From positions 3,348,001 through 3,412,000 of the forward strand of contig NZ_CP104285.1 in NCBI RefSeq assembly GCF_025244905.1: DNA of 64,000 bases. The letters run 5' to 3'. Under the pieces are notes generated by a model. That model was not told the DNA's origin. It did no database searches and was given only the letters and a program-made list of their open reading frames with translations. Made by a program: the position numbers and the translations under genes. Below are positions 1 to 64,000 of the stretch, piece by piece. Position 1 is the stretch's first letter, and each line of letters starts with the position of its first letter. The DNA is from Enterobacter mori (lineage in GTDB: Bacteria; Pseudomonadota; Gammaproteobacteria; Enterobacterales; Enterobacteriaceae).

Positions 1-1290
1 GAACAGGTTAGTTTTGTAGACGAATTCGGTGAGCTTATCGACGTAAGCGTCGAAATCCTGAATCGGTCGCGTCGCCACGCCGGAGTCCATCGCCGCTTTG
101 GCAACGGCTGGCGCAATTTTCACAATCAGGCGCGGATCAAACGGTTTTGGAATGATATAGTCCGGGCCAAAGCTCAAATCCTGATCGCCGTACGCAGACG
201 CGACCACTTCGCTCTGCTCAGCGTGCGCCAGCTCCGCGATGGCGTGAACGGCGGCAAGCTTCATCTCTTCGTTGATCGCAGTTGCACCCACATCCAGCGC
301 ACCGCGGAAGATGAACGGGAAGCAGAGCACGTTGTTCACCTGGTTCGGGTAGTCCGAACGACCTGTACAGATAATGGCATCTTCACGCACCGCTTTCGCC
401 AGCGGCGGCAGGATTTCCGGTTCCGGGTTCGCCAGGGCCAGGATCATTGGCGCACGCGCCATCTTCTTCACCATCTCCTGGGTCAGCACTTTCGGGCCGG
501 AACAGCCGAGGAAGATATCCGCGCCGTCAATAACGTCCTCAAGCGTGCGTTTGCCGTCGTCTTCTACCGCGTACGCCGCCTTGGTTTCCGCCATGTTCGG
601 CTCGCGGTCTTTATAAATAACGCCCTTCGAGTCGCAGACCACAATGTTGTGCTTCTGCATACCCAGCGCCACCAGCAGGTTCATACAGGCAATCGCCGCC
701 GCGCCCGCGCCGGAAACGACCATGCGCACGTCGGAGAGATTTTTCTCGACCACGCGCAGGCCGTTCAGAATGGCGGCGGTGCTGATAATCGCGGTCCCGT
801 GCTGGTCATCATGGAACACGGGAATGTTCATACGCTCGCGCAGCTTCTGCTCGATATAGAAACATTCCGGCGCTTTGATGTCTTCCAGGTTGATACCGCC
901 GAAGGTCGGCTCCAGCGCGGCCACCACGTTGATGAATTTATCGGGATCGAGTTCGTCCACCTCGATATCGAACACGTCGATACCGGCGAATTTCTTGAAC
1001 AGAACGCCCTTCCCTTCCATCACCGGCTTACCGGCCAGCGCGCCAATGTTGCCCAGCCCCAGCACCGCCGTGCCGTTAGAAATAACGGCGACAAGGTTAC
1101 CGCGCGCGGTGTATTTGTAGGCCGCCAGCGGATCTTTTTCGATCTCCAGACACGGCGCAGCTACGCCCGGTGAGTAGGCCAGCGCCAGATCGCGCTGTGT
1201 TGCCAGCGGCTTGGTTGGGGAGACCTGGATTTTACCGGGGACGGGGAACTCGTGAAAATCGAGGGCACTCTGTTTCAACTGCTCATCCAT
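1..1290 (-). CDS. maeB: NADP-dependent malic enzyme MaeB, N-terminal part (runs off the window)
   Basis: Oxidatively decarboxylates malate to pyruvate with NADP+, supplying NADPH and pyruvate in the cytoplasm. The window holds the first 430 codons, starting [20 protein letters not shown]; the reading frame is open to base 1. This covers the malic enzyme domain: the [10 protein letters not shown] segment with a Tyr at residue 39, and a [12 protein letters not shown] dinucleotide-binding loop. The K-12 protein is about 759 residues, so the C-terminal phosphotransacetylase-like domain lies outside. The start is the ATG at 1290, preceded by a GGAAAAATAAG ribosome site. It is divergent from talA. 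Identification is by recalled similarity to E. coli MaeB over the whole visible length. Confidence 0.95.
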
Positions 1291-1579
1291 CTTATTTTTC
1301 CTTTCACGTATCGGTCAAAAGGGTGACGAAAGCGATCCTGATGCACACCCTGGTGTGCCGTCTAGTATCGCCTCAGGCCGTCTCCTAAACTTTGAAGGCT
1401 GCCAAACTCTCACCATCACACATTAAAAATTGTTATCAATTTATAACAGCCATGTTACCCGTCTCAAAAGCAATGCCTCCCCCGTCTGCTATGCTTTTTT
1501 GTTAAGTCCATCATGATTTTCTCAGAAGTGTGAACTAACGCACTCGATTAACTCTTTTATTTCCAAGGAGTAATGACTT
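1291..1579. promoter_or_regulatory. maeB-talA divergent intergenic region
   Basis: This 289-bp gap between two divergent genes must hold both promoters. talA has a strong AAGGAG ribosome site at about 1565. In E. coli the talA promoter depends on RpoS and CreB; I looked for the TTCAC-N6-TTCAC CreB repeat and did not find a convincing copy. No other element was recognised. Confidence 0.5.
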
Positions 1580-2530
1580 ATGAACCAGCTAGACGGCATC
1601 AAACAATTCACCACCGTGGTGGCAGACAGCGGCGATATCGAGTCGATTCGCCACTATCAGCCGGAAGATGCGACCACCAACCCTTCGCTGCTGCTCAAGG
1701 CGGCCGGACTTGCTCATTTTAATCATCTGATTGATGACGCCATTGCCTACGGTAAACTGCGCGGGAAAACGCAGGAGCAGCAGGTCGCCGAAGCCAGCGA
1801 CAAGCTGGCGGTTAATTTTGGTGCAGAAATTCTGAAAAGCATCCCGGGGCGCGTGTCGACCGAAGTGGACGCCCGCCTCTCTTTTGATAAAGAAAAAAGC
1901 GTTAACAAAGCCCGTCGCCTGGTGGAACTCTACCAGGAGCAGGGGATTGATAAGTCACGCATCCTGATCAAGCTGGCGTCCACCTGGGAAGGCATCCGCG
2001 CGGCCGAGGTTCTGGAAAAAGAGGGCATTCACTGCAACCTGACGCTGCTGTTTTCGTTTGCCCAGGCACGCGCCTGCGCCGAAGCGGGCGTGTTCCTCGT
2101 CTCGCCGTTTGTCGGGCGCATCTACGACTGGTATCAGGCGAAACAGCCGATGGATCCGTACGTGGTGGATGAGGATCCGGGCGTGAAATCGGTCCGTAAT
2201 ATCTACGACTACTACAAACAGCACCGCTACGAAACCATTGTGATGGGGGCCAGCTTCCGCCGTACCGAGCAGATCCTCGCCCTGGCAGGCTGCGACCGTC
2301 TGACCATCTCCCCGAACCTGCTTCAGGAGCTTCAGGACAAAGAAGAGACAGTGATCCGCAAGCTGGTGCCGACCTCCACCGTTTTACCAAAACCGAAAGC
2401 CATGACCGAAGCGGAGTTCCGCTGGGAGCACAACCAGGACGCGATGGCTGTCGATAAACTGGCGGAAGGCATCCGCCTGTTCGCCGTCGACCAGCGCAAA
2501 CTCGAAGATCTTCTTGCCGCCAAACTTTAA
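1580..2530 (+). CDS. talA: Transaldolase A
   Basis: Transfers a dihydroxyacetone unit from sedoheptulose 7-phosphate to glyceraldehyde 3-phosphate in the non-oxidative pentose phosphate pathway. The protein has 316 residues, the family's usual length. The catalytic Lys that forms the Schiff base is K131 in [11 protein letters not shown], and the N-terminal VADSGD holds the conserved Asp (residue 16). The DATTNPSLL motif is also present. tktB follows after 19 bp, so the two form an operon encoding the paired enzymes of the pathway, as in E. coli, where talA-tktB is induced in stationary phase by RpoS. Confidence 0.97.
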
Positions 2531-2549
2531 CCTTGCCACGGAGTGAACT

Positions 2550-4538
2550 ATGTCCCGTAAAGAGCTCGCCAATGCCATTCGCGCCCTCAGCATGGATGCC
2601 GTGCAGAAAGCCAATTCCGGCCATCCGGGCGCACCGATGGGCATGGCCGATATTGCCGAAGTGTTATGGAACGACTTCCTGAAGCACAACCCGAATGACC
2701 CCACCTGGTACGATCGCGACCGTTTTATTCTTTCCAACGGTCACGCATCGATGCTGCTCTACAGCCTGCTGCATCTTTCCGGTTACGACCTGCCGCTTGA
2801 GGAGATAAAAAACTTCCGCCAGCTGCACTCCAAAACGCCGGGACACCCGGAGATCGGCTATACGCCAGGCGTGGAAACGACGACCGGGCCACTCGGTCAG
2901 GGGCTAGCCAATGCGGTCGGGCTGGCGATTGCCGAACGCACGCTGGCGGCGCAGTTTAACCAGCCGGACCACGAAATTGTCGACCACTACACCTACGTGT
3001 TTATGGGTGACGGTTGCCTGATGGAGGGGATCTCCCACGAGGTCTGCTCGCTGGCGGGTACGCTGGGGCTCGGCAAGCTGATTGGATTTTACGATCACAA
3101 CGGTATCTCCATCGACGGGGAGACCGAAGGCTGGTTTACCGACGACACGGCAAAACGCTTTGAAGCCTACCACTGGCACGTGGTGCATGAGATTGACGGT
3201 CACGATCCTGAAGCGGTGAAAAAAGCGATTCAGGAAGCGCAGAGCGTGAAGGACAAACCGTCGCTGATTATCTGCCGCACGGTCATCGGCTTCGGCTCGC
3301 CGAACAAGGCGGGCAAAGAGGAGGCGCACGGTGCGGCGCTGGGTGACGAAGAAGTGGCGCTGACCCGGCAGAAGCTGGGCTGGAAATACCCACCATTTGA
3401 GATCCCGAAAGAGATCTACAGGGCCTGGGATGCCCGTGAAAACGGTGAGAAAGCCCAGCACGCCTGGGACGAAAAATTTGCCGCCTACAAAAAAGCGCAT
3501 CCTGAACTGGCGGCAGAGTTTTCCCGCCGCATGAGCGGCGGTCTGCCGGAAGACTGGGACGATAAAATCCAGGCGCTGATTGAAAACCTGCAGTCCAACC
3601 CGGCGAAAATTGCCACCCGTAAGGCGTCGCAAAATACCCTGAACGCAATAGGTCCTGTTCTGCCCGAACTGCTGGGCGGCTCGGCGGATCTGGCACCAAG
3701 TAACCTGACCATCTGGTCGGGTTCCAAATCGCTCAAAGAGGACATCGCCGGAAACTACATCCACTACGGCGTGCGCGAGTTCGGGATGACCGCCATTGCC
3801 AACGGCATCGCCCATCACGGCGGCTTCGTGCCTTACACCGCCACCTTCCTGATGTTTGTCGAGTACGCCCGTAACGCGGCGCGCATGGCGGCCTTAATGA
3901 AGGCGCGGCAGATTATGGTCTACACCCATGACTCCATCGGGCTGGGGGAAGACGGGCCCACGCACCAGGCGGTTGAGCAGCTGGCAAGCCTGCGCCTGAC
4001 GCCGAACTTCAGCACCTGGCGTCCGTGCGACCAGGTCGAAGCAGCGGTGGGCTGGAAGCTGGCGGTGGAACGCCACAACGGCCCAACGGCATTAATTCTG
4101 TCACGCCAGAACCTGGCGCAGATTGAGCGTACCCCGGAGCAGGTGAAAAACATCGCCCGCGGCGGCTACATCCTGAAGGACAGCGGCGGCAAGCCGGACG
4201 TGATCCTGATTGCGACCGGTTCCGAGGTGGAAATCACGGTGAAAGCGGCGGAGAAACTGACTGCCGAAGGACACGCGGTGCGCGTGGTTTCCCTGCCTTC
4301 CACGGATATTTTTGATGCGCAGGATGAGGCGTATCGGGAATCGGTCCTGCCGTCCAGCGTCGCGGCGCGCGTGGCGGTAGAGGCCGGTATTGCAGACTAC
4401 TGGTACAAATATGTGGGTCTGAAAGGGGCAATTGTCGGGATGCATGGTTACGGTGAATCCGCCCCGGCCGACAAGCTGTTCCCGTACTTCGGCTTTACCG
4501 TTGAGAACGTGGTGGAGAAGGCGCTGAGCGTGCTGTAG
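2550..4538 (+). CDS. tktB: Transketolase 2
   Basis: Thiamine-diphosphate enzyme that moves two-carbon ketol units between pentose phosphate intermediates. It has 662 residues (about 667 in E. coli). The thiamine-binding [12 protein letters not shown] motif lies in the first third, followed by the pyrimidine-binding and C-terminal transketolase domains, ending in the [13 protein letters not shown] segment typical of the family. The ATG at 2550 has a GGAG site eight bases upstream. It is paired with talA. I call it tktB rather than tktA from its position beside talA and its resemblance to the K-12 second isozyme. The gene ends 12 bp before a REP array. Confidence 0.95.
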
Positions 4539-4550
4539 TGCGGTCTTCGT

Positions 4551-4766
4551 TGCCGGGTGGCGCTGTCGCTTACCCGGCCTACGGTTCGGTTTTTGTAGGC
4601 CGGGTAAGGCGTAGCCGCCACCCGGCACATTGCCACAGGCCGCAAGATTCGCAGGCCGGGTAAGGCTTAGCCGCCACCCGGCACATGGCCACAGGCCGCA
4701 AGATTCGTAGGCCGGGTAAGGCGCAGCCGCCACCCGGCACAATGCCACAGACCGCAAGATTTGTAG
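4551..4766. repeat. REP/BIME array, left part, interrupted by the IS element
   Basis: There are about four tandem units built on GCCGGGTAAGGCG..GCCGCCACCCGGC, joined by a spacer containing CCGCAAGATTYGTAG. The units are imperfect inverted repeats able to fold as hairpins. The array starts 12 bp after tktB and resumes at about 5886 beyond the IS element. The last unit stops at TTGTAG (4761-4766), where the insertion element begins. Confidence 0.9.
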
Positions 4767-4772
4767 ATACTG

Positions 4773-5885
<1,113 letters not shown>

Positions 5886-6040
5886 GCAAGATTCGTAGGC
5901 CGGGTAAGGCGCAGCCGCCACCTGGCACAATGCCACAGACCGCAAGATTTGTAGGCCGGGTAAGGCGCAGCCGCCACCCGGCACATTGCCACAGGCCGCA
6001 AGATTTGTAGGCCGGGTAAGGCGCAGCCGGCACCCGGCAA
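5886..6040. repeat. REP/BIME array, right part
   Basis: Continuation of the array seen at 4551-4766: about three units of GTAGGCCGGGTAAGGCGCAGCCG..CACCCGGC with CCGCAAGATTTGTAG spacers, ending 5 bp before the stop codon of ypfG. Units on the two sides of the element are the same type, so element and array were originally continuous. The array separates two converging genes, tktB and ypfG. Confidence 0.88.
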
Positions 6041-6044
6041 AAAA

Positions 6045-7088
6045 CTATCGCGTGATCCACAGCGTGGGCCAGGCATCTGGCCCGTTCCAGTTATCGCAGC
6101 TGGGCTCTTCCGCATAGCGGACCAGGCGGAAGCGCTGGCCGTCAAAACGCCAGCGCGTCTGGATCCCGCAATCCCCAATGCCCCGCCCTAACGCCAGCGT
6201 GGTCAGCTCACGCGTTTTCTCATCGAAGCTGGCATTCATCAGCTCCATCTCACTGCTGTCGCTTGAAGGGGTAAATGGCAGACGCAACCTGACGCTACGG
6301 GCAGAAAACGGCTTTTTGCGCGAAACTTGCCATGCCAAATCGACGGTGTTATACGCCCCTGCTTCACAGCTGACGATCAACAGCGCTTTGTCATCGGTTA
6401 ACGCGGTCACGCGGACTTCACGGCGGTTCGGATCAAGCGAGCATTGACTGTTATTCATCCGCCAGGTGCCATAATCCAGCAGGTCGTTCAGCTCTTCATG
6501 GGTCAGCGGCGTCGGTGTCGGGTTGACGACCGCCACCTCTTTTAATGCGGGTGCGGGCGGCACGCTCAGCGGCGGACTGTTCCCTTTTTTTATCCAGGCT
6601 GTTCTGCTGCCGACGCGTTTTTGCTGGGCGTCGATAAACAGCAGTGCCGCTTTCAGGCCATCCAGTGAAATAACCTGCTTACCACCATGCAACGTCAGGG
6701 CGTGCCCTTCCTGAATGTTTTTCAAAAAAGCGGTAATGGTGGCGGCATCGTCAGTCTTCAGATGCCAGGGCGTTAATTGCCAGTGCTGAGGCGAAAGCTT
6801 AAGCGGTACGTCATCCAGCAGCAGTCGCGGCGCGATATCTGGCTCTTTCACGGCGGGGGCAGAAAGCCCACCGAGATCGATCCGCAGCGTGGCGTCTGTT
6901 TTCGCGCCCGCGCTGCGGCTGAGCGTCATGACCAGACCACGATGTTCACCGGTATTGCGCGCAACACAAAAATTCTGGTTATTGCAGGTGACCTGCCAGT
7001 CAGAGAAGGACTGCTGGGCAGGAGCAGCCCACACCAGTGGCGCAGGTAGCACGCAAAACAGGAAGAGAATAAAAACGCAGTAGCGCAT
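6045..7088 (-). CDS. ypfG: YpfG, exported DUF1176 family protein
   Basis: Protein of unknown function, probably periplasmic. A signal peptide is clear: a short basic start (MRYC), a hydrophobic FILFLFCVLPAPLV core and an AWAAPA-type cleavage region near residues 20-24. The mature part matches the DUF1176 family; paired cysteines (CNNQNFC near the N-terminus, others near the C-terminus) suggest disulfides in an oxidising compartment. I chose the ATG at 7088, giving 347 residues; a GTG at 7097 would add three. It is in the usual place next to nudK, on the same strand but separated by about 110 bp. Confidence 0.85.
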   Translation of the reverse strand: MRYCVFILFLFCVLPAPLVWAAPAQQSFSDWQVTCNNQNFCVARNTGEHRGLVMTLSRSAGAKTDATLRIDLGGLSAPAVKEPDIAPRLLLDDVPLKLSPQHWQLTPWHLKTDDAATITAFLKNIQEGHALTLHGGKQVISLDGLKAALLFIDAQQKRVGSRTAWIKKGNSPPLSVPPAPALKEVAVVNPTPTPLTHEELNDLLDYGTWRMNNSQCSLDPNRREVRVTALTDDKALLIVSCEAGAYNTVDLAWQVSRKKPFSARSVRLRLPFTPSSDSSEMELMNASFDEKTRELTTLALGRGIGDCGIQTRWRFDGQRFRLVRYAEEPSCDNWNGPDAWPTLWITR

Positions 7089-7197
7089 GAATGGCACAAT
7101 CCCGGAAACGAAAACGTCAAACTGGGCAGTATCTTCGTGTCCGAACCGGGCTTGCTCAATCGGATTTATCGGATAGATTTATCTGAAATGTAATCTA

Positions 7198-7788
7198 TCA
7201 CCGTTCGAAAGAAGGACTCATCATCCCGGTCGTTTGTAAGTACTGCAGCAATATTACGGCCTTACCGTCCCTGATCTCTCCACTTCTCACCATTGCCAGC
7301 GCCTGAGAAAACGGCATTTCCAGCACCTCAATATCCTCGTCCTCAACGCCACCGCCCCGGTGAGTACGCTGCGCATCGTTGTATTCCGCAATGAAGAAGT
7401 GGACAATTTCCGTCACGCCGCCTGGCGACATGAACAGTTCGAACACCTTTGTCACCTCACCCACTTCGAAGCCCGTTTCTTCAACGGCCTCTTTGCGGAT
7501 ACAAACTTCAGGCTCATCATCATCAAGCAGGCCTGCGCAGGTTTCAATTAATCGTCCGTCAGGATTACCATTCACCCATGTCGCCACCCGGAACTGGCGA
7601 ATCAATACCACGCTCTGTTTTTCACGGTTGTAAAGCAAAATGGTTGCGCCATTGCCACGGTCGTAGACCTCGCGCTTGTGGCGGATCACTTCACCATTCT
7701 TACGCGTTAAATCATAGGTGATGTTACGCAGGACAAAGTAATTTTCGGACAGGATTTTGTCTTTAATAACGTCAATTTTGAGGGTCAT
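7198..7788 (-). CDS. nudK: GDP-mannose pyrophosphatase NudK
   Basis: Nudix hydrolase that cleaves GDP-mannose to GMP and mannose 1-phosphate. The Nudix box is visible in the middle of the protein ([20 protein letters not shown]), with the REAVEE-type core carrying the metal-binding glutamates (here KEAVEE). The ATG at 7788, with a GGAG site, gives 196 residues starting [13 protein letters not shown], in line with E. coli NudK (about 191). A longer frame starting at 7815 has no ribosome site. The gene lies between ypfG and aegA on the same strand, as in E. coli. Confidence 0.93.
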
Positions 7789-7855
7789 ACGGGCTCCACG
7801 ACATAATGAGTGCATTTATACTACGCCGTGGAGCTCGCTTTGTCGCCGGTCGGAT

Positions 7856-9832
7856 TTAGTGCGCCTGCGGCGCTGTTATCTCAAGCCAGTCGAGAATACC
7901 CTGCGCCGCATGGCGCCCCTCAGCCATTGCAGTAACCACTAAATCGGCACCGCGCACAGCGTCACCTCCGGCAAAAATTTGCGGGTTGCTGGTCTGGTAC
8001 CGATAGTGTCCTTCGACAGAGGCAATGATGCGCCCCCAGTCATCCGTTTCCACGCCCTGGGCCTGCAGCCAGGGCATTGCGTGCGGGTTAAAGCCAAACG
8101 CCATAATCACCGCATCGGCAGGCAGGACGAACTCACTGCCTGCAACCGGAACGGGACGCCGACGCCCCTGCGCATCCGGTTCACCCAGTTCGGTGCGAAG
8201 CATCCGGATACCGTTGACCTTCCCGTCAGGGGCAAGCATCAGCTCGACGGGCTGGACGTTAAATTCAAACGCCGCCCCCTCCTCTTTCGCGTTCTTCACC
8301 TCTTTTTTCGACCCCGGCATATTGGCCTCATCCCGGCGATAAGCACAGGTCACTTTGGTAGCACCCTGTCGCAGCGCGGTTCGTACGCAATCCATCGCCG
8401 TATCCCCTCCGCCGAGTACCACCACATTCAGCCCCTGCGTGTCGATATACGGCTCCGAGGCGGTCGACGCAAGCCCCATCACATAGCGGGTGTTCGCCGC
8501 CAGGAACGGCAGCGCGTCATAGACACCCGGCGCATCTTCATGAGGGATACCGGCCTTCATGGAGCGGTAGGTTCCTACGCCAATAAACAGGGCATCATAA
8601 TCACGCTGCAGCTGTGTCAGAGCGACATCGCGTCCCACTTCGCAGTTGAGTTCAAACCGGATCCCCATCGCGGTAAATATCTCTCTGCGCCGCGCGAGCA
8701 GGGATTTATCCAGCTTGAAGGCGGGAATGCCAAACGTCAGCAATCCGCCGATTTCCGGATGGCGGTCATAAACCGTCACGCTCACGCCGCTGCGCACCAG
8801 CACGTCGGCGCACGCCAGCCCTGCCGGGCCTGCGCCAATAATGGCCACCCGCTTGTCCACCGGGAGGACGTCGCTCATGTCCGGCGTCCAGCCCATCGCC
8901 AGCGCCTGGTCTGAGATGTAGCGCTCGATATTACCAATGGTCACGGAACCAGACTCATCGCGCAGCGTGCAGGCACCTTCGCATAAGCGGTCCTGCGGGC
9001 AAACGCGGCCAGTAATTTCCGGTAAACAGTTGGTTTGATGGGAGAGTTCTGCCGCCCCAGTGATATCCCCCGCGTTGACGCGCGCTATCCACTGCGGAAT
9101 ATGATTGTGCAGAGGGCAGGTCCACTCGCAGATGCTGTGCTCCCCGCAGGTCAGGCAGCGGGACGCCTCACGTTTGGCCTGTTCAGCCCGAAACGGCAGA
9201 TAGATTTCATTAAAATGACAGGCGCGTTCTTGCGCCGGCAGCTTGTCTGGCTCGCCCCGTGGAGGGGTATTGTGCATCTGCTGTCGTTTGGTTTGCGGCT
9301 GAACCTGCTGCACCGCCTCGCCGTGCCACGGCTGCGCTTCCAGTCGCGCGGTGCGCGTGCGCCGCGCTTTCGACAGGTTATCCAGCACGGCGGGTGTGGC
9401 AAGCGTGAGCACGTCAGCCGGACAGTTTTCAATACAGGCAGGCCCCTTAGGCCGCGACAGGCAGAGATCGCATTTGTGCGCCGACGCTTTCACGCTCGCG
9501 CTATTCAGCGGCGTAACGATGATTTCCATCGTGCCGAACGGGCAGGCTACCACGCAGGCTTTGCAACCAATGCATTTATGTTGATTCACCTGTACGCTGT
9601 CGCTGTGCTTGCTGATAGCCCCGTTCGGGCAGCTGTGCGCGCAGGGGGCATTTTCACAGTGGTGGCAGGTAACGGGACTGTTCTTCCCCTCTGATTTGAG
9701 GACCGTAATGCGTGGATGAAAATGGTGCTCACTCAGAACATGTTGCTCATCGTTGTGCGCCATCACACACGCGACCTCACAGGCACGACACCCTATGCAT
9801 TGCTGGCTGTTGGCCATAATAAAACGATTCAT
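7856..9832 (-). CDS. aegA: AegA, ferredoxin/GltD-like oxidoreductase
   Basis: Cytoplasmic iron-sulfur flavoprotein of the AegA family, reported in E. coli to be expressed anaerobically and linked to urate breakdown. The N-terminal third carries 4Fe-4S motifs (CIGCRACEVAC, CHHCENAPC, CIGCKACVVAC, CDLC). The rest resembles the small subunit of glutamate synthase (GltD): a CLTCGEHSIC cluster segment, a GAGPAGLACA FAD-binding loop and a GGGDTAMDC NADPH-binding loop. The start is the ATG at 9832 (MNRFIMANSQQC), giving 658 residues against 659 in E. coli. It is divergent from narQ. I found no good FNR site in the shared 151-bp gap. Confidence 0.92.
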   Translation of the reverse strand: MNRFIMANSQQCIGCRACEVACVMAHNDEQHVLSEHHFHPRITVLKSEGKNSPVTCHHCENAPCAHSCPNGAISKHSDSVQVNQHKCIGCKACVVACPFGTMEIIVTPLNSASVKASAHKCDLCLSRPKGPACIENCPADVLTLATPAVLDNLSKARRTRTARLEAQPWHGEAVQQVQPQTKRQQMHNTPPRGEPDKLPAQERACHFNEIYLPFRAEQAKREASRCLTCGEHSICEWTCPLHNHIPQWIARVNAGDITGAAELSHQTNCLPEITGRVCPQDRLCEGACTLRDESGSVTIGNIERYISDQALAMGWTPDMSDVLPVDKRVAIIGAGPAGLACADVLVRSGVSVTVYDRHPEIGGLLTFGIPAFKLDKSLLARRREIFTAMGIRFELNCEVGRDVALTQLQRDYDALFIGVGTYRSMKAGIPHEDAPGVYDALPFLAANTRYVMGLASTASEPYIDTQGLNVVVLGGGDTAMDCVRTALRQGATKVTCAYRRDEANMPGSKKEVKNAKEEGAAFEFNVQPVELMLAPDGKVNGIRMLRTELGEPDAQGRRRPVPVAGSEFVLPADAVIMAFGFNPHAMPWLQAQGVETDDWGRIIASVEGHYRYQTSNPQIFAGGDAVRGADLVVTAMAEGRHAAQGILDWLEITAPQAH

Positions 9833-9983
9833 AACGACACCTGTTTTTGGTTCAATAACCTTATTCTTTCTATATGTACTGTATTTAGCCACGGTGACGT
9901 GTTCAGGCAATGTTCAAATGCCCAGAAAGCCGAACTATCTCCAGTGAACCTGTGGCAGATCAATTTATTCAGGAAGCTGATTT
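9833..9983. promoter_or_regulatory. aegA-narQ divergent intergenic region
   Basis: This 151-bp A+T-rich spacer holds both promoters. An ATCAA half-site occurs at about 9960, but the partner half does not match TTGAT, so no FNR site is claimed. narQ has an AGGAAG ribosome site eight to nine bases before its GTG. Confidence 0.4.
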
Positions 9984-11678
9984 GTGACCGTTAAACGCCC
10001 TGTTTCCGGAAGCCTGGCTCGGGCTTTCTTTTCGATGATTGTGTTATCCGTTATGACCAGCGCCATCGCGCTGATGACCCTCGCCAGCAGCCAGCGAGAC
10101 GCGGAGGCGATTAACATTGCGGGTTCGCTGCGTATGCAGAGCTACCGCCTGGGCTACGAGATGCAGCGCGCCAGCCCGTTACTTATGGAACACCGTGAAG
10201 CCTGGCAGCAGACGCTGAGCGCCCCTGCGCTGCGGACGTTAAACCGCTGGTATGTGCCTGACGATGTTAAACAGCGCTACCACCAGCTGCATCTTGCCTG
10301 GCAGGAGATGAGCCAGCGCATCGCCAGCGGCGACACCGCATGGTATCAGGCCCACATTGAGGATTTTGTCGGCCGTATTGATGCCTTTGTGCTGGCGCTT
10401 CAGCACTACACCGAACATAAAATTCAGCGGGTGATCCTGATGTCGCTGGCAGGCGGACTGAGCATTCTGCTGCTTGCGCTGGCTACGCTGCGGCGGATCC
10501 GCCGTCAGGTGGTACTGCCGCTGAACAATCTGGTCGCGGCCAGTGAACGTATCGAACAGGGACAATTTGATACGCCCGCACCGGATACCGCCCTGCCCAA
10601 CGAGCTGGGCCAGCTTTCCCGCGCGTTTAACCATATGTCAGCGGAACTGCATTCGCTTTATCGCTCGCTGGAGCAATCCGTGGCGGAAAAGACGCAGCAC
10701 CTGAATGAGGCGCACCAGCAGCTCGAAATGTTGTTCAAATGTTCTCAGGCGCTGAATACCGGACAGATAGACAGCCATTGTTTCAGGCATATTTTGCAGA
10801 TCGTGCATGAATACACGCAGATAAATTATCTGGCGCTGCGGACCAGTGACGACTGGCAACTGTTCGAAGGAAGCGAAGTCGAAGGTGCGGAACTGCACAG
10901 TTTGCCTGTTCTGATGCAGGACACCCTGTATGGCGAACTGCGCTGGCAGAGCGAGACCGGGGGCGTGTCACTCCCGCTGATGAAGAGCGTGGCGACGATG
11001 CTGGGGCGCGGGCTTTACTTCAACCAGGCGCAAAAACACTATCAACAGCTGCTATTGATGGAAGAGCGCGCCACCATCGCCCGCGAGCTGCATGATTCGC
11101 TGGCGCAGGTGTTGTCCTATTTGCGCATTCAGCTTGCCTTGCTCAAACGCGCCGTACCGGAAGAGAATGCGCAGGCGCAGGCCATCATCACGGACTTCTC
11201 GCGCGAGCTTAACAACGCCTGGCACCAGCTGCGTGAACTGCTCACCACCTTCCGCCTGACGCTCAACCACGCAAACTTGCCCGCCGCGCTGCAGGAGTCT
11301 CTCGAGGGGTTGCAAACCCAGACGAAGGCGAAGCTGGTTCTCGATTGTCGACTCTCATCCCTGGCGCTGGATGCGCAAAAACAGGTGCATTTGCTGCAGA
11401 TTGTGCGTGAAGCGGTACTGAACGCCATCAAACATGCCGACGCGAGCGAGATCACCGTCAGTTGCATTACCGCTGCTGACGGTACGCACAGCGTGGCTGT
11501 ACGCGATAACGGTATTGGTATTGGCGAGGCGAATGAACCGCCGGGCCATTACGGGCTGAACATCATGCGCGAACGTGCGGAACGGCTTGGCGGAACGCTG
11601 CGCTTTTCTCAGCCGAAAAATGGCGGAACGGAGGTTATCGTCACCTTCCGCACGCCCACTGCGCTGGCGGGTAAATAA
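9984..11678 (+). CDS. narQ: Nitrate/nitrite sensor histidine kinase NarQ
   Basis: Membrane sensor kinase that phosphorylates NarL and NarP in response to nitrate and nitrite. It has 564 residues (566 in E. coli) and a GTG start. The N-terminal membrane helix is followed by the ligand-binding P-box (INIAGSLRMQSYRLGY). A periplasmic four-helix region, a second membrane helix (LMSLAGGLSILLLALATL) and a HAMP domain come next. The phosphorylated His is in ARELHDSLAQVLSYL (HisKA_3 type), and the ATPase domain carries DNGIGIG and GHYGLNIMRERAERLGG. All parts of a working sensor are visible. acrD follows after 142 bp. Confidence 0.95.
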   Translation: MTVKRPVSGSLARAFFSMIVLSVMTSAIALMTLASSQRDAEAINIAGSLRMQSYRLGYEMQRASPLLMEHREAWQQTLSAPALRTLNRWYVPDDVKQRYHQLHLAWQEMSQRIASGDTAWYQAHIEDFVGRIDAFVLALQHYTEHKIQRVILMSLAGGLSILLLALATLRRIRRQVVLPLNNLVAASERIEQGQFDTPAPDTALPNELGQLSRAFNHMSAELHSLYRSLEQSVAEKTQHLNEAHQQLEMLFKCSQALNTGQIDSHCFRHILQIVHEYTQINYLALRTSDDWQLFEGSEVEGAELHSLPVLMQDTLYGELRWQSETGGVSLPLMKSVATMLGRGLYFNQAQKHYQQLLLMEERATIARELHDSLAQVLSYLRIQLALLKRAVPEENAQAQAIITDFSRELNNAWHQLRELLTTFRLTLNHANLPAALQESLEGLQTQTKAKLVLDCRLSSLALDAQKQVHLLQIVREAVLNAIKHADASEITVSCITAADGTHSVAVRDNGIGIGEANEPPGHYGLNIMRERAERLGGTLRFSQPKNGGTEVIVTFRTPTALAGK

Positions 11679-11700
11679 CGGTAAAGGGGAAGGCGCAGGG

Positions 11701-11749
<49 letters not shown>

Positions 11750-11820
11750 CTGGGCCTAACCGCTAAAGTTATGCGGGCAATAAACAATAATGACGTGCAG
11801 CAAAACGAGGTCACACTTTC

Positions 11821-14800
11821 ATGGCGAATTTCTTCATCGATCGCCCCATTTTTGCCTGGGTACTTGCCATTCTGTTATGTCTGACAGGTGTTCTGGCGAT
11901 TACATCACTTCCTGTTGAGCAATACCCCGATCTGGCGCCGCCAAATGTGCGGGTCACAGCAAACTATCCTGGCGCATCAGCCCAGACGCTGGAAAATACC
12001 GTCACCCAGGTGATCGAGCAGAACATGACGGGTCTCGATAACCTGATGTACATGTCCTCACAGAGTAGCGCCACCGGTCAGGCCACGGTGACGCTGAGTT
12101 TTACGGCGGGAACCGACCCGGATGAGGCGGTGCAGCAGGTGCAAAACCAGCTGCAGTCGGCCCTGCGTAAGCTACCGCAGGCGGTGCAGAACCAGGGCGT
12201 CACCGTACGTAAAACCGGTGACACCAATATTTTGACCATCGCGTTTGTCTCCACCGATGGCTCGATGGATAAACAGGATATCGCGGACTACGTGGCGAGT
12301 AATATCCAGGATCCGCTCAGCCGCATTAACGGCGTGGGGGATATCGATGCCTACGGCTCGCAGTATTCCATGCGCATCTGGCTGGATCCCAACAAGCTTA
12401 ACAGCGTGCAGATGACGGCTAAAGACGTGACTGACGCCATCGAATCGCAAAACGCTCAGATCGCCGTCGGTCAACTGGGCGGTACACCGTCTGTCGATAA
12501 CCAGGCGCTGAACGCGACCATTAACTCTCAGTCTCTGCTCCAGACGCCCGAGCAGTTCCGTAATATTACCCTGCGGGTCAATCAGGACGGCTCTGAAGTC
12601 CGCCTGGGCGATGTCGCGACCGTGGAGATGGGCGCGGAAAAGTATGACTACCTGAGCCGCTTTAACGGCAACCAGGCATCCGGCTTAGGGGTCAAACTGG
12701 CTTCTGGTGCCAACGAAATGGCTACCGCGCAGCTGGTATTAGACCGACTGGACGAACTGTCGCACTATTTCCCGCACGGGCTGGAATACAAAGTCGCCTA
12801 CGAAACCACCTCCTTCGTTAAAGCCTCCATTGAGGACGTGGTGAAAACCCTGCTGGAAGCGATCGGGCTGGTGTTCCTGGTCATGTACCTGTTCCTGCAA
12901 AACTTCCGCGCGACGCTTATTCCCACCATTGCCGTTCCGGTGGTGCTACTCGGCACCTTCGCCGTGCTGTATGCCTTTGGTTACAGTATCAATACCTTAA
13001 CCATGTTCGCGATGGTGCTGGCGATTGGGCTGCTGGTGGATGACGCCATCGTAGTGGTGGAAAACGTCGAACGTATCATGAGCGAAGAAGGACTCTCGCC
13101 GCGCGAAGCAACGCGGAAATCGATGGGGCAAATTCAGGGCGCGCTGGTCGGTATTGCGATGGTGCTCTCAGCGGTGTTTATCCCAATGGCCTTCTTTGGC
13201 GGCACCACCGGTGCGATTTACCGCCAGTTTTCCATCACGATTGTCTCCGCGATGGTGCTCTCGGTGCTGGTGGCGATGATCCTCACCCCTGCCCTCTGCG
13301 CCACCCTCCTCAAGCCGTTACATAAAGGCGAGCATCACGGGCAAAAAGGCTTTTTCGGCTGGTTTAACCGCATGTTCAACCGCAATGCGGCGCGCTATGA
13401 GGCGGGGGTGGGTAAGATCCTGCATCGCAGCGCGCGCTGGATGGCGATTTATGTCCTGCTGTTAGGCGGAATGGTGTTCCTGTTCCTGCGTCTGCCAACC
13501 TCCTTCCTGCCGCTGGAAGATCGCGGCATGTTTATCACCTCCGTACAGTTGCCAAGTGGTTCTACCCAGCAACAAACATTGAAAGTGGTGCAGCAGGTTG
13601 AAAACTATTTCCACACCAAAGAGAAAGATAACGTTGTTTCCGTCTTCTCCACCGTCGGCTCGGGTCCGGGCGGGAACGGGCAGAACGTCGCACGCATGTT
13701 CGTGCGTCTGAAAGACTGGGATCAGCGCGACAGCGACACAGGCTCCTCGTTTGCCATTATTGAACGCGCGACGAAAGCCTTCAGCCATATCAAAGAAGCG
13801 CGCGTATTTGCCAGCAGCCCTCCGGCCATCAGCGGTCTGGGGAGTTCCGCCGGGTTTGATATGGAACTGCAGGATCACGCCGGAGCCGGGCATGACGCCT
13901 TAATGGCTGCGCGCGATAAACTGCTCGATCTGGCCAGCAAGGATCCACAGCTGACCCGCGTACGTCACAACGGTCTGGATGACAGCCCGCAGCTGCAGGT
14001 CGATATCGACCAGCGTAAAGCGCAGGCGCTGGGCGTATCCATTGATGACATCAACGACACGCTGCAAACGGCCTGGGGCTCAAGCTACGTCAACGACTTT
14101 ATGGATCGCGGCCGCGTGAAGAAGGTCTACGTTCAGTCTGCCGCCAAATACCGTATGCTGCCGGATGATATTAACCGCTGGTATGTGCGTAATAACGCAG
14201 GTGGCATGGTGCCGTTCTCCGCCTTCGCCACTTCGCGTTGGGAAACCGGCTCACCGCGCCTGGAACGCTATAACGGCTATTCGGCGCTGGAGATCGTAGG
14301 TGAAGCCGCGCCGGGCGTCAGCACCGGTACCGCGATGGATATTATGGAAGAACTGGTGCAGCAGTTGCCAACCGGGTTTGGCCTGGAGTGGACGGCGATG
14401 TCTTATCAGGAGCGGCTCTCCGGCGCACAGGCCCCTGCGCTTTACGCCCTGTCGCTGCTGGTGGTTTTCCTCTGCCTTGCCGCACTGTATGAGAGCTGGT
14501 CAGTACCGTTCTCGGTGATGCTGGTGGTGCCGTTGGGCGTCATCGGTGCGCTGCTGGCAACCTGGATGCGTGGCCTGGAGAACGATGTTTACTTCCAGGT
14601 GGGGCTGCTGACTGTTATTGGCTTATCGGCCAAAAACGCCATTCTGATCGTGGAATTTGCCAATGAGATGAATGCGAAAGGTCAGGACCTGCTAGCCGCA
14701 ACACTGTACGCTTGCCGCCAGCGCTTACGCCCGATTCTGATGACCTCTCTGGCGTTTGTCTTCGGGGTGCTGCCGATGGCGACCAGTTCGGGTGCCGGTT

Positions 14801-14934
14801 CCAGCAGCCAGCATGCGGTCGGTACCGGGGTGATGGGGGGGATGATTTCAGCCACGATCCTGGCGATTTATTTCGTGCCGCTGTTCTTTGTGCTGGTGCG
14901 ACGTCGCTTCCCGTTGAAGGAAAAGCCTGAGTAA
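11821..14934 (+). CDS. acrD: RND multidrug efflux pump AcrD (aminoglycosides, bile acids)
   Basis: Inner-membrane proton antiporter that exports aminoglycosides, bile acids and other amphiphiles through AcrA and TolC. It has 1037 residues, as in E. coli AcrD. Expected parts are visible: the N-terminal helix ([14 protein letters not shown]), the two large periplasmic loops, and the proton-relay pair DD in [16 protein letters not shown] of TM4. The TM10 segment [16 protein letters not shown] carries the conserved Lys. It has no adapter gene beside it, as in E. coli, where AcrD borrows AcrA. An intrinsic terminator follows 12 bp after the stop. Confidence 0.95.
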
Positions 14935-14946
14935 CCAATGAAATAA

Positions 14947-14973
14947 AAAGGCGGCTTTCGTAGCCGCCTTTTT
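14947..14973 (+). terminator. Intrinsic terminator of acrD
   Basis: A GGCGGCT/AGCCGCC stem with a TTCGT loop, flanked by A and T runs (AAAAAGG before, CCTTTTT after), 12 bp past the acrD stop. The symmetrical flanks mean it could also stop transcription coming from ypfM. Confidence 0.88.
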
Positions 14974-15040
14974 ATTGTGTGATTCATTCACACTATGGTT
15001 ATTTTACTTATTTAAGTGCGCTTGCAATTTTTACTGAATG

Positions 15041-15100
15041 TCATTTACGAAGCATGCCTTCGATAAAATCTTTCCAGTTCCCCAGTTCACGTTCAATCAT
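15041..15100 (-). CDS. ypfM: YpfM small protein (19 residues)
   Basis: A 19-codon gene reading MIERELGNWKDFIEGMLRK, which as I recall is identical or nearly so to the YpfM small protein shown to be made in E. coli K-12. It sits in the same place, between acrD and yffB on the minus strand. An AGAGG ribosome site precedes the ATG by about seven bases. The sequence can form a short amphipathic helix. No function is known to me. Confidence 0.88.
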   Translation of the reverse strand: MIERELGNWKDFIEGMLRK

Positions 15101-15488
15101 AACAACCTCTCTTATTATTATGCGCATTCTACGGAAACGTATCATCATTGTGAAGACTATTTAACCAATTGCAGTGATTATACCCCGCTCCCCCCGGTGG
15201 ATTTATGATAAATATGAACGCACTCCCTTAAATTTTGTGTGACCGCCAGCAATATTTTGAAATAACCATACGAGCAGGTGAGAAGATATTTAACCACTGA
15301 GTTTATTAGAGATTTAAACCTGGTAGACATCTATGCTTAAATGATGAAAGAATATTCAGCTTACAGATGTGAGGTGAATTAAGGAGAATTGTAAATCAAG
15401 AGAATTCCTGAATGTGTTATATTCCACTTAAGGATATATCTTCGAATTTATTGAACATTCTTTCTGCATAAGAACAAAAGGATTCACT
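15101..15488. other. Gene-free A+T-rich spacer between ypfM and yffB
   Basis: 388 bp that should contain the ypfM promoter on one strand and the yffB promoter on the other. A TTATATT-like -10 element at about 15417 could serve yffB. No open frame with a ribosome site, no strong hairpin and no repeat was found. Confidence 0.4.
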
Positions 15489-15845
15489 ATGGTTGTGATG
15501 TACGGCATTAAAAATTGCGACACCATCAAAAAAGCGCGCCGCTGGCTGGAAGCGAACAGCGTGGAGTACCGCTTCCACGATTACCGTGCCGATGGGCTTG
15601 ATGCAGAATTTCTGCATAGCGCTATCCGCGAATTGGGCTGGGAAGCCCTGCTAAACACTCGCGGCACCACCTGGCGTAAACTGGATGAATCCGTCCGCGC
15701 CGGTATAACCGATGCAGACAGCGCGGCAAAACTGATGCTTGAAATGCCAGCTATTATCAAACGCCCATTGCTCTGCAAGCCAGGTCAGCCTATGCTGCTG
15801 GGTTTCAGTGAAACCCTTTATTCTGACTTTTTCGTTGAGGTGTAG
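15489..15845 (+). CDS. yffB: YffB, ArsC/Spx-family protein
   Basis: Thioredoxin-fold protein of the ArsC family, 118 residues as in E. coli. The single N-terminal Cys is in [15 protein letters not shown], where arsenate reductases have CxxC/S-type sites; the RPLLCKPG segment near the C-terminus supplies another Cys. Its reaction is not established; it is probably a thiol reductase rather than a true arsenate reductase. The start at 15489 has an AAGGA site and lines up with the E. coli MITLYGIKN start. dapE begins 4 bp after the stop, so the two are co-transcribed. Confidence 0.9.
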
Positions 15846-15848
15846 TCT

Positions 15849-16976
15849 ATGTCATGCCCGGTCATTGAGCTGACTCAGCAGCTTATCCGCCGTCCTTCCC
15901 TTAGCCCGGACGATGCAGGTTGTCAGGCATTAATGATTGAGCGTCTGCGTGCCATCGGTTTTACCGTTGAGCGCATGGATTTTGGCGATACGCAGAACTT
16001 CTGGGCCTGGCGCGGTCAGGGGGAAACGCTGGCGTTTGCCGGGCATACGGATGTGGTTCCCGCGGGTGATGCAGACCGCTGGATCAATCCACCGTTTGAA
16101 CCAACCATCCGCGACGGTATGCTGTTTGGCCGCGGTGCGGCAGACATGAAAGGATCACTGGCGGCCATGGTCGTGGCCGCAGAGCGTTTCGTTGCCCAGC
16201 ATCCTAATCATAAAAATCGTCTCGCGTTCTTGATCACCTCTGACGAAGAAGCCAGCGCCCATAACGGTACCGTGAAAGTCGTTGACGCGCTGATGGCGCG
16301 CAACGAACGGCTGGACTACTGCCTGGTGGGTGAACCCTCCAGCACCGAAGTGGTGGGAGATGTCGTGAAAAACGGTCGTCGCGGGTCCATGACCTGTAAT
16401 CTGACCATTCACGGTGTGCAGGGGCACGTCGCCTATCCACACCTGGCCGACAACCCAGTGCACCGTGCCGCGCCGATGCTGAACGAACTGGTGGAGATCG
16501 AGTGGGACAAAGGCAACGCGTTCTTCCCGCCGACCAGCATGCAGATTGCCAACATCAAGGCCGGAACCGGCAGCAACAACGTCATCCCTGGCGATTGCTT
16601 TGTCCAGTTCAACTTCCGCTTCAGCACGGAACTGACCGACGAGATGATCAAAGCCCGCGTGATCGCACTGCTGGAAAAACACCAGCTGCGCTACACCGTG
16701 GAGTGGTGGGTGTCTGGCCAACCGTTCCTGACGCAGCGCGGAAAGCTGGTGGATGCGGTAGTGAATGCCATCGCACACTATAATGAAATTAAGCCACAGC
16801 TGCTGACAACCGGCGGCACCTCTGACGGACGCTTTATCGCCCGTATGGGTGCACAGGTTGTCGAACTGGGTCCAGTAAACGCGACCATTCACAAAATCAA
16901 TGAATGTGTCAACGCGGCTGATTTACAACTGCTGGCCCGTATGTATCAACGTATTATGGAGCAGCTCGTCGCCTGA
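15849..16976 (+). CDS. dapE: Succinyl-diaminopimelate desuccinylase
   Basis: Zinc enzyme (M20 family) that hydrolyses N-succinyl-L,L-diaminopimelate to diaminopimelate and succinate in lysine and peptidoglycan synthesis. It has 375 residues. Metal and catalytic residues are visible in AGHTDVVP (His and Asp), GRGAADMKG (bridging Asp), [10 protein letters not shown] (catalytic and metal Glu) and, near the C-terminus, the His in [11 protein letters not shown]. The dimerisation insert occupies the middle. It follows yffB directly, with a GAGGTG ribosome site at the end of yffB, and precedes ypfN by 22 bp. Confidence 0.96.
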
Positions 16977-16998
16977 CGACTGCTTAGAGGATTAGCGA

Positions 16999-17196
16999 AT
17001 GGACTGGCTTTCAAAGTACTGGTGGATTCTGGTGTTGGTGTTTCTGGTAGGCGTGCTGCTGAACGTGATTAAAGATCTGAAGCGCGTTGACCATAAGAAG
17101 TTCCTCGCCAACAAACCGGATCTTCCGCCACATCGTGATTTTAACGACAAGTGGGACGATGACGACGACTGGCCGAAAAAGGACCAGAAGAAGTAA
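16999..17196 (+). CDS. ypfN: YpfN, small membrane protein (UPF0370)
   Basis: 65-residue protein with one N-terminal membrane helix (residues 7-24, [18 protein letters not shown]), then a basic, Pro- and Asp-rich soluble tail ending [13 protein letters not shown]. It fits the UPF0370 family in length and arrangement. Function unknown. It lies 22 bp after dapE with its own GAGG site and is probably the last gene of the yffB-dapE-ypfN unit; a hairpin repeat with a T-run follows. Confidence 0.9.
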
Positions 17197-17203
17197 TTGT
17201 TAA

Positions 17204-17297
17204 CCCCCCCTCACCCTAACCCTCTCCCCAAAGGGGAGAGGGAACAAAACACCCCTCGCCCCTCTGGGGAGAGGGGCCGGGGGTGAGGGGCGTTTTT
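17204..17297. repeat. CCTC-rich paired palindromic repeat, copy 1 (also terminator of ypfN)
   Basis: The element reads CCCCTCACCCTAACCCTCTCCCC..GGGGAGAGGG on one side and GCCCCTCTGGGGAGAGGGGCCGGGGGTGAGGGG on the other. It contains two nested palindromes and ends in CGTTTTTTCT. The outer arms (CCCCTCACCC / GGGTGAGGGG) can also pair. The T-run makes it a likely terminator for ypfN. The same family occurs at 59168-59262 and, as a half copy, at 25031-25073. Confidence 0.8.
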
Positions 17298-17299
17298 TC

Positions 17300-17995
17300 T
17301 CACATAAACTCTACAATATCATCATCATTCGGCTTACCACCGCTGAGCGCTTCGTCGAAGTAGTGCTTCGGCACGGTATAACGCAAACGATCGAGCGCAA
17401 ACTGCATGCTGCGGTCGTCAATCGCGTGCCCCAGATCGTCAACGATATCCAGCGTGACGTCCCCACCAGCGCGGATAAGCGATTCCTGCGCGGCAACCGC
17501 ATGTGAAAGCTCAATCACCCGGTCTTCACCACCGTGGATCAAATGAATGGTGGTCTGCGTCGTCACGCAGTCGGGCAACGTTGCGAAACGACCGTTAAAG
17601 GCAATCACGCGGGATACCAGCCCCGGCTGCGCTTTCACGCTCTCCAGCGACATAATTGACCCCTGTGAAAAACCAATCAGTGCGGTGGCGTCAGCGCCCA
17701 CGCCGCTCTGCTGTTGCCAGTAGCGTACGGTGTCAATGAAAGTCGGCATGATGGCATCGATGCGGGCCTGACGGTTCTCTTCCGTCACACCCTGCACCGA
17801 AAACCACTGGCGACCTTCAGGGCCGCAAGGCTCTACGCCGCCGATGCTGACAATCAGCGCATCCGGGAAAACCGGCGCAAACCAGCTGCCAATTTGCCCC
17901 ATATTGACGGCATTATCGCCAACACCATGAAACAGCAGCAGTAACTGTTTTGCCGGTTTTTCAGGGCTTTGAACAACAAAATGGTCGTGTTTCAT
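17300..17995 (-). CDS. ypfH: YpfH, carboxylesterase of the alpha/beta hydrolase fold
   Basis: Cytoplasmic esterase (phospholipase/carboxylesterase family). The nucleophile elbow is GFSQGS; the Asp is likely in HGGEDRVI and the His in LGHAID. E. coli YpfH has esterase activity on short acyl substrates; the natural substrate is unknown. The ATG at 17995 has a strong AAGGAG site and gives 231 residues (232 in E. coli). A frame extending to 18055 overlaps the end of tmcA and lacks a ribosome site. It follows tmcA on the same strand by 73 bp. Confidence 0.92.
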   Translation of the reverse strand: MKHDHFVVQSPEKPAKQLLLLFHGVGDNAVNMGQIGSWFAPVFPDALIVSIGGVEPCGPEGRQWFSVQGVTEENRQARIDAIMPTFIDTVRYWQQQSGVGADATALIGFSQGSIMSLESVKAQPGLVSRVIAFNGRFATLPDCVTTQTTIHLIHGGEDRVIELSHAVAAQESLIRAGGDVTLDIVDDLGHAIDDRSMQFALDRLRYTVPKHYFDEALSGGKPNDDDIVEFM

Positions 17996-18068
17996 GGCGA
18001 TCTCCTTAAGTGATGAGCAGGATTCTACGCCTCTGTGGGGTAATGACCATGCCACTTTACTGATGAAG

Positions 18069-20018
18069 TCATTGAAAAAATTGCCATTGCATAATATCGT
18101 CTTTCAACTGCTGGCAGCGTGTTTCATCAAGACTTTCAAGCGCTTGTGCTGTTTCTTTTCGCAGGTTCGCCAGCAAGGATTTTCGCCCGGCATTATCCGT
18201 TTCCCCCGCCAATTTTCCGCGCAAAAGCGGGAGCGGCATGTCCACGTTTAACAGCAGGCGGGTTAACGCGGCAACGGAGGTCGAGAACGCCCGATGCGCA
18301 AAGGCAAACCCCGCCAGCTCCTGCCAGTCGTCATTATTAAGGGTAGCTTCCCAGCCCTCTGATACCGGGATCTTTTCGCCATTCCAGGCCGAGAGCACCC
18401 GGGCGTCACGTCGCAGACGCTGATGTGCCTGCGCGCACAGCTGATGCCCCGCCTCGCTGAGCGGCAGCAACGCCATCGCGGTGAAGCAGCCGCTGCTCGC
18501 TTCGCGGTGGCTGCCTATCCGCACCAGCACAAAGCCGCACTGCTGCCAGAAGCGCCACAGCTCGTCGGTATAGCCAAAACTCACGGAGAGATAATCCTCC
18601 CCGCTGGCGCTACGGATAAGCCGACGACCAATACCTTCCCGTTGACGACGGGGATGAACGGCAATACGTGTGATCCGTCGGCCCTTAAGTGTCGCCGCCA
18701 GAGGCGAGCCGCCGTGGGCAGCCAGAGACTGCGCCACCAGATTCCCACGAGGCCGACGAAAGCCCGCCCACACCGCGCGGCTAAGCCCAGGGGATAAGCC
18801 GCCCTCCTCCACCAGCCAGAGGGCACCGGCGAGGGTTGAGTCGGTTTCAGCAACGGTAAAATGTTGGCCCGGCGCGTCCATCATCCTGCGTAAATCAAGC
18901 GGGGAGGTGCGGTAATGCGCGGCACATAACAGCTCATAAACGCCAGCCACAAGCGCCGGATTGCTTTCCCACATCTGCGGCTCCAGCGACGCTAAACGCA
19001 CGTCACCTTCCGGTTTCTGGTCGATGAGCGCATCGTCAAACAGCAGAATGTCAGACACCACCCGCTCAAGGGGGCACCCGGCCGCCCAGCGAACCGGTGT
19101 TGATAAGGTGAAAGACTGCAACCCGCTGAACCGGGCGCAAAACTTCAGCAGGAAACCGCGACCTGTTCCTTCATAACCCTGAACGGTAGTGGTCAACAGA
19201 ACGCGGGGAAAACGTTCAACCAGCTTTTCAAGAAGCGGTCCCGGAATGGCGGCCGCCTCATCGACAATCAGCCAGTCGGCCTGCAGCGTCGAAGCGAGCA
19301 GCGCATCCGGTGCCATAAAGTGAAAATGCTCTCCCGCAAAACGGGCGATGACATCCGTTGCCCCTTTCGCAGGTGCAGTCACGACCGCAGTGCCCTGAAT
19401 ACGCTTTAGCAACATCCCTGCAAGCGCTGACTTTCCGCGTCCACGAGGTGCCGTGACCGCCACGACGCCAGTATTCATGGCCAGGAGTGTGCGCAGGATG
19501 TCAGCCTGCTCACGCTGCGGGTCGCCGCTGGCTGGCTGCCAGTCAGGGGTATCAGGAGGAAACGGAGGAAGCGTTAGCGGTTGGTTTTGGCACCACAGAA
19601 TGGTGTCAGGGTCGGCGGCGATGGTGCGCTGGAAATGGTGCACAAAATGCGGCGTGGCGATAGGCTCGGCGCTGTCGCTCCAGCGAACAGCGTCGCCGTC
19701 CGGTGTTTCCGCCCAGACGGAGAAAGGCGGAACCAGCAGCACCAGCAGACTCCCGGCGCGCAGCGTTCCGCTGAGGGCGGCAAAGGCCGAGACGTCGAAC
19801 CCCGCGCGAGCATCAAAAACCGCGTGCTGGAACTCACGCCCCAGCAGCCTGCTGATGGCTTTCGACGGGTGTTCATCCAGCCAGAGCCAGTCTCCGGGCT
19901 GGGCATCGCGCAGAGCCACCGCCTGCGTCAATGTCCAGTCCACATCTCCGCTGAGTACAACCAAACGACGATGACCTTTACGCCTGAGCTGGCTAATCAG
20001 ATGTTCAAACGGCAACAT
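18069..20018 (-). CDS. tmcA: tRNA(Met) cytidine acetyltransferase TmcA
   Basis: Makes N4-acetylcytidine at the wobble base of elongator tRNA-Met using acetyl-CoA and ATP. Domain order is as expected: an N-terminal DUF1726 region, an RNA-helicase-like ATPase with Walker A (APRGRGKSALAG) and a DEAA Walker B (LIVDEAAAI), then a GNAT acetyltransferase domain (IAVHPRRQREGIGRRLI). It has 649 residues against about 671 in E. coli, with no obvious missing block. Its ATG overlaps the ypfJ stop as TAATG, so translation is likely coupled. Confidence 0.94.
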   Translation of the reverse strand: MLPFEHLISQLRRKGHRRLVVLSGDVDWTLTQAVALRDAQPGDWLWLDEHPSKAISRLLGREFQHAVFDARAGFDVSAFAALSGTLRAGSLLVLLVPPFSVWAETPDGDAVRWSDSAEPIATPHFVHHFQRTIAADPDTILWCQNQPLTLPPFPPDTPDWQPASGDPQREQADILRTLLAMNTGVVAVTAPRGRGKSALAGMLLKRIQGTAVVTAPAKGATDVIARFAGEHFHFMAPDALLASTLQADWLIVDEAAAIPGPLLEKLVERFPRVLLTTTVQGYEGTGRGFLLKFCARFSGLQSFTLSTPVRWAAGCPLERVVSDILLFDDALIDQKPEGDVRLASLEPQMWESNPALVAGVYELLCAAHYRTSPLDLRRMMDAPGQHFTVAETDSTLAGALWLVEEGGLSPGLSRAVWAGFRRPRGNLVAQSLAAHGGSPLAATLKGRRITRIAVHPRRQREGIGRRLIRSASGEDYLSVSFGYTDELWRFWQQCGFVLVRIGSHREASSGCFTAMALLPLSEAGHQLCAQAHQRLRRDARVLSAWNGEKIPVSEGWEATLNNDDWQELAGFAFAHRAFSTSVAALTRLLLNVDMPLPLLRGKLAGETDNAGRKSLLANLRKETAQALESLDETRCQQLKDDIMQWQFFQ

Positions 20019-20887
20019 TACATCGCTTTGCCGAAGGTATTACATTGCGCAGGGTCACCGCTGTCGAAGCCGCGTTTAAACCAGCTGTAACGCTGCTCCG
20101 ATGTACCGTGAGTGAAACTGTCTGGCACCACTCTGCCCTGGCTTTGCTGCTGGAGACGGTCATCGCCAATGGCCTGCGCGGCATTCAGTGCCTCTTCAAG
20201 GTCGCCCGTTTCCAGAACACCCTGCTGTTTCATGCTATTGCCCCAGACGCCGGCGAAGCAGTCTGCCTGCAGCTCCATACGCACGGAAAGACGATTCACC
20301 TCCGCCTGGGAGGCATTCTGCTGAAGCTGACGTACTTTAGGCTCGATGCCGAGCAATTTTTGCACGTGGTGGCCGACCTCATGCGCGATCACATAGCCCT
20401 GAGCAAAATCGCCGTCGGCACCCAGTTTGCTTTTCATGTCATCGTAAAATGAGAGATCGATATAGACAGTGCTGTCCGCCGGGCAGTAGAACGGCCCCAT
20501 CACGGACTGTCCGGTGCCGCATCCGGTGCGCGTCGCACCGCGGTACATCACCAGTTTCGGTTGCTGATAGGTTCGCCCCATTTTCTCGAACTGCTGGCCC
20601 CAGGTTTCTTCTGTGGTCGCAAGAATAACGGAGGTAAATTTGGCCGCTTCATCTTCGTTCGGGCTGATGGAGCGCTGAGAGTATTGCTGTTGCTGGAGAG
20701 GCTCTCCGGTCATCAAACCGGTGAGATCCACGCCGTAATACCCCGCGACCAGCACCACAATCAGCAGGATGATACCGCCCTTTCCACTGGGCAACCGGAA
20801 GCCGGGGCCGCCCATTGAAGGTCCGCCGCCGCCACTGCTGCGCCTGTCTTCTACATTGTCACTTTCACGACGCCCTTGCCAGCGCAT
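20018..20887 (-). CDS. ypfJ: YpfJ, membrane-anchored neutral zinc metallopeptidase family protein
   Basis: 289 residues. A polar, Arg- and Gly-rich N-terminus is followed by one membrane helix (about 38-55, [17 protein letters not shown]) and a putative zinc peptidase domain with HEVGHH at 169-174 and a downstream acidic helix ([11 protein letters not shown]) that may give the third ligand. Substrate unknown. The start chosen is the ATG at 20887 with a GAGGTGG site; a GTG two codons upstream is less likely. It is the first gene of a unit with tmcA (overlap TAATG) and perhaps ypfH. Confidence 0.9.
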
Positions 20888-20970
20888 AACCACCTCGAAC
20901 TATTCCATTAATAATAGCTATGATCGTAGGCGGTTAATGACAGGATTACCATAGTAAACAAGGGTAAGAC

Positions 20971-20996
20971 GCCAAAGGATACGAATATCCTTTGGC
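20971..20996 (-). terminator. Stem-loop downstream of purC
   Basis: Perfect 11-bp inverted repeat GCCAAAGGATA / TATCCTTTGGC with a CGAA (UUCG on the minus strand) tetraloop, 11 bp after the purC stop. No strong T-run follows on the minus strand (GTCTTACC), so it may protect the 3' end rather than terminate efficiently. Confidence 0.65.
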
Positions 20997-21007
20997 AATT
21001 GAGGAGA

Positions 21008-21721
21008 TTAGTCGAGCTTAACGCCTAAACGGTGAGCAACCGCTTCATACGCTTCAATCAGTCCACCCAGGCTCTGACGGAAACGGTCTTTGTCCATTTT
21101 ATCCAGGGTTTCTTTATCCCACAGGCGGCTGCCGTCCGGGGAGAACTCATCGCCCAGCACCACTTCGCCTTTGAACAGACCGAACTCCAGTTTGAAGTCG
21201 ACGAGGATCAGCCCTGCGTCATCAAACAGTTTTTTCAGCACGTCGTTCGCTTTGTAGGTCAGCTCCTGCATGCGTGCCAGATTCTCTTTGCTCACCCAGC
21301 CGAAGGTTTCGCAGTAGGATTCGTTGACCATCGGGTCGTGCATGGCATCGTTTTTCAGGAACAGGTCAAACAGCGGCGGATTCAGTTCGATACCTTCTTC
21401 AATGCCGAGACGCTTCACCAGGGAGCCCGCGGCACGGTTACGAATGACGCACTCAACCGGAACCATGTCCAGTTTTTTCACCAAACATTCCGTATCGGAC
21501 AATAACGCTTCCATCTGGGTCGGGATACCCGCTTCGGCCAGTTTGCTCATAATGAAGTGGTTGAACTTGTTGTTCACCATGCCTTTACGATCGAACTGCT
21601 CAATGCGTGCGCCATCCCCTGCTGACGTATCATTGCGGAACTCGAGCACCAACAGATCCGGGTTTTCCGTGCTGTATACGGTCTTCGCTTTGCCACGATA
21701 CAACTCAGCTTGCTTCTGCAT
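21008..21721 (-). CDS. purC: SAICAR synthetase PurC
   Basis: Joins aspartate to CAIR with ATP in purine synthesis. 237 residues from [17 protein letters not shown], the E. coli start; an ATG two codons earlier sits too close to the AGGAG site. The family motifs are visible: the glycine-rich lid region (YRGKAKTVY), the substrate-binding [11 protein letters not shown], and the aspartate-binding stretch (LVDFKLEFG). It has its own promoter with a PurR box upstream, and a terminator separates it from the dapA-bamC unit. Confidence 0.97.
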
Positions 21722-21773
21722 CTTCATTACTCCTGGTGTGATGATTTGTGTTCAAAACTGGGGATATTATGCC

Positions 21774-21789
21774 ACGCACACGTTTGCGT
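21774..21789 (-). promoter_or_regulatory. PurR box of purC
   Basis: ACGCACACGTTTGCGT matches the PurR consensus palindrome ACGCAAACGTTTGCGT at all but one base. It lies about 53 bp before the purC start, where PurR with bound hypoxanthine or guanine would repress. Confidence 0.9.
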
Positions 21790-21802
21790 GGCACGAAAAT
21801 AA

Positions 21803-21828
21803 AAAGGGCTGGATTCACCAGCCCTTGT
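21803..21828 (-). terminator. Intrinsic terminator of dapA-bamC
   Basis: Stem AAGGGCTGG / CCAGCCCTT with loop ATTCA, followed on the minus strand by TTTTTATTTT. It lies just past the bamC stop and before the purC PurR box. Confidence 0.88.
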
Positions 21829-21830
21829 AT

Positions 21831-22865
21831 TTATTTGCTGAATGCCGCCTGGAAGACGGCGACCAGCGCATCATTCTGCGACTGGGTCAGCGTGTGACCT
21901 TTCGGATCGATAAACTGCAGGCTACTGCGGTTATCGAGGTCACCTACCTGAATTTTGTAGTCACCAGAGGCAAGCTGCGGATCTTTCGCGCCCAGTTCCT
22001 GCCATGCGCTGTCAGACAACGGCTTGTAGGTTGCGGTCATGCTACCGGTTGAACGCGTGCTGTCGGTCACTTTCATGCCCACTTTTTCCAGCGTCGCTGG
22101 CAGACGCTGCCAGGTCTGGTTAAACGGTGCACGAACCACCAGCATTGGCAGGCCGGTATCATCCGCCGCGCTCTGCACGTCGAAGGACGAACCACTGCGG
22201 TTCTGCGCTGCGTTAGCGGCATCAGTCGCGTTCTTATCCAGACCCGCTGCAATGACGTTCAGCATTTCGGTGCTGTAACGCTGCATGGAGGCAGCATCAG
22301 CAACCGGTTTACCCGCCTGCTCCAGGTTTAACAGCTTAACGGTAACCGCCTGCTGATAACCCTGCGGCTTAACGGAGACTTGATAACGACCACGGTACTG
22401 CTGATCTTCATCCAGGCGGTTCCACTCGATCCAGTCCGTTGTTAACGTCTGGCTGGCATCATCGCGTTTATCAATCGTGTAGTTCTTCGACTGAATAACG
22501 CTGACAACCTGCGGCCACAGCGTGCTGTTGCGGCTGTTTTCAACCATCAGGGATGCCGTATCACCGGTAAACTGGGTACGCGCGCCGCTCACCAGCGCCA
22601 GAGGCTGAGCAGGTGGACGAATATCAAGCGCTTTACCGACAAGACCACTGCCGTTAGTGACGGGGATATTATAATCGCCGTTTTGAATCGGCAGGATCAT
22701 ACCAGCCGGTGCGTGAAGTTCAGCAAGCGGCGCCGCATCCAGATAGGATTCATCACCGCTCACCTGGCGCTTGTAGCGCGAGTCCGAACTACAGGCAGCG
22801 AGCAGCATAACAAGCGAAACACTCGCAACCTTCGCCAGGCGCGACTTCTGTACTGAATAAGCCAT
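21831..22865 (-). CDS. bamC: Outer-membrane assembly lipoprotein BamC
   Basis: Lipoprotein subunit of the BAM complex, which inserts beta-barrel proteins in the outer membrane. The lipobox is LLAACSS, placing the lipidated Cys at residue 25 as in E. coli. The unstructured N-terminal lasso that binds BamD ([18 protein letters not shown]) is conserved, followed by two helix-grip domains separated by a linker rich in Ala and Asn ([15 protein letters not shown]). 344 residues from the ATG at 22865. dapA ends 14 bp upstream on the same strand, so the two are co-transcribed. Confidence 0.95.
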
Positions 22866-22881
22866 CAAATCTCCCTAAACT

Positions 22882-23760
22882 TTACAGCAAACCGGCATGC
22901 TTCAGCGCGCCAGCGACAATTTCACGACCGTGGTCGGTAATCGGTGTCATTGGCAGACGCAGCGTGTCGGATGCTACAAGTCCCAATTCCTTACACGCCC
23001 ATTTCACTGGGATCGGATTGGGTTCGACAAATAATTTATTGTGCAATGGCATCAGACGCTGATTAATCACGCGAGCTTCATCAAAATGACCGGCCGCGGC
23101 CAGTTTGCACATTTCCGCCATATCGCGGGCCGCAACGTTCGCCGTTACGGAGATCACGCCATGACCACCGAGCTGCATAAAGTCCAGCGCGGTCGCATCG
23201 TCGCCGCTCAACAGGATAAAGTCGTCTGAAACCAGCTCTTTGATCTGATGAACGCGGCTTAAGTTCCCTGTCGCCTCTTTAATCCCGATAATATTTTTTA
23301 CTTTCGAGAGACGGCCAACGGTTTCCGGCAGCATATCGCAACCGGTACGGGACGGCACATTATACAGAATTTGTGGCAAGTCAGTATGTTCTGCGATGGC
23401 TTTGAAATGCTGGAACAAGCCTTCCTGAGTTGGACGGTTGTAGTAAGGCGTGACGGTCAGACAGCCAACGATGCCGCTGTCGTTAAAACGTTGAGTCAGG
23501 CTGATAGCTTCTGCGGTTGCGTTAGCCCCTGTTCCTGCGATGACTGGGATACGTCCATCAGCCAGCTCCAGGGTCAGCATAACCACATCGCCGTGCTCTT
23601 CGTGGCTCAGCGTAGCAGATTCACCGGTAGTCCCTACCGAAACGATCGCCGAGGTTCCATTGGCGACATGGTAATCAATGAGCTTCTTCATGCTTGACCG
23701 GCAGACATTACCTTTTTCATCCATCGGTGTAACAAGCGCGACAATACTTCCCGTGAACAT
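22882..23760 (-). CDS. dapA: 4-hydroxy-tetrahydrodipicolinate synthase
   Basis: Condenses pyruvate with aspartate semialdehyde, the first committed step of lysine and diaminopimelate synthesis. 292 residues. The TIM-barrel aldolase family signature is clear: GTTGESATL near residue 43, YYNRPTQEG, and the Schiff-base Lys in IGIKEATGN (about residue 161). The lysine feedback site region is intact. The ATG at 23760 has a GAGGAT site. It is divergent from gcvR and is followed by bamC. Confidence 0.97.
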
Positions 23761-23905
23761 GAGCCATCCTCTGTGCGAACAAGAGCCTCAATGTTACGTT
23801 TGGAACTGTAATAAAAGCAAGCGACCTGAGGCGCTCAGGCGGTTGTATGCATGTTTTTTTTATGCTTTCCTTAGGAAGACTTAACCAAGCAAAGGAAGAA
23901 CAGGT

Positions 23906-24475
23906 TTGACAACCTCATCACAACATTACCTGGTTATCACTGCGCTGGGTGCTGACAGGCCGGGTATCGTGAACACCATCACCCGCCACGTAAGCAGCTG
24001 CGGCTGTAATATCGAAGATAGCCGTCTCGCTATGCTTGGCGATGAGTTCACGTTTATTATGCTGCTTTCCGGCACATGGAACGCCATTACGTTGATTGAA
24101 TCAACCCTGCCGCTGAAGGGTGCCGAGCTGGATTTGCTGATAGTGATGAAGCGCACCACTGCGCGTCCGCGTCCGGCACTGCCTTCCACCGTCTGGGTAC
24201 AAGTTGAAGTGCCTGATTCACCGCATCTGATTGAGCGTTTTACGGCGCTTTTTGACAGCCATCAGATGAATATTGCCGAACTGGTTTCCCGTACGCAGCC
24301 AAGCGATGACCCTGCGCTTCCGGTGCTTTTTATTCAAATTACCGCGCACAGCCCTGCATCACAGGATGCGTCAAATATCGAGCAAGCGTTCAAAGCCCTC
24401 TGTACAGAATTAAACGCGCAGGGCAGTATAAGCGTCGTAAATTATTCGCAGCACGAACAGGATGGAGTTGAGTAA
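23906..24475 (+). CDS. gcvR: GcvR, regulator of the glycine cleavage system
   Basis: Represses glycine cleavage genes by binding GcvA in the absence of glycine. 189 residues with two ACT domains, the first starting VITALGADRPGIVNTITRHV and the second VEVPDSPHLIERFTALF. The start is TTG at 23906 with a GGAAG site; E. coli gcvR also begins with TTG as I recall it. The stop overlaps the bcp start as TAATG, suggesting coupled translation of the two. Confidence 0.94.
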   Translation: MTTSSQHYLVITALGADRPGIVNTITRHVSSCGCNIEDSRLAMLGDEFTFIMLLSGTWNAITLIESTLPLKGAELDLLIVMKRTTARPRPALPSTVWVQVEVPDSPHLIERFTALFDSHQMNIAELVSRTQPSDDPALPVLFIQITAHSPASQDASNIEQAFKALCTELNAQGSISVVNYSQHEQDGVE

Positions 24476-24945
24476 TGAATCCACTGAAAGCCGGTGACAT
24501 CGCACCGAAATTTAGCTTGCCGGATCAAGACGGCGAGCAAGTAAATTTGACCGACTTCCAGGGACAGCGTGTTCTGGTCTATTTCTACCCGAAAGCCATG
24601 ACGCCGGGCTGTACCGTACAGGCCTGCGGTTTACGCGACAACATGGATGAGTTGAAAAAAGTCGGTGTAGAAGTGTTGGGCATCAGCACTGACAAGCCAG
24701 AAAAGCTGTCACGATTTGCGGAAAAAGAGATCCTGAACTTCACGCTACTTTCCGATGAAGATCACCAGGTTTGCGAGCAGTTCGGCGTCTGGGGTGAGAA
24801 ATCGTTTATGGGTAAAACCTACGACGGTATTCACCGCATCAGCTTCCTGATTGACGCTGACGGTAAAGTTGAGCATGTGTTTGACGACTTCAAAACCAGC
24901 AACCACCATGACGTGGTGTTGAACTGGCTGAAACAAAGTGCCTGA
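24475..24945 (+). CDS. bcp: Thiol peroxidase Bcp (peroxiredoxin Q)
   Basis: Thioredoxin-dependent peroxiredoxin that reduces hydrogen peroxide and lipid hydroperoxides. 156 residues. The peroxidatic Cys is C46 in TPGCTVQAC, with the resolving Cys at C51 five residues on, the atypical 2-Cys pattern of E. coli Bcp. YFYPKAMTPGC is the family signature. It overlaps gcvR by one base. In E. coli K-12 the hyf operon follows; here a REP unit, a terminator and perM come next. Confidence 0.95.
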   Translation: MNPLKAGDIAPKFSLPDQDGEQVNLTDFQGQRVLVYFYPKAMTPGCTVQACGLRDNMDELKKVGVEVLGISTDKPEKLSRFAEKEILNFTLLSDEDHQVCEQFGVWGEKSFMGKTYDGIHRISFLIDADGKVEHVFDDFKTSNHHDVVLNWLKQSA

Positions 24946-24954
24946 AAGTGAGTG

Positions 24955-24990
24955 TCGGGTGGCGGCTTCGCCTTACCCGACCTACAAGGT
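24955..24990. repeat. Single REP unit after bcp
   Basis: GTCGGGTGGCGGC..GCCTTACCCGACCTACAA, one unit of the REP family in the position where K-12 carries the hyf operon. Confidence 0.75.
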
Positions 24991-24997
24991 AAATGCA

Positions 24998-25021
24998 AAA
25001 CGGCAACCCAGGTTGCCGTTT
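24998..25021 (+). terminator. Intrinsic terminator of gcvR-bcp
   Basis: AAACGGCAAC / GTTGCCGTTT stem with a CCAG loop followed by TTTCTAGTGTTTT, about 50 bp past the bcp stop. Confidence 0.75.
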
Positions 25022-25030
25022 CTAGTGTTT

Positions 25031-25073
25031 TCCCCCTCTCCCCGTGGGAGAGGGCCGGGGTGAGGGCATCAGC
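25031..25073. repeat. CCTC-rich palindromic repeat, half copy
   Basis: CCCCCTCTCCCCGTGGGAGAGGGCCGGGGTGAGGG: the right-hand half of the element found at 17204 and 59168. It lies between converging bcp and perM. Confidence 0.7.
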
Positions 25074-25085
25074 CCGCAAAAAAAC

Positions 25086-26150
25086 CTACTGCTCTTCCAC
25101 CGCTGGCACATCCGGCCACGCGTGCACGACCGCTTTAATCAGCGTTGCCAGCGGAATGGCAAAGAACACGCCCCAGAATCCCCACAGCCCGCCGAAAATC
25201 ACCACCGATAGAATAATCACCAGTGGATGCAGGTTCACCGCTTCCGAGAACAGCACCGGCACCAACAGGTTACCGTCCAGCCCCTGAATAATCAGGTATA
25301 CCGCAAAGCAGCTCCAAAACTCAGTGCCCAGACCAAACTGGAACAGCGCAACGCCCACCACCGGAATGGTCACCACAAACGCGCCGATGTAAGGGATCAG
25401 GACCGAGAATCCGACCAGCACCGCCAGCAGCAACGAGTAGTTCAGGCCGAAAATCAGGAAGCCAATCCAGGTCGCGACACCCACCACAATCATCTCCAGC
25501 ACCTTGCCGCGAATGTAGTTGGTGATCTGCTGGTTCATCTCCTGCCAGACCTGCCCTGCCAGACCACGGTTACGCGGTAGAATGCGCCTGACGGCGTTCA
25601 GCATCTGCTCTTTATCTTTTACCAGGAAGAAGACCATTAACGGCACGAGCACAAGGTAAACCGCCAGCGTCAGCAGGCCGACCAGCGAGGCCAGAGAGTA
25701 TTTCACCACCGAGTCGCCCATCGTCATGATGCGGGCGCGCATGTTTTCAGCCATCGCGTCAATAATCCCGGCATCCATCAGCGCGGGATAACGACGCGGC
25801 AGCGTGGCGGCGAAATCAGAGAGTTTATTCAACATGCCGGGCATATCACGGATCAGGTAAATCCCCTGCTGCCAGGCAACCGGCATCACCACAAAGGACA
25901 TCAGTAACAATATGCCGACAAACAGCACCAGTACGATGCTGGTCGCCCAGCGGCGGGAACAGCCGATATGTTCCAGACGCGCGGTGGGCCATTCCAGCAG
26001 ATACGCCAGCACAATCGCCACCAGCAGCGGCGCCAGCAGGCCGCTAAAGAAGAACAGGATGCCGAACCCGGCAACCAGAATGACCAGCAAAGCAATGGCT
26101 TCGGGGTCGCTAAACCGACGCCGATACCACTGCATTAACATTTCGAGCAT
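25086..26150 (-). CDS. perM: PerM (YfgO), AI-2E family membrane protein
   Basis: 354-residue inner-membrane protein of the AI-2E/PerM transporter superfamily, with about seven to eight membrane helices: a pair near residues 19-50, one at 70-90, and a C-terminal block with GFSVLIPYIGAFV and LVIILSVVIFGGLWGFWGVFFAIP, both family hallmarks. A soluble segment rich in Arg and Met separates the helix groups. Substrate unknown; a permease role is only presumed from the family. It converges with bcp and is divergent from bepA. Confidence 0.9.
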   Translation of the reverse strand: MLEMLMQWYRRRFSDPEAIALLVILVAGFGILFFFSGLLAPLLVAIVLAYLLEWPTARLEHIGCSRRWATSIVLVLFVGILLLMSFVVMPVAWQQGIYLIRDMPGMLNKLSDFAATLPRRYPALMDAGIIDAMAENMRARIMTMGDSVVKYSLASLVGLLTLAVYLVLVPLMVFFLVKDKEQMLNAVRRILPRNRGLAGQVWQEMNQQITNYIRGKVLEMIVVGVATWIGFLIFGLNYSLLLAVLVGFSVLIPYIGAFVVTIPVVGVALFQFGLGTEFWSCFAVYLIIQGLDGNLLVPVLFSEAVNLHPLVIILSVVIFGGLWGFWGVFFAIPLATLIKAVVHAWPDVPAVEEQ

Positions 26151-26371
26151 ACAACCCTTCCCTGAATCGAATGGCGGGAGTGAGACGGTGAATTGTATCT
26201 AACTGTCACAAAAAAGACTTTCGCTTTTTGTATCACTGTAACGATTCGCAAAAGCCTGATGAATTGGATTTTCTTCATGTCGCAACACGGCTACACTCGC
26301 AAGTCAGTGGAGATGAACGATATGCCGGTTCATCGGTCAAATTGACACATCCAAAATACAGGACAGTGGTT

Positions 26372-27835
26372 ATGTTCAGGCAGTTGAGAAAAACACTGGT
26401 TGCGACACTTATCGCCGCACTGACTGTCGGTCAGGCTGCACCCGCCTTCGCTGATTCGGCCGACTCGTTGCCGGACATGGGTACCACAGCAGGAAGCACG
26501 CTCTCCATCGGTCAGGAGATGCAGATGGGTGATTACTACGTTCGCCAGCTGCGCGGCAGCGCGCCGCTGATCAATGACCCGCTGTTGGTGCAGTACATCA
26601 ATGGTCTGGGCATGCGGCTGGTCGCGCACGCCGACTCGGTAAAAACCCCTTTCCACTTCTATTTAATCAATAACGACGAAATCAACGCCTTCGCCTTCTT
26701 TGGCGGTAACGTGGTGCTGCATTCGGCGTTATTCCGCTATTCCGATAACGAAAGCCAGCTGGCATCCGTTATGGCGCACGAAATTTCGCACGTTACCCAG
26801 CGTCATCTGGCGCGTGCGATGGAAGATCAGAAACGTAACGCCCCGCTGACCTGGGTTGGCGCGCTGGGCTCCATTCTGCTGGCGATGGCCAGCCCGCAGG
26901 CCGGGATGGCGGCACTGACCGGTACGCTGGCGGGAACGCGTCAGGGGATGATCAGCTTTACCCAGCAAAACGAACAGGAAGCGGACCGCATCGGGATTCA
27001 GGTGTTACAGCGTTCAGGCTTTGACCCGCAGGCCATGCCGAGCTTCCTCGAAAAACTGCTCGATCAGGCGCGTTACTCTTCACGCCCACCGGAAATCCTG
27101 CTGACGCACCCGTTACCTGAAAGCCGACTGTCGGACGCCCGTAACCGTGCCAACCAGATGCGTCCGGTTGTGGTGCAGTCCTCACAAGATTTCTACATGG
27201 CAAAGGTGAGAACGCTGGGGATGTACAATTCCGGGCGTAACCAGCTCACCAGCGATCTGCTGGATGCACTCTCCAAAGGCAACGTGCGGGAGAAAAACGC
27301 GGCTCAGTATGGTCAGGCGCTACAGGCGATGGAAGCCAGTAAGTATGATGAGGCACGTAAAGCGCTGCAGCCGCTGCTGGCCGCCGAGCCAAACAACCCG
27401 TGGTATCTCGACCTGGCAACCGATATCGATCTGGGGCAGAAAAAAGCCACCGACGCCATCAACCGCCTGAAAGGGGCAAAAGACGTTCGCACCAACCCGG
27501 TGTTGCAGCTTAACCTGGCGAACGCTTACTTACAGGGCGGTCAGCCTGCCGAAGCGGCGACCATTCTGAACCGCTACACCTTTAACAATAAAGACGATCA
27601 AAACGGTTGGGATCTGCTCGCTCAGGTTGAAGGCCAGCTCGGTAACCGCGATCAGGAGCTTGCGGCACGTGCCGAAGGCTTTGCGCTGGTCGGTCGTCTC
27701 GATCAAGCCATTTCTATGCTGAGCAGCGCCAGCTCGCAGGTCAAACTCGGCAGCCTGCAGCAGGCCCGCTACGATGCGCGCATCGATCAGCTGCGCGCTT
27801 TGCAGCAACGCTTCAAGCCGTACGAAAAGATGTAA
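26372..27835 (+). CDS. bepA: BepA, periplasmic metallochaperone/protease
   Basis: Helps assemble LptD in the outer membrane and degrades stalled or misfolded outer-membrane proteins. 487 residues from the ATG at 26372 ([10 protein letters not shown]), with a signal peptide ending AAPAFA near residue 27. The M48 zinc site HEISH is at 136-140, as in E. coli (His136, Glu137, His140), with the third ligand in the NEQEADRIG helix. Tetratricopeptide repeats fill the C-terminal half. A longer frame to 26228 is not supported. The arsC-like gene follows 15 bp later. Confidence 0.95.
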
Positions 27836-27850
27836 TAAGGAAGAAAAAAC

Positions 27851-28207
27851 ATGACAGACGCGGTAAAAATCTACCATAACCCTCGCTGCTCCAAGAGCAG
27901 GGATATCCTCAACCTGTTGAAATCTAACGGTGTTGAACCAGAGGTGGTGCTGTATCTCGAAACGCCGCCGGATGCACAAACCCTTCGTCAGCTGCTGCAC
28001 ATGCTGGGAATGGGCAGCGCCAGAGAGCTGATGCGCCAGAAAGAAGATCTGTATAAGTCGCTCAATCTGGATGACTCACGTTTGTCAGAGGACCAGCTGG
28101 TGCAGGCGATGGTTGAGAATCCAAAGCTGATTGAACGCCCGATTGTGGTGGCAAACGGTAAGGCGCGCATTGGACGTCCGCCGGAAGACGTGCTCGAGAT
28201 CCTCTAG
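27851..28207 (+). CDS. yfgD: ArsC-family arsenate reductase-like protein (YfgD)
   Basis: 118-residue glutaredoxin-dependent arsenate reductase family protein. The active-site Cys is in YHNPRCSKSRDIL, and the RPIVVANGKARIGRPPE segment supplies the conserved Arg residues that bind oxyanion in ArsC. No arsR or arsB lies nearby, so an arsenic role is uncertain. It follows bepA by 15 bp with an AAGGAAG site and is probably co-transcribed. The stop codon overlaps the stop of the converging gene at 28204. Confidence 0.88.
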   Translation: MTDAVKIYHNPRCSKSRDILNLLKSNGVEPEVVLYLETPPDAQTLRQLLHMLGMGSARELMRQKEDLYKSLNLDDSRLSEDQLVQAMVENPKLIERPIVVANGKARIGRPPEDVLEIL

Positions 28208-29028
28208 TCCTTATGCCGCAGCGCTTCCAGAAAGGCCTGCGGCGTACTTTCCCCCAGTTTTTTCTGCGCTTTTCCCCGGTTGTAAAACTCACACAGCGCG
28301 ATCAGCACCGCGCTTGCGGGTTCATCATTCACGCGTGGAATAATATCGCGTAACGGCACCGCCACCTGAAGCGCATTGTGTTTATGTGGATGCGTTTTCA
28401 CAGCCACGTTCTGCGCGGTTAGCGTCACCTCAAAGCCAAAAGTCTCAATAGATTGTATATCAGCCGGGCAGGCCTCAAGCAGCGCCTGCGTCCAGGTATT
28501 CAGCATCTGAGGCGAGAGTCCCGCATAAAGCCGGGCATAGCACCAGCCGCTCACCGGTTCACGCGCCCAGAGCAGGTGTTGCTCCCCGCCATCGTCCATA
28601 TGCAGCGACAAAGGCAGATGATGCAGCGTCAGCGCGCGCGGCATAATGCCTACCTTCAGCGCCTTTTTCCCCTGCAACGGAGCCCCTTTTTGTTTTGCAG
28701 AGGCCGGTTTGAGGTAGCGATTCAATGTCGCCCGGGAAACGGGGATCCCCAGCACGCCGTTGACCATCTGCAGCAATTCATCTAACGGCGCGCCCAGGAC
28801 GTCACGCAGGGCATTCACCAGTGCGATCTGCTCTTGTCTCATCACTTTGTGTGTCATTTTCGGTGTCGTCTGGTTATCCGAAACCTGCTCGCGGTTACGC
28901 CAGCGCCTGACGGTCGTGACCGAGATCCCAAGCTCAACGGCCAGCTCTCTATCGCTTTTATCTGACTGCTGAAGGTAGCGACGGATACGCGGTGTGGTGG
29001 TGGCATTAGCGTGCAGTTTAATTTCCAT
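28204..29028 (-). CDS. Helix-turn-helix protein resembling a domesticated IS481-type transposase, putative regulator
   Basis: 274 residues. The N-terminus has a helix-turn-helix (DRELAVELGISVTTVRRWRNRE, split as DRELAVELGI and SVTTVRRWRN). The C-terminal part resembles an integrase-core domain: LHMDDGGEQHLLWA aligns with the first catalytic Asp region of IS481-type transposases, and EFYNRGKAQKKLGESTPQ with their usual YNxxRPHxxLG..TP ending. The second Asp (DNGxEFT in active enzymes) is replaced by TFGFEVT, and the third catalytic Glu region is missing, so it should not transpose. There are no terminal repeats. It is divergent from the EIIC operon, with 147 bp between, which suggests it regulates that operon. 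I do not recognise a named homologue. Confidence 0.65.
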   Translation of the reverse strand: MEIKLHANATTTPRIRRYLQQSDKSDRELAVELGISVTTVRRWRNREQVSDNQTTPKMTHKVMRQEQIALVNALRDVLGAPLDELLQMVNGVLGIPVSRATLNRYLKPASAKQKGAPLQGKKALKVGIMPRALTLHHLPLSLHMDDGGEQHLLWAREPVSGWCYARLYAGLSPQMLNTWTQALLEACPADIQSIETFGFEVTLTAQNVAVKTHPHKHNALQVAVPLRDIIPRVNDEPASAVLIALCEFYNRGKAQKKLGESTPQAFLEALRHKD

Positions 29029-29080
29029 CGCAACATTTCCGTTAACTAATCATATGAGATTTATATAACATCAGCGATTG

Positions 29081-29102
29081 CTTTGTGACCGATTTCACCT
29101 TT
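29081..29102 (+). promoter_or_regulatory. CRP site of the EIIC-glycosylasparaginase operon
   Basis: TGTGA-CCGATT-TCACC (29084-29099) matches the CRP core TGTGA-N6-TCACA at nine of ten bases. Its centre, 29091.5, lies 41.5 bp before the start predicted from the GATAAT -10 element at 29121-29126: the class II arrangement. This marks the operon as carbon-catabolite controlled. Confidence 0.75.
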
Positions 29103-29120
29103 CGCTCGCCGCGCTTCACT

Positions 29121-29126
29121 GATAAT
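29121..29126 (+). promoter_or_regulatory. Predicted -10 element of the EIIC operon
   Basis: GATAAT, preceded by T, at the distance from the CRP site that places transcription start at about 29133. There is no good -35, as usual for class II CRP promoters. Confidence 0.55.
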
Positions 29127-29175
29127 CCACAGACATAACATAAACAACGCCACTCAATCTTGTACGGAGTTCACA

Positions 29176-30495
29176 ATGAACAATGTTCTGGGATTTCTTG
29201 AAGCAAAACTGATGCCGCTGGCGGCCAAAACGGCCCAGCAGCGTCATCTCGGGGCCATTCGCGGTGCCTACGTGTCATTCATGCCGTTTATCATCGTCGG
29301 CTCTATTCTGCTGGTGATCTCCTCTTTCCCGAATCAAGCCTATCAGCAGTTTATGTCTCAGGCCTTTGGTGAGAGCTGGAGCGCCATTATTGAAATCCCG
29401 TTCAACGCGGTGTTCTCCACCATGTCGCTGTTCATCAGCTTCCTGGTCGCCTTCCGCCTGGCGGAACACTATGGCGAGGATCGTATCTCCTGCGGCATCC
29501 TGGCGCTGGTCGCCTTTCTCATCCTGACGCCCTTTGTCAAAGTGGCGGAAAACGGCAGTATTACCGTCATTCCGGTGGAGTGGATTGGCAGCAAAGGGCT
29601 GTTCGTGGCGATGATTGGTTCCCTGCTGTGGACAGAGCTGTTCTGCTGGCTGAAGCGCAAAAAACTGGTGATCAAAATGCCGGACGGCGTACCGCCAGCG
29701 GTGCAGGAGTCTTTTGCCGCGCTGATCCCGGCCCTGCTGGTGATGATTCTGGTGCTGGGTATCCGCATCGTCTTTGAAAACACCCACTACAACACCATCC
29801 ACCAGTTTATTTACGACGTGGTTGCCACGCCGGTGCGCCACTACGGCACCTCTTACTTTGGCGCGCTGATGACGGTGTTCAGCATCACCATTCTGTGGTC
29901 AGTGGGCATTAACTCCGGCTCGATGATCAACGGCATCATTCGACCGCTGTGGATGGAGAACCAGACCGACAACATCGCGGCGATTCAGGCAGGCACAACG
30001 CCGCCGCACATTATCACCGAACAGTTTTTTGACATGATCTGGATGGGCGGCGCGGGGGCCACGCTGTCGCTGGTGATTGCGATGCTGATTTTCGCCCGCA
30101 GTAAAAACATGCGCGAAGTGGCGCGCCTCGGCGCGGGCGCGTCGGTGTTCAACATCAACGAGCCGATTCTGTTTGGCCTGCCGGTGATCATGAACCCGAT
30201 CATGCTTATCCCGTTCAACCTGGTGCCGCTGGTGCTGGTTACCGTGCAGTATGCGGCGATGAAAATTGGTGCCGTGGCCGTCACCACCGGGGTGTTTATT
30301 CCCTGGACGCTGCCGCCGGTGATCAGCGGCTTTATCGTCACCGGGCACCTGAGCGGCAGCGTCATGCAGCTTCTCAACCTGCTGATTGGCGCCATGCTGT
30401 ATCTGCCTTTCATGCGTATCCTGGATAAACAGTACCGCGCGGCGGAAATAGCCAGCGTTACGCAAACCGACACCACCCTTGCAAAACAGGAGTAA
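29176..30495 (+). CDS. PTS EIIC permease, cellobiose/chitobiose (CelB) family, orphan
   Basis: 439-residue membrane permease of the lactose/cellobiose/diacetylchitobiose PTS family. About ten helices are visible. The conserved FNINEPILFGLPVIMNP signature has Asn328, Glu329 and Pro330, the Glu being the family's sugar-binding residue. No EIIA or EIIB domain is fused, and no such gene occurs in the window. It must borrow EIIA/EIIB from elsewhere (for example chitobiose components) or work without phosphorylation. It is first in an operon with a glycosylasparaginase (4 bp later) and an aminopeptidase, so the cargo is plausibly an amino-acid-linked GlcNAc. Substrate is inferred only from context. 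Confidence 0.88.
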   Translation: MNNVLGFLEAKLMPLAAKTAQQRHLGAIRGAYVSFMPFIIVGSILLVISSFPNQAYQQFMSQAFGESWSAIIEIPFNAVFSTMSLFISFLVAFRLAEHYGEDRISCGILALVAFLILTPFVKVAENGSITVIPVEWIGSKGLFVAMIGSLLWTELFCWLKRKKLVIKMPDGVPPAVQESFAALIPALLVMILVLGIRIVFENTHYNTIHQFIYDVVATPVRHYGTSYFGALMTVFSITILWSVGINSGSMINGIIRPLWMENQTDNIAAIQAGTTPPHIITEQFFDMIWMGGAGATLSLVIAMLIFARSKNMREVARLGAGASVFNINEPILFGLPVIMNPIMLIPFNLVPLVLVTVQYAAMKIGAVAVTTGVFIPWTLPPVISGFIVTGHLSGSVMQLLNLLIGAMLYLPFMRILDKQYRAAEIASVTQTDTTLAKQE

Positions 30496-30498
30496 AGC

Positions 30499-31455
30499 AT
30501 GTGGGGAATTATCGCCACCTGGCGAATGGCGCTTGAAGGCGTCACGGAGTCTGCCTCTGCGCTGGCTGCGGGCAAACCTGTCGCTGCGGCGGTGGTGGAT
30601 GCCGTCGCCGCCGTCGAGGACTTTCCGCTGTATAAATCCGTCGGCTACGGCGGACTCCCCACCGAAAACGGTGAGGTGGAGCTGGACGCCGCCTATATGG
30701 ACGGCGACACGCTGGCCTTTGGTGCCGTGGGCAATCTGGTGGATATCGCCAACCCGGTGCGCGTGGCGCACGCGCTCAGCCGCCAGCGCTACAACAGCCT
30801 GCTGGTCGGCCAGGGCGCGCGGGAATGGGCGCTGAGCCAGGGCTTCGCCGACAAAACCATGCTCACCGAACGCGCCATGCAGCACTACCGCAAGCGCTGC
30901 CGCGAAACGCTGGATAAAGGCCTAAGCCCTTACGACGGGCATGACACCGTCGGCATTATCGGCCTCGACAAGCAGGGCTCGATGAGCGTCGCCACCTCCA
31001 CCAGCGGGCTGTTTATGAAAAAACGCGGCCGCATTGGTGATTCACCCATTATTGGCTCCGGCTTTTACTGCGACAGCGAAACCGGTGCCGCCACCGCCAC
31101 GGGCGTCGGTGAAGATCTGATGAAAGGCTGCACCAGCTACGAAATCGTCCGCAGGATGGCGCAGGGTATGACGCCGCAGCAGGCGGCAGATTCCGTGGTG
31201 TTCGAACTGGAGGACAAGCTGATGTCACGCTTTGGTCGCGTGGGCGATCTCTCCGTGGTGTGCATGAACAACAGGGGCGAATTTGGTGCCGCTACCAACA
31301 TCAAAACCTTCTCGTTCGTGGTGGCGACAGCTCGCCAGCCTCTCACTGTTTATCGTACCGAGCGACTGCGGGAGAAAACGCACTATCACGCCGTGGACGA
31401 AGAATGGATGCAGGCCTACGCCGCGCGGATCCGCGCGCCGATTGAGGAGTCATGA
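30499..31455 (+). CDS. Glycosylasparaginase: N4-(beta-N-acetylglucosaminyl)-L-asparaginase
   Basis: Ntn-hydrolase that splits the GlcNAc-Asn bond to give aspartate, ammonia and GlcNAc, or their phosphorylated form if import is by PTS. 318 residues. The autocleavage site is HDTVGIIGLD, making T150 the nucleophile once the chain is cut at 149/150. The substrate pocket is also present: T168 in TSTSG, and R178 and D181 in GRIGDSPI, matching the human and Flavobacterium enzymes. W8 may correspond to their conserved N-terminal Trp. There is no signal peptide, so it acts in the cytoplasm on imported substrate. Isoaspartyl peptidase is the main alternative, but the HDT and GRIGDSP motifs favour glycosylasparaginase. 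The stop overlaps the next start as ATGA. Confidence 0.88.
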   Translation: MWGIIATWRMALEGVTESASALAAGKPVAAAVVDAVAAVEDFPLYKSVGYGGLPTENGEVELDAAYMDGDTLAFGAVGNLVDIANPVRVAHALSRQRYNSLLVGQGAREWALSQGFADKTMLTERAMQHYRKRCRETLDKGLSPYDGHDTVGIIGLDKQGSMSVATSTSGLFMKKRGRIGDSPIIGSGFYCDSETGAATATGVGEDLMKGCTSYEIVRRMAQGMTPQQAADSVVFELEDKLMSRFGRVGDLSVVCMNNRGEFGAATNIKTFSFVVATARQPLTVYRTERLREKTHYHAVDEEWMQAYAARIRAPIEES

Positions 31456-32873
31456 TGATTACGTATCAGTTTATCACCGCGCTTTCTGACGCAAAGCCAC
31501 AGAGCCATTTGATTGCCCGCGCCAGCTGTCACCTTCTGCCGCAAAATGCGCTTATCGAGGAAATGCGCGAGTCTGACAGCATCGCAGATACCCGTTTTGG
31601 CTGCGCGCCGTTTGCCCGGATCACCCTGCTGCCCGATGCGCTCTGGCAGGATAGCCTGACTGCAGAATTACTGACGGCGCTGCGCCCGCTGCTGGCCTCG
31701 CCCGTCAGCCCCGAGCTGATACTGGACGTGACTGATATCGACGATGTGGTGCTGGTGCAGGTGCTGCGTTTTCTCTTTAATCAGGCGCACAGGCTGAGCG
31801 ATTTGCAGTTGAAAAAAACCAATGACAAGGTCCGTCTTGAGCGCATCACCGCACTCTGCTTACCCGAACAGCAGGACCGACTGGCGGTCATTTTCCGCCA
31901 GCAGCAGGCCATCGCCCACGGCATGGTCGCGGCGCGACGCCTGGCCGATACGCCGTCGGATCGCTGCACGCCGCAGTTTGTCGTCGAAGAGGCGCAAAAG
32001 CTCTGTGCCGCCTTCCCTGCCCTACGGTGTGAGGTGTTGGATGAAAAGCAAATCGTTGAGCAAGGTCTGGGGCTGCTGCATGCCGTTGGCAAAGGGGCGA
32101 CCTGTCCGCCGCGCCTGCTGGCGCTTCATTATGACGGCGTGAATGACGGCCCGGTGCGCTGCTATGTCGGCAAAGGCATTACCTTTGATACCGGCGGCCT
32201 GTGGCTGAAGGACGGCGCGGGCATGTACACAATGAAATACGACATGTGCGGCGCGGCTAACGTGCTGGGGCTGATGCTGACCGTGGCAAAGCTGGGATTA
32301 CCCGTACGCATTATGGGCGTGCTGGCGCTGGCGGAAAACGCCATTGGCCCTGATGCCATGCAGCCAGGCACGGTGGCGACAGCCTGCAGCGGCACCACGG
32401 TGGAAATCAACAACACCGATGCCGAAGGCCGACTGGTGCTGGCAGACGCCATCGCCTGGGCCAGCCAGCGCCATCCGCAGGCGCGCTATATCATTGATAT
32501 GGCGACCTTAACCGGCGCAGTCGTCAAAGCGCTGGGGTATGAATTGAGCGGATTAATGACGCAGGATGAACCGCTGCGCGCGGCGCTGACGCTGGCGGGT
32601 AAGCAGAGTGGCGATGAAGTGTGGTCCCTGCCGCTGGACGCCCGGCTGAGAAAACAGACCGACAGCGCCATTGCCGATCTGTGCAACACGCCGACCAACA
32701 ATGCGGCAATCAGCGCCTCGGCGGCGTGGCTGCTGCATCACTTCTGTCCGCCGACCATTCCGTGGGCGCATCTGGACATCAGCGGCACGGCGCTGTGGCG
32801 TGAGAATGGTAAGAGCGTAGCATCGGGAAGACCGATTCCGCTGCTCGTGGAGCATCTGTTGGGGGATCTTTAG
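31452..32873 (+). CDS. M17 family leucyl-type aminopeptidase
   Basis: 473-residue cytosolic aminopeptidase. All metal and catalytic residues are present with the family's exact spacing: K241, D246 (GKGITFDTGG), K253, D264 (YDMCGAAN), D323 and E325 with R327 (NNTDAEGRLVLADA). The N-terminal domain is shorter and divergent from PepA. It starts at ATG 31452, overlapping the glycosylasparaginase stop. Glycosylasparaginase needs Asn with a free alpha-amino group, so an aminopeptidase that trims residues in front of a glycosylated Asn would fit the pathway; this is inference. It is the last gene of the operon, and a REP pair follows directly. Confidence 0.9.
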   Translation: MMITYQFITALSDAKPQSHLIARASCHLLPQNALIEEMRESDSIADTRFGCAPFARITLLPDALWQDSLTAELLTALRPLLASPVSPELILDVTDIDDVVLVQVLRFLFNQAHRLSDLQLKKTNDKVRLERITALCLPEQQDRLAVIFRQQQAIAHGMVAARRLADTPSDRCTPQFVVEEAQKLCAAFPALRCEVLDEKQIVEQGLGLLHAVGKGATCPPRLLALHYDGVNDGPVRCYVGKGITFDTGGLWLKDGAGMYTMKYDMCGAANVLGLMLTVAKLGLPVRIMGVLALAENAIGPDAMQPGTVATACSGTTVEINNTDAEGRLVLADAIAWASQRHPQARYIIDMATLTGAVVKALGYELSGLMTQDEPLRAALTLAGKQSGDEVWSLPLDARLRKQTDSAIADLCNTPTNNAAISASAAWLLHHFCPPTIPWAHLDISGTALWRENGKSVASGRPIPLLVEHLLGDL

Positions 32874-32952
32874 CCGGGTGGCGGCTGCGCCTTATCCGGT
32901 CTACAAGGGGAGCGCTTTTCGTAGGCCCGGTAAGGCGTAACCGCCACCGGGC
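32874..32952. repeat. REP pair between the aminopeptidase gene and hda
   Basis: Two units in opposite orientation (GCCGGGTGGCGGC..CCTTATCCGG and GGCCCGGTAAGGCG..CCGCCACCGGGC) between converging genes. Confidence 0.85.
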
Positions 32953-32958
32953 AAAAAC

Positions 32959-33660
32959 TCAAAGCTTAAGGATATCTTTCACAAACGGAATGGTCAGCTT
33001 GCGCTGGGCAGTAATGGAGGCGCGATCGAGCTGATCGAGCGTGTCAAACAGCGTGCGCATTTCGCGGTCCAGCCGCTTCAGCAGGAAACGGCCCACGTCT
33101 TCCGGAAGCTCAAACCCGCGCTGCTTTGCGCGCAGCTGTAGCGCCTGAAGCTTATCTTCATCCGACAGCGGCTGAAGCTTATAGATTTGTCCCCAGTCCA
33201 GACGAGACGCCAGATCCGGCAGCCCCAGATTCAGCTGACGCGGTGGACGATCGCCGGTGATCAGCAGTCGGGTTTTACCCGATTCCAGAATGCGGTTGTA
33301 GAGGTTAAAGATCGCCATTTCCCACGGCTCATCACCCGCCACGCATTCGATATTATCGATGCAGACCAGCGAGAGGTGTTCCATTCCCTCAAGCACCTCA
33401 GGCACGAACCAGGTACGTTTATCCAGCGGCACATAGCCTACCGCATCACCGCGCGCTGAAAGCTCCGCGCAGGCGGCATGCAGCAGGTGGCTGCGCCCCG
33501 CGCCTTCGCGTGACCAGATATAGATGTATCCGCTGTGATCCTGGCGCAGCACGTTTTGCAGTGCAGCCAGTAAAGAGGGGTTATCACCCGGCCAGAAACT
33601 CGCAAAAGTTTCGTCGTCAGGGAGATAAAGTGGCAAAGAGAGCTGTGCCGGTCCGTTCAG
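32959..33660 (-). CDS. hda: Hda, regulatory inactivator of DnaA
   Basis: AAA+ protein that, bound to the DNA-loaded beta clamp, drives hydrolysis of ATP on DnaA and prevents re-initiation of replication. The start is a CTG at 33660, read [16 protein letters not shown] (Met in the protein), preceded by a GAGGT site five bases away. This gives 233 residues, the E. coli length, and keeps the clamp-binding QLSLPL motif. Any downstream start (a TTG at 33636) would cut that motif away. Walker A-like [12 protein letters not shown] and sensor regions follow. It is the terminal gene after upp-uraA on this strand. Confidence 0.95.
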
Positions 33661-33726
33661 AAATACCTCAACCAGATCTTACATAAAATCGGCAACGAGT
33701 TTAGCACGGAACCGGAAGGAGAGAAA

Positions 33727-33745
33727 CGGGCGGATCGTCCGCCCG
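33727..33745 (-). terminator. Terminator-like hairpin after uraA
   Basis: CGGGCGGA / TCCGCCCG with a 3-base loop, ten bases after the uraA stop, followed on the minus strand by TTTCTC. Confidence 0.7.
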
Positions 33746-33754
33746 CTTAAAGGA

Positions 33755-35044
33755 TCAATGTGGTGCTTTTTCGCTATCGTCAGCATCCAGAATTTCTTCT
33801 TCAGGGCGCAGAACGGAAATCAGCTTAAAGATCAGGCTCAGGCCTACACCCACGATGGTCGCCAGCGCCATGCCCTTCAGCTCAGCTGCACCAATGTGCA
33901 CCTTCGCGCCGCTCACGCCGATGATCAGGATAACGGAGGTCAGGATCAGGTTCTGCGCCTTGCTGTAATCCACTTTGGATTCAATCAGCACGCGGATACC
34001 GGAGGCACCGATCACCCCGTACAGCAGCAGAGAAACGCCGCCCATCACCGGCACCGGAATGATCTGAATCGCTGCCGCCAGCTTGCCCACGCAGGAGAGC
34101 AGAATGGCGATGATCGCCGCCCCGCCGATAACCCAGGTACTGTAGACGCGGGTAATCGCCATCACGCCGATGTTTTCGCCGTAGGTGGTGTTTGGCGTGG
34201 AGCCAAAGAAACCGGAGATGATGGTGGAGAAACCGTTGGCAAACATGGAGCGGTGCAGGCCCGGGTCGCGGATCAGGTCACGTTTGACGATGTTCGCCGT
34301 CACCACCAGGTGGCCGACGTGTTCCGCAATCACCACCAGCGCGGCTGGCAGAATGGTGAAGATAGCGAACCACTCAAAGCGTGGGGTGTAGAAGGTCGGC
34401 AGCGCAAACCAATGCGCTTCGGCAATTGGGGTGGTATCCACTACGCCCATTGCGAAGGAGAGCGCATAGCCTGCCAGCACGCCGATCAGGATCGGGATAA
34501 TCGCCATGAAACCGCGGAACAGCACGGAGCCAAACACCGTCACGCCCAGCGTCACCAGCGAGATGATAATGGTTTTGGAATCCGGGGACTGACCGTCCGC
34601 AGGCAGCAGACCGGCCATATTCGCCGCCACGCCCGCCAGCTCCAGGCCGATGACGGCAACGATTGCGCCCATCGCCGCAGGGGGGAACATCACGTCCAGC
34701 CAGCCGGTACCCGCTTTCTTCACGATGAAGGAGACCAGGCAGAAGAGCACGCCACACATAATAAAGCCGCCCAGCGCGACCTCATAACCCAGCGGCAGCA
34801 ACAGCAGCACCGGGGAGATAAACGCGAAGCTCGACCCGAGATAGGCCGGGATTTTGCCTTTACAGATAAAGAGGTACAGCAGCGTACCAACGCCGTTGAA
34901 CAGCAGCACGGTAGCCGGGTTAATGTGGAACAGGATTGGCACCAGCACGGTTGCGCCAAACATGGCGAACAGGTGCTGCAAACTAAGCGGGATCGTCTGT
35001 AAAAGCGGCGGTCTTTCACTCACCCCGATAGCACGGCGCGTCAT
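33755..35044 (-). CDS. uraA: Uracil:H+ symporter UraA
   Basis: Inner-membrane uracil permease of the nucleobase-cation symporter 2 family. 429 residues, as in E. coli. It shows about 14 hydrophobic segments with the family pattern, including the conserved FALPTFYTPRFEW loop, VIAEHVGHLVV (with the conserved Glu and His), and the GFFGSTPNTTYGENIGVMAITRVYS stretch (substrate Glu in TYGEN). It follows upp on the same strand, with an intrinsic terminator in the gap acting as an attenuator. This pairs uracil uptake with conversion to UMP. Confidence 0.96.
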   Translation of the reverse strand: MTRRAIGVSERPPLLQTIPLSLQHLFAMFGATVLVPILFHINPATVLLFNGVGTLLYLFICKGKIPAYLGSSFAFISPVLLLLPLGYEVALGGFIMCGVLFCLVSFIVKKAGTGWLDVMFPPAAMGAIVAVIGLELAGVAANMAGLLPADGQSPDSKTIIISLVTLGVTVFGSVLFRGFMAIIPILIGVLAGYALSFAMGVVDTTPIAEAHWFALPTFYTPRFEWFAIFTILPAALVVIAEHVGHLVVTANIVKRDLIRDPGLHRSMFANGFSTIISGFFGSTPNTTYGENIGVMAITRVYSTWVIGGAAIIAILLSCVGKLAAAIQIIPVPVMGGVSLLLYGVIGASGIRVLIESKVDYSKAQNLILTSVILIIGVSGAKVHIGAAELKGMALATIVGVGLSLIFKLISVLRPEEEILDADDSEKAPH

Positions 35045-35081
35045 AGTGTTTTCCTCTGTGTAGTATTGTTGGTGTTTTATT

Positions 35082-35111
35082 CAAAAAAAAGCCGACTATC
35101 AAAGTCGGCTT
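35082..35111 (-). terminator. Intrinsic terminator between upp and uraA
   Basis: Stem AAGCCGACT / AGTCGGCTT with loop ATCAA, followed on the minus strand by a run of eight T. It lies after upp and before uraA, so only part of upp transcription should reach uraA. Confidence 0.88.
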
Positions 35112-35127
35112 ATTTATCGTTATTCGA

Positions 35128-35754
35128 TTATTTCGTACCAAAGATCTTGTCGCCGGCATCGCCGAGCCCCGGGATGATGTACCCGTGCTCGTTCAGCCCC
35201 TGGTCGACAGACGCGGTATACAGCTCAACGTCCGGGTGCGCTTTTTCCAGCGCCGCAATCCCTTCTGGTGCAGCCACCAGAACCAGCACCTTAATGCTAC
35301 TGCAGCCTGCATTTTTCAGCAGGTCGATGGTGGCGATCATTGAACCGCCGGTCGCCAGCATGGGGTCAACCACCAGCGCCATACGCTCGTCAATGTTAGA
35401 CACCAGCTTCTGGAAGTAAGGAACCGGCTCAAGGGTTTCTTCGTTACGGTAGATCCCCACCACGCTGATGCGCGCGCTTGGCACGTGCTCCAGCACGCCT
35501 TCCATCATGCCGAGACCGGCACGCAGGATTGGCACCACGGTAATTTTCTTACCTTTGATCTGCTCAACCTGTACCGGGCCGTTCCAGCCTTCGATGGTCA
35601 CTTTTTCCGTTTCCAGATCGGAGGTTGCTTCGTAGGTCAGCAGGCTGCCCACTTCAGAAGCCAGTTCGCGAAAACGCTTCGTGCTGATGTCATGCTCACG
35701 CATCAGGCCCAACTTGTGTTTAACGAGTGGGTGTTTCACTTCCACAATCTTCAT
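35128..35754 (-). CDS. upp: Uracil phosphoribosyltransferase
   Basis: Converts uracil and PRPP to UMP in pyrimidine salvage. 208 residues, starting [16 protein letters not shown] at the ATG at 35754, which has an AGAGGAGA ribosome site; a frame reaching 35850 has none. The PRPP-binding signature [10 protein letters not shown] and the uracil-binding [13 protein letters not shown] tail are present. It leads the upp-uraA unit. Confidence 0.97.
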
Positions 35755-35862
35755 TCTCTTTCTCCTCTGAGGTGGCATCCGCAAAAAAATCGCGGGATTA
35801 TACCGCTTTTTTCGGATTAGACCATACCCATGTTGCTTGACGTGCATCAATCAAAAATGAAA

Positions 35863-35886
35863 AAGCCGGAGGCTGGGCTCCGGCTT
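35863..35886 (-). terminator. Intrinsic terminator of the GH1 gene
   Basis: Stem AAGCCGGAG / CTCCGGCTT with a GCTGGG loop, followed on the minus strand by TTTTTCATTTTT. It lies downstream of the GH1 gene beyond a REP pair, shielding upp from read-through. Confidence 0.85.
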
Positions 35887-35900
35887 GGGTGCGGGATTCT

Positions 35901-35970
35901 GCCGGGTGGCGCTAACGCTTACCCGGCCTACGGGACGTGTAGGCACGGTAAGCGCAGCGCCACCGGGCAA
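35901..35970. repeat. REP pair after the GH1 gene
   Basis: GCCGGGTGGCGCT..GCTTACCCGGC followed by the inverted unit GGCACGGTAAGCGCAGCGCCACCGGGC, directly before the stop codon of the GH1 gene. Confidence 0.85.
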
Positions 35971-37440
<1,470 letters not shown>

Positions 37441-37445
37441 TTACA

Positions 37446-37457
37446 GAAACCGGTTTC
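37446..37457 (-). promoter_or_regulatory. LacI-family operator 1 upstream of the GH1 gene
   Basis: GAAACCGGTTTC, a perfect 12-bp palindrome, 45 bp before the start codon. It resembles the AscG operator of E. coli (TGAAACCGGTTTCA, from memory). A second perfect copy lies 57 bp upstream. Confidence 0.75.
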
Positions 37458-37502
37458 AGTTCGATGATGTGCAAAGGGAATACCCGTTGCAAGCAGTTCT
37501 CC

Positions 37503-37514
37503 GAAACCGGTTTC
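37503..37514 (-). promoter_or_regulatory. LacI-family operator 2 upstream of the GH1 gene
   Basis: Second perfect copy of GAAACCGGTTTC, centred 57 bp from the first. Paired sites are typical of a LacI/GalR-type repressor acting by cooperative binding or looping. No such repressor gene is in the window. Confidence 0.75.
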
Positions 37515-37590
37515 ATTTTCGTGAACAGAGTCAAGTTTGGCTGCATCCACGGGGTACACATAAAAAAAGATCCCCACGTCCAGAATAGGC

Positions 37591-37606
37591 TCGCAAACGT
37601 TTGCCT
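37591..37606 (+). promoter_or_regulatory. PurR box of purMN
   Basis: TCGCAAACGTTTGCCT, with the core CGCAAACGTTTGC matching the PurR palindrome, immediately upstream of a TTAGAATT -10 region at about 37613. PurR would block the -35 region. Confidence 0.88.
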
Positions 37607-37664
37607 GGACTGTTAGAATTGCGCCGATTTTTCTTACTAGCTATGCAATCGCGTGGGGATTTAA

Positions 37665-39343
<1,679 letters not shown>

Positions 39344-39354
39344 TCTGTTTGTAT

Positions 39355-39424
39355 TGCCCGGCGGCGCTTCGCTTGCACGGGCCTACGGTCACGTAGGTCG
39401 CGGTAAGCGCAGCGCCACCCGACA
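39355..39424. repeat. REP pair after purN
   Basis: GCCCGGCGGCGCTTCGCTTGCACGGGC and the inverted GTCGCGGTAAGCGCAGCGCCACCCGAC, between purN and the ppk promoter region. Confidence 0.8.
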
Positions 39425-39465
39425 ATCCCTTCCCCAACCCTCTAAATTCCCCAACAAAAAAATAA

Positions 39466-39484
39466 CTGTCATACTTTTCTGGCA
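39466..39484 (+). promoter_or_regulatory. Possible Pho-box-like sequence upstream of ppk
   Basis: CTGTCAT followed by CTGGCAC, but with six rather than four bases between the heptamers, so the match to a PhoB box is imperfect. E. coli ppk is reported to be PhoB-responsive. Low confidence. Confidence 0.3.
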
Positions 39485-39571
39485 CTGTTGGACATATCGT
39501 GGAAATGCTCGCCATAATAAGGACGAGACGGATTTACCACGTCCTGTGATTGAACTGGAGTGTGAGCTGTA

Positions 39572-41632
39572 ATGGGTCAGGAAAAGTTATATATCGAGAA
39601 AGAGCTAAGCTGGTTAGCATTCAACGAGCGTGTACTCCAGGAAGCGGCAGACAAAAGTAACCCGCTGATCGAGCGTATGCGTTTTTTGGGCATTTATTCC
39701 AACAACCTGGATGAGTTCTATAAGGTTCGCTTTGCCGAACTGAAGCGGCGGATCATCATCAGCGAAGAGCAGGGGTTAAATTCCCACTCGCGCCATCTGC
39801 TTGGAAAAATCCAGTCTCGCGTCATGAAAGCCGATCAGGAATTTGATGGCCTCTACAACGAGCTGCTGCTGGAAATGGCGCGCAACCAAATCTTCCTGAT
39901 TAACGAACGCCAGCTCTCCGCAAATCAACAGACCTGGCTGCGCCACTACTTTAAACACTATCTGCGCCAGCACATCACCCCAATTCTGATTAACCGCGAA
40001 ACCGATCTGGTCCAGTTCCTGAAGGACGATTACACCTATCTGGCGGTCGAAATTATTCGCGGTGAGAATATCAGCTACGCGCTGCTGGAGATCCCGTCCG
40101 ATAAGGTTCCTCGCTTTGTGAACCTGCCGCCGGAAACCCCGCGCCGTCGCAAGCCGATGATCCTGCTGGATAACATCCTGCGCTACTGCCTGGACGACAT
40201 CTTTAAAGGCTTCTTCGATTACGATGCGTTAAATGCCTATTCGATGAAGATGACCCGCGACGCCGAATATGACCTGGTGCACGAGATGGAAGCCAGCCTG
40301 ATGGAGCTGATGTCCTCCAGCCTCAAGCAGCGTCTGACAGCCGAGCCGGTCCGCTTCGTCTATCAGCGCGATATGCCGGACGCGATGGTTGAAATGCTGC
40401 GCGAGAAGCTGACCATCTCCCGCTACGACTCGATCATTCCCGGCGGGCGCTACCACAACTTTAAAGACTTTATTGGCTTCCCGAACGTCGGCAAAGCCAA
40501 TCTGGTGAACAAACCGCTGCCGCGCCTGCGCCATCTTTGGTTCGATAAATTCCGTAACGGATTCGACGCCATCCGCGAGCGCGATGTCCTGCTTTACTAT
40601 CCGTACCACACCTTTGAACACGTGCTGGAGCTGCTGCGTCAGGCGTCGTTCGACCCGAACGTGCTGGCGATAAAAATCAACATTTACCGCGTAGCAAAAG
40701 ATTCCCGCATCATCGACGCGATGATCCACGCGGCGCACAACGGCAAGAAAGTGACGGTCGTGGTCGAGCTGCAGGCACGATTTGACGAAGAGGCGAACAT
40801 CCACTGGGCGCGCCGTCTGACGGAAGCGGGCGTGCACGTTATCTTCTCCGCGCCAGGGCTGAAAATTCACGCCAAGCTGTTCCTGATCTCCCGTAAAGAA
40901 GGAGACGACGTGGTGCGTTACGCCCACATCGGTACCGGGAACTTTAACGAGAAAACCGCGCGTATTTATACCGACTACTCGCTCTTAACCGCCGATGCGC
41001 GCATCACCAACGAAGTGCGTCGGGTATTCAACTTTATCGAGAACCCGTACCGTCCGGTCAGCTTCGACTACCTGCTGGTGTCACCGCAGAACTCGCGCCG
41101 CCTGCTGTACGATATGATCGACAAAGAGATCGCCAACGCGCAGAACGGGTTATCGTCGGGCATCACGCTGAAGCTCAACAACCTCGTCGATAAAGGTCTG
41201 GTGGACAGGCTATATGCGGCGTCCAGCTCCGGTGTACCGGTTAATCTGCTGATCCGCGGTATGTGTTCGCTGATCCCGGAACTGGAAGGCATCAGCGACA
41301 ATATTCGCGTGATCAGCATCGTTGACCGCTATCTGGAACATGACCGAATCTACATTTTCGATAATGCTGGCGACAAGCGGGTTTATCTTTCTTCTGCAGA
41401 CTGGATGACGCGCAATATTGATTACAGAATTGAAGTAGCGGCTCCGCTGTTGGACCCGCGCCTGAAACAGCAGATCCTCGATATTATCGAGATTTTGTTT
41501 AGCGATACGGTGAAAGCACGTTATATCGACAAAGAACTCAGTAATCGCTATGTACCGCGCGGCAATCGCCGAAAAGTGCGGTCACAGCTGGCGATTTACG
41601 ATTACATCAAATCACTCGAGCAACCCGATTAA
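39572..41632 (+). CDS. ppk: Polyphosphate kinase Ppk
   Basis: Reversibly polymerises the gamma-phosphate of ATP into polyphosphate; a membrane-associated tetramer. 686 residues (688 in E. coli). The N-terminal domain begins [17 protein letters not shown]; the two phospholipase-D-like C-terminal domains carry the autophosphorylated and partner His residues in [11 protein letters not shown] and [12 protein letters not shown]. The polyphosphate tunnel Arg residues ([13 protein letters not shown]) are present. ppx follows 4 bp later, giving the synthesis-degradation pair. Confidence 0.96.
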
Positions 41633-41635
41633 CCT

Positions 41636-43174
41636 ATGCCGATAAATGATAATACGCCACGACCGCAGGAGTTCGCCGCGGTCGATCTTGGTTCAAACAG
41701 TTTCCACATGGTCATCGCCCGTGAGGTGGATGGTGCGTTACAGATCATCGGTCGTCTGAAGCAGCGCGTGCATCTGGCCGATGGTCTGGACGCGCGCAGC
41801 ATGCTCAGCGAAGAGGCGATGGAGCGCGGCTTAAACTGCCTGTCGCTGTTTGCGGAACGCCTGCAGGGTTTTTCACCCTCCAGCGTTTGCATCGTGGGAA
41901 CGCATACGCTGCGTCAGGCGTTGAATGCGCCGGAGTTTCTCAAGCGCGCAGAGAAGGTTATCCCCTACCCGATTGAGATCATCTCCGGTAACGAAGAAGC
42001 GCGCCTGATTTTTATGGGCGTTGAGCATACGCAGCCGGAGAAAGGCCGCAAGCTGGTGATCGACATCGGCGGCGGCTCAACGGAGCTGGTGATTGGTGAA
42101 GACTTCGAGCCGCGTCTGGTGGAAAGCCGCCGCATGGGCTGCGTGAGCTTCGCGCAGATGTATTTCCCGGGCGGCACCATCACCCGCGAAAACTTCCAGC
42201 GCGCGCGCATGGCCGCTATCCAGAAGCTGGAAAACCTGGCGTGGCAGTATCGCATTCAGGGCTGGAACGTGGCGCTGGGCGCATCCGGCTCGATTAAAGC
42301 CGCCCATGAAGTGCTGCTGGCAATGGGTGAAAAAGACGGAATTATTACCCCTGAGCGTCTGGTTCTGCTCACCGAAGAAGTGCTGAAGCATAAAAGCTTC
42401 GACGCCCTGAGCCTGCCGGGCCTGTCCGATGAGCGAAAATCAGTCTTCGTACCAGGGCTTGCGATCCTGTGCGGCGTGTTTGATGCGCTGGCGATTAAGG
42501 AACTGCGTCTTTCAGACGGCGCGCTCCGTGAAGGCGTGCTGTATGAGATGGAGGGCCGCTTCCGCCATCAGGACATTCGCAGCCGCACCGCGCAGAGCCT
42601 GGCGAACCAGTACAACATCGACCGCGAGCAGGCGAAGCGCGTACTGGAAACCACGGAGCAGATGTACGATCAGTGGCAGGAGCAGAACCCTAAACTTGCG
42701 CATCCGCAGCTTGCTGCGCTGTTGAAATGGGCCGCGATGCTGCACGAGGTGGGGCTGAACATCAATCACAGCGGGATGCATCGCCATTCGGCCTATATCC
42801 TGCAAAACAGCGATCTGCCCGGCTTTAATCAGGAGCAGCAGACCATGATGGCCACCCTGGTGCGTTACCACCGTAAAGCCATCAAGCTCGACGATCTGCC
42901 GCGCTTTACGCTGTTCAAGAAAAAGCAGTTCCTGCCGCTTATTCAGCTGCTGCGTCTGGGCGTGCTGCTGAATAACCAGCGTCAGGCGACGACGACGCCC
43001 CCAACGTTAAAGCTGAAAACAGACGACCACCACTGGACGCTGAGCTTCCCGCACGACTGGTTTAGCCAGAACGCGCTGGTCCTGCTGGACCTGGAAAAAG
43101 AGCAACAGTACTGGGAAGCTGTCACCGGCTGGCTGCTCAAAATTGAAGAAGAGAGCGCCGACGTCGCCGCGTAA
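41636..43174 (+). CDS. ppx: Exopolyphosphatase Ppx
   Basis: Releases orthophosphate from the ends of long polyphosphate, and can also hydrolyse pppGpp. 512 residues. An ASKHA-type ATPase fold is visible: the phosphate-1 loop [13 protein letters not shown] and phosphate-2 loop [13 protein letters not shown]. The C-terminal HD-like region has [16 protein letters not shown]. It is co-transcribed with ppk. It converges with yfgF; a GTCTCAGGC / GCCTGAGAC hairpin (43176-43197) lies between and across the end of yfgF. Confidence 0.96.
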
Positions 43175-43175
43175 T

Positions 43176-43197
43176 GTCTCAGGCGTCTGCCTGAGAC
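43176..43197. terminator. Hairpin at the ppx/yfgF convergence
   Basis: GTCTCAGGC / GCCTGAGAC with a GTCT loop, spanning the end of yfgF, one base after the ppx stop. There is no strong T-run on either side, so termination is only suggested. Confidence 0.45.
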
Positions 43198-45419
43198 GCC
43201 TCCTCTTCAGGCAAGGATTCAAGAGCAACCGGCTTGCCGATCAGATAACCCTGTACATAATCGATACCTAGCGCGTATACCGCGCTACGTATCTCTTCAG
43301 TTTCCACATACTCCGCCGCCACCAGCATGTTCTTCATTCGCGCCAGATGGCAAATCGACGCCACTATCTGATAATCCAGACTGTTGTTGACGATGTTGCG
43401 AATAAAGCTGCCGTCGATTTTGAGGATGTCGGCGTCCACGCTTTTCAGCCGCGCATAGCTCGCGTAGCCAGTACCAAAATCATCAATCGCAATGCGCACC
43501 CCCATTTTTTGCAGCTGCCGGAGGATATGTAGCGCCTGCTCCGCATTGCAGAAGGTGCTGCACTCCGTGACTTCAAAAATTAGCTGCCACGGCTCAATGG
43601 CGTATTTCGCCAGCAGGCGACTCACCTCGATCGGGAACTGTACCCGACACACCGTTGGAGGAGCCAGATTAATGGCAAAACGCTGGCCGGGCAGCCTTTC
43701 GCGATGCGCGGCCAGGAAGCGCAACGTATGCTCAAGCACCCACAGGTCCACCCGCGAAGAGAGCCCAAACTCCTGGGCGACGGGCAGGAATTGATCAGGC
43801 GAGATCAATACACCGTTTGCGTCTGCCATCCGCAGTAAGACTTCATGATAGCTATCACCACGCAGGCCGCGGACAGGCTGAGCGAGCAGCGTGAATGCGT
43901 CGTTATCGAGCGCCTTTTGCAGGCGGCTCATCATCGCGACTTTATCCTTCAGGCTGCGCTGCAGATGGACGGCACCACGCTGCTGAAGGTTTTCCGGATG
44001 GTTAGAGGAAAGCGACAGATCGGCCACCACACCCAGCTCACCCAGCACCAGATAGAGATGGTTAACCGGTGAGCGGACATAGCAGTAACTGACGCCCACC
44101 TGAGGCTGCAAGGGCATGCCGTCCCAGAGAAAGCGGAACTGCTTGATATGTTCATCCAGAGTATCAATACGCTGCTGATGCGACTCGGCGTTGAGCCTCA
44201 CCGCCAGGTCGCAACCGGTCAGATGATAGACCCGCTCATTGTGCTGAAGTGTGCCATTAATCCAGTGCGCCAGCTGCTGCTTGTACTGAATGCGCAGTAG
44301 TACACCGTAGTTGCGCCCCAGCACTTCCAGCTCAGGGATACGCAGCAAGCACAGCGCAGACCAGGGGTTTTTAGCAAGCTCGCGCGACAGCGCGCGCAGG
44401 TTGGGCATGTGCACCACAGGGTCGAGCAGCGCCAGCCTGCGGGATCGCGTATTCACGGCACGCTGGCATGTCGCCAGCATCGACATATAAATCACCACAA
44501 ACGAAAAGACCAGATAGCTGGATGAGGTAATGGCCAGCTGAATGTCATAGGCCTGGTGCAGCGGAATGTAGCGGTAGAAAAAGTGAATCGACACCAGCAG
44601 CACCGGCGTCCAGATTATCGACATCAGCTTATAGCCAAAACGCATTGCTCCCCAGAGCATCACGGGCATCAGTAACGATAAGGTGTAGTTAGTGCTGAAA
44701 ATTGAGCTGTTTTCATTCATCGGCAGCAGCAGCAGCGAAAGCAGCCCAACCAGTGCGATAGTCCAAATCAACAGCTCAAGGACCGTCACTTTTTTGTCAA
44801 TCTGGACGCGGATTTGGGACATAAGCCCGTTAAAGTAGCGAGGATGGCGTATCAGGCGAATGAGCAGATAGCTCAGCGGAACGCCGGTCAGTCCGCTGAC
44901 CAGCAGCGCCTGATAGTTAATGAGCGTTCGAATGTTAAGGGGGTTTAATCCCGCGAGGCTCTGACGGCTCTCATAAATGCCAAGATAAACCGCAAACTGA
45001 AACAGCAGCAAAAACAGTGTTGCCGGACAGAAAACCTGCCAGAAAATGCGCTGCGACATCAGCCGTATATCCCCATAGGCCGTCATATTGCGTCGTGGGG
45101 CAAACACGCGGTAACCGCCCCAGCTGAGCACCAAAGGGATGATAAAATGGAATATCCCAGCGACCGTTTCAAACATCCCAACAGACGCGTAGTAACGGAA
45201 AAACAGCGCCAACACGATCCCGGGAAGGGCTTCCAGACCAAAAAACATCATCAGTGAAAGCAGGAAAAAGAGAGGCAGATAGTAAAGTGTCACAATACCG
45301 TCGCCCAGTTGCGCGAAGGTATTTACCATACTGCAAACAGGCAACAGCGTGATGGGTAATATAAACGGCAGAGCCCACCAGCGATCTTTATTTTTTTTCA
45401 GGAAAGGGAGAATTTTCAT
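43179..45419 (-). CDS. pdeF: YfgF (PdeF), membrane c-di-GMP phosphodiesterase
   Basis: 746 residues from the ATG at 45419 (747 in E. coli). An N-terminal MASE1-like block of about eight membrane helices is followed by a degenerate GGDEF domain (no GGDEF signature; DPVVHMPNLRAL remains) and an EAL domain. The EAL active site looks complete: EVLLRM, the Asn in FAINLAP, FEVTE, IDDFGTGYAS, ILKIDGSF and AEYVE. It should therefore degrade cyclic di-GMP. In E. coli the gene is FNR-dependent and tied to anaerobic oxidative stress; a matching FNR site lies upstream here. Confidence 0.93.
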   Translation of the reverse strand: MKILPFLKKNKDRWWALPFILPITLLPVCSMVNTFAQLGDGIVTLYYLPLFFLLSLMMFFGLEALPGIVLALFFRYYASVGMFETVAGIFHFIIPLVLSWGGYRVFAPRRNMTAYGDIRLMSQRIFWQVFCPATLFLLLFQFAVYLGIYESRQSLAGLNPLNIRTLINYQALLVSGLTGVPLSYLLIRLIRHPRYFNGLMSQIRVQIDKKVTVLELLIWTIALVGLLSLLLLPMNENSSIFSTNYTLSLLMPVMLWGAMRFGYKLMSIIWTPVLLVSIHFFYRYIPLHQAYDIQLAITSSSYLVFSFVVIYMSMLATCQRAVNTRSRRLALLDPVVHMPNLRALSRELAKNPWSALCLLRIPELEVLGRNYGVLLRIQYKQQLAHWINGTLQHNERVYHLTGCDLAVRLNAESHQQRIDTLDEHIKQFRFLWDGMPLQPQVGVSYCYVRSPVNHLYLVLGELGVVADLSLSSNHPENLQQRGAVHLQRSLKDKVAMMSRLQKALDNDAFTLLAQPVRGLRGDSYHEVLLRMADANGVLISPDQFLPVAQEFGLSSRVDLWVLEHTLRFLAAHRERLPGQRFAINLAPPTVCRVQFPIEVSRLLAKYAIEPWQLIFEVTECSTFCNAEQALHILRQLQKMGVRIAIDDFGTGYASYARLKSVDADILKIDGSFIRNIVNNSLDYQIVASICHLARMKNMLVAAEYVETEEIRSAVYALGIDYVQGYLIGKPVALESLPEEEASQADA

Positions 45420-45553
45420 AGATGCCCGTTTAAAACCCTTTCGCTCCAGAGGGTATAAGAAGACAGGCATCCAACCTGACATACTCGTCGTCCGGCAATG
45501 TACGGAACGGACGCAGTGGAGGAGGGATTTTAATTATCGGCGCAGGGAAACCG

Positions 45554-45567
45554 TTGACATAAATCAA
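45554..45567 (-). promoter_or_regulatory. Candidate FNR site upstream of yfgF
   Basis: TTGAC-ATAA-ATCAA matches the FNR consensus TTGAT-N4-ATCAA at nine of ten positions. It is about 140 bp upstream of the yfgF start codon, in the divergent yfgF-yfgG region. Confidence 0.65.
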
Positions 45568-45771
45568 ACTAATATATTCAAATAAATCTTTCTCAGATTT
45601 TTTGAGACTCTTTTTCCTGAACTTATCAATACGATAAATAGATATATTATTTTTAATAACATGAGTTAATGTAAACATTGACGGTTATTTACATATCGCA
45701 GAATTGACCCTTTCTTCCCGCTGTGCCTTAATATCCGCATCGCCCGGAAGGGTATACCCAGGAAAAACACA
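45568..45771. other. Remainder of the yfgF-yfgG divergent spacer
   Basis: A+T-rich DNA of a 352-bp divergent gap (45420-45771). A dyad TGTAAA..TTTACA (45670-45693) lies near the expected yfgG promoter; its meaning is unknown. No other gene or repeat was seen. Confidence 0.4.
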
Positions 45772-45960
45772 GTGAGTCAGGCCACGCGTATGCACAAACG
45801 ACACCGATTTAACACCCGGATGACCCGCATCATACTGCTCATCAGCTTCCTGTTTTTCTTTGGCCGCTTTGTTTACTCCTCCATCGGCGCCTGGTATCAC
45901 CACCAGGACAAAATCCAGTCGCAGCAATCCAGCCTGACCGTCGAAACGCCCGAACGCTAG
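45772..45960 (+). CDS. yfgG: YfgG, small inner-membrane protein
   Basis: 62-residue protein: a basic start (MSQATRMHKRHRFNTRMTR), one membrane helix (about 18-37, IILLISFLFFFGRFVYSSI) and a polar tail. It matches E. coli YfgG, which I recall being linked to nickel and cobalt tolerance. The start is GTG at 45772 with an AGGA site. It is divergent from yfgF as in E. coli. Its stop overlaps the stop of the converging lysR gene by four bases, marking the point where the island begins. Confidence 0.88.
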   Translation: MSQATRMHKRHRFNTRMTRIILLISFLFFFGRFVYSSIGAWYHHQDKIQSQQSSLTVETPER

Positions 45961-46847
45961 CGTTCCGGATGCTGTTGTAGGATCCGAATAATGCCTGAAA
46001 TTCCTTTGCTAAGGATCTTATCCTGACGCATCACCACAGCCAGCTGCCGTTGCAGTACGGGCGAAAGAGAACTGACGCATAATCCTTCACGGTCTGCCCT
46101 CTGCTCCACCGCCATTTTCGGCACGATGCTGTAGCCAAGCCCCGAACGCACCATCCGTTTGATAGCCTCAATGCTGCCGAGTTGCATAGCCGGTGCAATC
46201 GTTAAACCACTTGCCTCAAACCAGCCGTCAATCAATGCCCGGGTTCCGCTGCCCGACTCAAAGGCAATCAGCGGTTGCGTATGGAGTGCATCAGGCCTTA
46301 AGTCTGTAAACATCGCCTGCTGCTCCAGCGACGCGATAAACACGAATTCTTCGTCCATCACTGGCATCACGTCCAGCGCCCTCCCGCTGACGGGCAGCGT
46401 CACCAGTCCCATATCGAGTCGGTTTTCTTCAATGGCGCGAACAATATCGAGCGTATTGCCCGTCGTCACGCCTACGCGTAAAAGCGGATAGTCACTGCGC
46501 AGTTGCTGCAGCAATGGCGGCAGAAGATGAATACAGGCGGTCGCGCCCGTGCCAAGCGTAATGGTACCGCTGACATCGTGATTGAACGCGCTAACGGAAC
46601 GAAGGGTTTCATCGACGGCCTGTTCGATGCGCTCACCGTGTATCAGCAAGGCTTGCCCGGCAGCCGTTGCTTTAATCCCCCGCCCGGTACGCTCCACCAG
46701 ACGCGTTTGCAGAAACTGCTCCAGCTGGCGTATTTGCAGACTGACGGCGGGCTGGGAAATACCCAGCACATCCGCCGCCGCTGAAAAGCTGCCGCGCTGG
46801 ATCACCAGACGGAATGTCGCGAGATAGCCCAGATTAAGCGTCGTCAT
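45957..46847 (-). CDS. LysR-family transcriptional regulator
   Basis: 296 residues with the standard N-terminal winged helix (FRLVIQRGSFSAAADVLGIS, then QPAVSLQIRQLEQ) and a C-terminal effector-binding domain with two Rossmann-like lobes. It is divergent from an MFS transporter gene 97 bp away, the usual arrangement for a LysR regulator and its target. The inducer is unknown. This is the first gene of the DNA between yfgG and guaA that differs from K-12, where yfgH and yfgI lie. Confidence 0.9.
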   Translation of the reverse strand: MTTLNLGYLATFRLVIQRGSFSAAADVLGISQPAVSLQIRQLEQFLQTRLVERTGRGIKATAAGQALLIHGERIEQAVDETLRSVSAFNHDVSGTITLGTGATACIHLLPPLLQQLRSDYPLLRVGVTTGNTLDIVRAIEENRLDMGLVTLPVSGRALDVMPVMDEEFVFIASLEQQAMFTDLRPDALHTQPLIAFESGSGTRALIDGWFEASGLTIAPAMQLGSIEAIKRMVRSGLGYSIVPKMAVEQRADREGLCVSSLSPVLQRQLAVVMRQDKILSKGISGIIRILQQHPER

Positions 46848-46944
46848 TCAAAGTTTCTCTTATACCGCGCATAAGGTTTCTGACCTGCCAGCACAATACC
46901 GCGCTCGCTATGCTCTGGACAACTGCATAACGGAATGAAAGACA

Positions 46945-48174
46945 ATGGAAACACCTGCCCTGCCTCGCCACCTCGCCCTCACTGCCGGGTGCAATCAGCT
47001 CATCAACTGGGGGATCTCGTTTTATATGCCCGGCACTTTTGCGCTGGCGATTTCAGCCGACCGGGGTTGGTCGTCACCGCAGATTTACCTTGGCCTGACG
47101 CTGGCGATGCTGGTGATGGCGGCGGTTTCGCCGTTTGTCGCCCGCCTGCTGGCGCGCTTTGGCGGCCAAAAGACGGTGATGAGCGGCACGCTGCTGATTG
47201 CCGCTAGCTGCGCAGGGATGGCGTATACCCAGACGCTGTCTGGCTGGTACTGCGCCTGGCTACTGTGCGGCGTCGGGATGCGCCTGTCGCTGTACGATGC
47301 GCTGTTCGCCGCGCTGGTGAATCTCTACGGACAGCAGGCGCGAAGAACGATCTCACGCGTCACGCTGGCGGGCGGGCTGGCTTCCGCCGTCTTCTGGCCG
47401 CTGGGCGATGGTCTGCTTAAGGTTATGAGCTGGCAGGAGGCGCTACACGTCTATGCTCTCTTCGGCCTGCTGAGCGCGATGCTGATTCGAACGCTTCCCC
47501 ACCAGCGGTTGACGGTAACCGCGAAAACCGCCGCGCCGCCTCAACGCAATGAACGACATAACGGCTGGCTTTATGCCGCCTTCATTGCCCTCATCACCTT
47601 TGTCTCGAACGGCACCTCCACCCATCTGCCGGAGTTTATCGCCAGCTTCGGCCTGCCGGTCGCCATCGGCATGCTGTGGGGGATCGGCCAGACGGCTGCT
47701 CGCTCGCTGGAGGTCATGGCGGGTGCCCGCTTAACCCCCGTCAAACTCACGCTTTTCACCGCGCTCGCCATGCCGCTCTGCTTTCTGGTTGGGCTAAGCA
47801 GTTCCCAGTTTGTCTGGTGCGCAGCCGGGTTTGTGCTGGGTTACGGCGCCATCAACGGGCTGGTCACCATCGTGAAAGCCACGCTGCCGCTGGAACTGTT
47901 CAGCACCGAAAGCTATGCCCGCCGCACCGGCATGCTGCTTATCCCCGGCCAGCTGACGGCGGCAGCCTCACCGTTTGCCTATGCGTGGCTGAATAAAACG
48001 CTGGGGATCGCAGGCGCAATGTGGGTATCAACGGGGCTGACGCTGTTGATTGCCGGGCTGGCGATAGCGATTGTGCGCCGTCCCGGCAGGCAAAGTGTAT
48101 CGCACTGTATCCAGAGCACCACGCTGACAAACGGGTACAAAACGTCGCCTCCGGCAAATATCTCCGATACATAA
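46945..48174 (+). CDS. MFS transporter
   Basis: 409-residue major facilitator with about twelve helices. The N-terminal half has NQLINWGISFYMPGTF and an ARFGGQKTVMSG loop, resembling the loop 2-3 signature of the superfamily. The last 25 residues (after AIAIVRRPGRQ) look non-conserved and are probably an unstructured tail. It is divergent from the LysR gene, which presumably controls it. Substrate cannot be told from sequence; the family also includes drug and aromatic-acid exporters. Confidence 0.87.
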   Translation: METPALPRHLALTAGCNQLINWGISFYMPGTFALAISADRGWSSPQIYLGLTLAMLVMAAVSPFVARLLARFGGQKTVMSGTLLIAASCAGMAYTQTLSGWYCAWLLCGVGMRLSLYDALFAALVNLYGQQARRTISRVTLAGGLASAVFWPLGDGLLKVMSWQEALHVYALFGLLSAMLIRTLPHQRLTVTAKTAAPPQRNERHNGWLYAAFIALITFVSNGTSTHLPEFIASFGLPVAIGMLWGIGQTAARSLEVMAGARLTPVKLTLFTALAMPLCFLVGLSSSQFVWCAAGFVLGYGAINGLVTIVKATLPLELFSTESYARRTGMLLIPGQLTAAASPFAYAWLNKTLGIAGAMWVSTGLTLLIAGLAIAIVRRPGRQSVSHCIQSTTLTNGYKTSPPANISDT

Positions 48175-48221
48175 AAATGGTTTTCTTTCCCTGTCGCCAT
48201 TCATAACCGGAGGAAAGACCG

Positions 48222-48689
48222 ATGATTCGTCGTTATGCACTTATACCCTTGCTTGTCCTGGCATCTGTAGCACATGCCGAGGCCGCACCGCTGGACAATC
48301 TTAGCGCCGCCGATGTCAACGGCCCCGCCGCCGTTGCCCCACTGGAACACCCGCAACCGCCCGCAAAATTGATCGTCGATCCCCCGCTTGCCGGGCCGCT
48401 GAGCAAAGGCGCGGTGTTTATCCAGTACCGTGCCGAAAACCTGCGCATCGAGCCGGTATTCGGGCCCGACGCGCTCAAGGTCACCCCGCACATCGGGCAC
48501 ATTCACGTGGTGGTGGATGACGCACCGTGGCACTGGGCGGACGCCAGCGGCGAGCCTGTGATCCTGGTGGGGCTGCCCGCCGGTAAGCACAAGGTGACGA
48601 TTATTCTGGCCGACCCGACGCATAAGCCGCTCGACCACAAAACCCTTGAATTCACCGTACCGCCCCACGCGGCGGTCCACCATTTTTAA
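48222..48689 (+). CDS. Exported DUF6130-like protein
   Basis: 155 residues with a short signal peptide (MIRRYALIPLLVLASVAHAEA, cleaved near residue 19-21). The mature domain has a pattern of beta strands with IGHIHVVVDDAPWHWADASG, a His-rich segment reminiscent of DUF4399/DUF6130 proteins, and ends HAAVHHF. The clustered His residues (HIGHIHV, PWHW, HHF) could bind metal; this is speculation. It has a strong GGAGGAAA site. The next gene starts 11 bp later and is also exported, so the two form a unit. Confidence 0.75.
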   Translation: MIRRYALIPLLVLASVAHAEAAPLDNLSAADVNGPAAVAPLEHPQPPAKLIVDPPLAGPLSKGAVFIQYRAENLRIEPVFGPDALKVTPHIGHIHVVVDDAPWHWADASGEPVILVGLPAGKHKVTIILADPTHKPLDHKTLEFTVPPHAAVHHF

Positions 48690-48700
48690 GGAGTCTGAAG

Positions 48701-49444
48701 ATGAAAGCACTGTCTGTACTGACGGCAGGCCTGCTGGCGCTTTCCGCCAGCGCCTTCGCACAGAGTAAAACCAGCGTTGTGCTGGTGCACGGCGCGTTTG
48801 CCGACGGCAGCAGCTGGAATAAGGTGATTACCCTGTTGCAGAAACAGCACGCCGAGGTCATTGCCGTCCAGCTCCCGCTCACGTCGCTCAACGATGACGT
48901 TGCGGCCACAAAGCGGGCCATCGCCCGCGCGCAGGGGGACGTGGTGCTGGTGGGTCACTCCTGGGGCGGCACCGTGATTAGCGAGGCGGGCAACGATGCG
49001 CGGGTGAAATCGCTGGTGTATGTGGCGGCGTTCGCGCCGGATTCCGGCCAGTCGACGGCAGATCTGGCAGGAAGCTACCCTGCACCGCCGGGCAGCGCGG
49101 ACATTGCTAAAACGGCGGACGGCTATTTATACCTGCCAACTGACGCCGTCAGGAAGGATTTCGCGCCGGATGTGAAGCCTGATGAACAAACCACAATCGC
49201 GGCCACGCAGGGGCCAATTAAGGCCGATGCGTTTGGTGAAAAGGTGACCCACGCGGCGTGGCATGATAAACCGAGCTGGTTTGTGGTCAGCAACAATGAC
49301 CGAATGATCAACCCCGATCTTGAACGGGCGATGGCAAAGACGATCCATGCGAAAACCGCCGAGGTGACGGCAAGCCACGTGTCGATGGTAAGCCAGCCGG
49401 AGGCTATCGCCCGCACGATTGAGCAGGCCTGGCGGATGCGGTGA
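48701..49444 (+). CDS. Exported alpha/beta hydrolase
   Basis: 247 residues. Signal peptide MKALSVLTAGLLALSASAFA, cleaved after Ala20. The mature protein has the alpha/beta hydrolase fold: an oxyanion HGAFADGSSW segment, nucleophile S87 in GHSWGG, and probable D200 (SNNDRM) and H226 (ASHVSM) completing the triad. Similar to the EstC-like/salicylate esterase-type family of soluble hydrolases; the substrate is unknown. It lies 11 bp after the DUF6130-like gene, with an AAGGAG site. A REP array separates it from iolB, which converges. Confidence 0.85.
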   Translation: MKALSVLTAGLLALSASAFAQSKTSVVLVHGAFADGSSWNKVITLLQKQHAEVIAVQLPLTSLNDDVAATKRAIARAQGDVVLVGHSWGGTVISEAGNDARVKSLVYVAAFAPDSGQSTADLAGSYPAPPGSADIAKTADGYLYLPTDAVRKDFAPDVKPDEQTTIAATQGPIKADAFGEKVTHAAWHDKPSWFVVSNNDRMINPDLERAMAKTIHAKTAEVTASHVSMVSQPEAIARTIEQAWRMR

Positions 49445-49455
49445 GCGCAATTTTT

Positions 49456-49613
49456 GCCCGGCGGCGCTGCGCTTGCACGGGCCTACGGTTTCGTAGGTCG
49501 GGTAAGCGCAGCGCCACCCGACAAAAAAAGCCGTTTCGTAGGCCGGGTAAGCGCAGCGCACCCGGCAAAAAAAGCCGTTTCGTAGGCCGGGTAAGCGCAG
49601 CGCCACCCGGCAA
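49456..49613. repeat. REP/BIME array between the hydrolase gene and iolB
   Basis: Four units: GCCCGGCGGCGCT..GCACGGGC, then three copies of TCGTAGGYCGGGTAAGCGCAGCG..CACCCGGC, the last two joined by AAAAAAAGCCGTTTCGTAGG. One copy lacks a base pair (GCGCAGCGCACCCGG). The array fills the gap between converging genes. Confidence 0.88.
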
Positions 49614-49624
49614 CAAAGGCTGCT

Positions 49625-50449
49625 TCAGTCCCTGCTAGCGCCGGGATAATCCCGATTAATCCACGCGTGGTCCTCTTCCCAGGTGAACATCCATTTGCGC
49701 ACCGGCCCGGCCATCACGTTGAGGTAATAGCTGTCATACCCTGCCATTGTCGCCACCGGATGGTAGCCCTTCGGCACCATGACCACGTCACGGTTATAGA
49801 CCGCCATACACTCATCCAGCGTTCTGTCGTCGGTGTAGACGCGCTGCATGCAGAACCCCTGTTCCGGGTTGAGGCGATGGTAGTAGGTCTCCTCCAGATA
49901 CGTCTCCTGCGGCGGGTTATCCGTGTCGTGCTTGTGGCTCGGATACGAGCTGGTGCAGCCCTCGTTGGTCCACACCTCCACCACCAGCAGGCTGTCGGCA
50001 GGCTTATCTTCCGGCAAAATATTATGCACGTAGCGCTGGTTGTGACCTTTGCCGCGCGCTTCGCCGGCGATATCCTGCGGCGCAATCAGTCGCGTCGGAT
50101 ACGTGCCTTTGCCGGGGGCGGCGCAGACCGCCAGTTCCAGCCTCGTCAGGGCCTTCACCTGCACCGTCTCCTGCGGAGTGACGTACACCGCCCAGGGCTT
50201 AATGCGCTCGAACGGGCTCATCCGCTCGCCGATGTCGTTAAACCGCGCGGAAGGCGTGCTGATGGAGGCGCGTCCGGCGACCAGCACCAGGCAGCGCTCT
50301 TCGCTGACGGCGGGCAGCGTCAGCGTCTGCCCCTCCTGCAGCTCATACGCCTCGAAGCCGACATAGCCCCACCCTGCGCTTTCCGGCGTGACGGACTGGG
50401 TGCGCCCCTCCGCGTTCGGCTGTTGCCAGCGTGATAACAGACGTGACAT
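49625..50449 (-). CDS. iolB: 5-deoxy-glucuronate isomerase IolB
   Basis: Converts 5-deoxy-D-glucuronate to 5-dehydro-2-deoxy-D-gluconate in myo-inositol breakdown. 274 residues, double cupin fold; metal-binding His and Glu residues are visible in SYPSHKHDTDN and YLEETYYHRLNPEQGF. Last gene of the iolG-to-iolB operon, 9 bp after iolE, with a GAGGGG site. A REP array follows its stop. Confidence 0.95.
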   Translation of the reverse strand: MSRLLSRWQQPNAEGRTQSVTPESAGWGYVGFEAYELQEGQTLTLPAVSEERCLVLVAGRASISTPSARFNDIGERMSPFERIKPWAVYVTPQETVQVKALTRLELAVCAAPGKGTYPTRLIAPQDIAGEARGKGHNQRYVHNILPEDKPADSLLVVEVWTNEGCTSSYPSHKHDTDNPPQETYLEETYYHRLNPEQGFCMQRVYTDDRTLDECMAVYNRDVVMVPKGYHPVATMAGYDSYYLNVMAGPVRKWMFTWEEDHAWINRDYPGASRD

Positions 50450-50458
50450 GTCCCCTCC

Positions 50459-51349
50459 TCAAATCAGTCCGGCATCGCGCGCCAGGCGGCTCAGGTTGTT
50501 ATACCCCAGACGGGCGTAGGTCAGCGGATGGGCAATCGCCGGATCCTGCTCCGCCTCCACCACCAGCCAGCCGTGATAGTCCTGCGCTTTCAGCAGCCGC
50601 ATAATCGGCGGGTAATCGACGCTGCCATCGCCCGGCACGGTAAACACGCCGCTCAGCACCGCATCGAGGAAGCTGGTTTTGCGGTTTTTCACGTCCGCCA
50701 GCACGTCGGCACGCACGTCTTTGCAGTGAACATGGTTGATGCGCGACGCCCAGCGCTGCGCCACCGCCAGCGGATCGGCTCCGGCAAAGGTCAGATGACC
50801 GGTATCCAGCAGCAGTCCAACCTCTTCGCCGGTGTGGGTCATCAGGTTGTCCACGTCCTCGGCAGATTCAATCACCGTGCCCATATGGTGATGGTAGGCA
50901 ATCTGCACGCCCTGCTGCTGGGTGTAGCGGGCAAATTCGGTGAGCTTCTCGCCATACTCCTTCCAGCGCGCCTGCGGGAAGCGCGGGCGCAGATGCACCG
51001 GGGTCTGCTGCTCGCCGTGAATGCAGCCGCTCACTTCCGCAAAGACCAGCACCTTCGCTCCCAGCTCGCGCAGCAGCGTCAGGTGGGACTGCACGGCGGC
51101 AATCTCCTCCTCCACGCTGCGTTCCAGCAGGCGACCGGAGTACCAGCCGGAGACCAGCTGTAGGTCGTGGCGCTGCAGGATGGGGCCAAGCAGGCGCGCT
51201 TCGCGTGGGAATTTATTGCCCAATTCGAAACCGGCAAAACCGGCCTCTTTACCTTCGCTCAGACAGGTCTCCAGCGACGTCTCCGCGCCAAGAGAAGGCA
51301 GATCGTCGTTCGTCCACGTCAGCGGGTTAATGCCTAATTGCACACTCAT
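50459..51349 (-). CDS. iolE: Inosose dehydratase IolE
   Basis: Dehydrates scyllo-inosose to 3D-trihydroxycyclohexane-1,2-dione, the second step of inositol breakdown. 296 residues, TIM-barrel of the xylose-isomerase-like family, starting MSVQLGINPLTWTNDD at the ATG at 51349 with a GGAG site. Metal-binding residues appear in AYHHHMGT, LLLDTGHL, HVHCKD and VVEAEQD. It lies 11 bp after iolC. Confidence 0.95.
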   Translation of the reverse strand: MSVQLGINPLTWTNDDLPSLGAETSLETCLSEGKEAGFAGFELGNKFPREARLLGPILQRHDLQLVSGWYSGRLLERSVEEEIAAVQSHLTLLRELGAKVLVFAEVSGCIHGEQQTPVHLRPRFPQARWKEYGEKLTEFARYTQQQGVQIAYHHHMGTVIESAEDVDNLMTHTGEEVGLLLDTGHLTFAGADPLAVAQRWASRINHVHCKDVRADVLADVKNRKTSFLDAVLSGVFTVPGDGSVDYPPIMRLLKAQDYHGWLVVEAEQDPAIAHPLTYARLGYNNLSRLARDAGLI

Positions 51350-51360
51350 TGTCGTCTCCA

Positions 51361-53265
51361 TTATGCGTGTCCGCGCTCGCGCCACCAGGCGATAAGCTGC
51401 AGGTAGTTGTCCCGGATGCGCGCCACCAGCTGCGCATCGTCAATATCGTGCTTCAGCCACGCGCGAGAGGCATCGCCAAACAGCGTGCGCCCCACGGCAA
51501 AGCCTTTCACTACCGTCTGCCCCGCTGCGGCTCTGAAGTCGGCGCGCAGCTGTTCCGCCGGGGCGTCCAGGCCGAGGATCACCACCCCGCGGCAGTGCGG
51601 ATCGCGGCGTTCGATGATCTCGCTCAGCGCCATCCAGCCTTCAGCGGAGAGCGGCGGCAGTTTCCACCAGTCGGGGTAAATGCCGAGGTTGTAGAAGCGG
51701 GAGATGGCGCGCAGGTAGAGCTCGTCGCTGCGCGGCATGGTCGCGGGCAATATCACCTCCAGCAGCAGCTCGTGCCCGGACTGGCAGCACGCGTGGTACA
51801 CCTCGGCAATTTTCTGCTCCTGCTCCAGGCGCAGGCCGTGGGCATCTTCCGGGTGGAAAAAGACCAGGCACTTCACCACGTGCTCCTGCGGCCAGCTGAT
51901 AAGCTGGGTGCCGATGTTGCCATGCTCCATCTCCAGCGGACGCGAGCCCGGCAGCTCGATGGGGCGCCCAATCCACCACCCTTCCCCGGTGATCGCGTTC
52001 AGCGCATCCTGACCAAAGGTGCCGTCGCACAGCAGACCTGCTTTGCCCTCCAGCCCGGCGCGGCTCGCCGCCTCGCGGCTGGCCTGCAGGATCAGCTGCT
52101 TCAGCGCCGGAATGCGCTTAAGCGACGCGCCGCACTGCATCGCCATATCCTCAAGCTGGCTGCGGTGGTCGAAGGCCATCACGCACAGCTCCGGCCATTC
52201 GCGGCGGCGAGTGGTCACCCGGTGGAGATGGTTAAGATGCGGGTCAAGATCCGGGCGCGGCACATTCTCGGCGCGGGAGAGATAGTCATCCAGCTCGATT
52301 TTGCTCGGCATCGCCGGGGCGCAGCCGTGGCGCGAGACCACCAGCGCGCCGCAGGCGTTAGCGTAGCGGCACGCCTGCTCCCAGCCTTCGTCGTTCAGGT
52401 AGCCGCGCAGCAGGCCGGACATAAACGCGTCCCCCGCCCCGAGGACGTTCAGCACCTCCACGCGCACGCCGGTCACCGTCAGGCCGTCGTCCAGCCGGGG
52501 CGGAATGGCGTCGGTATAGACCGAGCAGCCGAGCGCGCCGCGCTTGCAGACCAGCGTTGCTTCACTGACGGCGCGCACCTGCCCCAGCGCCTGCAGGGTA
52601 TCCGTGCTGCCGCCCGCAATGTGAAACTCCTCTTCGGTACCGACAATGACGTCAAAGAGGTGCAGCACCTCCTGCAGCTCGCGGGTGACCTTATCGGCGG
52701 CGATAAAGCGCGTTTCGCCGTCGCCTAAAGCGGTCAGCCCCCACAGCACCGGACGATAATCGATGTCCAGCACCGTACGAACGCCATGGCGGCGAGCAGA
52801 GCCCAGCGCCGTCAGCACCGCGTCGCGGGTCTGAGGATGAGAAAGGTGAGTCCCGGTGATGGCAAGACACCGTGCGGAGGCAATGTAGCTTTCGTCCACA
52901 TCGCTGGCGGTAATCGCCATGTCCGCGCAGTTATCGCGATAAAAAATCAGAGGAAAGGTGTCCCGGTCTTTAATGCCGAGTAGCACCAGCGCCGTGAGGC
53001 GGTCTTTATCAGTAATCAGATGGCTGGTATCGCAGCCCACCTGGTTAAGCTCTTCCCGCAGGAAGCGGCCCATATGTTCATCGCCGACGCGCGCCAGCAT
53101 CGACGAGCGCAGGCCCTGGCGCGCGGTGCCGTACGCCACGTTGCCGGACGAGCCGCCGAGGTATTTGGCGAAGCTCGACGCATCTTCCAGACGGGCGCCA
53201 ATCTGCTGGCTGTAGAGGTCTACCGCCACGCGGCCCATGCATATCACATCAAACTGCTTTTCCAC
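51361..53265 (-). CDS. iolC: Fused 5-dehydro-2-deoxygluconokinase / DUF2090 aldolase domain (IolC)
   Basis: 634 residues, about twice the length of a single kinase. The N-terminal half (1 to about 320) is a PfkB-family sugar kinase with GGSSGNVA near residue 38 and the catalytic GAGD at 276-279 (D279). The C-terminal half (about 330-634) is a DUF2090 domain, assigned in related bacteria as the aldolase that splits the phosphorylated product into malonate semialdehyde and dihydroxyacetone phosphate. This explains why no separate iolJ gene is present. The start is GTG at 53265 with an AGAGGG site. Confidence 0.93.
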   Translation of the reverse strand: MEKQFDVICMGRVAVDLYSQQIGARLEDASSFAKYLGGSSGNVAYGTARQGLRSSMLARVGDEHMGRFLREELNQVGCDTSHLITDKDRLTALVLLGIKDRDTFPLIFYRDNCADMAITASDVDESYIASARCLAITGTHLSHPQTRDAVLTALGSARRHGVRTVLDIDYRPVLWGLTALGDGETRFIAADKVTRELQEVLHLFDVIVGTEEEFHIAGGSTDTLQALGQVRAVSEATLVCKRGALGCSVYTDAIPPRLDDGLTVTGVRVEVLNVLGAGDAFMSGLLRGYLNDEGWEQACRYANACGALVVSRHGCAPAMPSKIELDDYLSRAENVPRPDLDPHLNHLHRVTTRRREWPELCVMAFDHRSQLEDMAMQCGASLKRIPALKQLILQASREAASRAGLEGKAGLLCDGTFGQDALNAITGEGWWIGRPIELPGSRPLEMEHGNIGTQLISWPQEHVVKCLVFFHPEDAHGLRLEQEQKIAEVYHACCQSGHELLLEVILPATMPRSDELYLRAISRFYNLGIYPDWWKLPPLSAEGWMALSEIIERRDPHCRGVVILGLDAPAEQLRADFRAAAGQTVVKGFAVGRTLFGDASRAWLKHDIDDAQLVARIRDNYLQLIAWWRERGHA

Positions 53266-53277
53266 GTTGAACCCTCT

Positions 53278-54411
53278 TCAGACAATGTCGTTCACGTTCA
53301 GCCAGCGGCCTTCCCGGTGCGAGAGTGCAATCGCGTCCAGCACGCGAGACACCTTCCAGCCCTCTTCGAAGTCCGGCCACATCGGCGCGTCGGCGGCAAT
53401 CCCGTCCACCAGGTCGCGCACCTCCACCGTTTTTTGATCGTTAAAGCCAATCCCGTGGCCCGCCCCCATGCAGAACGCGCCGTAGTCCGGGTGCGCCGGG
53501 CCAACGAGCAGCGTGCGGAACCCCTGACGGTTCACCGGATCGTCATGCAGATAGAGCTTCAGCTCCGCCATGCGCTCCTGGGTGAAGCTGATGGCGCCTT
53601 TCGTTCCGGTAATGACGTACGAAAGCCCCATCTTGCGGCCGCAGGCGACGCGGGAGGTTTCAATCACACCCTGCGCCCCGCCCGCGAAGCGCACCATCGC
53701 GTGGGCCTGATCCTCGTTTTCGACGGCAATCATCTCTGACGATCCGGCCTTCGCCGGGCGTTCCGGGACCACGATCTTCAGATCGCCGCAGACCTGCTCA
53801 ATCTCCCCCACCAGGTACTGCGCCATATTGACGATGTGCGCCGCGAGATCCCCCAGCGCCCCCAGCCCGGCGGTCTCTTTAAAGCAGTGCCAGTGAATGG
53901 GCGACAGCGGGTCGGCCATATAGTCTTCGTTGTGGGTGCCGTAGAAGTGGATCACCTCACCAATCTCGCCGCGCGCGATAATCTCCTTCGCCAGCTGCGC
54001 CGTCGGGTTCTTCATGTAGTTGAACCCCACCAGCGTTTTCACCCCTGCCCGCTTCGCGGCGTCGACCATCTGGCGTGCATCGTGGGCGTTAAGCGCCAGC
54101 GGCTTCTCCGAGTAAACGTGCTTGCCGTGGCGGATCGCCTCCAGCGCCATCTCTTTATGCAGATGGTTGGGTGAACAAATATCCACCACGTCAATGGCCG
54201 GGTCGGCCACCAGCGCCCGCCAGTCCCCGGTGGAGCGGTTGAAGCCAAACGCCTGCGCGCGCTCTGCCGCCAGCTCCGGCGTGACTTCCGCCACCATCTC
54301 GCGCACCAGCCTGCCGCGCAGGTTGAACACCGTCGGGGCCTGGGCATAGGCGATAGCGTGTGCCTTGCCGATATACCCGGTGCCAATTAATCCAATACGA
54401 ACCTCTTTCAT
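53278..54411 (-). CDS. Second inositol-type dehydrogenase (Gfo/Idh/MocA family)
   Basis: 377 residues. NAD(P)-binding GTGYIGKAH at the start, SEKPLALN with the catalytic Lys, and GDLAAHIVNMAQYL with the Asp/His pair of the family. It is longer than IolG (328) and differs in the C-terminal domain. By position in an iol operon it probably acts on scyllo-inositol, D-chiro-inositol or a related isomer. The ATG at 54411 has a GAGG site at the end of the permease gene; a GTG four codons upstream overlaps that gene. Confidence 0.85.
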   Translation of the reverse strand: MKEVRIGLIGTGYIGKAHAIAYAQAPTVFNLRGRLVREMVAEVTPELAAERAQAFGFNRSTGDWRALVADPAIDVVDICSPNHLHKEMALEAIRHGKHVYSEKPLALNAHDARQMVDAAKRAGVKTLVGFNYMKNPTAQLAKEIIARGEIGEVIHFYGTHNEDYMADPLSPIHWHCFKETAGLGALGDLAAHIVNMAQYLVGEIEQVCGDLKIVVPERPAKAGSSEMIAVENEDQAHAMVRFAGGAQGVIETSRVACGRKMGLSYVITGTKGAISFTQERMAELKLYLHDDPVNRQGFRTLLVGPAHPDYGAFCMGAGHGIGFNDQKTVEVRDLVDGIAADAPMWPDFEEGWKVSRVLDAIALSHREGRWLNVNDIV

Positions 54412-54419
54412 TGCGATCC

Positions 54420-55448
54420 TCACAGTGCGCCGCGACGGCTCTTGGCATAGGTATCGAATGCCACCGCCAGAACGATAATTAATCCGGTGATAATCTGCTG
54501 GTAGTAGGCCGAGACGTTCATTAACACCAGGCCGTTAATCAGAATCCCCATGATGATGGAGCCGATAATGGTGCCGCCGATGCGCCCGTAGCCGCCCATC
54601 AGCGAGGTGCCGCCGATCACCACCGAGGCAATGACGCGCAGCTCAAAGGAGATCCCGGCCACCGCCTCGGCGCTTCCCAAACGCGCGCTCAGGATGAAGC
54701 CCGCCAGCCCGGCCAGACAGCCGATCAGCACGTAGACGCTGACCAGCACGCGCTTCACGTTCACCCCCGCCAGGCGTGCCGCCTCCGGGTTGCCGCCGAT
54801 GGCGTAGACGAAGCGGCCCCAGCGGGTTTTATGCAGCGCCAGATAGCCGCCGACGGCGACGATGGCGAAGATCCAGATAGGAATAGAGATGCCGAGCAGC
54901 TCCCCGCGTCCCCACCAGCGGTAGCCAGGGTCGAAACCGGCAATCGGCGCACCGTCGTTGATCACCAGCGTCAGGCCGCGCCAGATGGTCATGCCGCCGA
55001 GGGTGACAATAAACGGCGGCAGGCGCAGGCGGGTGACGCCCAGGCCGTGCAGGAAGCCAATCGCCGTGCCCATGGCCAGACAAATCCCCAGCCCGATCAG
55101 CCAGCTCATGCCGCCCCAGGCGTTCGGGTCGACGGTGGTAAAGTTGTCGCCTTTGATCACGTACGCCGCGGTCATGGCGCACACCGCCAGAATGGAGCCC
55201 ACGGAGAGGTCGATCCCGGCGGTCAGAATAACGAAGGTCATCCCCACGGCCATGATCCCGTAGATGGACACTTCGGTCAGGATGTTGAAAATATTGCGTT
55301 CAGAGAAAAAGTTGCTGTTCTGCGACTGGAAGAAGATCAGCAGCAGGATCATGAAAATCAGCACCCCGAAGCGCTCGAAGAAGGCGATGGGATCGATGCG
55401 ACCGGCGCGTTTGACCGGGACCTGCGTTTTAGAAATCATCTGCGTCAT
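54420..55448 (-). CDS. Inositol ABC transporter, permease subunit
   Basis: 342-residue permease of the ribose/xylose ABC family. About ten membrane helices, with the EAA-like loop GGNPEAARLAGVNVKR and the family motif VGMTFVILTAGIDLSVGSILA. Its neighbours are the matching ATPase (12 bp upstream) and binding protein. Substrate is inferred as myo-inositol from the operon; the window has no IolT-type symporter, so this is the inositol uptake route here. Confidence 0.92.
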   Translation of the reverse strand: MTQMISKTQVPVKRAGRIDPIAFFERFGVLIFMILLLIFFQSQNSNFFSERNIFNILTEVSIYGIMAVGMTFVILTAGIDLSVGSILAVCAMTAAYVIKGDNFTTVDPNAWGGMSWLIGLGICLAMGTAIGFLHGLGVTRLRLPPFIVTLGGMTIWRGLTLVINDGAPIAGFDPGYRWWGRGELLGISIPIWIFAIVAVGGYLALHKTRWGRFVYAIGGNPEAARLAGVNVKRVLVSVYVLIGCLAGLAGFILSARLGSAEAVAGISFELRVIASVVIGGTSLMGGYGRIGGTIIGSIIMGILINGLVLMNVSAYYQQIITGLIIVLAVAFDTYAKSRRGAL

Positions 55449-55459
55449 GAGAAACTCCG

Positions 55460-57007
55460 TTATGCCGCGTTCAGGGCGTTGTGGTTGATGGCCATCATCG
55501 TCATCAGCCGTTCTTCGTTAGCGTCGTCACCGTGGATCTCGCCGGTCACCCGACCTTCGCTGAGGGTGATGATCCGGTCAGACACCGCCATCACTTCAGG
55601 CAGATCGGAGGAGATCACGATCACCGCCACGCCCTTTTTCGCCATATCAAACAGCACCTGGTGCACTTCCGATTTGGTCCCCACGTCGATACCGCGCGTC
55701 GGCTCATCGACGATAAGCACCCGCGGGTTGAGCGCCATGCAGCGCGCGAGGATCACTTTTTGCTGGTTACCGCCTGAGAGTTTGCGCACCTCCTGCGCGC
55801 TGTTGACCATTTTGATCTGCAGCGCCTGGCGGTAGGACTCAATCAGATCGTCCTCTTTGCGGGTGTTCACGAACCAGCGCCACTGCAGCAGCGAGGAGAG
55901 GCAGGAGAGCGACAGGTTGTCGCGAATCGACAGCCCCAGCACCGCCCCCTCTTTTTTGCGGTCTTCCGGCACCAGCGCCACGCCGTGGTCGAGGGCATAA
56001 AGCGGGTCACGCGGCTGGTACGGCACGCCGTCCAGCTCAAAGCTCCCCGAGGTAAACGCGTCTGCACCAAACAGGCAGCGGGCCACTTCGGTACGTCCCG
56101 CGCCCACCAGCCCGGCAATGCCTAAGACTTCCCCGGCGTGGACGTGGAAGCTGATGTCGTGCAGGGCGATGCCGTGCGGATCCAGCGGCGGCTTTTCGCG
56201 GCTCAGCCCCTTCACCGCCAGGCGGACGGGTTTGTCTTCATGATGCGTTTCGCTGGCAGGGCGGCGATTAAAGGCCACGTCGCGTCCGACCATCAGGCGG
56301 ATCAGCTGCTCTACGTTGGTCTCCACCACCGCGCCGGTGCCGGTGAAGCGGCCGTCCTGAAAAACGGTGAAGCGGTCACAGAGCTGGAAAACTTCGTGCA
56401 GCCGGTGGGTAACGTAAATAATGCTCACGCCGCGGTTTTTAAGCTCCCGCACCACGCGGTGCAGGCTTTCCACCTCGCTGTCGCTCAGCGCGGCGGACGG
56501 TTCGTCCATAATGATTAGCCTGGCGTTGAGGGTCAGCGCCCGGGCGATCTCCACCATCTGCTGCTGGGCCACGCTCAGACGGGCGACCGGCGTGGTCGGC
56601 GCAACGTTCAGCTGCAGGTAATCGAGAATGACCTGCGCCTCCTGGTTTACCGCCTTTTCATCGACGATCAGGCTACGTTTACGCGGCTCGCGTCCGAGAA
56701 ACATGTTTTCCGCAACGGTCATGTTGGGCAGCAGGTTGAATTCCTGATAGATAGTGATAATGCCCTTGTTCTGGCGCTCCACCGGGGAGTCATCCACCGG
56801 CAGCGTTTCGCCGTTGAACCAGATATCCCCGCGCGTTTGCGGCTGCGCGCCCGCGAGCGCCTTCAGCAAGGTGGATTTCCCCGCACCGTTTTCCCCCAGC
56901 AGGGCGTGAATTTCTCCGCTGCCGACGGTCAGTTGAGCGCTGCTCAGCGCCCAGACGCCGGAAAAGCTTTTTGCCAGGTCGGTCACTTTCAGTAAGGGTT
57001 GCAACAT
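55460..57007 (-). CDS. Inositol ABC transporter, ATP-binding subunit
   Basis: 515 residues with two fused ATPase domains, as in RbsA/MglA. The first has a full Walker A (GENGAGKST), signature LSVAQQQMVEIAR and Walker B (LIIMDEPSAAL). The second has a degenerate Walker A (GLVGAGRTE) but a good signature (LSGGNQQKV) and VLIVDEPTRGID. The ATG at 57007 with a GAGGAG site is preferred to one six codons earlier. It lies between the binding-protein and permease genes. Confidence 0.93.
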   Translation of the reverse strand: MLQPLLKVTDLAKSFSGVWALSSAQLTVGSGEIHALLGENGAGKSTLLKALAGAQPQTRGDIWFNGETLPVDDSPVERQNKGIITIYQEFNLLPNMTVAENMFLGREPRKRSLIVDEKAVNQEAQVILDYLQLNVAPTTPVARLSVAQQQMVEIARALTLNARLIIMDEPSAALSDSEVESLHRVVRELKNRGVSIIYVTHRLHEVFQLCDRFTVFQDGRFTGTGAVVETNVEQLIRLMVGRDVAFNRRPASETHHEDKPVRLAVKGLSREKPPLDPHGIALHDISFHVHAGEVLGIAGLVGAGRTEVARCLFGADAFTSGSFELDGVPYQPRDPLYALDHGVALVPEDRKKEGAVLGLSIRDNLSLSCLSSLLQWRWFVNTRKEDDLIESYRQALQIKMVNSAQEVRKLSGGNQQKVILARCMALNPRVLIVDEPTRGIDVGTKSEVHQVLFDMAKKGVAVIVISSDLPEVMAVSDRIITLSEGRVTGEIHGDDANEERLMTMMAINHNALNAA

Positions 57008-57055
57008 CAGTCTGCTCCTCCTCATGATGAGCCGCCAAAGGCGGCTCGGGACATA

Positions 57056-57985
57056 TTAATTACCGGCCTCACCGATACGCTCAGCCTGCTGCAGGTTCTC
57101 TTTGGTGATCAGGGTCGGCGGGTAGTCGGCCCCGGTGATGGCTTTTTTCTCGCGCACGTTGGCCACCAGCTGGCTCATCGCCGTCTTCACCGCAAAGCCC
57201 GGACGCTGATCCGCCGTTACCGCCAGCCAGCCGTCGCGCACGCGGGCCAGCGCTTCCGGCACCGCATCAAACCCGGTCACGAGGATTTCGCCCGGCTTCA
57301 CGCCCTGGCTCTGCAGCGCTTCAATCGCGCCCAGCGCCATATCGTCGTTGGCGGAGAGGATCACCTGCGGGCGTTTCGGCAGCGAAGGCAGCACGCTTTC
57401 AACGATGCGCATCCCTTCCGAACGCATCCAGTTGCCGGTCTGATCGGCGACAATCTTGTACTTATCCCCGCCCGCCTTCAGGCTATCGCGGATCCCTTTG
57501 GTGCGTTCGATGTTAGAGGAGGAGCCCGGCTGGCCGGTCAGCAGAATGATTTCCGCACCGTCGGGAAATTTGGTTTTGACGAAGTCGCCAATTGCCTGGC
57601 CGCCTTTGTAGTTGTTGGCGCCAAAGTGCGGCACCTTCTTCTGGCTGTCGACGGAGCGGTCAAGGGTGACGATCGGCAGCTTCGCATCCTGAATTTCATC
57701 CACCGCGCTTGAGACCGCGTTCACGTCGTTCGGGGAGACGATAAAGCCCTGCGCCCCGCGGGTGATGGCGTTTTCCAGGTCAGCCACCTGTTTTGGTGAG
57801 CTGCCCTGCCCGTCCAGCACCTGAAGCTTCACGCCCATCTCTTTTGCGGCTTTCACCGCCGTACGCTGCATGTGAACTTCAAACGGCATGGCCAGATTTG
57901 GCGTACTGAAAACAATTTGCTCGTTTTCGGCGAGGGCGGCCCCGGACGTCATGGCGATGAGGGCGGCTACGATCAGTTTTTTCAT
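57056..57985 (-). CDS. Inositol ABC transporter, periplasmic binding protein
   Basis: 309 residues from MKKLIVAALIAM at 57985, with a signal peptide cleaved after GAALA (about residue 19). The mature protein is a type-1 sugar-binding protein of the ribose-binding family: VSPNDVNAVSSAVDEI, LDRSVD, GQPGSSSNIERTKG and SANDDMALGAIEALQ. Probably binds myo-inositol, by operon context. A frame running to 58138 overlaps iolG and has no ribosome site. The 48-bp gap to the ATPase gene may moderate downstream expression. Confidence 0.92.
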   Translation of the reverse strand: MKKLIVAALIAMTSGAALAENEQIVFSTPNLAMPFEVHMQRTAVKAAKEMGVKLQVLDGQGSSPKQVADLENAITRGAQGFIVSPNDVNAVSSAVDEIQDAKLPIVTLDRSVDSQKKVPHFGANNYKGGQAIGDFVKTKFPDGAEIILLTGQPGSSSNIERTKGIRDSLKAGGDKYKIVADQTGNWMRSEGMRIVESVLPSLPKRPQVILSANDDMALGAIEALQSQGVKPGEILVTGFDAVPEALARVRDGWLAVTADQRPGFAVKTAMSQLVANVREKKAITGADYPPTLITKENLQQAERIGEAGN

Positions 57986-58016
57986 TATTATGTCTCTCTG
58001 TGTAGGGTTGTGGTGT

Positions 58017-59003
58017 TTAGAGGACGATCTCACGCTGGCTACGCAGTGACTCCAGCGCTTTATCCGCAAGGTACAGCGCACGTTCACCATCATCGCCGCT
58101 GCAGTCAGGCACCGCTTCGCCGCGCAGGACCGCAACAAAGTGTTCCCATTCCGCGGCGTAAGCGGATTTGTAGCGCTGCAGGAAGAAGTGTTCCGGCAGC
58201 GCGCTGGTGCAGCCCTGTTTGCCGTAGTGCTGCACCTGGTTTTCCAGAATATTGCCCGCGCACAGCAGCCCTTCGGAGCCGTGCAGCTCCAGGCGCTGGT
58301 CGTAGCCGTAAGATGAACGGCGGCTGTTAACGATGGTCGCCATCGCGCCGGAGGCGTATTTCAGAACGATAAACGCGGTGTCGATATCCCCCGCCTCGCC
58401 AATCGCCGGATCCACCAGGTTACTGCCCTGGGCATACACCGACACCGGCTCTTCGCCCATGATGAAACGGGCCATGTCAAAGTCATGAATGGTCATATCG
58501 CGGAACATGCCGCCGGAGACGCGCACGTACTCAGCAGGCGGCGGTGACGGGTCGCGGGAGATGATCAGCAGCGATTCCGGTTTGCCGATGCGCCCGGCCT
58601 GCGCGTCGGTTTTCACGCGGCGGAACTGCGGGTCGAAGCGGCGGTTAAAGCCGATGAACAGCGGCACGTCGTACTCTTTGACCACCTTCAGGCAGTCGCG
58701 CACGCGGGCGAGGTCAAGGTGTACCGGCTTTTCGCAGAAGATGGCCTTACCGTGGCGGGCGGCCATTTCAATCAGGTCCGCGTGGGTATCGGTGGCGGAG
58801 GCGATCAGCACGGCATGAACGTTAGGGTCGGTCATCGCCTCAATCAGGTTCTGCTGGCGGGCCTGATACTGCGTGGCGAGACGGGTGGCAAATTCCTGAT
58901 TCGGGTCAACCACGGACCAGAGCGTGGTCGCGCCGTGGCTGGCGATGTTAGCTGCATGTACCTGGCCAATTCGGCCAGCGCCCAGTAAAGCAATGTTAAA
59001 CAT
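58017..59003 (-). CDS. iolG: Inositol 2-dehydrogenase IolG
   Basis: Oxidises myo-inositol to scyllo-inosose with NAD+, the first step of the pathway. 328 residues. NAD-binding GAGRIGQVHAANI, CEKPVHLD with the catalytic Lys, and DMTIHDFDMARF with the Asp/His pair. First gene of the operon iolG, binding protein, ATPase, permease, second dehydrogenase, iolC, iolE, iolB. Its promoter region carries a palindrome (59050-59067) shared with the iolA promoter. Confidence 0.94.
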   Translation of the reverse strand: MFNIALLGAGRIGQVHAANIASHGATTLWSVVDPNQEFATRLATQYQARQQNLIEAMTDPNVHAVLIASATDTHADLIEMAARHGKAIFCEKPVHLDLARVRDCLKVVKEYDVPLFIGFNRRFDPQFRRVKTDAQAGRIGKPESLLIISRDPSPPPAEYVRVSGGMFRDMTIHDFDMARFIMGEEPVSVYAQGSNLVDPAIGEAGDIDTAFIVLKYASGAMATIVNSRRSSYGYDQRLELHGSEGLLCAGNILENQVQHYGKQGCTSALPEHFFLQRYKSAYAAEWEHFVAVLRGEAVPDCSGDDGERALYLADKALESLRSQREIVL

Positions 59004-59049
59004 AACGGCTCCCGGTGTTGGTGAATGCTGTGAACTAACGACTCTATAA

Positions 59050-59067
59050 ATAAAACATTTATTTCAT
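59050..59067 (-). promoter_or_regulatory. Candidate IolR operator of the iolG operon
   Basis: On the minus strand ATGAAATAAATGTTTTAT, sharing 14 of 18 bases with the sequence at 62810-62827 in the iolA-iolR region. It lies 47 bp before the iolG start. Assignment to IolR is inference from the pairing of the two sites. Confidence 0.6.
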
Positions 59068-59118
59068 TTTTATAAATAGTGAAAATTATGTTTTTGAGTG
59101 TGGGTTAACACTTTTGAG

Positions 59119-59144
59119 ATGAATGAGATAAATTTTGTTATCAA
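59119..59144. repeat. Inverted repeat upstream of iolG
   Basis: TGAGAT and ATCTCA are perfect 6-bp arms flanking an A+T-rich 14-bp centre (AAATTTTGTTATCA). It could be a second operator; its partner is unknown. Confidence 0.35.
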
Positions 59145-59167
59145 TCTCACAACATCGCGGGAGATGT

Positions 59168-59262
59168 GCCCCTCACCCTAACCCTCTCCCCAAAGGGGAG
59201 AGGGGACGGTACGGCGCGGTCTTTTCTCCCTCTCCCCTTTGGGGAGAGGGCTGGGGTGAGAG
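59168..59262. repeat. CCTC-rich paired palindromic repeat, copy 2
   Basis: Full copy: CCCCTCACCCTAACCCTCTCCCC then AAAGGGGAGAGGGG, a 25-bp spacer, CCCTCTCCCCTTTGGGGAGAGGG, and CTGGGGTGAGAGG. Outer arms pair as in copy 1 (17204). It separates iolD from iolG; because they face the same way, it may end iolAD transcription. Confidence 0.8.
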
Positions 59263-59305
59263 GAAAAATAAAAATGAAATGAAAATTTCGTAACGGCGGA
59301 AAAAC

Positions 59306-61231
59306 TTAATACTGACGGGCTTTTTTCACCTGCGCCTGCGTTTGCTCCGCGGCCTCACGCACGGCAGACGACTTCGCCACCTGCGCATCACCGGTTCGCC
59401 ACCACGAGGCATAGTCGTGGGTCATGGTCTTCGGCAGCACCTTGATGTCCAGCAGCGTCGGGCCCGGATGCGCGCGTGACGCCTCCAGCGCCGCCAGCAG
59501 GCTTTGCTCATCGTTCACCCGCCACGCGCGGCAGCCATAGCTTTCCGCGTTTTGCGCGAAGTCGACCTTCACCAGCGGCCCGTCAAGCCGCCCGCTTTCC
59601 GGGTTGCGATGGCGGTTTTCCGTGCCAAAGCTGCCCATGCCGTGCCCCATCTGCAGGTTGTTAATGCAGCCGAAGCTGGCGTTATCAAACAGCAGAACGG
59701 TGACTTTAATGCCCTCCTGAACGGCGGTTTGCAGCTCGGAGTGCAGCATCATGTAGGAGCCATCCCCCACCATGGCGTACACCGGCAGTTCGGGTCTGGC
59801 GAGCTTCACGCCGATGGCTGCCGCAATCTCGTAGCCCATGCAGGAGTAGCCGTACTCCAGGTGATAGCTGTCCGGCGTTTTGACCTGCCAGAGACGCTGT
59901 AAATCGCCCGGCAGCGAACCAGCCGCACCCACCACGACGGCGTTATCTTCAATATGCTGGTTGATCAGCCCCAGCACCCGCGTCTGGGTCAGGCGGGTGT
60001 TGAGCGTCTCGCCGTACTCCGCCAGCTGCGCATCCAGGTGCCCCGCCACTTCAGGCGCGTCGTCAGGACGCCACTGGCGATCCCAGAGGCGGCGGCACTC
60101 GTCGCGCCAGGCGGATTTGACTTCGGCGATCGCCTCTCCCCAGCCGCTGCGATACTCGCCAAGCGCGTGGGTCAATGCCTGGAGCCCGGTTTGAGCGTCG
60201 GCAATCAGCGCCGTGGCGTCCAGCTTCAGGGCGTCAAACTCGGCCACGTTCAGCAGCAGGAATTCGACGTCCGGATGGGAAAAGAGCGCCTTGGAGCCGG
60301 TGGTAAAGTCGGTCAGGCGCGTGCCGATGCCAATCACCAGATCAGCCTGCGGGGCGAGCTGGTTGGCCGCCATCCCGCCCGTCACGCCTACGCCACCGAG
60401 GTTAAGTGGGTGGTCACTTACCAACGCCCCCTTTCCGGCCTGGGTTTCGGCAAACGGCAGCTGCAGCGTCTCGACGAATTCGCGAAACGCCTTATGCGCG
60501 CCGGAGTAGCGCACGCCGCCGCCGCACACCACCAGCGGGCGACGCTTGCGGGCAATCAGCGCCCGCGCCTGCGCCAGGCGCTGCGGGTCAGGCGGACGGC
60601 GCTCGATGTGGTGTACGCGACGCGCGAAGAAGCTTAGCGGGTAATCCCAGGCTTCCCCCTGCACGTCCTGCGGCAGGCAAATCGTCACCGCACCGGTATC
60701 TGCCGGGTCAGTAAGCGTTCGCATCGCGCTTAACATGGCGCTCATGAGTTGCTCCGGGCGGTTGATGCGGTCCCAGTAGCGGGAGACCGGACGGAAGCAG
60801 TCGTTAGTGCTGATGCTGAGATCGTGATACTGCTCGATCTGCTGTAGCACCGGGTCCGGCTGGCGGCTGGCGTAGATATCGCCCGGCAATAGTAAAAGCG
60901 GGATGCGGTTCGCCGTGGCGGTGGCCGCCGCCGTGACCATATTGGCGGCCCCCGGCCCGACGGAGGAGGTGACGGCAAAGATGCGCTGACGGCGGTGCTG
61001 TTTGGCGAATCCCGTCGCCATGTGGGCGATGCCCTGCTCGTTGCAGCCCTGCATCACCTGCAGATGGCCGGGGTCCTGCTCCAGCGCCTGGCCGATACCC
61101 AGCACGTTGCCGTGCCCAAAGATGGTGGCCACGCCCTCCACGAAAGGCGCTTCGTGGCCATCCACGCTGACGTACTGTTGATTAAGGAACCGGACCAGCG
61201 CCTGGGCCATGGTCATACGTTCGGTTTGCAT
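59306..61231 (-). CDS. iolD: Trihydroxycyclohexane-1,2-dione acylhydrolase IolD
   Basis: Thiamine-diphosphate enzyme that opens the cyclohexanedione ring to 5-deoxy-glucuronate. 641 residues in the usual three domains: the N-terminal pyrimidine domain (catalytic Glu region near [13 protein letters not shown]), a central domain, and a C-terminal pyrophosphate domain with [15 protein letters not shown], the Mg-binding motif. It follows iolA by 11 bp on the same strand with a GGAGG site. Confidence 0.95.
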
Positions 61232-61242
61232 AACGCCTCCTG

Positions 61243-62748
61243 TCAGCCCAGCGTCGGCATGGAGAACGCAGCGCCTGTCTCCTGCTGCATTTCCGGCCAG
61301 CGCGCGGTGATGGTTTTCATTCGGGTGTAGAAACGCACGCCGTCGCTGCCGTGGACGTTGAGCGCGCCGAAGATGGAGCGCTTCCAGCCACCGAAACTGT
61401 GGAATGCCATCGGCACCGGGATCGGCACGTTGACCCCCACCATGCCCGCCTGCACCTCTTCGCAGAAGCGGCGCGCGCAGCCGCCGTCGCGGGTGAAGAT
61501 CGCCGAGCCATTACCATATTCATGGCGGTTAATCAGATCCACCGCGCTGGCGTAATCTGCTACGCGCACCACAGAAAGCACCGGGCCAAAAATCTCTTCT
61601 TTATAGATGGTCATCTCCGGGGTGACGTTATCGAACAGCGTCGGCCCGACAAAATAGCCCTGCTCGTGGCCCTTCACGCTGAAGCTGCGGCCGTCCACGC
61701 GAAGTTTCGCTCCCTGCGTTTCCCCACTCTCGATGTAGCCCAGCACCTTGCTGCGGTGCGCGGAGGAGATGAGCGGCCCCATTTCGTTTTCCGGCGTCTG
61801 GTCGAGACCCGGCCCAACGCGCAGCGCGGAAATCTGTTTTTCCAGCCGGGCGCAGAGGTCATCGGCGGTGTTATCCCCCACCGCCAGCACTACCGAGAGC
61901 GCCATGCAGCGCTCACCCGCCGCGCCGTAGGCCGCGCCCATGATGGCGTTGGTCGCCATCTCCATGTCGGCATCCGGCATTAAAATGCAGTGATTTTTCG
62001 CGCCGCCCAGCGCCTGACAGCGCTTCCCGTGGGCGGACGCGGTCTGGTAAATGTATTCGGCAATCGGCGTGGAGCCGACAAAGCTCACCGCCTGCACGCG
62101 CGGGTCGGTCAGGAGGACGTCAACGGACTCTTTATCCCCCTGCACCACGTTGAAGACGCCGTCCGGCAGGCCAGCCTCTTTCAGCAATTGCGCCAGCGCG
62201 AGCGCCAGAGAAGGATCTTTTTCCGACGGTTTCAGCACGAAGGTATTGCCGGTCGCCAGCGCAATCGGGAACATCCACATCGGCACCATCGCCGGGAAGT
62301 TAAACGGCGTGATCCCGACGCAGACCCCAAGCGGCTGCATCAGCGAGTGGCTGTCCACGCCGGTACCGACGTTCGCCGAGTGTTCGCCCTTTTGCAGATG
62401 CGGAATACCGCAGGCAAACTCCACCACTTCCAGGCCGCGGGTCAGTTCGCCCACCGCGTCGGAGAAGACCTTGCCGTGCTCTTCGCTGATGAGGCGGGCC
62501 AGGCGCTCCATGTTCTCCTCCAGCAGCGCCTTAAAGCGGAACATCACGCGCGCGCGCTTAAGCGGAGCATGACGCGCCCACGCCGGAAACGCCTGCTGCG
62601 CGGCGGCGATCGCCTGCTCCGTTTCCTGTGCCGTACTCATCACCACCTGGCGTATCTGCTCGCCGGTGGCCGGGTTGAAGATCGCCTGAACGCGCTGGCC
62701 TGAACCGGTGACACATTCGCCGTGAATAAAATTCGCTACCGTCTCCAT
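61243..62748 (-). CDS. iolA: Methylmalonate/malonate-semialdehyde dehydrogenase IolA
   Basis: CoA-acylating aldehyde dehydrogenase turning malonate semialdehyde into acetyl-CoA, the last step of inositol breakdown. 501 residues from [11 protein letters not shown] at 62748 (AGAGG site). Family residues: [14 protein letters not shown] (oxyanion Asn), the catalytic Cys in [10 protein letters not shown], and [12 protein letters not shown]. Leads the iolA-iolD unit, divergent from iolR; the shared region holds a candidate IolR operator next to its TATATA -10. Confidence 0.95.
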
Positions 62749-62809
62749 CCTTAACCTCTCGCTGTTGATACGTGACTGTGACCTGAACACTGTGTACTGG
62801 ACACTATAT

Positions 62810-62827
62810 ATGAAACAAATATTCCAT
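62810..62827 (-). promoter_or_regulatory. Candidate IolR operator of iolA / iolR
   Basis: ATGAAACAAATATTCCAT, an imperfect palindrome resembling the sequence at 59050-59067. It abuts a TATATA (62805-62810) that could be the iolA -10. A related half-site, TTGAAATAAAATAAATG, follows at about 62833. Confidence 0.6.
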
Positions 62828-63040
62828 TTTAAGTTGAAATAAAATAAATGATGATTATTGTGATCAAGGATGGATTTTTATGTTAACAGCCAGCACCACT
62901 GACGCCGCATGCGCTATTAAGGGATTTCGGGCGAGGAAATGACTGAATTTTCTGTTTCATTTTTGCTGCCAGATGGATGGCCGACATTTAAAAGACGCGG
63001 TTTTGCGTTTAGAATCATCAGACTGTATTTGGGGGATAAG

Positions 63041-63871
63041 ATGACGACAGCAACCAGCCTGAACGAACTGCAGCAGCAAATCCGCGATCGCTACGATAGC
63101 CTGAGCAAGAGGCTGCAGCAGGTCTCCCGCTACGTGCTGGATAACACCAACAGCGTGGCCTTCGATACGGTTGCCGTCATTGCCGAGCGCGCCGACGTGC
63201 CGCCCTCGACGCTGATCCGCTTTGCCAACGCCTTTGACTTCACCGGCTTCAACGAAATGAAACAGCTGTTTCGCATGAACCTGGTGGAGGAGACCGCCAG
63301 CTACAGTGACCGCGCCCGGCTGTTCCGCGAAATGGAGAGCGAGGCCGTGCCGGAAACGCCGCTCGATATTCTACAGGAATTCGCCCGTTCAAACGCCCAG
63401 GCGCTGCAGCAGCTGGCCGCCCGCGCCGAACCGGAAATGCTGGAGCGCGCGGTACAGCTGCTGGCAGATGCCGACACCATATACATCGCCGGACTGCGTC
63501 GTTCCTTTAGCGTCGCGGCCTACCTCACCTACGCCCTGAGCCACCTGGAGTGTCGCCCTATCCTGCTCGACGGCATGGGCGGGATGCTGCGCGAGCAGAT
63601 CAGCCGCATTAAGGCGCGCGACATCGTAGTGTCGATCAGCTTCTCGCCGTACGCGGAAGAGACGGTGATGGTCAGCGAAACTGCCGCCAGCGTCGGCGCG
63701 CGACAGATTGTGATTACGGACAGCCAGATAAGCCCGCTGGCAACATTCAGCGATCTCTGCTTTGTGGTGAAAGAGGCGCAGGTGGATGCGTTCCGGTCTC
63801 AGTCGGCAACGCTGTGCCTGGTGCAGTCGCTGGTGGTGGCGCTGGCGTATCGGTTGGGTGAGGGGAAGTAA
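63041..63871 (+). CDS. iolR: IolR, RpiR-family regulator of inositol catabolism
   Basis: 276 residues: an N-terminal RpiR helix-turn-helix (FDTVAVIAERADVPPSTLIR, then FANAFDFTGF) and a C-terminal SIS sugar-phosphate-binding domain (TIYIAGLRRSFSVAAYLTYAL, then VVSISFSPYAEETV). RpiR-type IolR proteins repress iol genes and release DNA on binding a pathway intermediate. The ATG at 63041 with a GGGGGATAAG site is preferred to a frame starting at 62939. It is divergent from iolA and converges with guaA. Confidence 0.92.
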   Translation: MTTATSLNELQQQIRDRYDSLSKRLQQVSRYVLDNTNSVAFDTVAVIAERADVPPSTLIRFANAFDFTGFNEMKQLFRMNLVEETASYSDRARLFREMESEAVPETPLDILQEFARSNAQALQQLAARAEPEMLERAVQLLADADTIYIAGLRRSFSVAAYLTYALSHLECRPILLDGMGGMLREQISRIKARDIVVSISFSPYAEETVMVSETAASVGARQIVITDSQISPLATFSDLCFVVKEAQVDAFRSQSATLCLVQSLVVALAYRLGEGK

Positions 63872-63880
63872 GGAAATAAA

Positions 63881-63906
63881 AACCCCCCTGCACAGGCAGA
63901 GGGGTT
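63881..63906 (-). terminator. Intrinsic terminator of guaA
   Basis: AACCCCCCTG / CAGAGGGGTTT hairpin followed on the minus strand by GTTTTTATTT. On the plus strand it lies 10 bp after iolR and may act weakly there too. Confidence 0.8.
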
Positions 63907-63927
63907 TGGGGTTAATTCAGCGGGAAA

Positions 63928-64000
63928 TTACTCCCACTCAATCGTAGCCGGTGGCTTACCGCTGATGTCATACACCACGCGGGAAATACCGTTCACTTCG
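63928..64000 (-). CDS. guaA: GMP synthase GuaA, C-terminal end (runs off the window)
   Basis: The last 23 codons, ending NGISRVVYDISGKPPATIEWE and a TAA stop. This is the conserved GMP synthase C-terminus that contacts XMP and the dimer interface (DISGKPPATIEWE). It marks the return to the E. coli gene order after the inositol island. Confidence 0.93.
   Translation of the reverse strand, partial: EVNGISRVVYDISGKPPATIEWE

Follow-up and report, generated by a model that had tools for sequence, protein, structure and literature searches.

The window, a 64,000-nucleotide stretch of Enterobacter mori DNA, carries a glycosylasparaginase operon that probably serves the uptake of GlcNAc-Asn, as its 6-phosphate, and lies beside a regulator that appears to derive from an IS481 transposase. 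We consider the following pathway likely. CRP would activate the operon, and its dedicated EIIC would take up GlcNAc-Asn, perhaps also short glycopeptides, from digested glycoproteins. EIIB and EIIA would be supplied from elsewhere in the genome and the sugar phosphorylated on entry. Glycosylasparaginase would then cleave the beta-aspartyl-glycosylamine bond, yielding aspartate and 1-amino-GlcNAc-6-phosphate, which would decay, releasing ammonia and leaving GlcNAc-6-phosphate to be processed by NagA and NagB. The M17 aminopeptidase may trim the amino side of imported peptides, leaving the asparagine amino group free. The regulator would bind a terminal-repeat-like operator beside the CRP site, control both the operon and itself, and presumably be released by the glycoamino acid. 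If this is true, common opportunistic Enterobacteriaceae can feed on the Asn-linked stubs of host or dietary glycoproteins as a source of carbon and nitrogen. The operon is carried by Enterobacter, the Klebsiella oxytoca group, some Citrobacter and Kluyvera; none of 5,426 E. coli genomes had a place covering 80% of it.

Table 1. Genes and candidate control elements of the operon (positions in the window)
Feature	Position	Strand	Description
Regulator gene	28204..29028	-	Predicted IS481-transposase-derived HTH protein of 274 aa without the catalytic D-D-E residues
Candidate regulator operator AATCATATGAGATT	29048..29061		Near-palindrome; minus strand IS481 terminal-repeat-like
CRP site TGTGACCGATTTCACC	29084..29099		TGTGA in 55/55, TGTGA-N6-TCAC in 48/55 intergenic regions
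-10 element GATAAT	29121..29126	+	ATA and AT columns invariant in aligned intergenic regions
Ribosome-binding site ACGGAG of EIIC gene	29164..29169	+	Conserved with variation
PTS EIIC gene	29176..30495	+	Lactose/cellobiose family, 439 aa
Glycosylasparaginase gene	30499..31455	+	Ntn hydrolase, 318 aa, without signal peptide; nucleophile Thr150
M17 aminopeptidase gene	31452..32873	+	473 aa; metal-site motifs intact

The four open reading frames read in this DNA by an earlier note, namely the divergent regulator, EIIC, glycosylasparaginase and M17 aminopeptidase, are all present where it placed them (Table 1). The tight packing it described holds for the ATGA overlap between the last two genes; the gap between the EIIC and glycosylasparaginase genes measures 3 nt rather than 4 bp.

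The enzyme matches Asparaginase_2 with 214 bits. Its nearest solved relatives are glycosylasparaginases, the best being that of Elizabethkingia with 190 bits, compared with at most 125 bits for other kinds of chain. Residue 150, the threonine of the HDT nucleophile motif, aligns with the first residue of the beta chain of 1ayy, and both HDT and GR-GDS are found in 80 of 80 related loci. The GRIGDSP (GR-GDSP) and TATG motifs, which we take to form the substrate pocket, are present and partly common to IaaA. The enzyme also has a TW motif at the start of the alpha chain and SVGYGG, both of which are missing from the second, IaaA-like enzyme of the same genome when aligned with 1p4k. In line with this, the NCBIfam beta-aspartyl-peptidase model, the equivalog for IaaA, gives 116.5 bits, below its cut-off of 567. 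The alignment to the Elizabethkingia enzyme starts at residue 4, which leaves no room for a signal peptide, and the protein is probably cytosolic. The earlier identification as a glycosylasparaginase with an HDT nucleophile, a GRIGDSP pocket and no signal peptide is thus borne out.

Could the enzyme instead be an isoaspartyl peptidase or asparaginase, with the EIIC importing a beta-glucoside or chitobiose-like sugar and the linkage reflecting shared nutritional conditions only? Asparaginase_2 is a mixed family, and the EIIC scores narrowly above the NCBIfam cellobiose EIIC cut-off (439.9 versus 434.45). By eye, a GH1 glycosidase-like gene lies on the opposite strand (35971-37440), 3 kb from the operon, with hda, uraA and upp between the two. 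As a beta-glucoside PTS would need a glycosidase, this gene is a point against the GlcNAc-Asn reading, albeit at that distance and with three genes between. We nevertheless judge this alternative very unlikely: glycosylasparaginases lead among the solved structures by about 65 bits, the genome encodes a separate, IaaA-like enzyme, the three intervening genes separate the operon from the GH1-like gene, and the E. faecalis GlcNAc-Asn locus has a lactose/cellobiose EIIBC (PMC11160706, available part).

Among the best 80 of 343 relatives, 70 have the glycosylasparaginase gene directly after the EIIC gene, and the pairing occurs in several different chromosomal neighbourhoods. Many of these loci are close kin, so that they do not count as 80 independent cases; the linkage is nonetheless real, and chance is no explanation for it. 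The conservation across genomes on which the earlier proposal had been made to depend is therefore found for this pair. A glycosylasparaginase beside a lactose/cellobiose EIIC is also the arrangement expected of an ega-type PTS-linked locus.

The EIIC matches PTS_EIIC with 201 bits. It had been placed in the family that carries chitobiose, but it is not ChbC: the NCBIfam ChbC equivalog gives 222 bits against a cut-off of 760, and it is 31% identical to the EIIC of another EIIB-EIIC-EIIA operon in the genome, whose gene order suggests chbBCA. It has GIN at the place of GIH in the chitobiose transporter 3qnq and retains the NINE glutamate. Asn stands at the position of the 3qnq sugar-site His in 75 of 75 EIICs of related loci, so that specificity may differ from chitobiose. 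The sugar cannot be fixed by sequence, and another N-glycosyl-asparagine, such as glucosyl- or chitobiosyl-Asn, might be the substrate in place of GlcNAc-Asn. To our knowledge, the E. faecalis GlcNAc-Asn locus is the only characterised PTS-linked relative. Its use of GlcNAc-Asn, given in the title of Combret et al. 2024, and the obvious outlet provided by nagA and nagB, both present in the genome, make a different sugar decidedly unlikely.

The description of the EIIC as an orphan is correct for the window operon, which contains neither EIIA nor the EIIB of an ega-type locus. However, the orphan state looks secondary, as EIIB and EIIA occur in the operons of several relatives. An EIIB gene accompanies 4 Vibrionaceae loci, 7 of the Hafnia type and 5 from Buttiauxella/Cedecea, though in one of these it is broken. 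The gene order is EIIC-AGA-EIIB-EIIA in the Vibrionaceae (AGA, glycosylasparaginase) and EIIC-AGA-M17-EIIB-EIIA in the Hafnia-type loci. These complete PTS sets tie the enzyme to phosphorylating import. If the EIIC were instead a permease working without phosphorylation, the enzyme would cleave unphosphorylated GlcNAc-Asn and a kinase would then make GlcNAc-6-P, as SugK does in L. casei. Two things would fit such a scheme: the window operon lacks EIIB and EIIA, and L. casei sets a precedent with an MFS permease and a kinase (PMC6960285, available part). We think it unlikely, because EIIB and EIIA are kept in the Vibrionaceae and Hafnia-type operons, the NINE glutamate is retained and no kinase is found among the four genes.

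For phosphorylating import, a partner may lie elsewhere: an unlinked EIIB-EIIA pair is found near rpoC, with no EIIC seen within 17 kb around it. Among 18 genomes with glycosylasparaginase, 15 have no listed EIIB beside the enzyme gene, and all 15 carry the rpoC-side EIIB at at least 86% identity. Specificity of the pair for glycosylasparaginase genomes was considered and rejected, as its EIIB is also present in 25 of 180 genomes lacking the enzyme; partnership with the EIIC may thus be mere shared ancestry.

The aminopeptidase matches Peptidase_M17 with 349 bits and has the motifs that presumably form the metal site; its N-terminal 100 residues are unmatched by family models. M17 is optional: none of the 4 Vibrionaceae loci gave a match to it, and elsewhere other peptidases fill its place, with different ones accompanying glycosylasparaginase in different lineages. 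A C. difficile locus, for example, reads EIIA-EIIB-EIIC-GRDB-like-AGA-M20-CutC and is close in gene content to the E. faecalis ega locus (PMC11160706, available part); we found no literature combining CutC with glycosylasparaginase. As far as the available part of PMC6960285 goes, the PepV peptidase was not required for growth of L. casei on its glycoamino acid, which suggests that the peptidase step may be dispensable. Of the salvage operon put forward in the earlier note, the identity of the enzyme and the linkage therefore stand, while the chitobiose link of the EIIC and the place of M17 as a core member do not.

Bacterial use of a sugar-asparagine conjugate is shared with Salmonella fra, in which fructose-asparagine serves as carbon and nitrogen source. 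There, a kinase and a deglycase act on an Amadori compound; no such domains are found among the four window genes, and we know of no PTS EIIC or glycosylasparaginase of this family in fra. More similar is the E. faecalis ega locus, in which genes for a dipeptidase, a regulator and lactose/cellobiose-type EIIB and EIIC accompany that of the glycosylasparaginase EgaG (PMC11160706, available part). It shares with the window operon the pairing of glycosylasparaginase with a lactose/cellobiose EIIC, a peptidase and a regulator, and differs in its GntR regulator, its dipeptidase instead of M17, its linked EIIB and its Gram-positive host. The L. casei alf-2 locus likewise has a cytosolic glycosylasparaginase, AsnA2, with a linked peptidase (PepV) and a regulator; AsnA2 hydrolyses GlcNAc-Asn and the locus feeds GlcNAc into metabolism. 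Unlike the window operon, it has an MFS permease, a fucosidase, the kinase SugK acting after hydrolysis and a GntR regulator. GlcNAc-Asn itself supported no growth of the constitutive L. casei mutant. In the same source, 6-fucose, tolerated by AsnA2, blocks the human enzyme, which suggests that a 6-phosphate substrate could fit badly (PMC6960285, available part). The logic of the pathway is hence not new: with a PTS-linked locus described in E. faecalis and an MFS-linked one in L. casei, the earlier view that the operon was undescribed holds, within the literature searched, for its Gram-negative form only. The most novel part would be the predicted transposase-derived regulator.

The CRP promoter proposed earlier is supported by the conservation of the CRP site (Table 1). 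Its centre lies at -41.5 from the start inferred from the -10 element, a class II spacing. The candidate operator is recognisable, with variation, across 55 aligned intergenic regions. Its similarity to the terminal repeats of IS481 elements is weak in some loci. The matrix used for this comparison was built from IS481-type stretches: ends were sought in nine, and five of the GTCCC...GATT type were used (10 ends; L104 without annotation). L100 and L101, with GTCCC ends and another inner half, and L102 and L105, with no trusted ends, were dropped. With this matrix the candidate ranks 26 of 127,976 window positions; for the upstream copy, 26 of 70 sequences give a rank above 20, which counts against the resemblance. 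Where the regulator gene lies downstream, the promoter region is flanked by two inverted operator-like copies in all 15 of 15 loci. Across 4.79 Mb the pattern AATCNNNTGAGAYT has 6 occurrences, two of which belong to this locus; the idea of a wide regulon was accordingly set aside.

The divergent regulator, whose presence the earlier note had recorded without naming a family, lies beside the operon in 69 of 80 loci. In tblastn it aligns with ISGlo3 at 30.7% across 99% of its length (E 5e-20), including the C-terminal YN-LG-TP region, and it has the N-terminal HTH of the IS481 family, very similar in the two. It does not reach the NCBIfam transpos_IS481 cut-off (39 bits versus 224). None of the three D-D-E residues is retained in 7 aligned sequences of the Enterobacterales type, three of which have Glu at the second position; the 3 Vibrionaceae/Buttiauxella members aligned (L055, L059, L063) keep the first catalytic Asp and not the Glu, and L055 has TDN one column off the second position. 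From these alignments, the regulator appears to descend from an IS481 transposase and to lack the catalytic triad, which would make it a dead transposase turned gene switch. It differs from the ISGlo3 transposase in its lost catalytic residues, its length (274 versus 325 aa) and its fixed place beside one operon. The fold of its second domain is predicted from the sequence alignment and the secondary structure of an AF2 model (mean pLDDT 84). An ordinary XRE-type HTH repressor, similar to IS481 through the HTH fold only, would accord with the XRE family names of many relatives in databases, with Pfam matches to HTH models only and with the lack of a match to PDB sequences. Given the near full-length ISGlo3 alignment, which takes in the C-terminal region, and the aspartate kept in the three Vibrionaceae/Buttiauxella members, we find this highly improbable.

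In both animals and plants, transcription factors that descend from transposases are well known. We lean towards a similar course here, in which a whole IS481 transposase became a ligand-responsive transcription factor that reads transposon-end-like inverted operators around a metabolic promoter, its dead, fast-diverged catalytic domain perhaps sensing the glycoamino acid. If true, the operon offers a case, open to testing, in which a bacterial DDE transposase has turned into a transcription factor with an operator like transposon ends. Judged by titles and the beginnings of abstracts, we found no transposase-derived regulator of a bacterial metabolic operon in the literature; a review names phage and antitoxin HTH proteins instead (PMC8987985, available part). 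Within the same order, IS481 derivatives lacking catalytic residues are carried by members of other families as well, which suggests that such DNA-binding proteins have arisen more than once.

All four genes described in the earlier note are present at its positions, and the ATGA overlap between the glycosylasparaginase (AGA) and M17 aminopeptidase genes is as given there. The spacing between the PTS transporter gene (EIIC) and AGA was put at 4 bp and measures 3 nt. In the window the operon is flanked by arsC on one side and hda on the other. The host genome is a single contig of 4.79 Mb, and its nearest relative among the compared loci is another Enterobacter mori (L008; BepA 99%, regulator 95%). 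A GH1 glycosidase-like gene, recognised by eye, lies past hda, uraA and upp (35971-37440, minus strand).

Genes of the operon and its divergent regulator (window coordinates)
Feature	Position	Strand
Regulator	28204-29028	minus
EIIC	29176-30495	plus
Glycosylasparaginase (AGA)	30499-31455	plus
M17 aminopeptidase	31452-32873	plus

A scan of genome contigs gave 343 AGA relatives, and the best 80 loci were retained for comparison. The conserved linkage that the earlier note had proposed as a check is found: among these best 80 of 343, EIIC lies directly 5' of AGA in 70, at a distance of 1-35 nt. The ten loci without an adjacent EIIC are all clostridial; five have an EIIC 0.6-5.2 kb 5' of AGA, and none was found at the other five. 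M17 is present in 66 of the 80 loci by manual count, once upstream of EIIC (L066, an Oceanospirillales contig), and the regulator in 69, placed divergently on the upstream side in 54 of these and downstream in the other 15. The position between arsC and hda is shared by Enterobacter, Kluyvera and others; these neighbours are missing at Klebsiella oxytoca-type, Hafnia-type, Cedecea/Buttiauxella and Vibrionaceae loci. In 5,426 E. coli genomes no place covered 80% of the operon, and the eight rows listed are 79-base chbC patches. One contig titled Chryseobacterium sp. 18061 (L057) carries the operon within full Enterobacteriaceae synteny, so contamination or mislabelling of that record is probable. 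AGA matches of identical score occur on four Clostridium sp. KNHs214 contigs (L074-L077), reflecting duplication or an assembly artefact. In a Trabulsiella odontotermitis draft (L040), the regulator, M17 and uraA matches are split, by decay or sequencing error.

The assignment of AGA as a glycosylasparaginase, with HDT and GRIGDSP motifs, was borne out at the sequence level. AGA matches Asparaginase_2 at 214 bits. Among solved structures the Elizabethkingia glycosylasparaginases score highest, at 190 bits, ahead of chains named isoaspartyl peptidase (up to 121 bits) and of the highest-scoring other chain (125 bits). The beta-aspartyl-peptidase equivalog model was not passed (116.5 bits against a cut-off of 567). 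The motifs comprise HDT, with Thr150 at the start of the beta-chain, SVGYGG and GRIGDSP. The host genome encodes one further Asparaginase_2 enzyme, which is IaaA-like by alignment. Because AGA starts nearly at the first aligned residue, we infer that it is cytosolic. The segments GLFMK[KR] and GEDLMKGC are common to AGA at all 80 loci, across Enterobacteriaceae, Vibrionaceae and Clostridia, and are absent from the reference structure 1p4k. The [KR] residue, a Met in 1p4k, adjoins GR-GDSP and could hold a 6-phosphate. In E. faecalis, PTS phosphorylation reportedly takes place ahead of hydrolysis.

EIIC belongs to the lactose/cellobiose family and barely passes the cellobiose model (439.9 against 434.45 bits). 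The chitobiose type suggested earlier did not hold, as the ChbC model failed (222 against 760 bits). Identity to the two host-genome EIICs found adjoining EIIB/EIIA genes is 31-32%. GIN replaces the GIH of the chitobiose transporter structure 3qnq in 75 of 75 EIICs, that is, at all loci having one, and the region of the 3qnq NINE glutamate reads NINE or GINE in 16 aligned EIICs; in 3qnq, the residues at GIH and this glutamate contact the sugar C6 hydroxyl. Of the two host-genome EIICs, one has GIH; the second, taken for ChbC on the basis of gene order, has neither. Judged by these alignments, GIN is thus a mark of the AGA-linked group and not simply the alternative to chitobiose.

The window operon lacks both EIIB and EIIA, which we read as loss. 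The order is EIIC-AGA-EIIB-EIIA-regulator in Vibrionaceae (four loci, in which M17 was not found) and EIIC-AGA-M17-EIIB-EIIA at seven Hafnia-type loci, and EIIB lies 3' of M17 at five Buttiauxella and Cedecea loci. In one of these five the EIIB is broken (L070, Cedecea colo), the split match reflecting decay or sequencing error. The host genome has ten PTS_IIB and three PTS_IIA matches. Closest to the AGA-type EIIB (47% identity to the Buttiauxella protein) are those of host locus L088 and of an EIIB-EIIA pair near rpoC. No EIIC was seen among the ORFs in 17 kb around the rpoC-near pair (L121:8020-8645), which adjoins a membrane-protein-like ORF of 514 aa. This EIIB (at least 86% identity) occurs in 41 of 198 family genomes, including 16 of 18 with AGA; the two exceptions (G268, G310) have an EIIB less than 3 kb from AGA instead. 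As 25 of 180 AGA-less genomes also carry it, its partnership with the AGA-linked EIIC is a lead, not proof.

In alignment with the M17 reference structure 3h8e, the metal-site motifs are intact; M17 varies more between species than AGA. The C. difficile locus has an M20 peptidase in its stead, and M20 look-alikes were seen by eye at further clostridial loci. PepV, an M20 enzyme, accompanies the L. casei glycosylasparaginase (PMC6960285), and the E. faecalis ega locus includes a dipeptidase (PMC11160706). This recruitment of different peptidases in different lineages suggests that glycopeptides are used, not free GlcNAc-Asn alone; PepV is described as dispensable in L. casei, which counts against such use (PMC6960285).

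A GlcNAc-Asn pathway is the likely reading, and its logic is already known. The ega locus is described as EgaG, lactose/cellobiose EIIB and EIIC, a GntR regulator and the dipeptidase (PMC11160706), and GlcNAc-Asn use by E. faecalis is named in the title of Combret et al. 2024; for uptake, L. casei alf-2 is described with an MFS permease (PMC6960285). We therefore regard the operon as a variant of a known pathway. The earlier claim that no description exists stands for the Gram-negative operon, for which none was found among the open-licence papers listed (titles and abstract starts), and falls for the pathway logic, known from ega.

More surprising for specialists would be a transposase-derived regulator with terminal-repeat-like operators, for which this operon is a candidate. 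Pfam gives only weak HTH matches, and NCBIfam a below-threshold IS481 match over residues 19-194. All 1,359 matching plasmid records are below 60% identity; the ISGlo3 transposase ranks first (30.7% identity along 99% of the regulator, E 5e-20). Aligned with three IS481 transposases, the regulator keeps the HTH. Of the catalytic D, D, E, all three positions are changed in seven Enterobacterales-type regulators (the second is Glu in three), the first Asp is retained in L055, L059 and L063, L055 has TDN one column from the second position, and none of the aligned regulators keeps the Glu. From the alignment, this looks like the graded loss that domestication would give. The AF2 model has a mean pLDDT of 84. 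In titles and abstract starts of the open-licence papers listed we found no IS481-derived bacterial transcription factor. Across the order, IS481-related proteins (L106-L118, L120) occur in 24 of 148 genomes, besides the two with AGA, as open frames of 245-344 aa, single-copy in 23 genomes; eight aligned ones lack the catalytic residues. Neighbours of some, by eye, are EF-G-like, phosphopantetheinyl-transferase-like and formate-transporter-like genes. L119 is an intact transposase.

In 55 aligned intergenic regions, a variable near-palindrome around AATC-nnnn-GAGATT lies beside the regulator start and a CRP site precedes EIIC. The terminal inverted repeats of five IS481 elements are GTCCCGGATGATT or near it. 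With a matrix built solely from their ten ends, the best-scoring site no more than 260 bp from the EIIC start has a median rank of 7 among mostly ~34,000 positions, and ranks 20 or better in 56 of 70 sequences (the window and 69 regulator-bearing loci, which are related). A subsample of every sixth sequence also gives a median of 7, reached by none of 100 column-permuted matrices. Ranks are 26-137 at clostridial loci lacking the regulator and 132 at L066, in which none was found. For the upstream operator taken alone, the rank exceeds 20 in 26 of 70 sequences, including several from Enterobacter; at some loci the top-ranked site is not this operator, and at L007 the site picked as upstream differs from the aligned one. 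All 15 loci with a downstream regulator have a second copy, in inverted orientation, 29-42 bp ahead of EIIC; it was found in none of the remaining 55 sequences. A further operator-like palindrome within the regulator gene (28441-28454, AATCTATTGAGACT on the minus strand) is found again at several distant loci and may reflect coding conservation or an internal operator.

We propose that CRP would activate at class II spacing, 41.5 bp before the inferred start, with the regulator, probably a repressor, binding next to it on the upstream side, or on each flank in two-site lineages. GlcNAc-Asn would be imported through EIIC with borrowed EIIB/EIIA and then split by AGA, the sugar phosphate passing to NagA and NagB. 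CutC-family genes were identified by Pfam beside AGA in C. difficile (L082:7389-10735, after the M20 peptidase) and directly by AGA in the Oceanospirillales contig (L066:8954-9694), and CutC-like genes by eye at L072, L073, L079 and L081; CutC might act here on the glycosylamine product, not on copper. At the C. difficile locus, a GRDB-like protein of 172 aa sits between EIIC and AGA.
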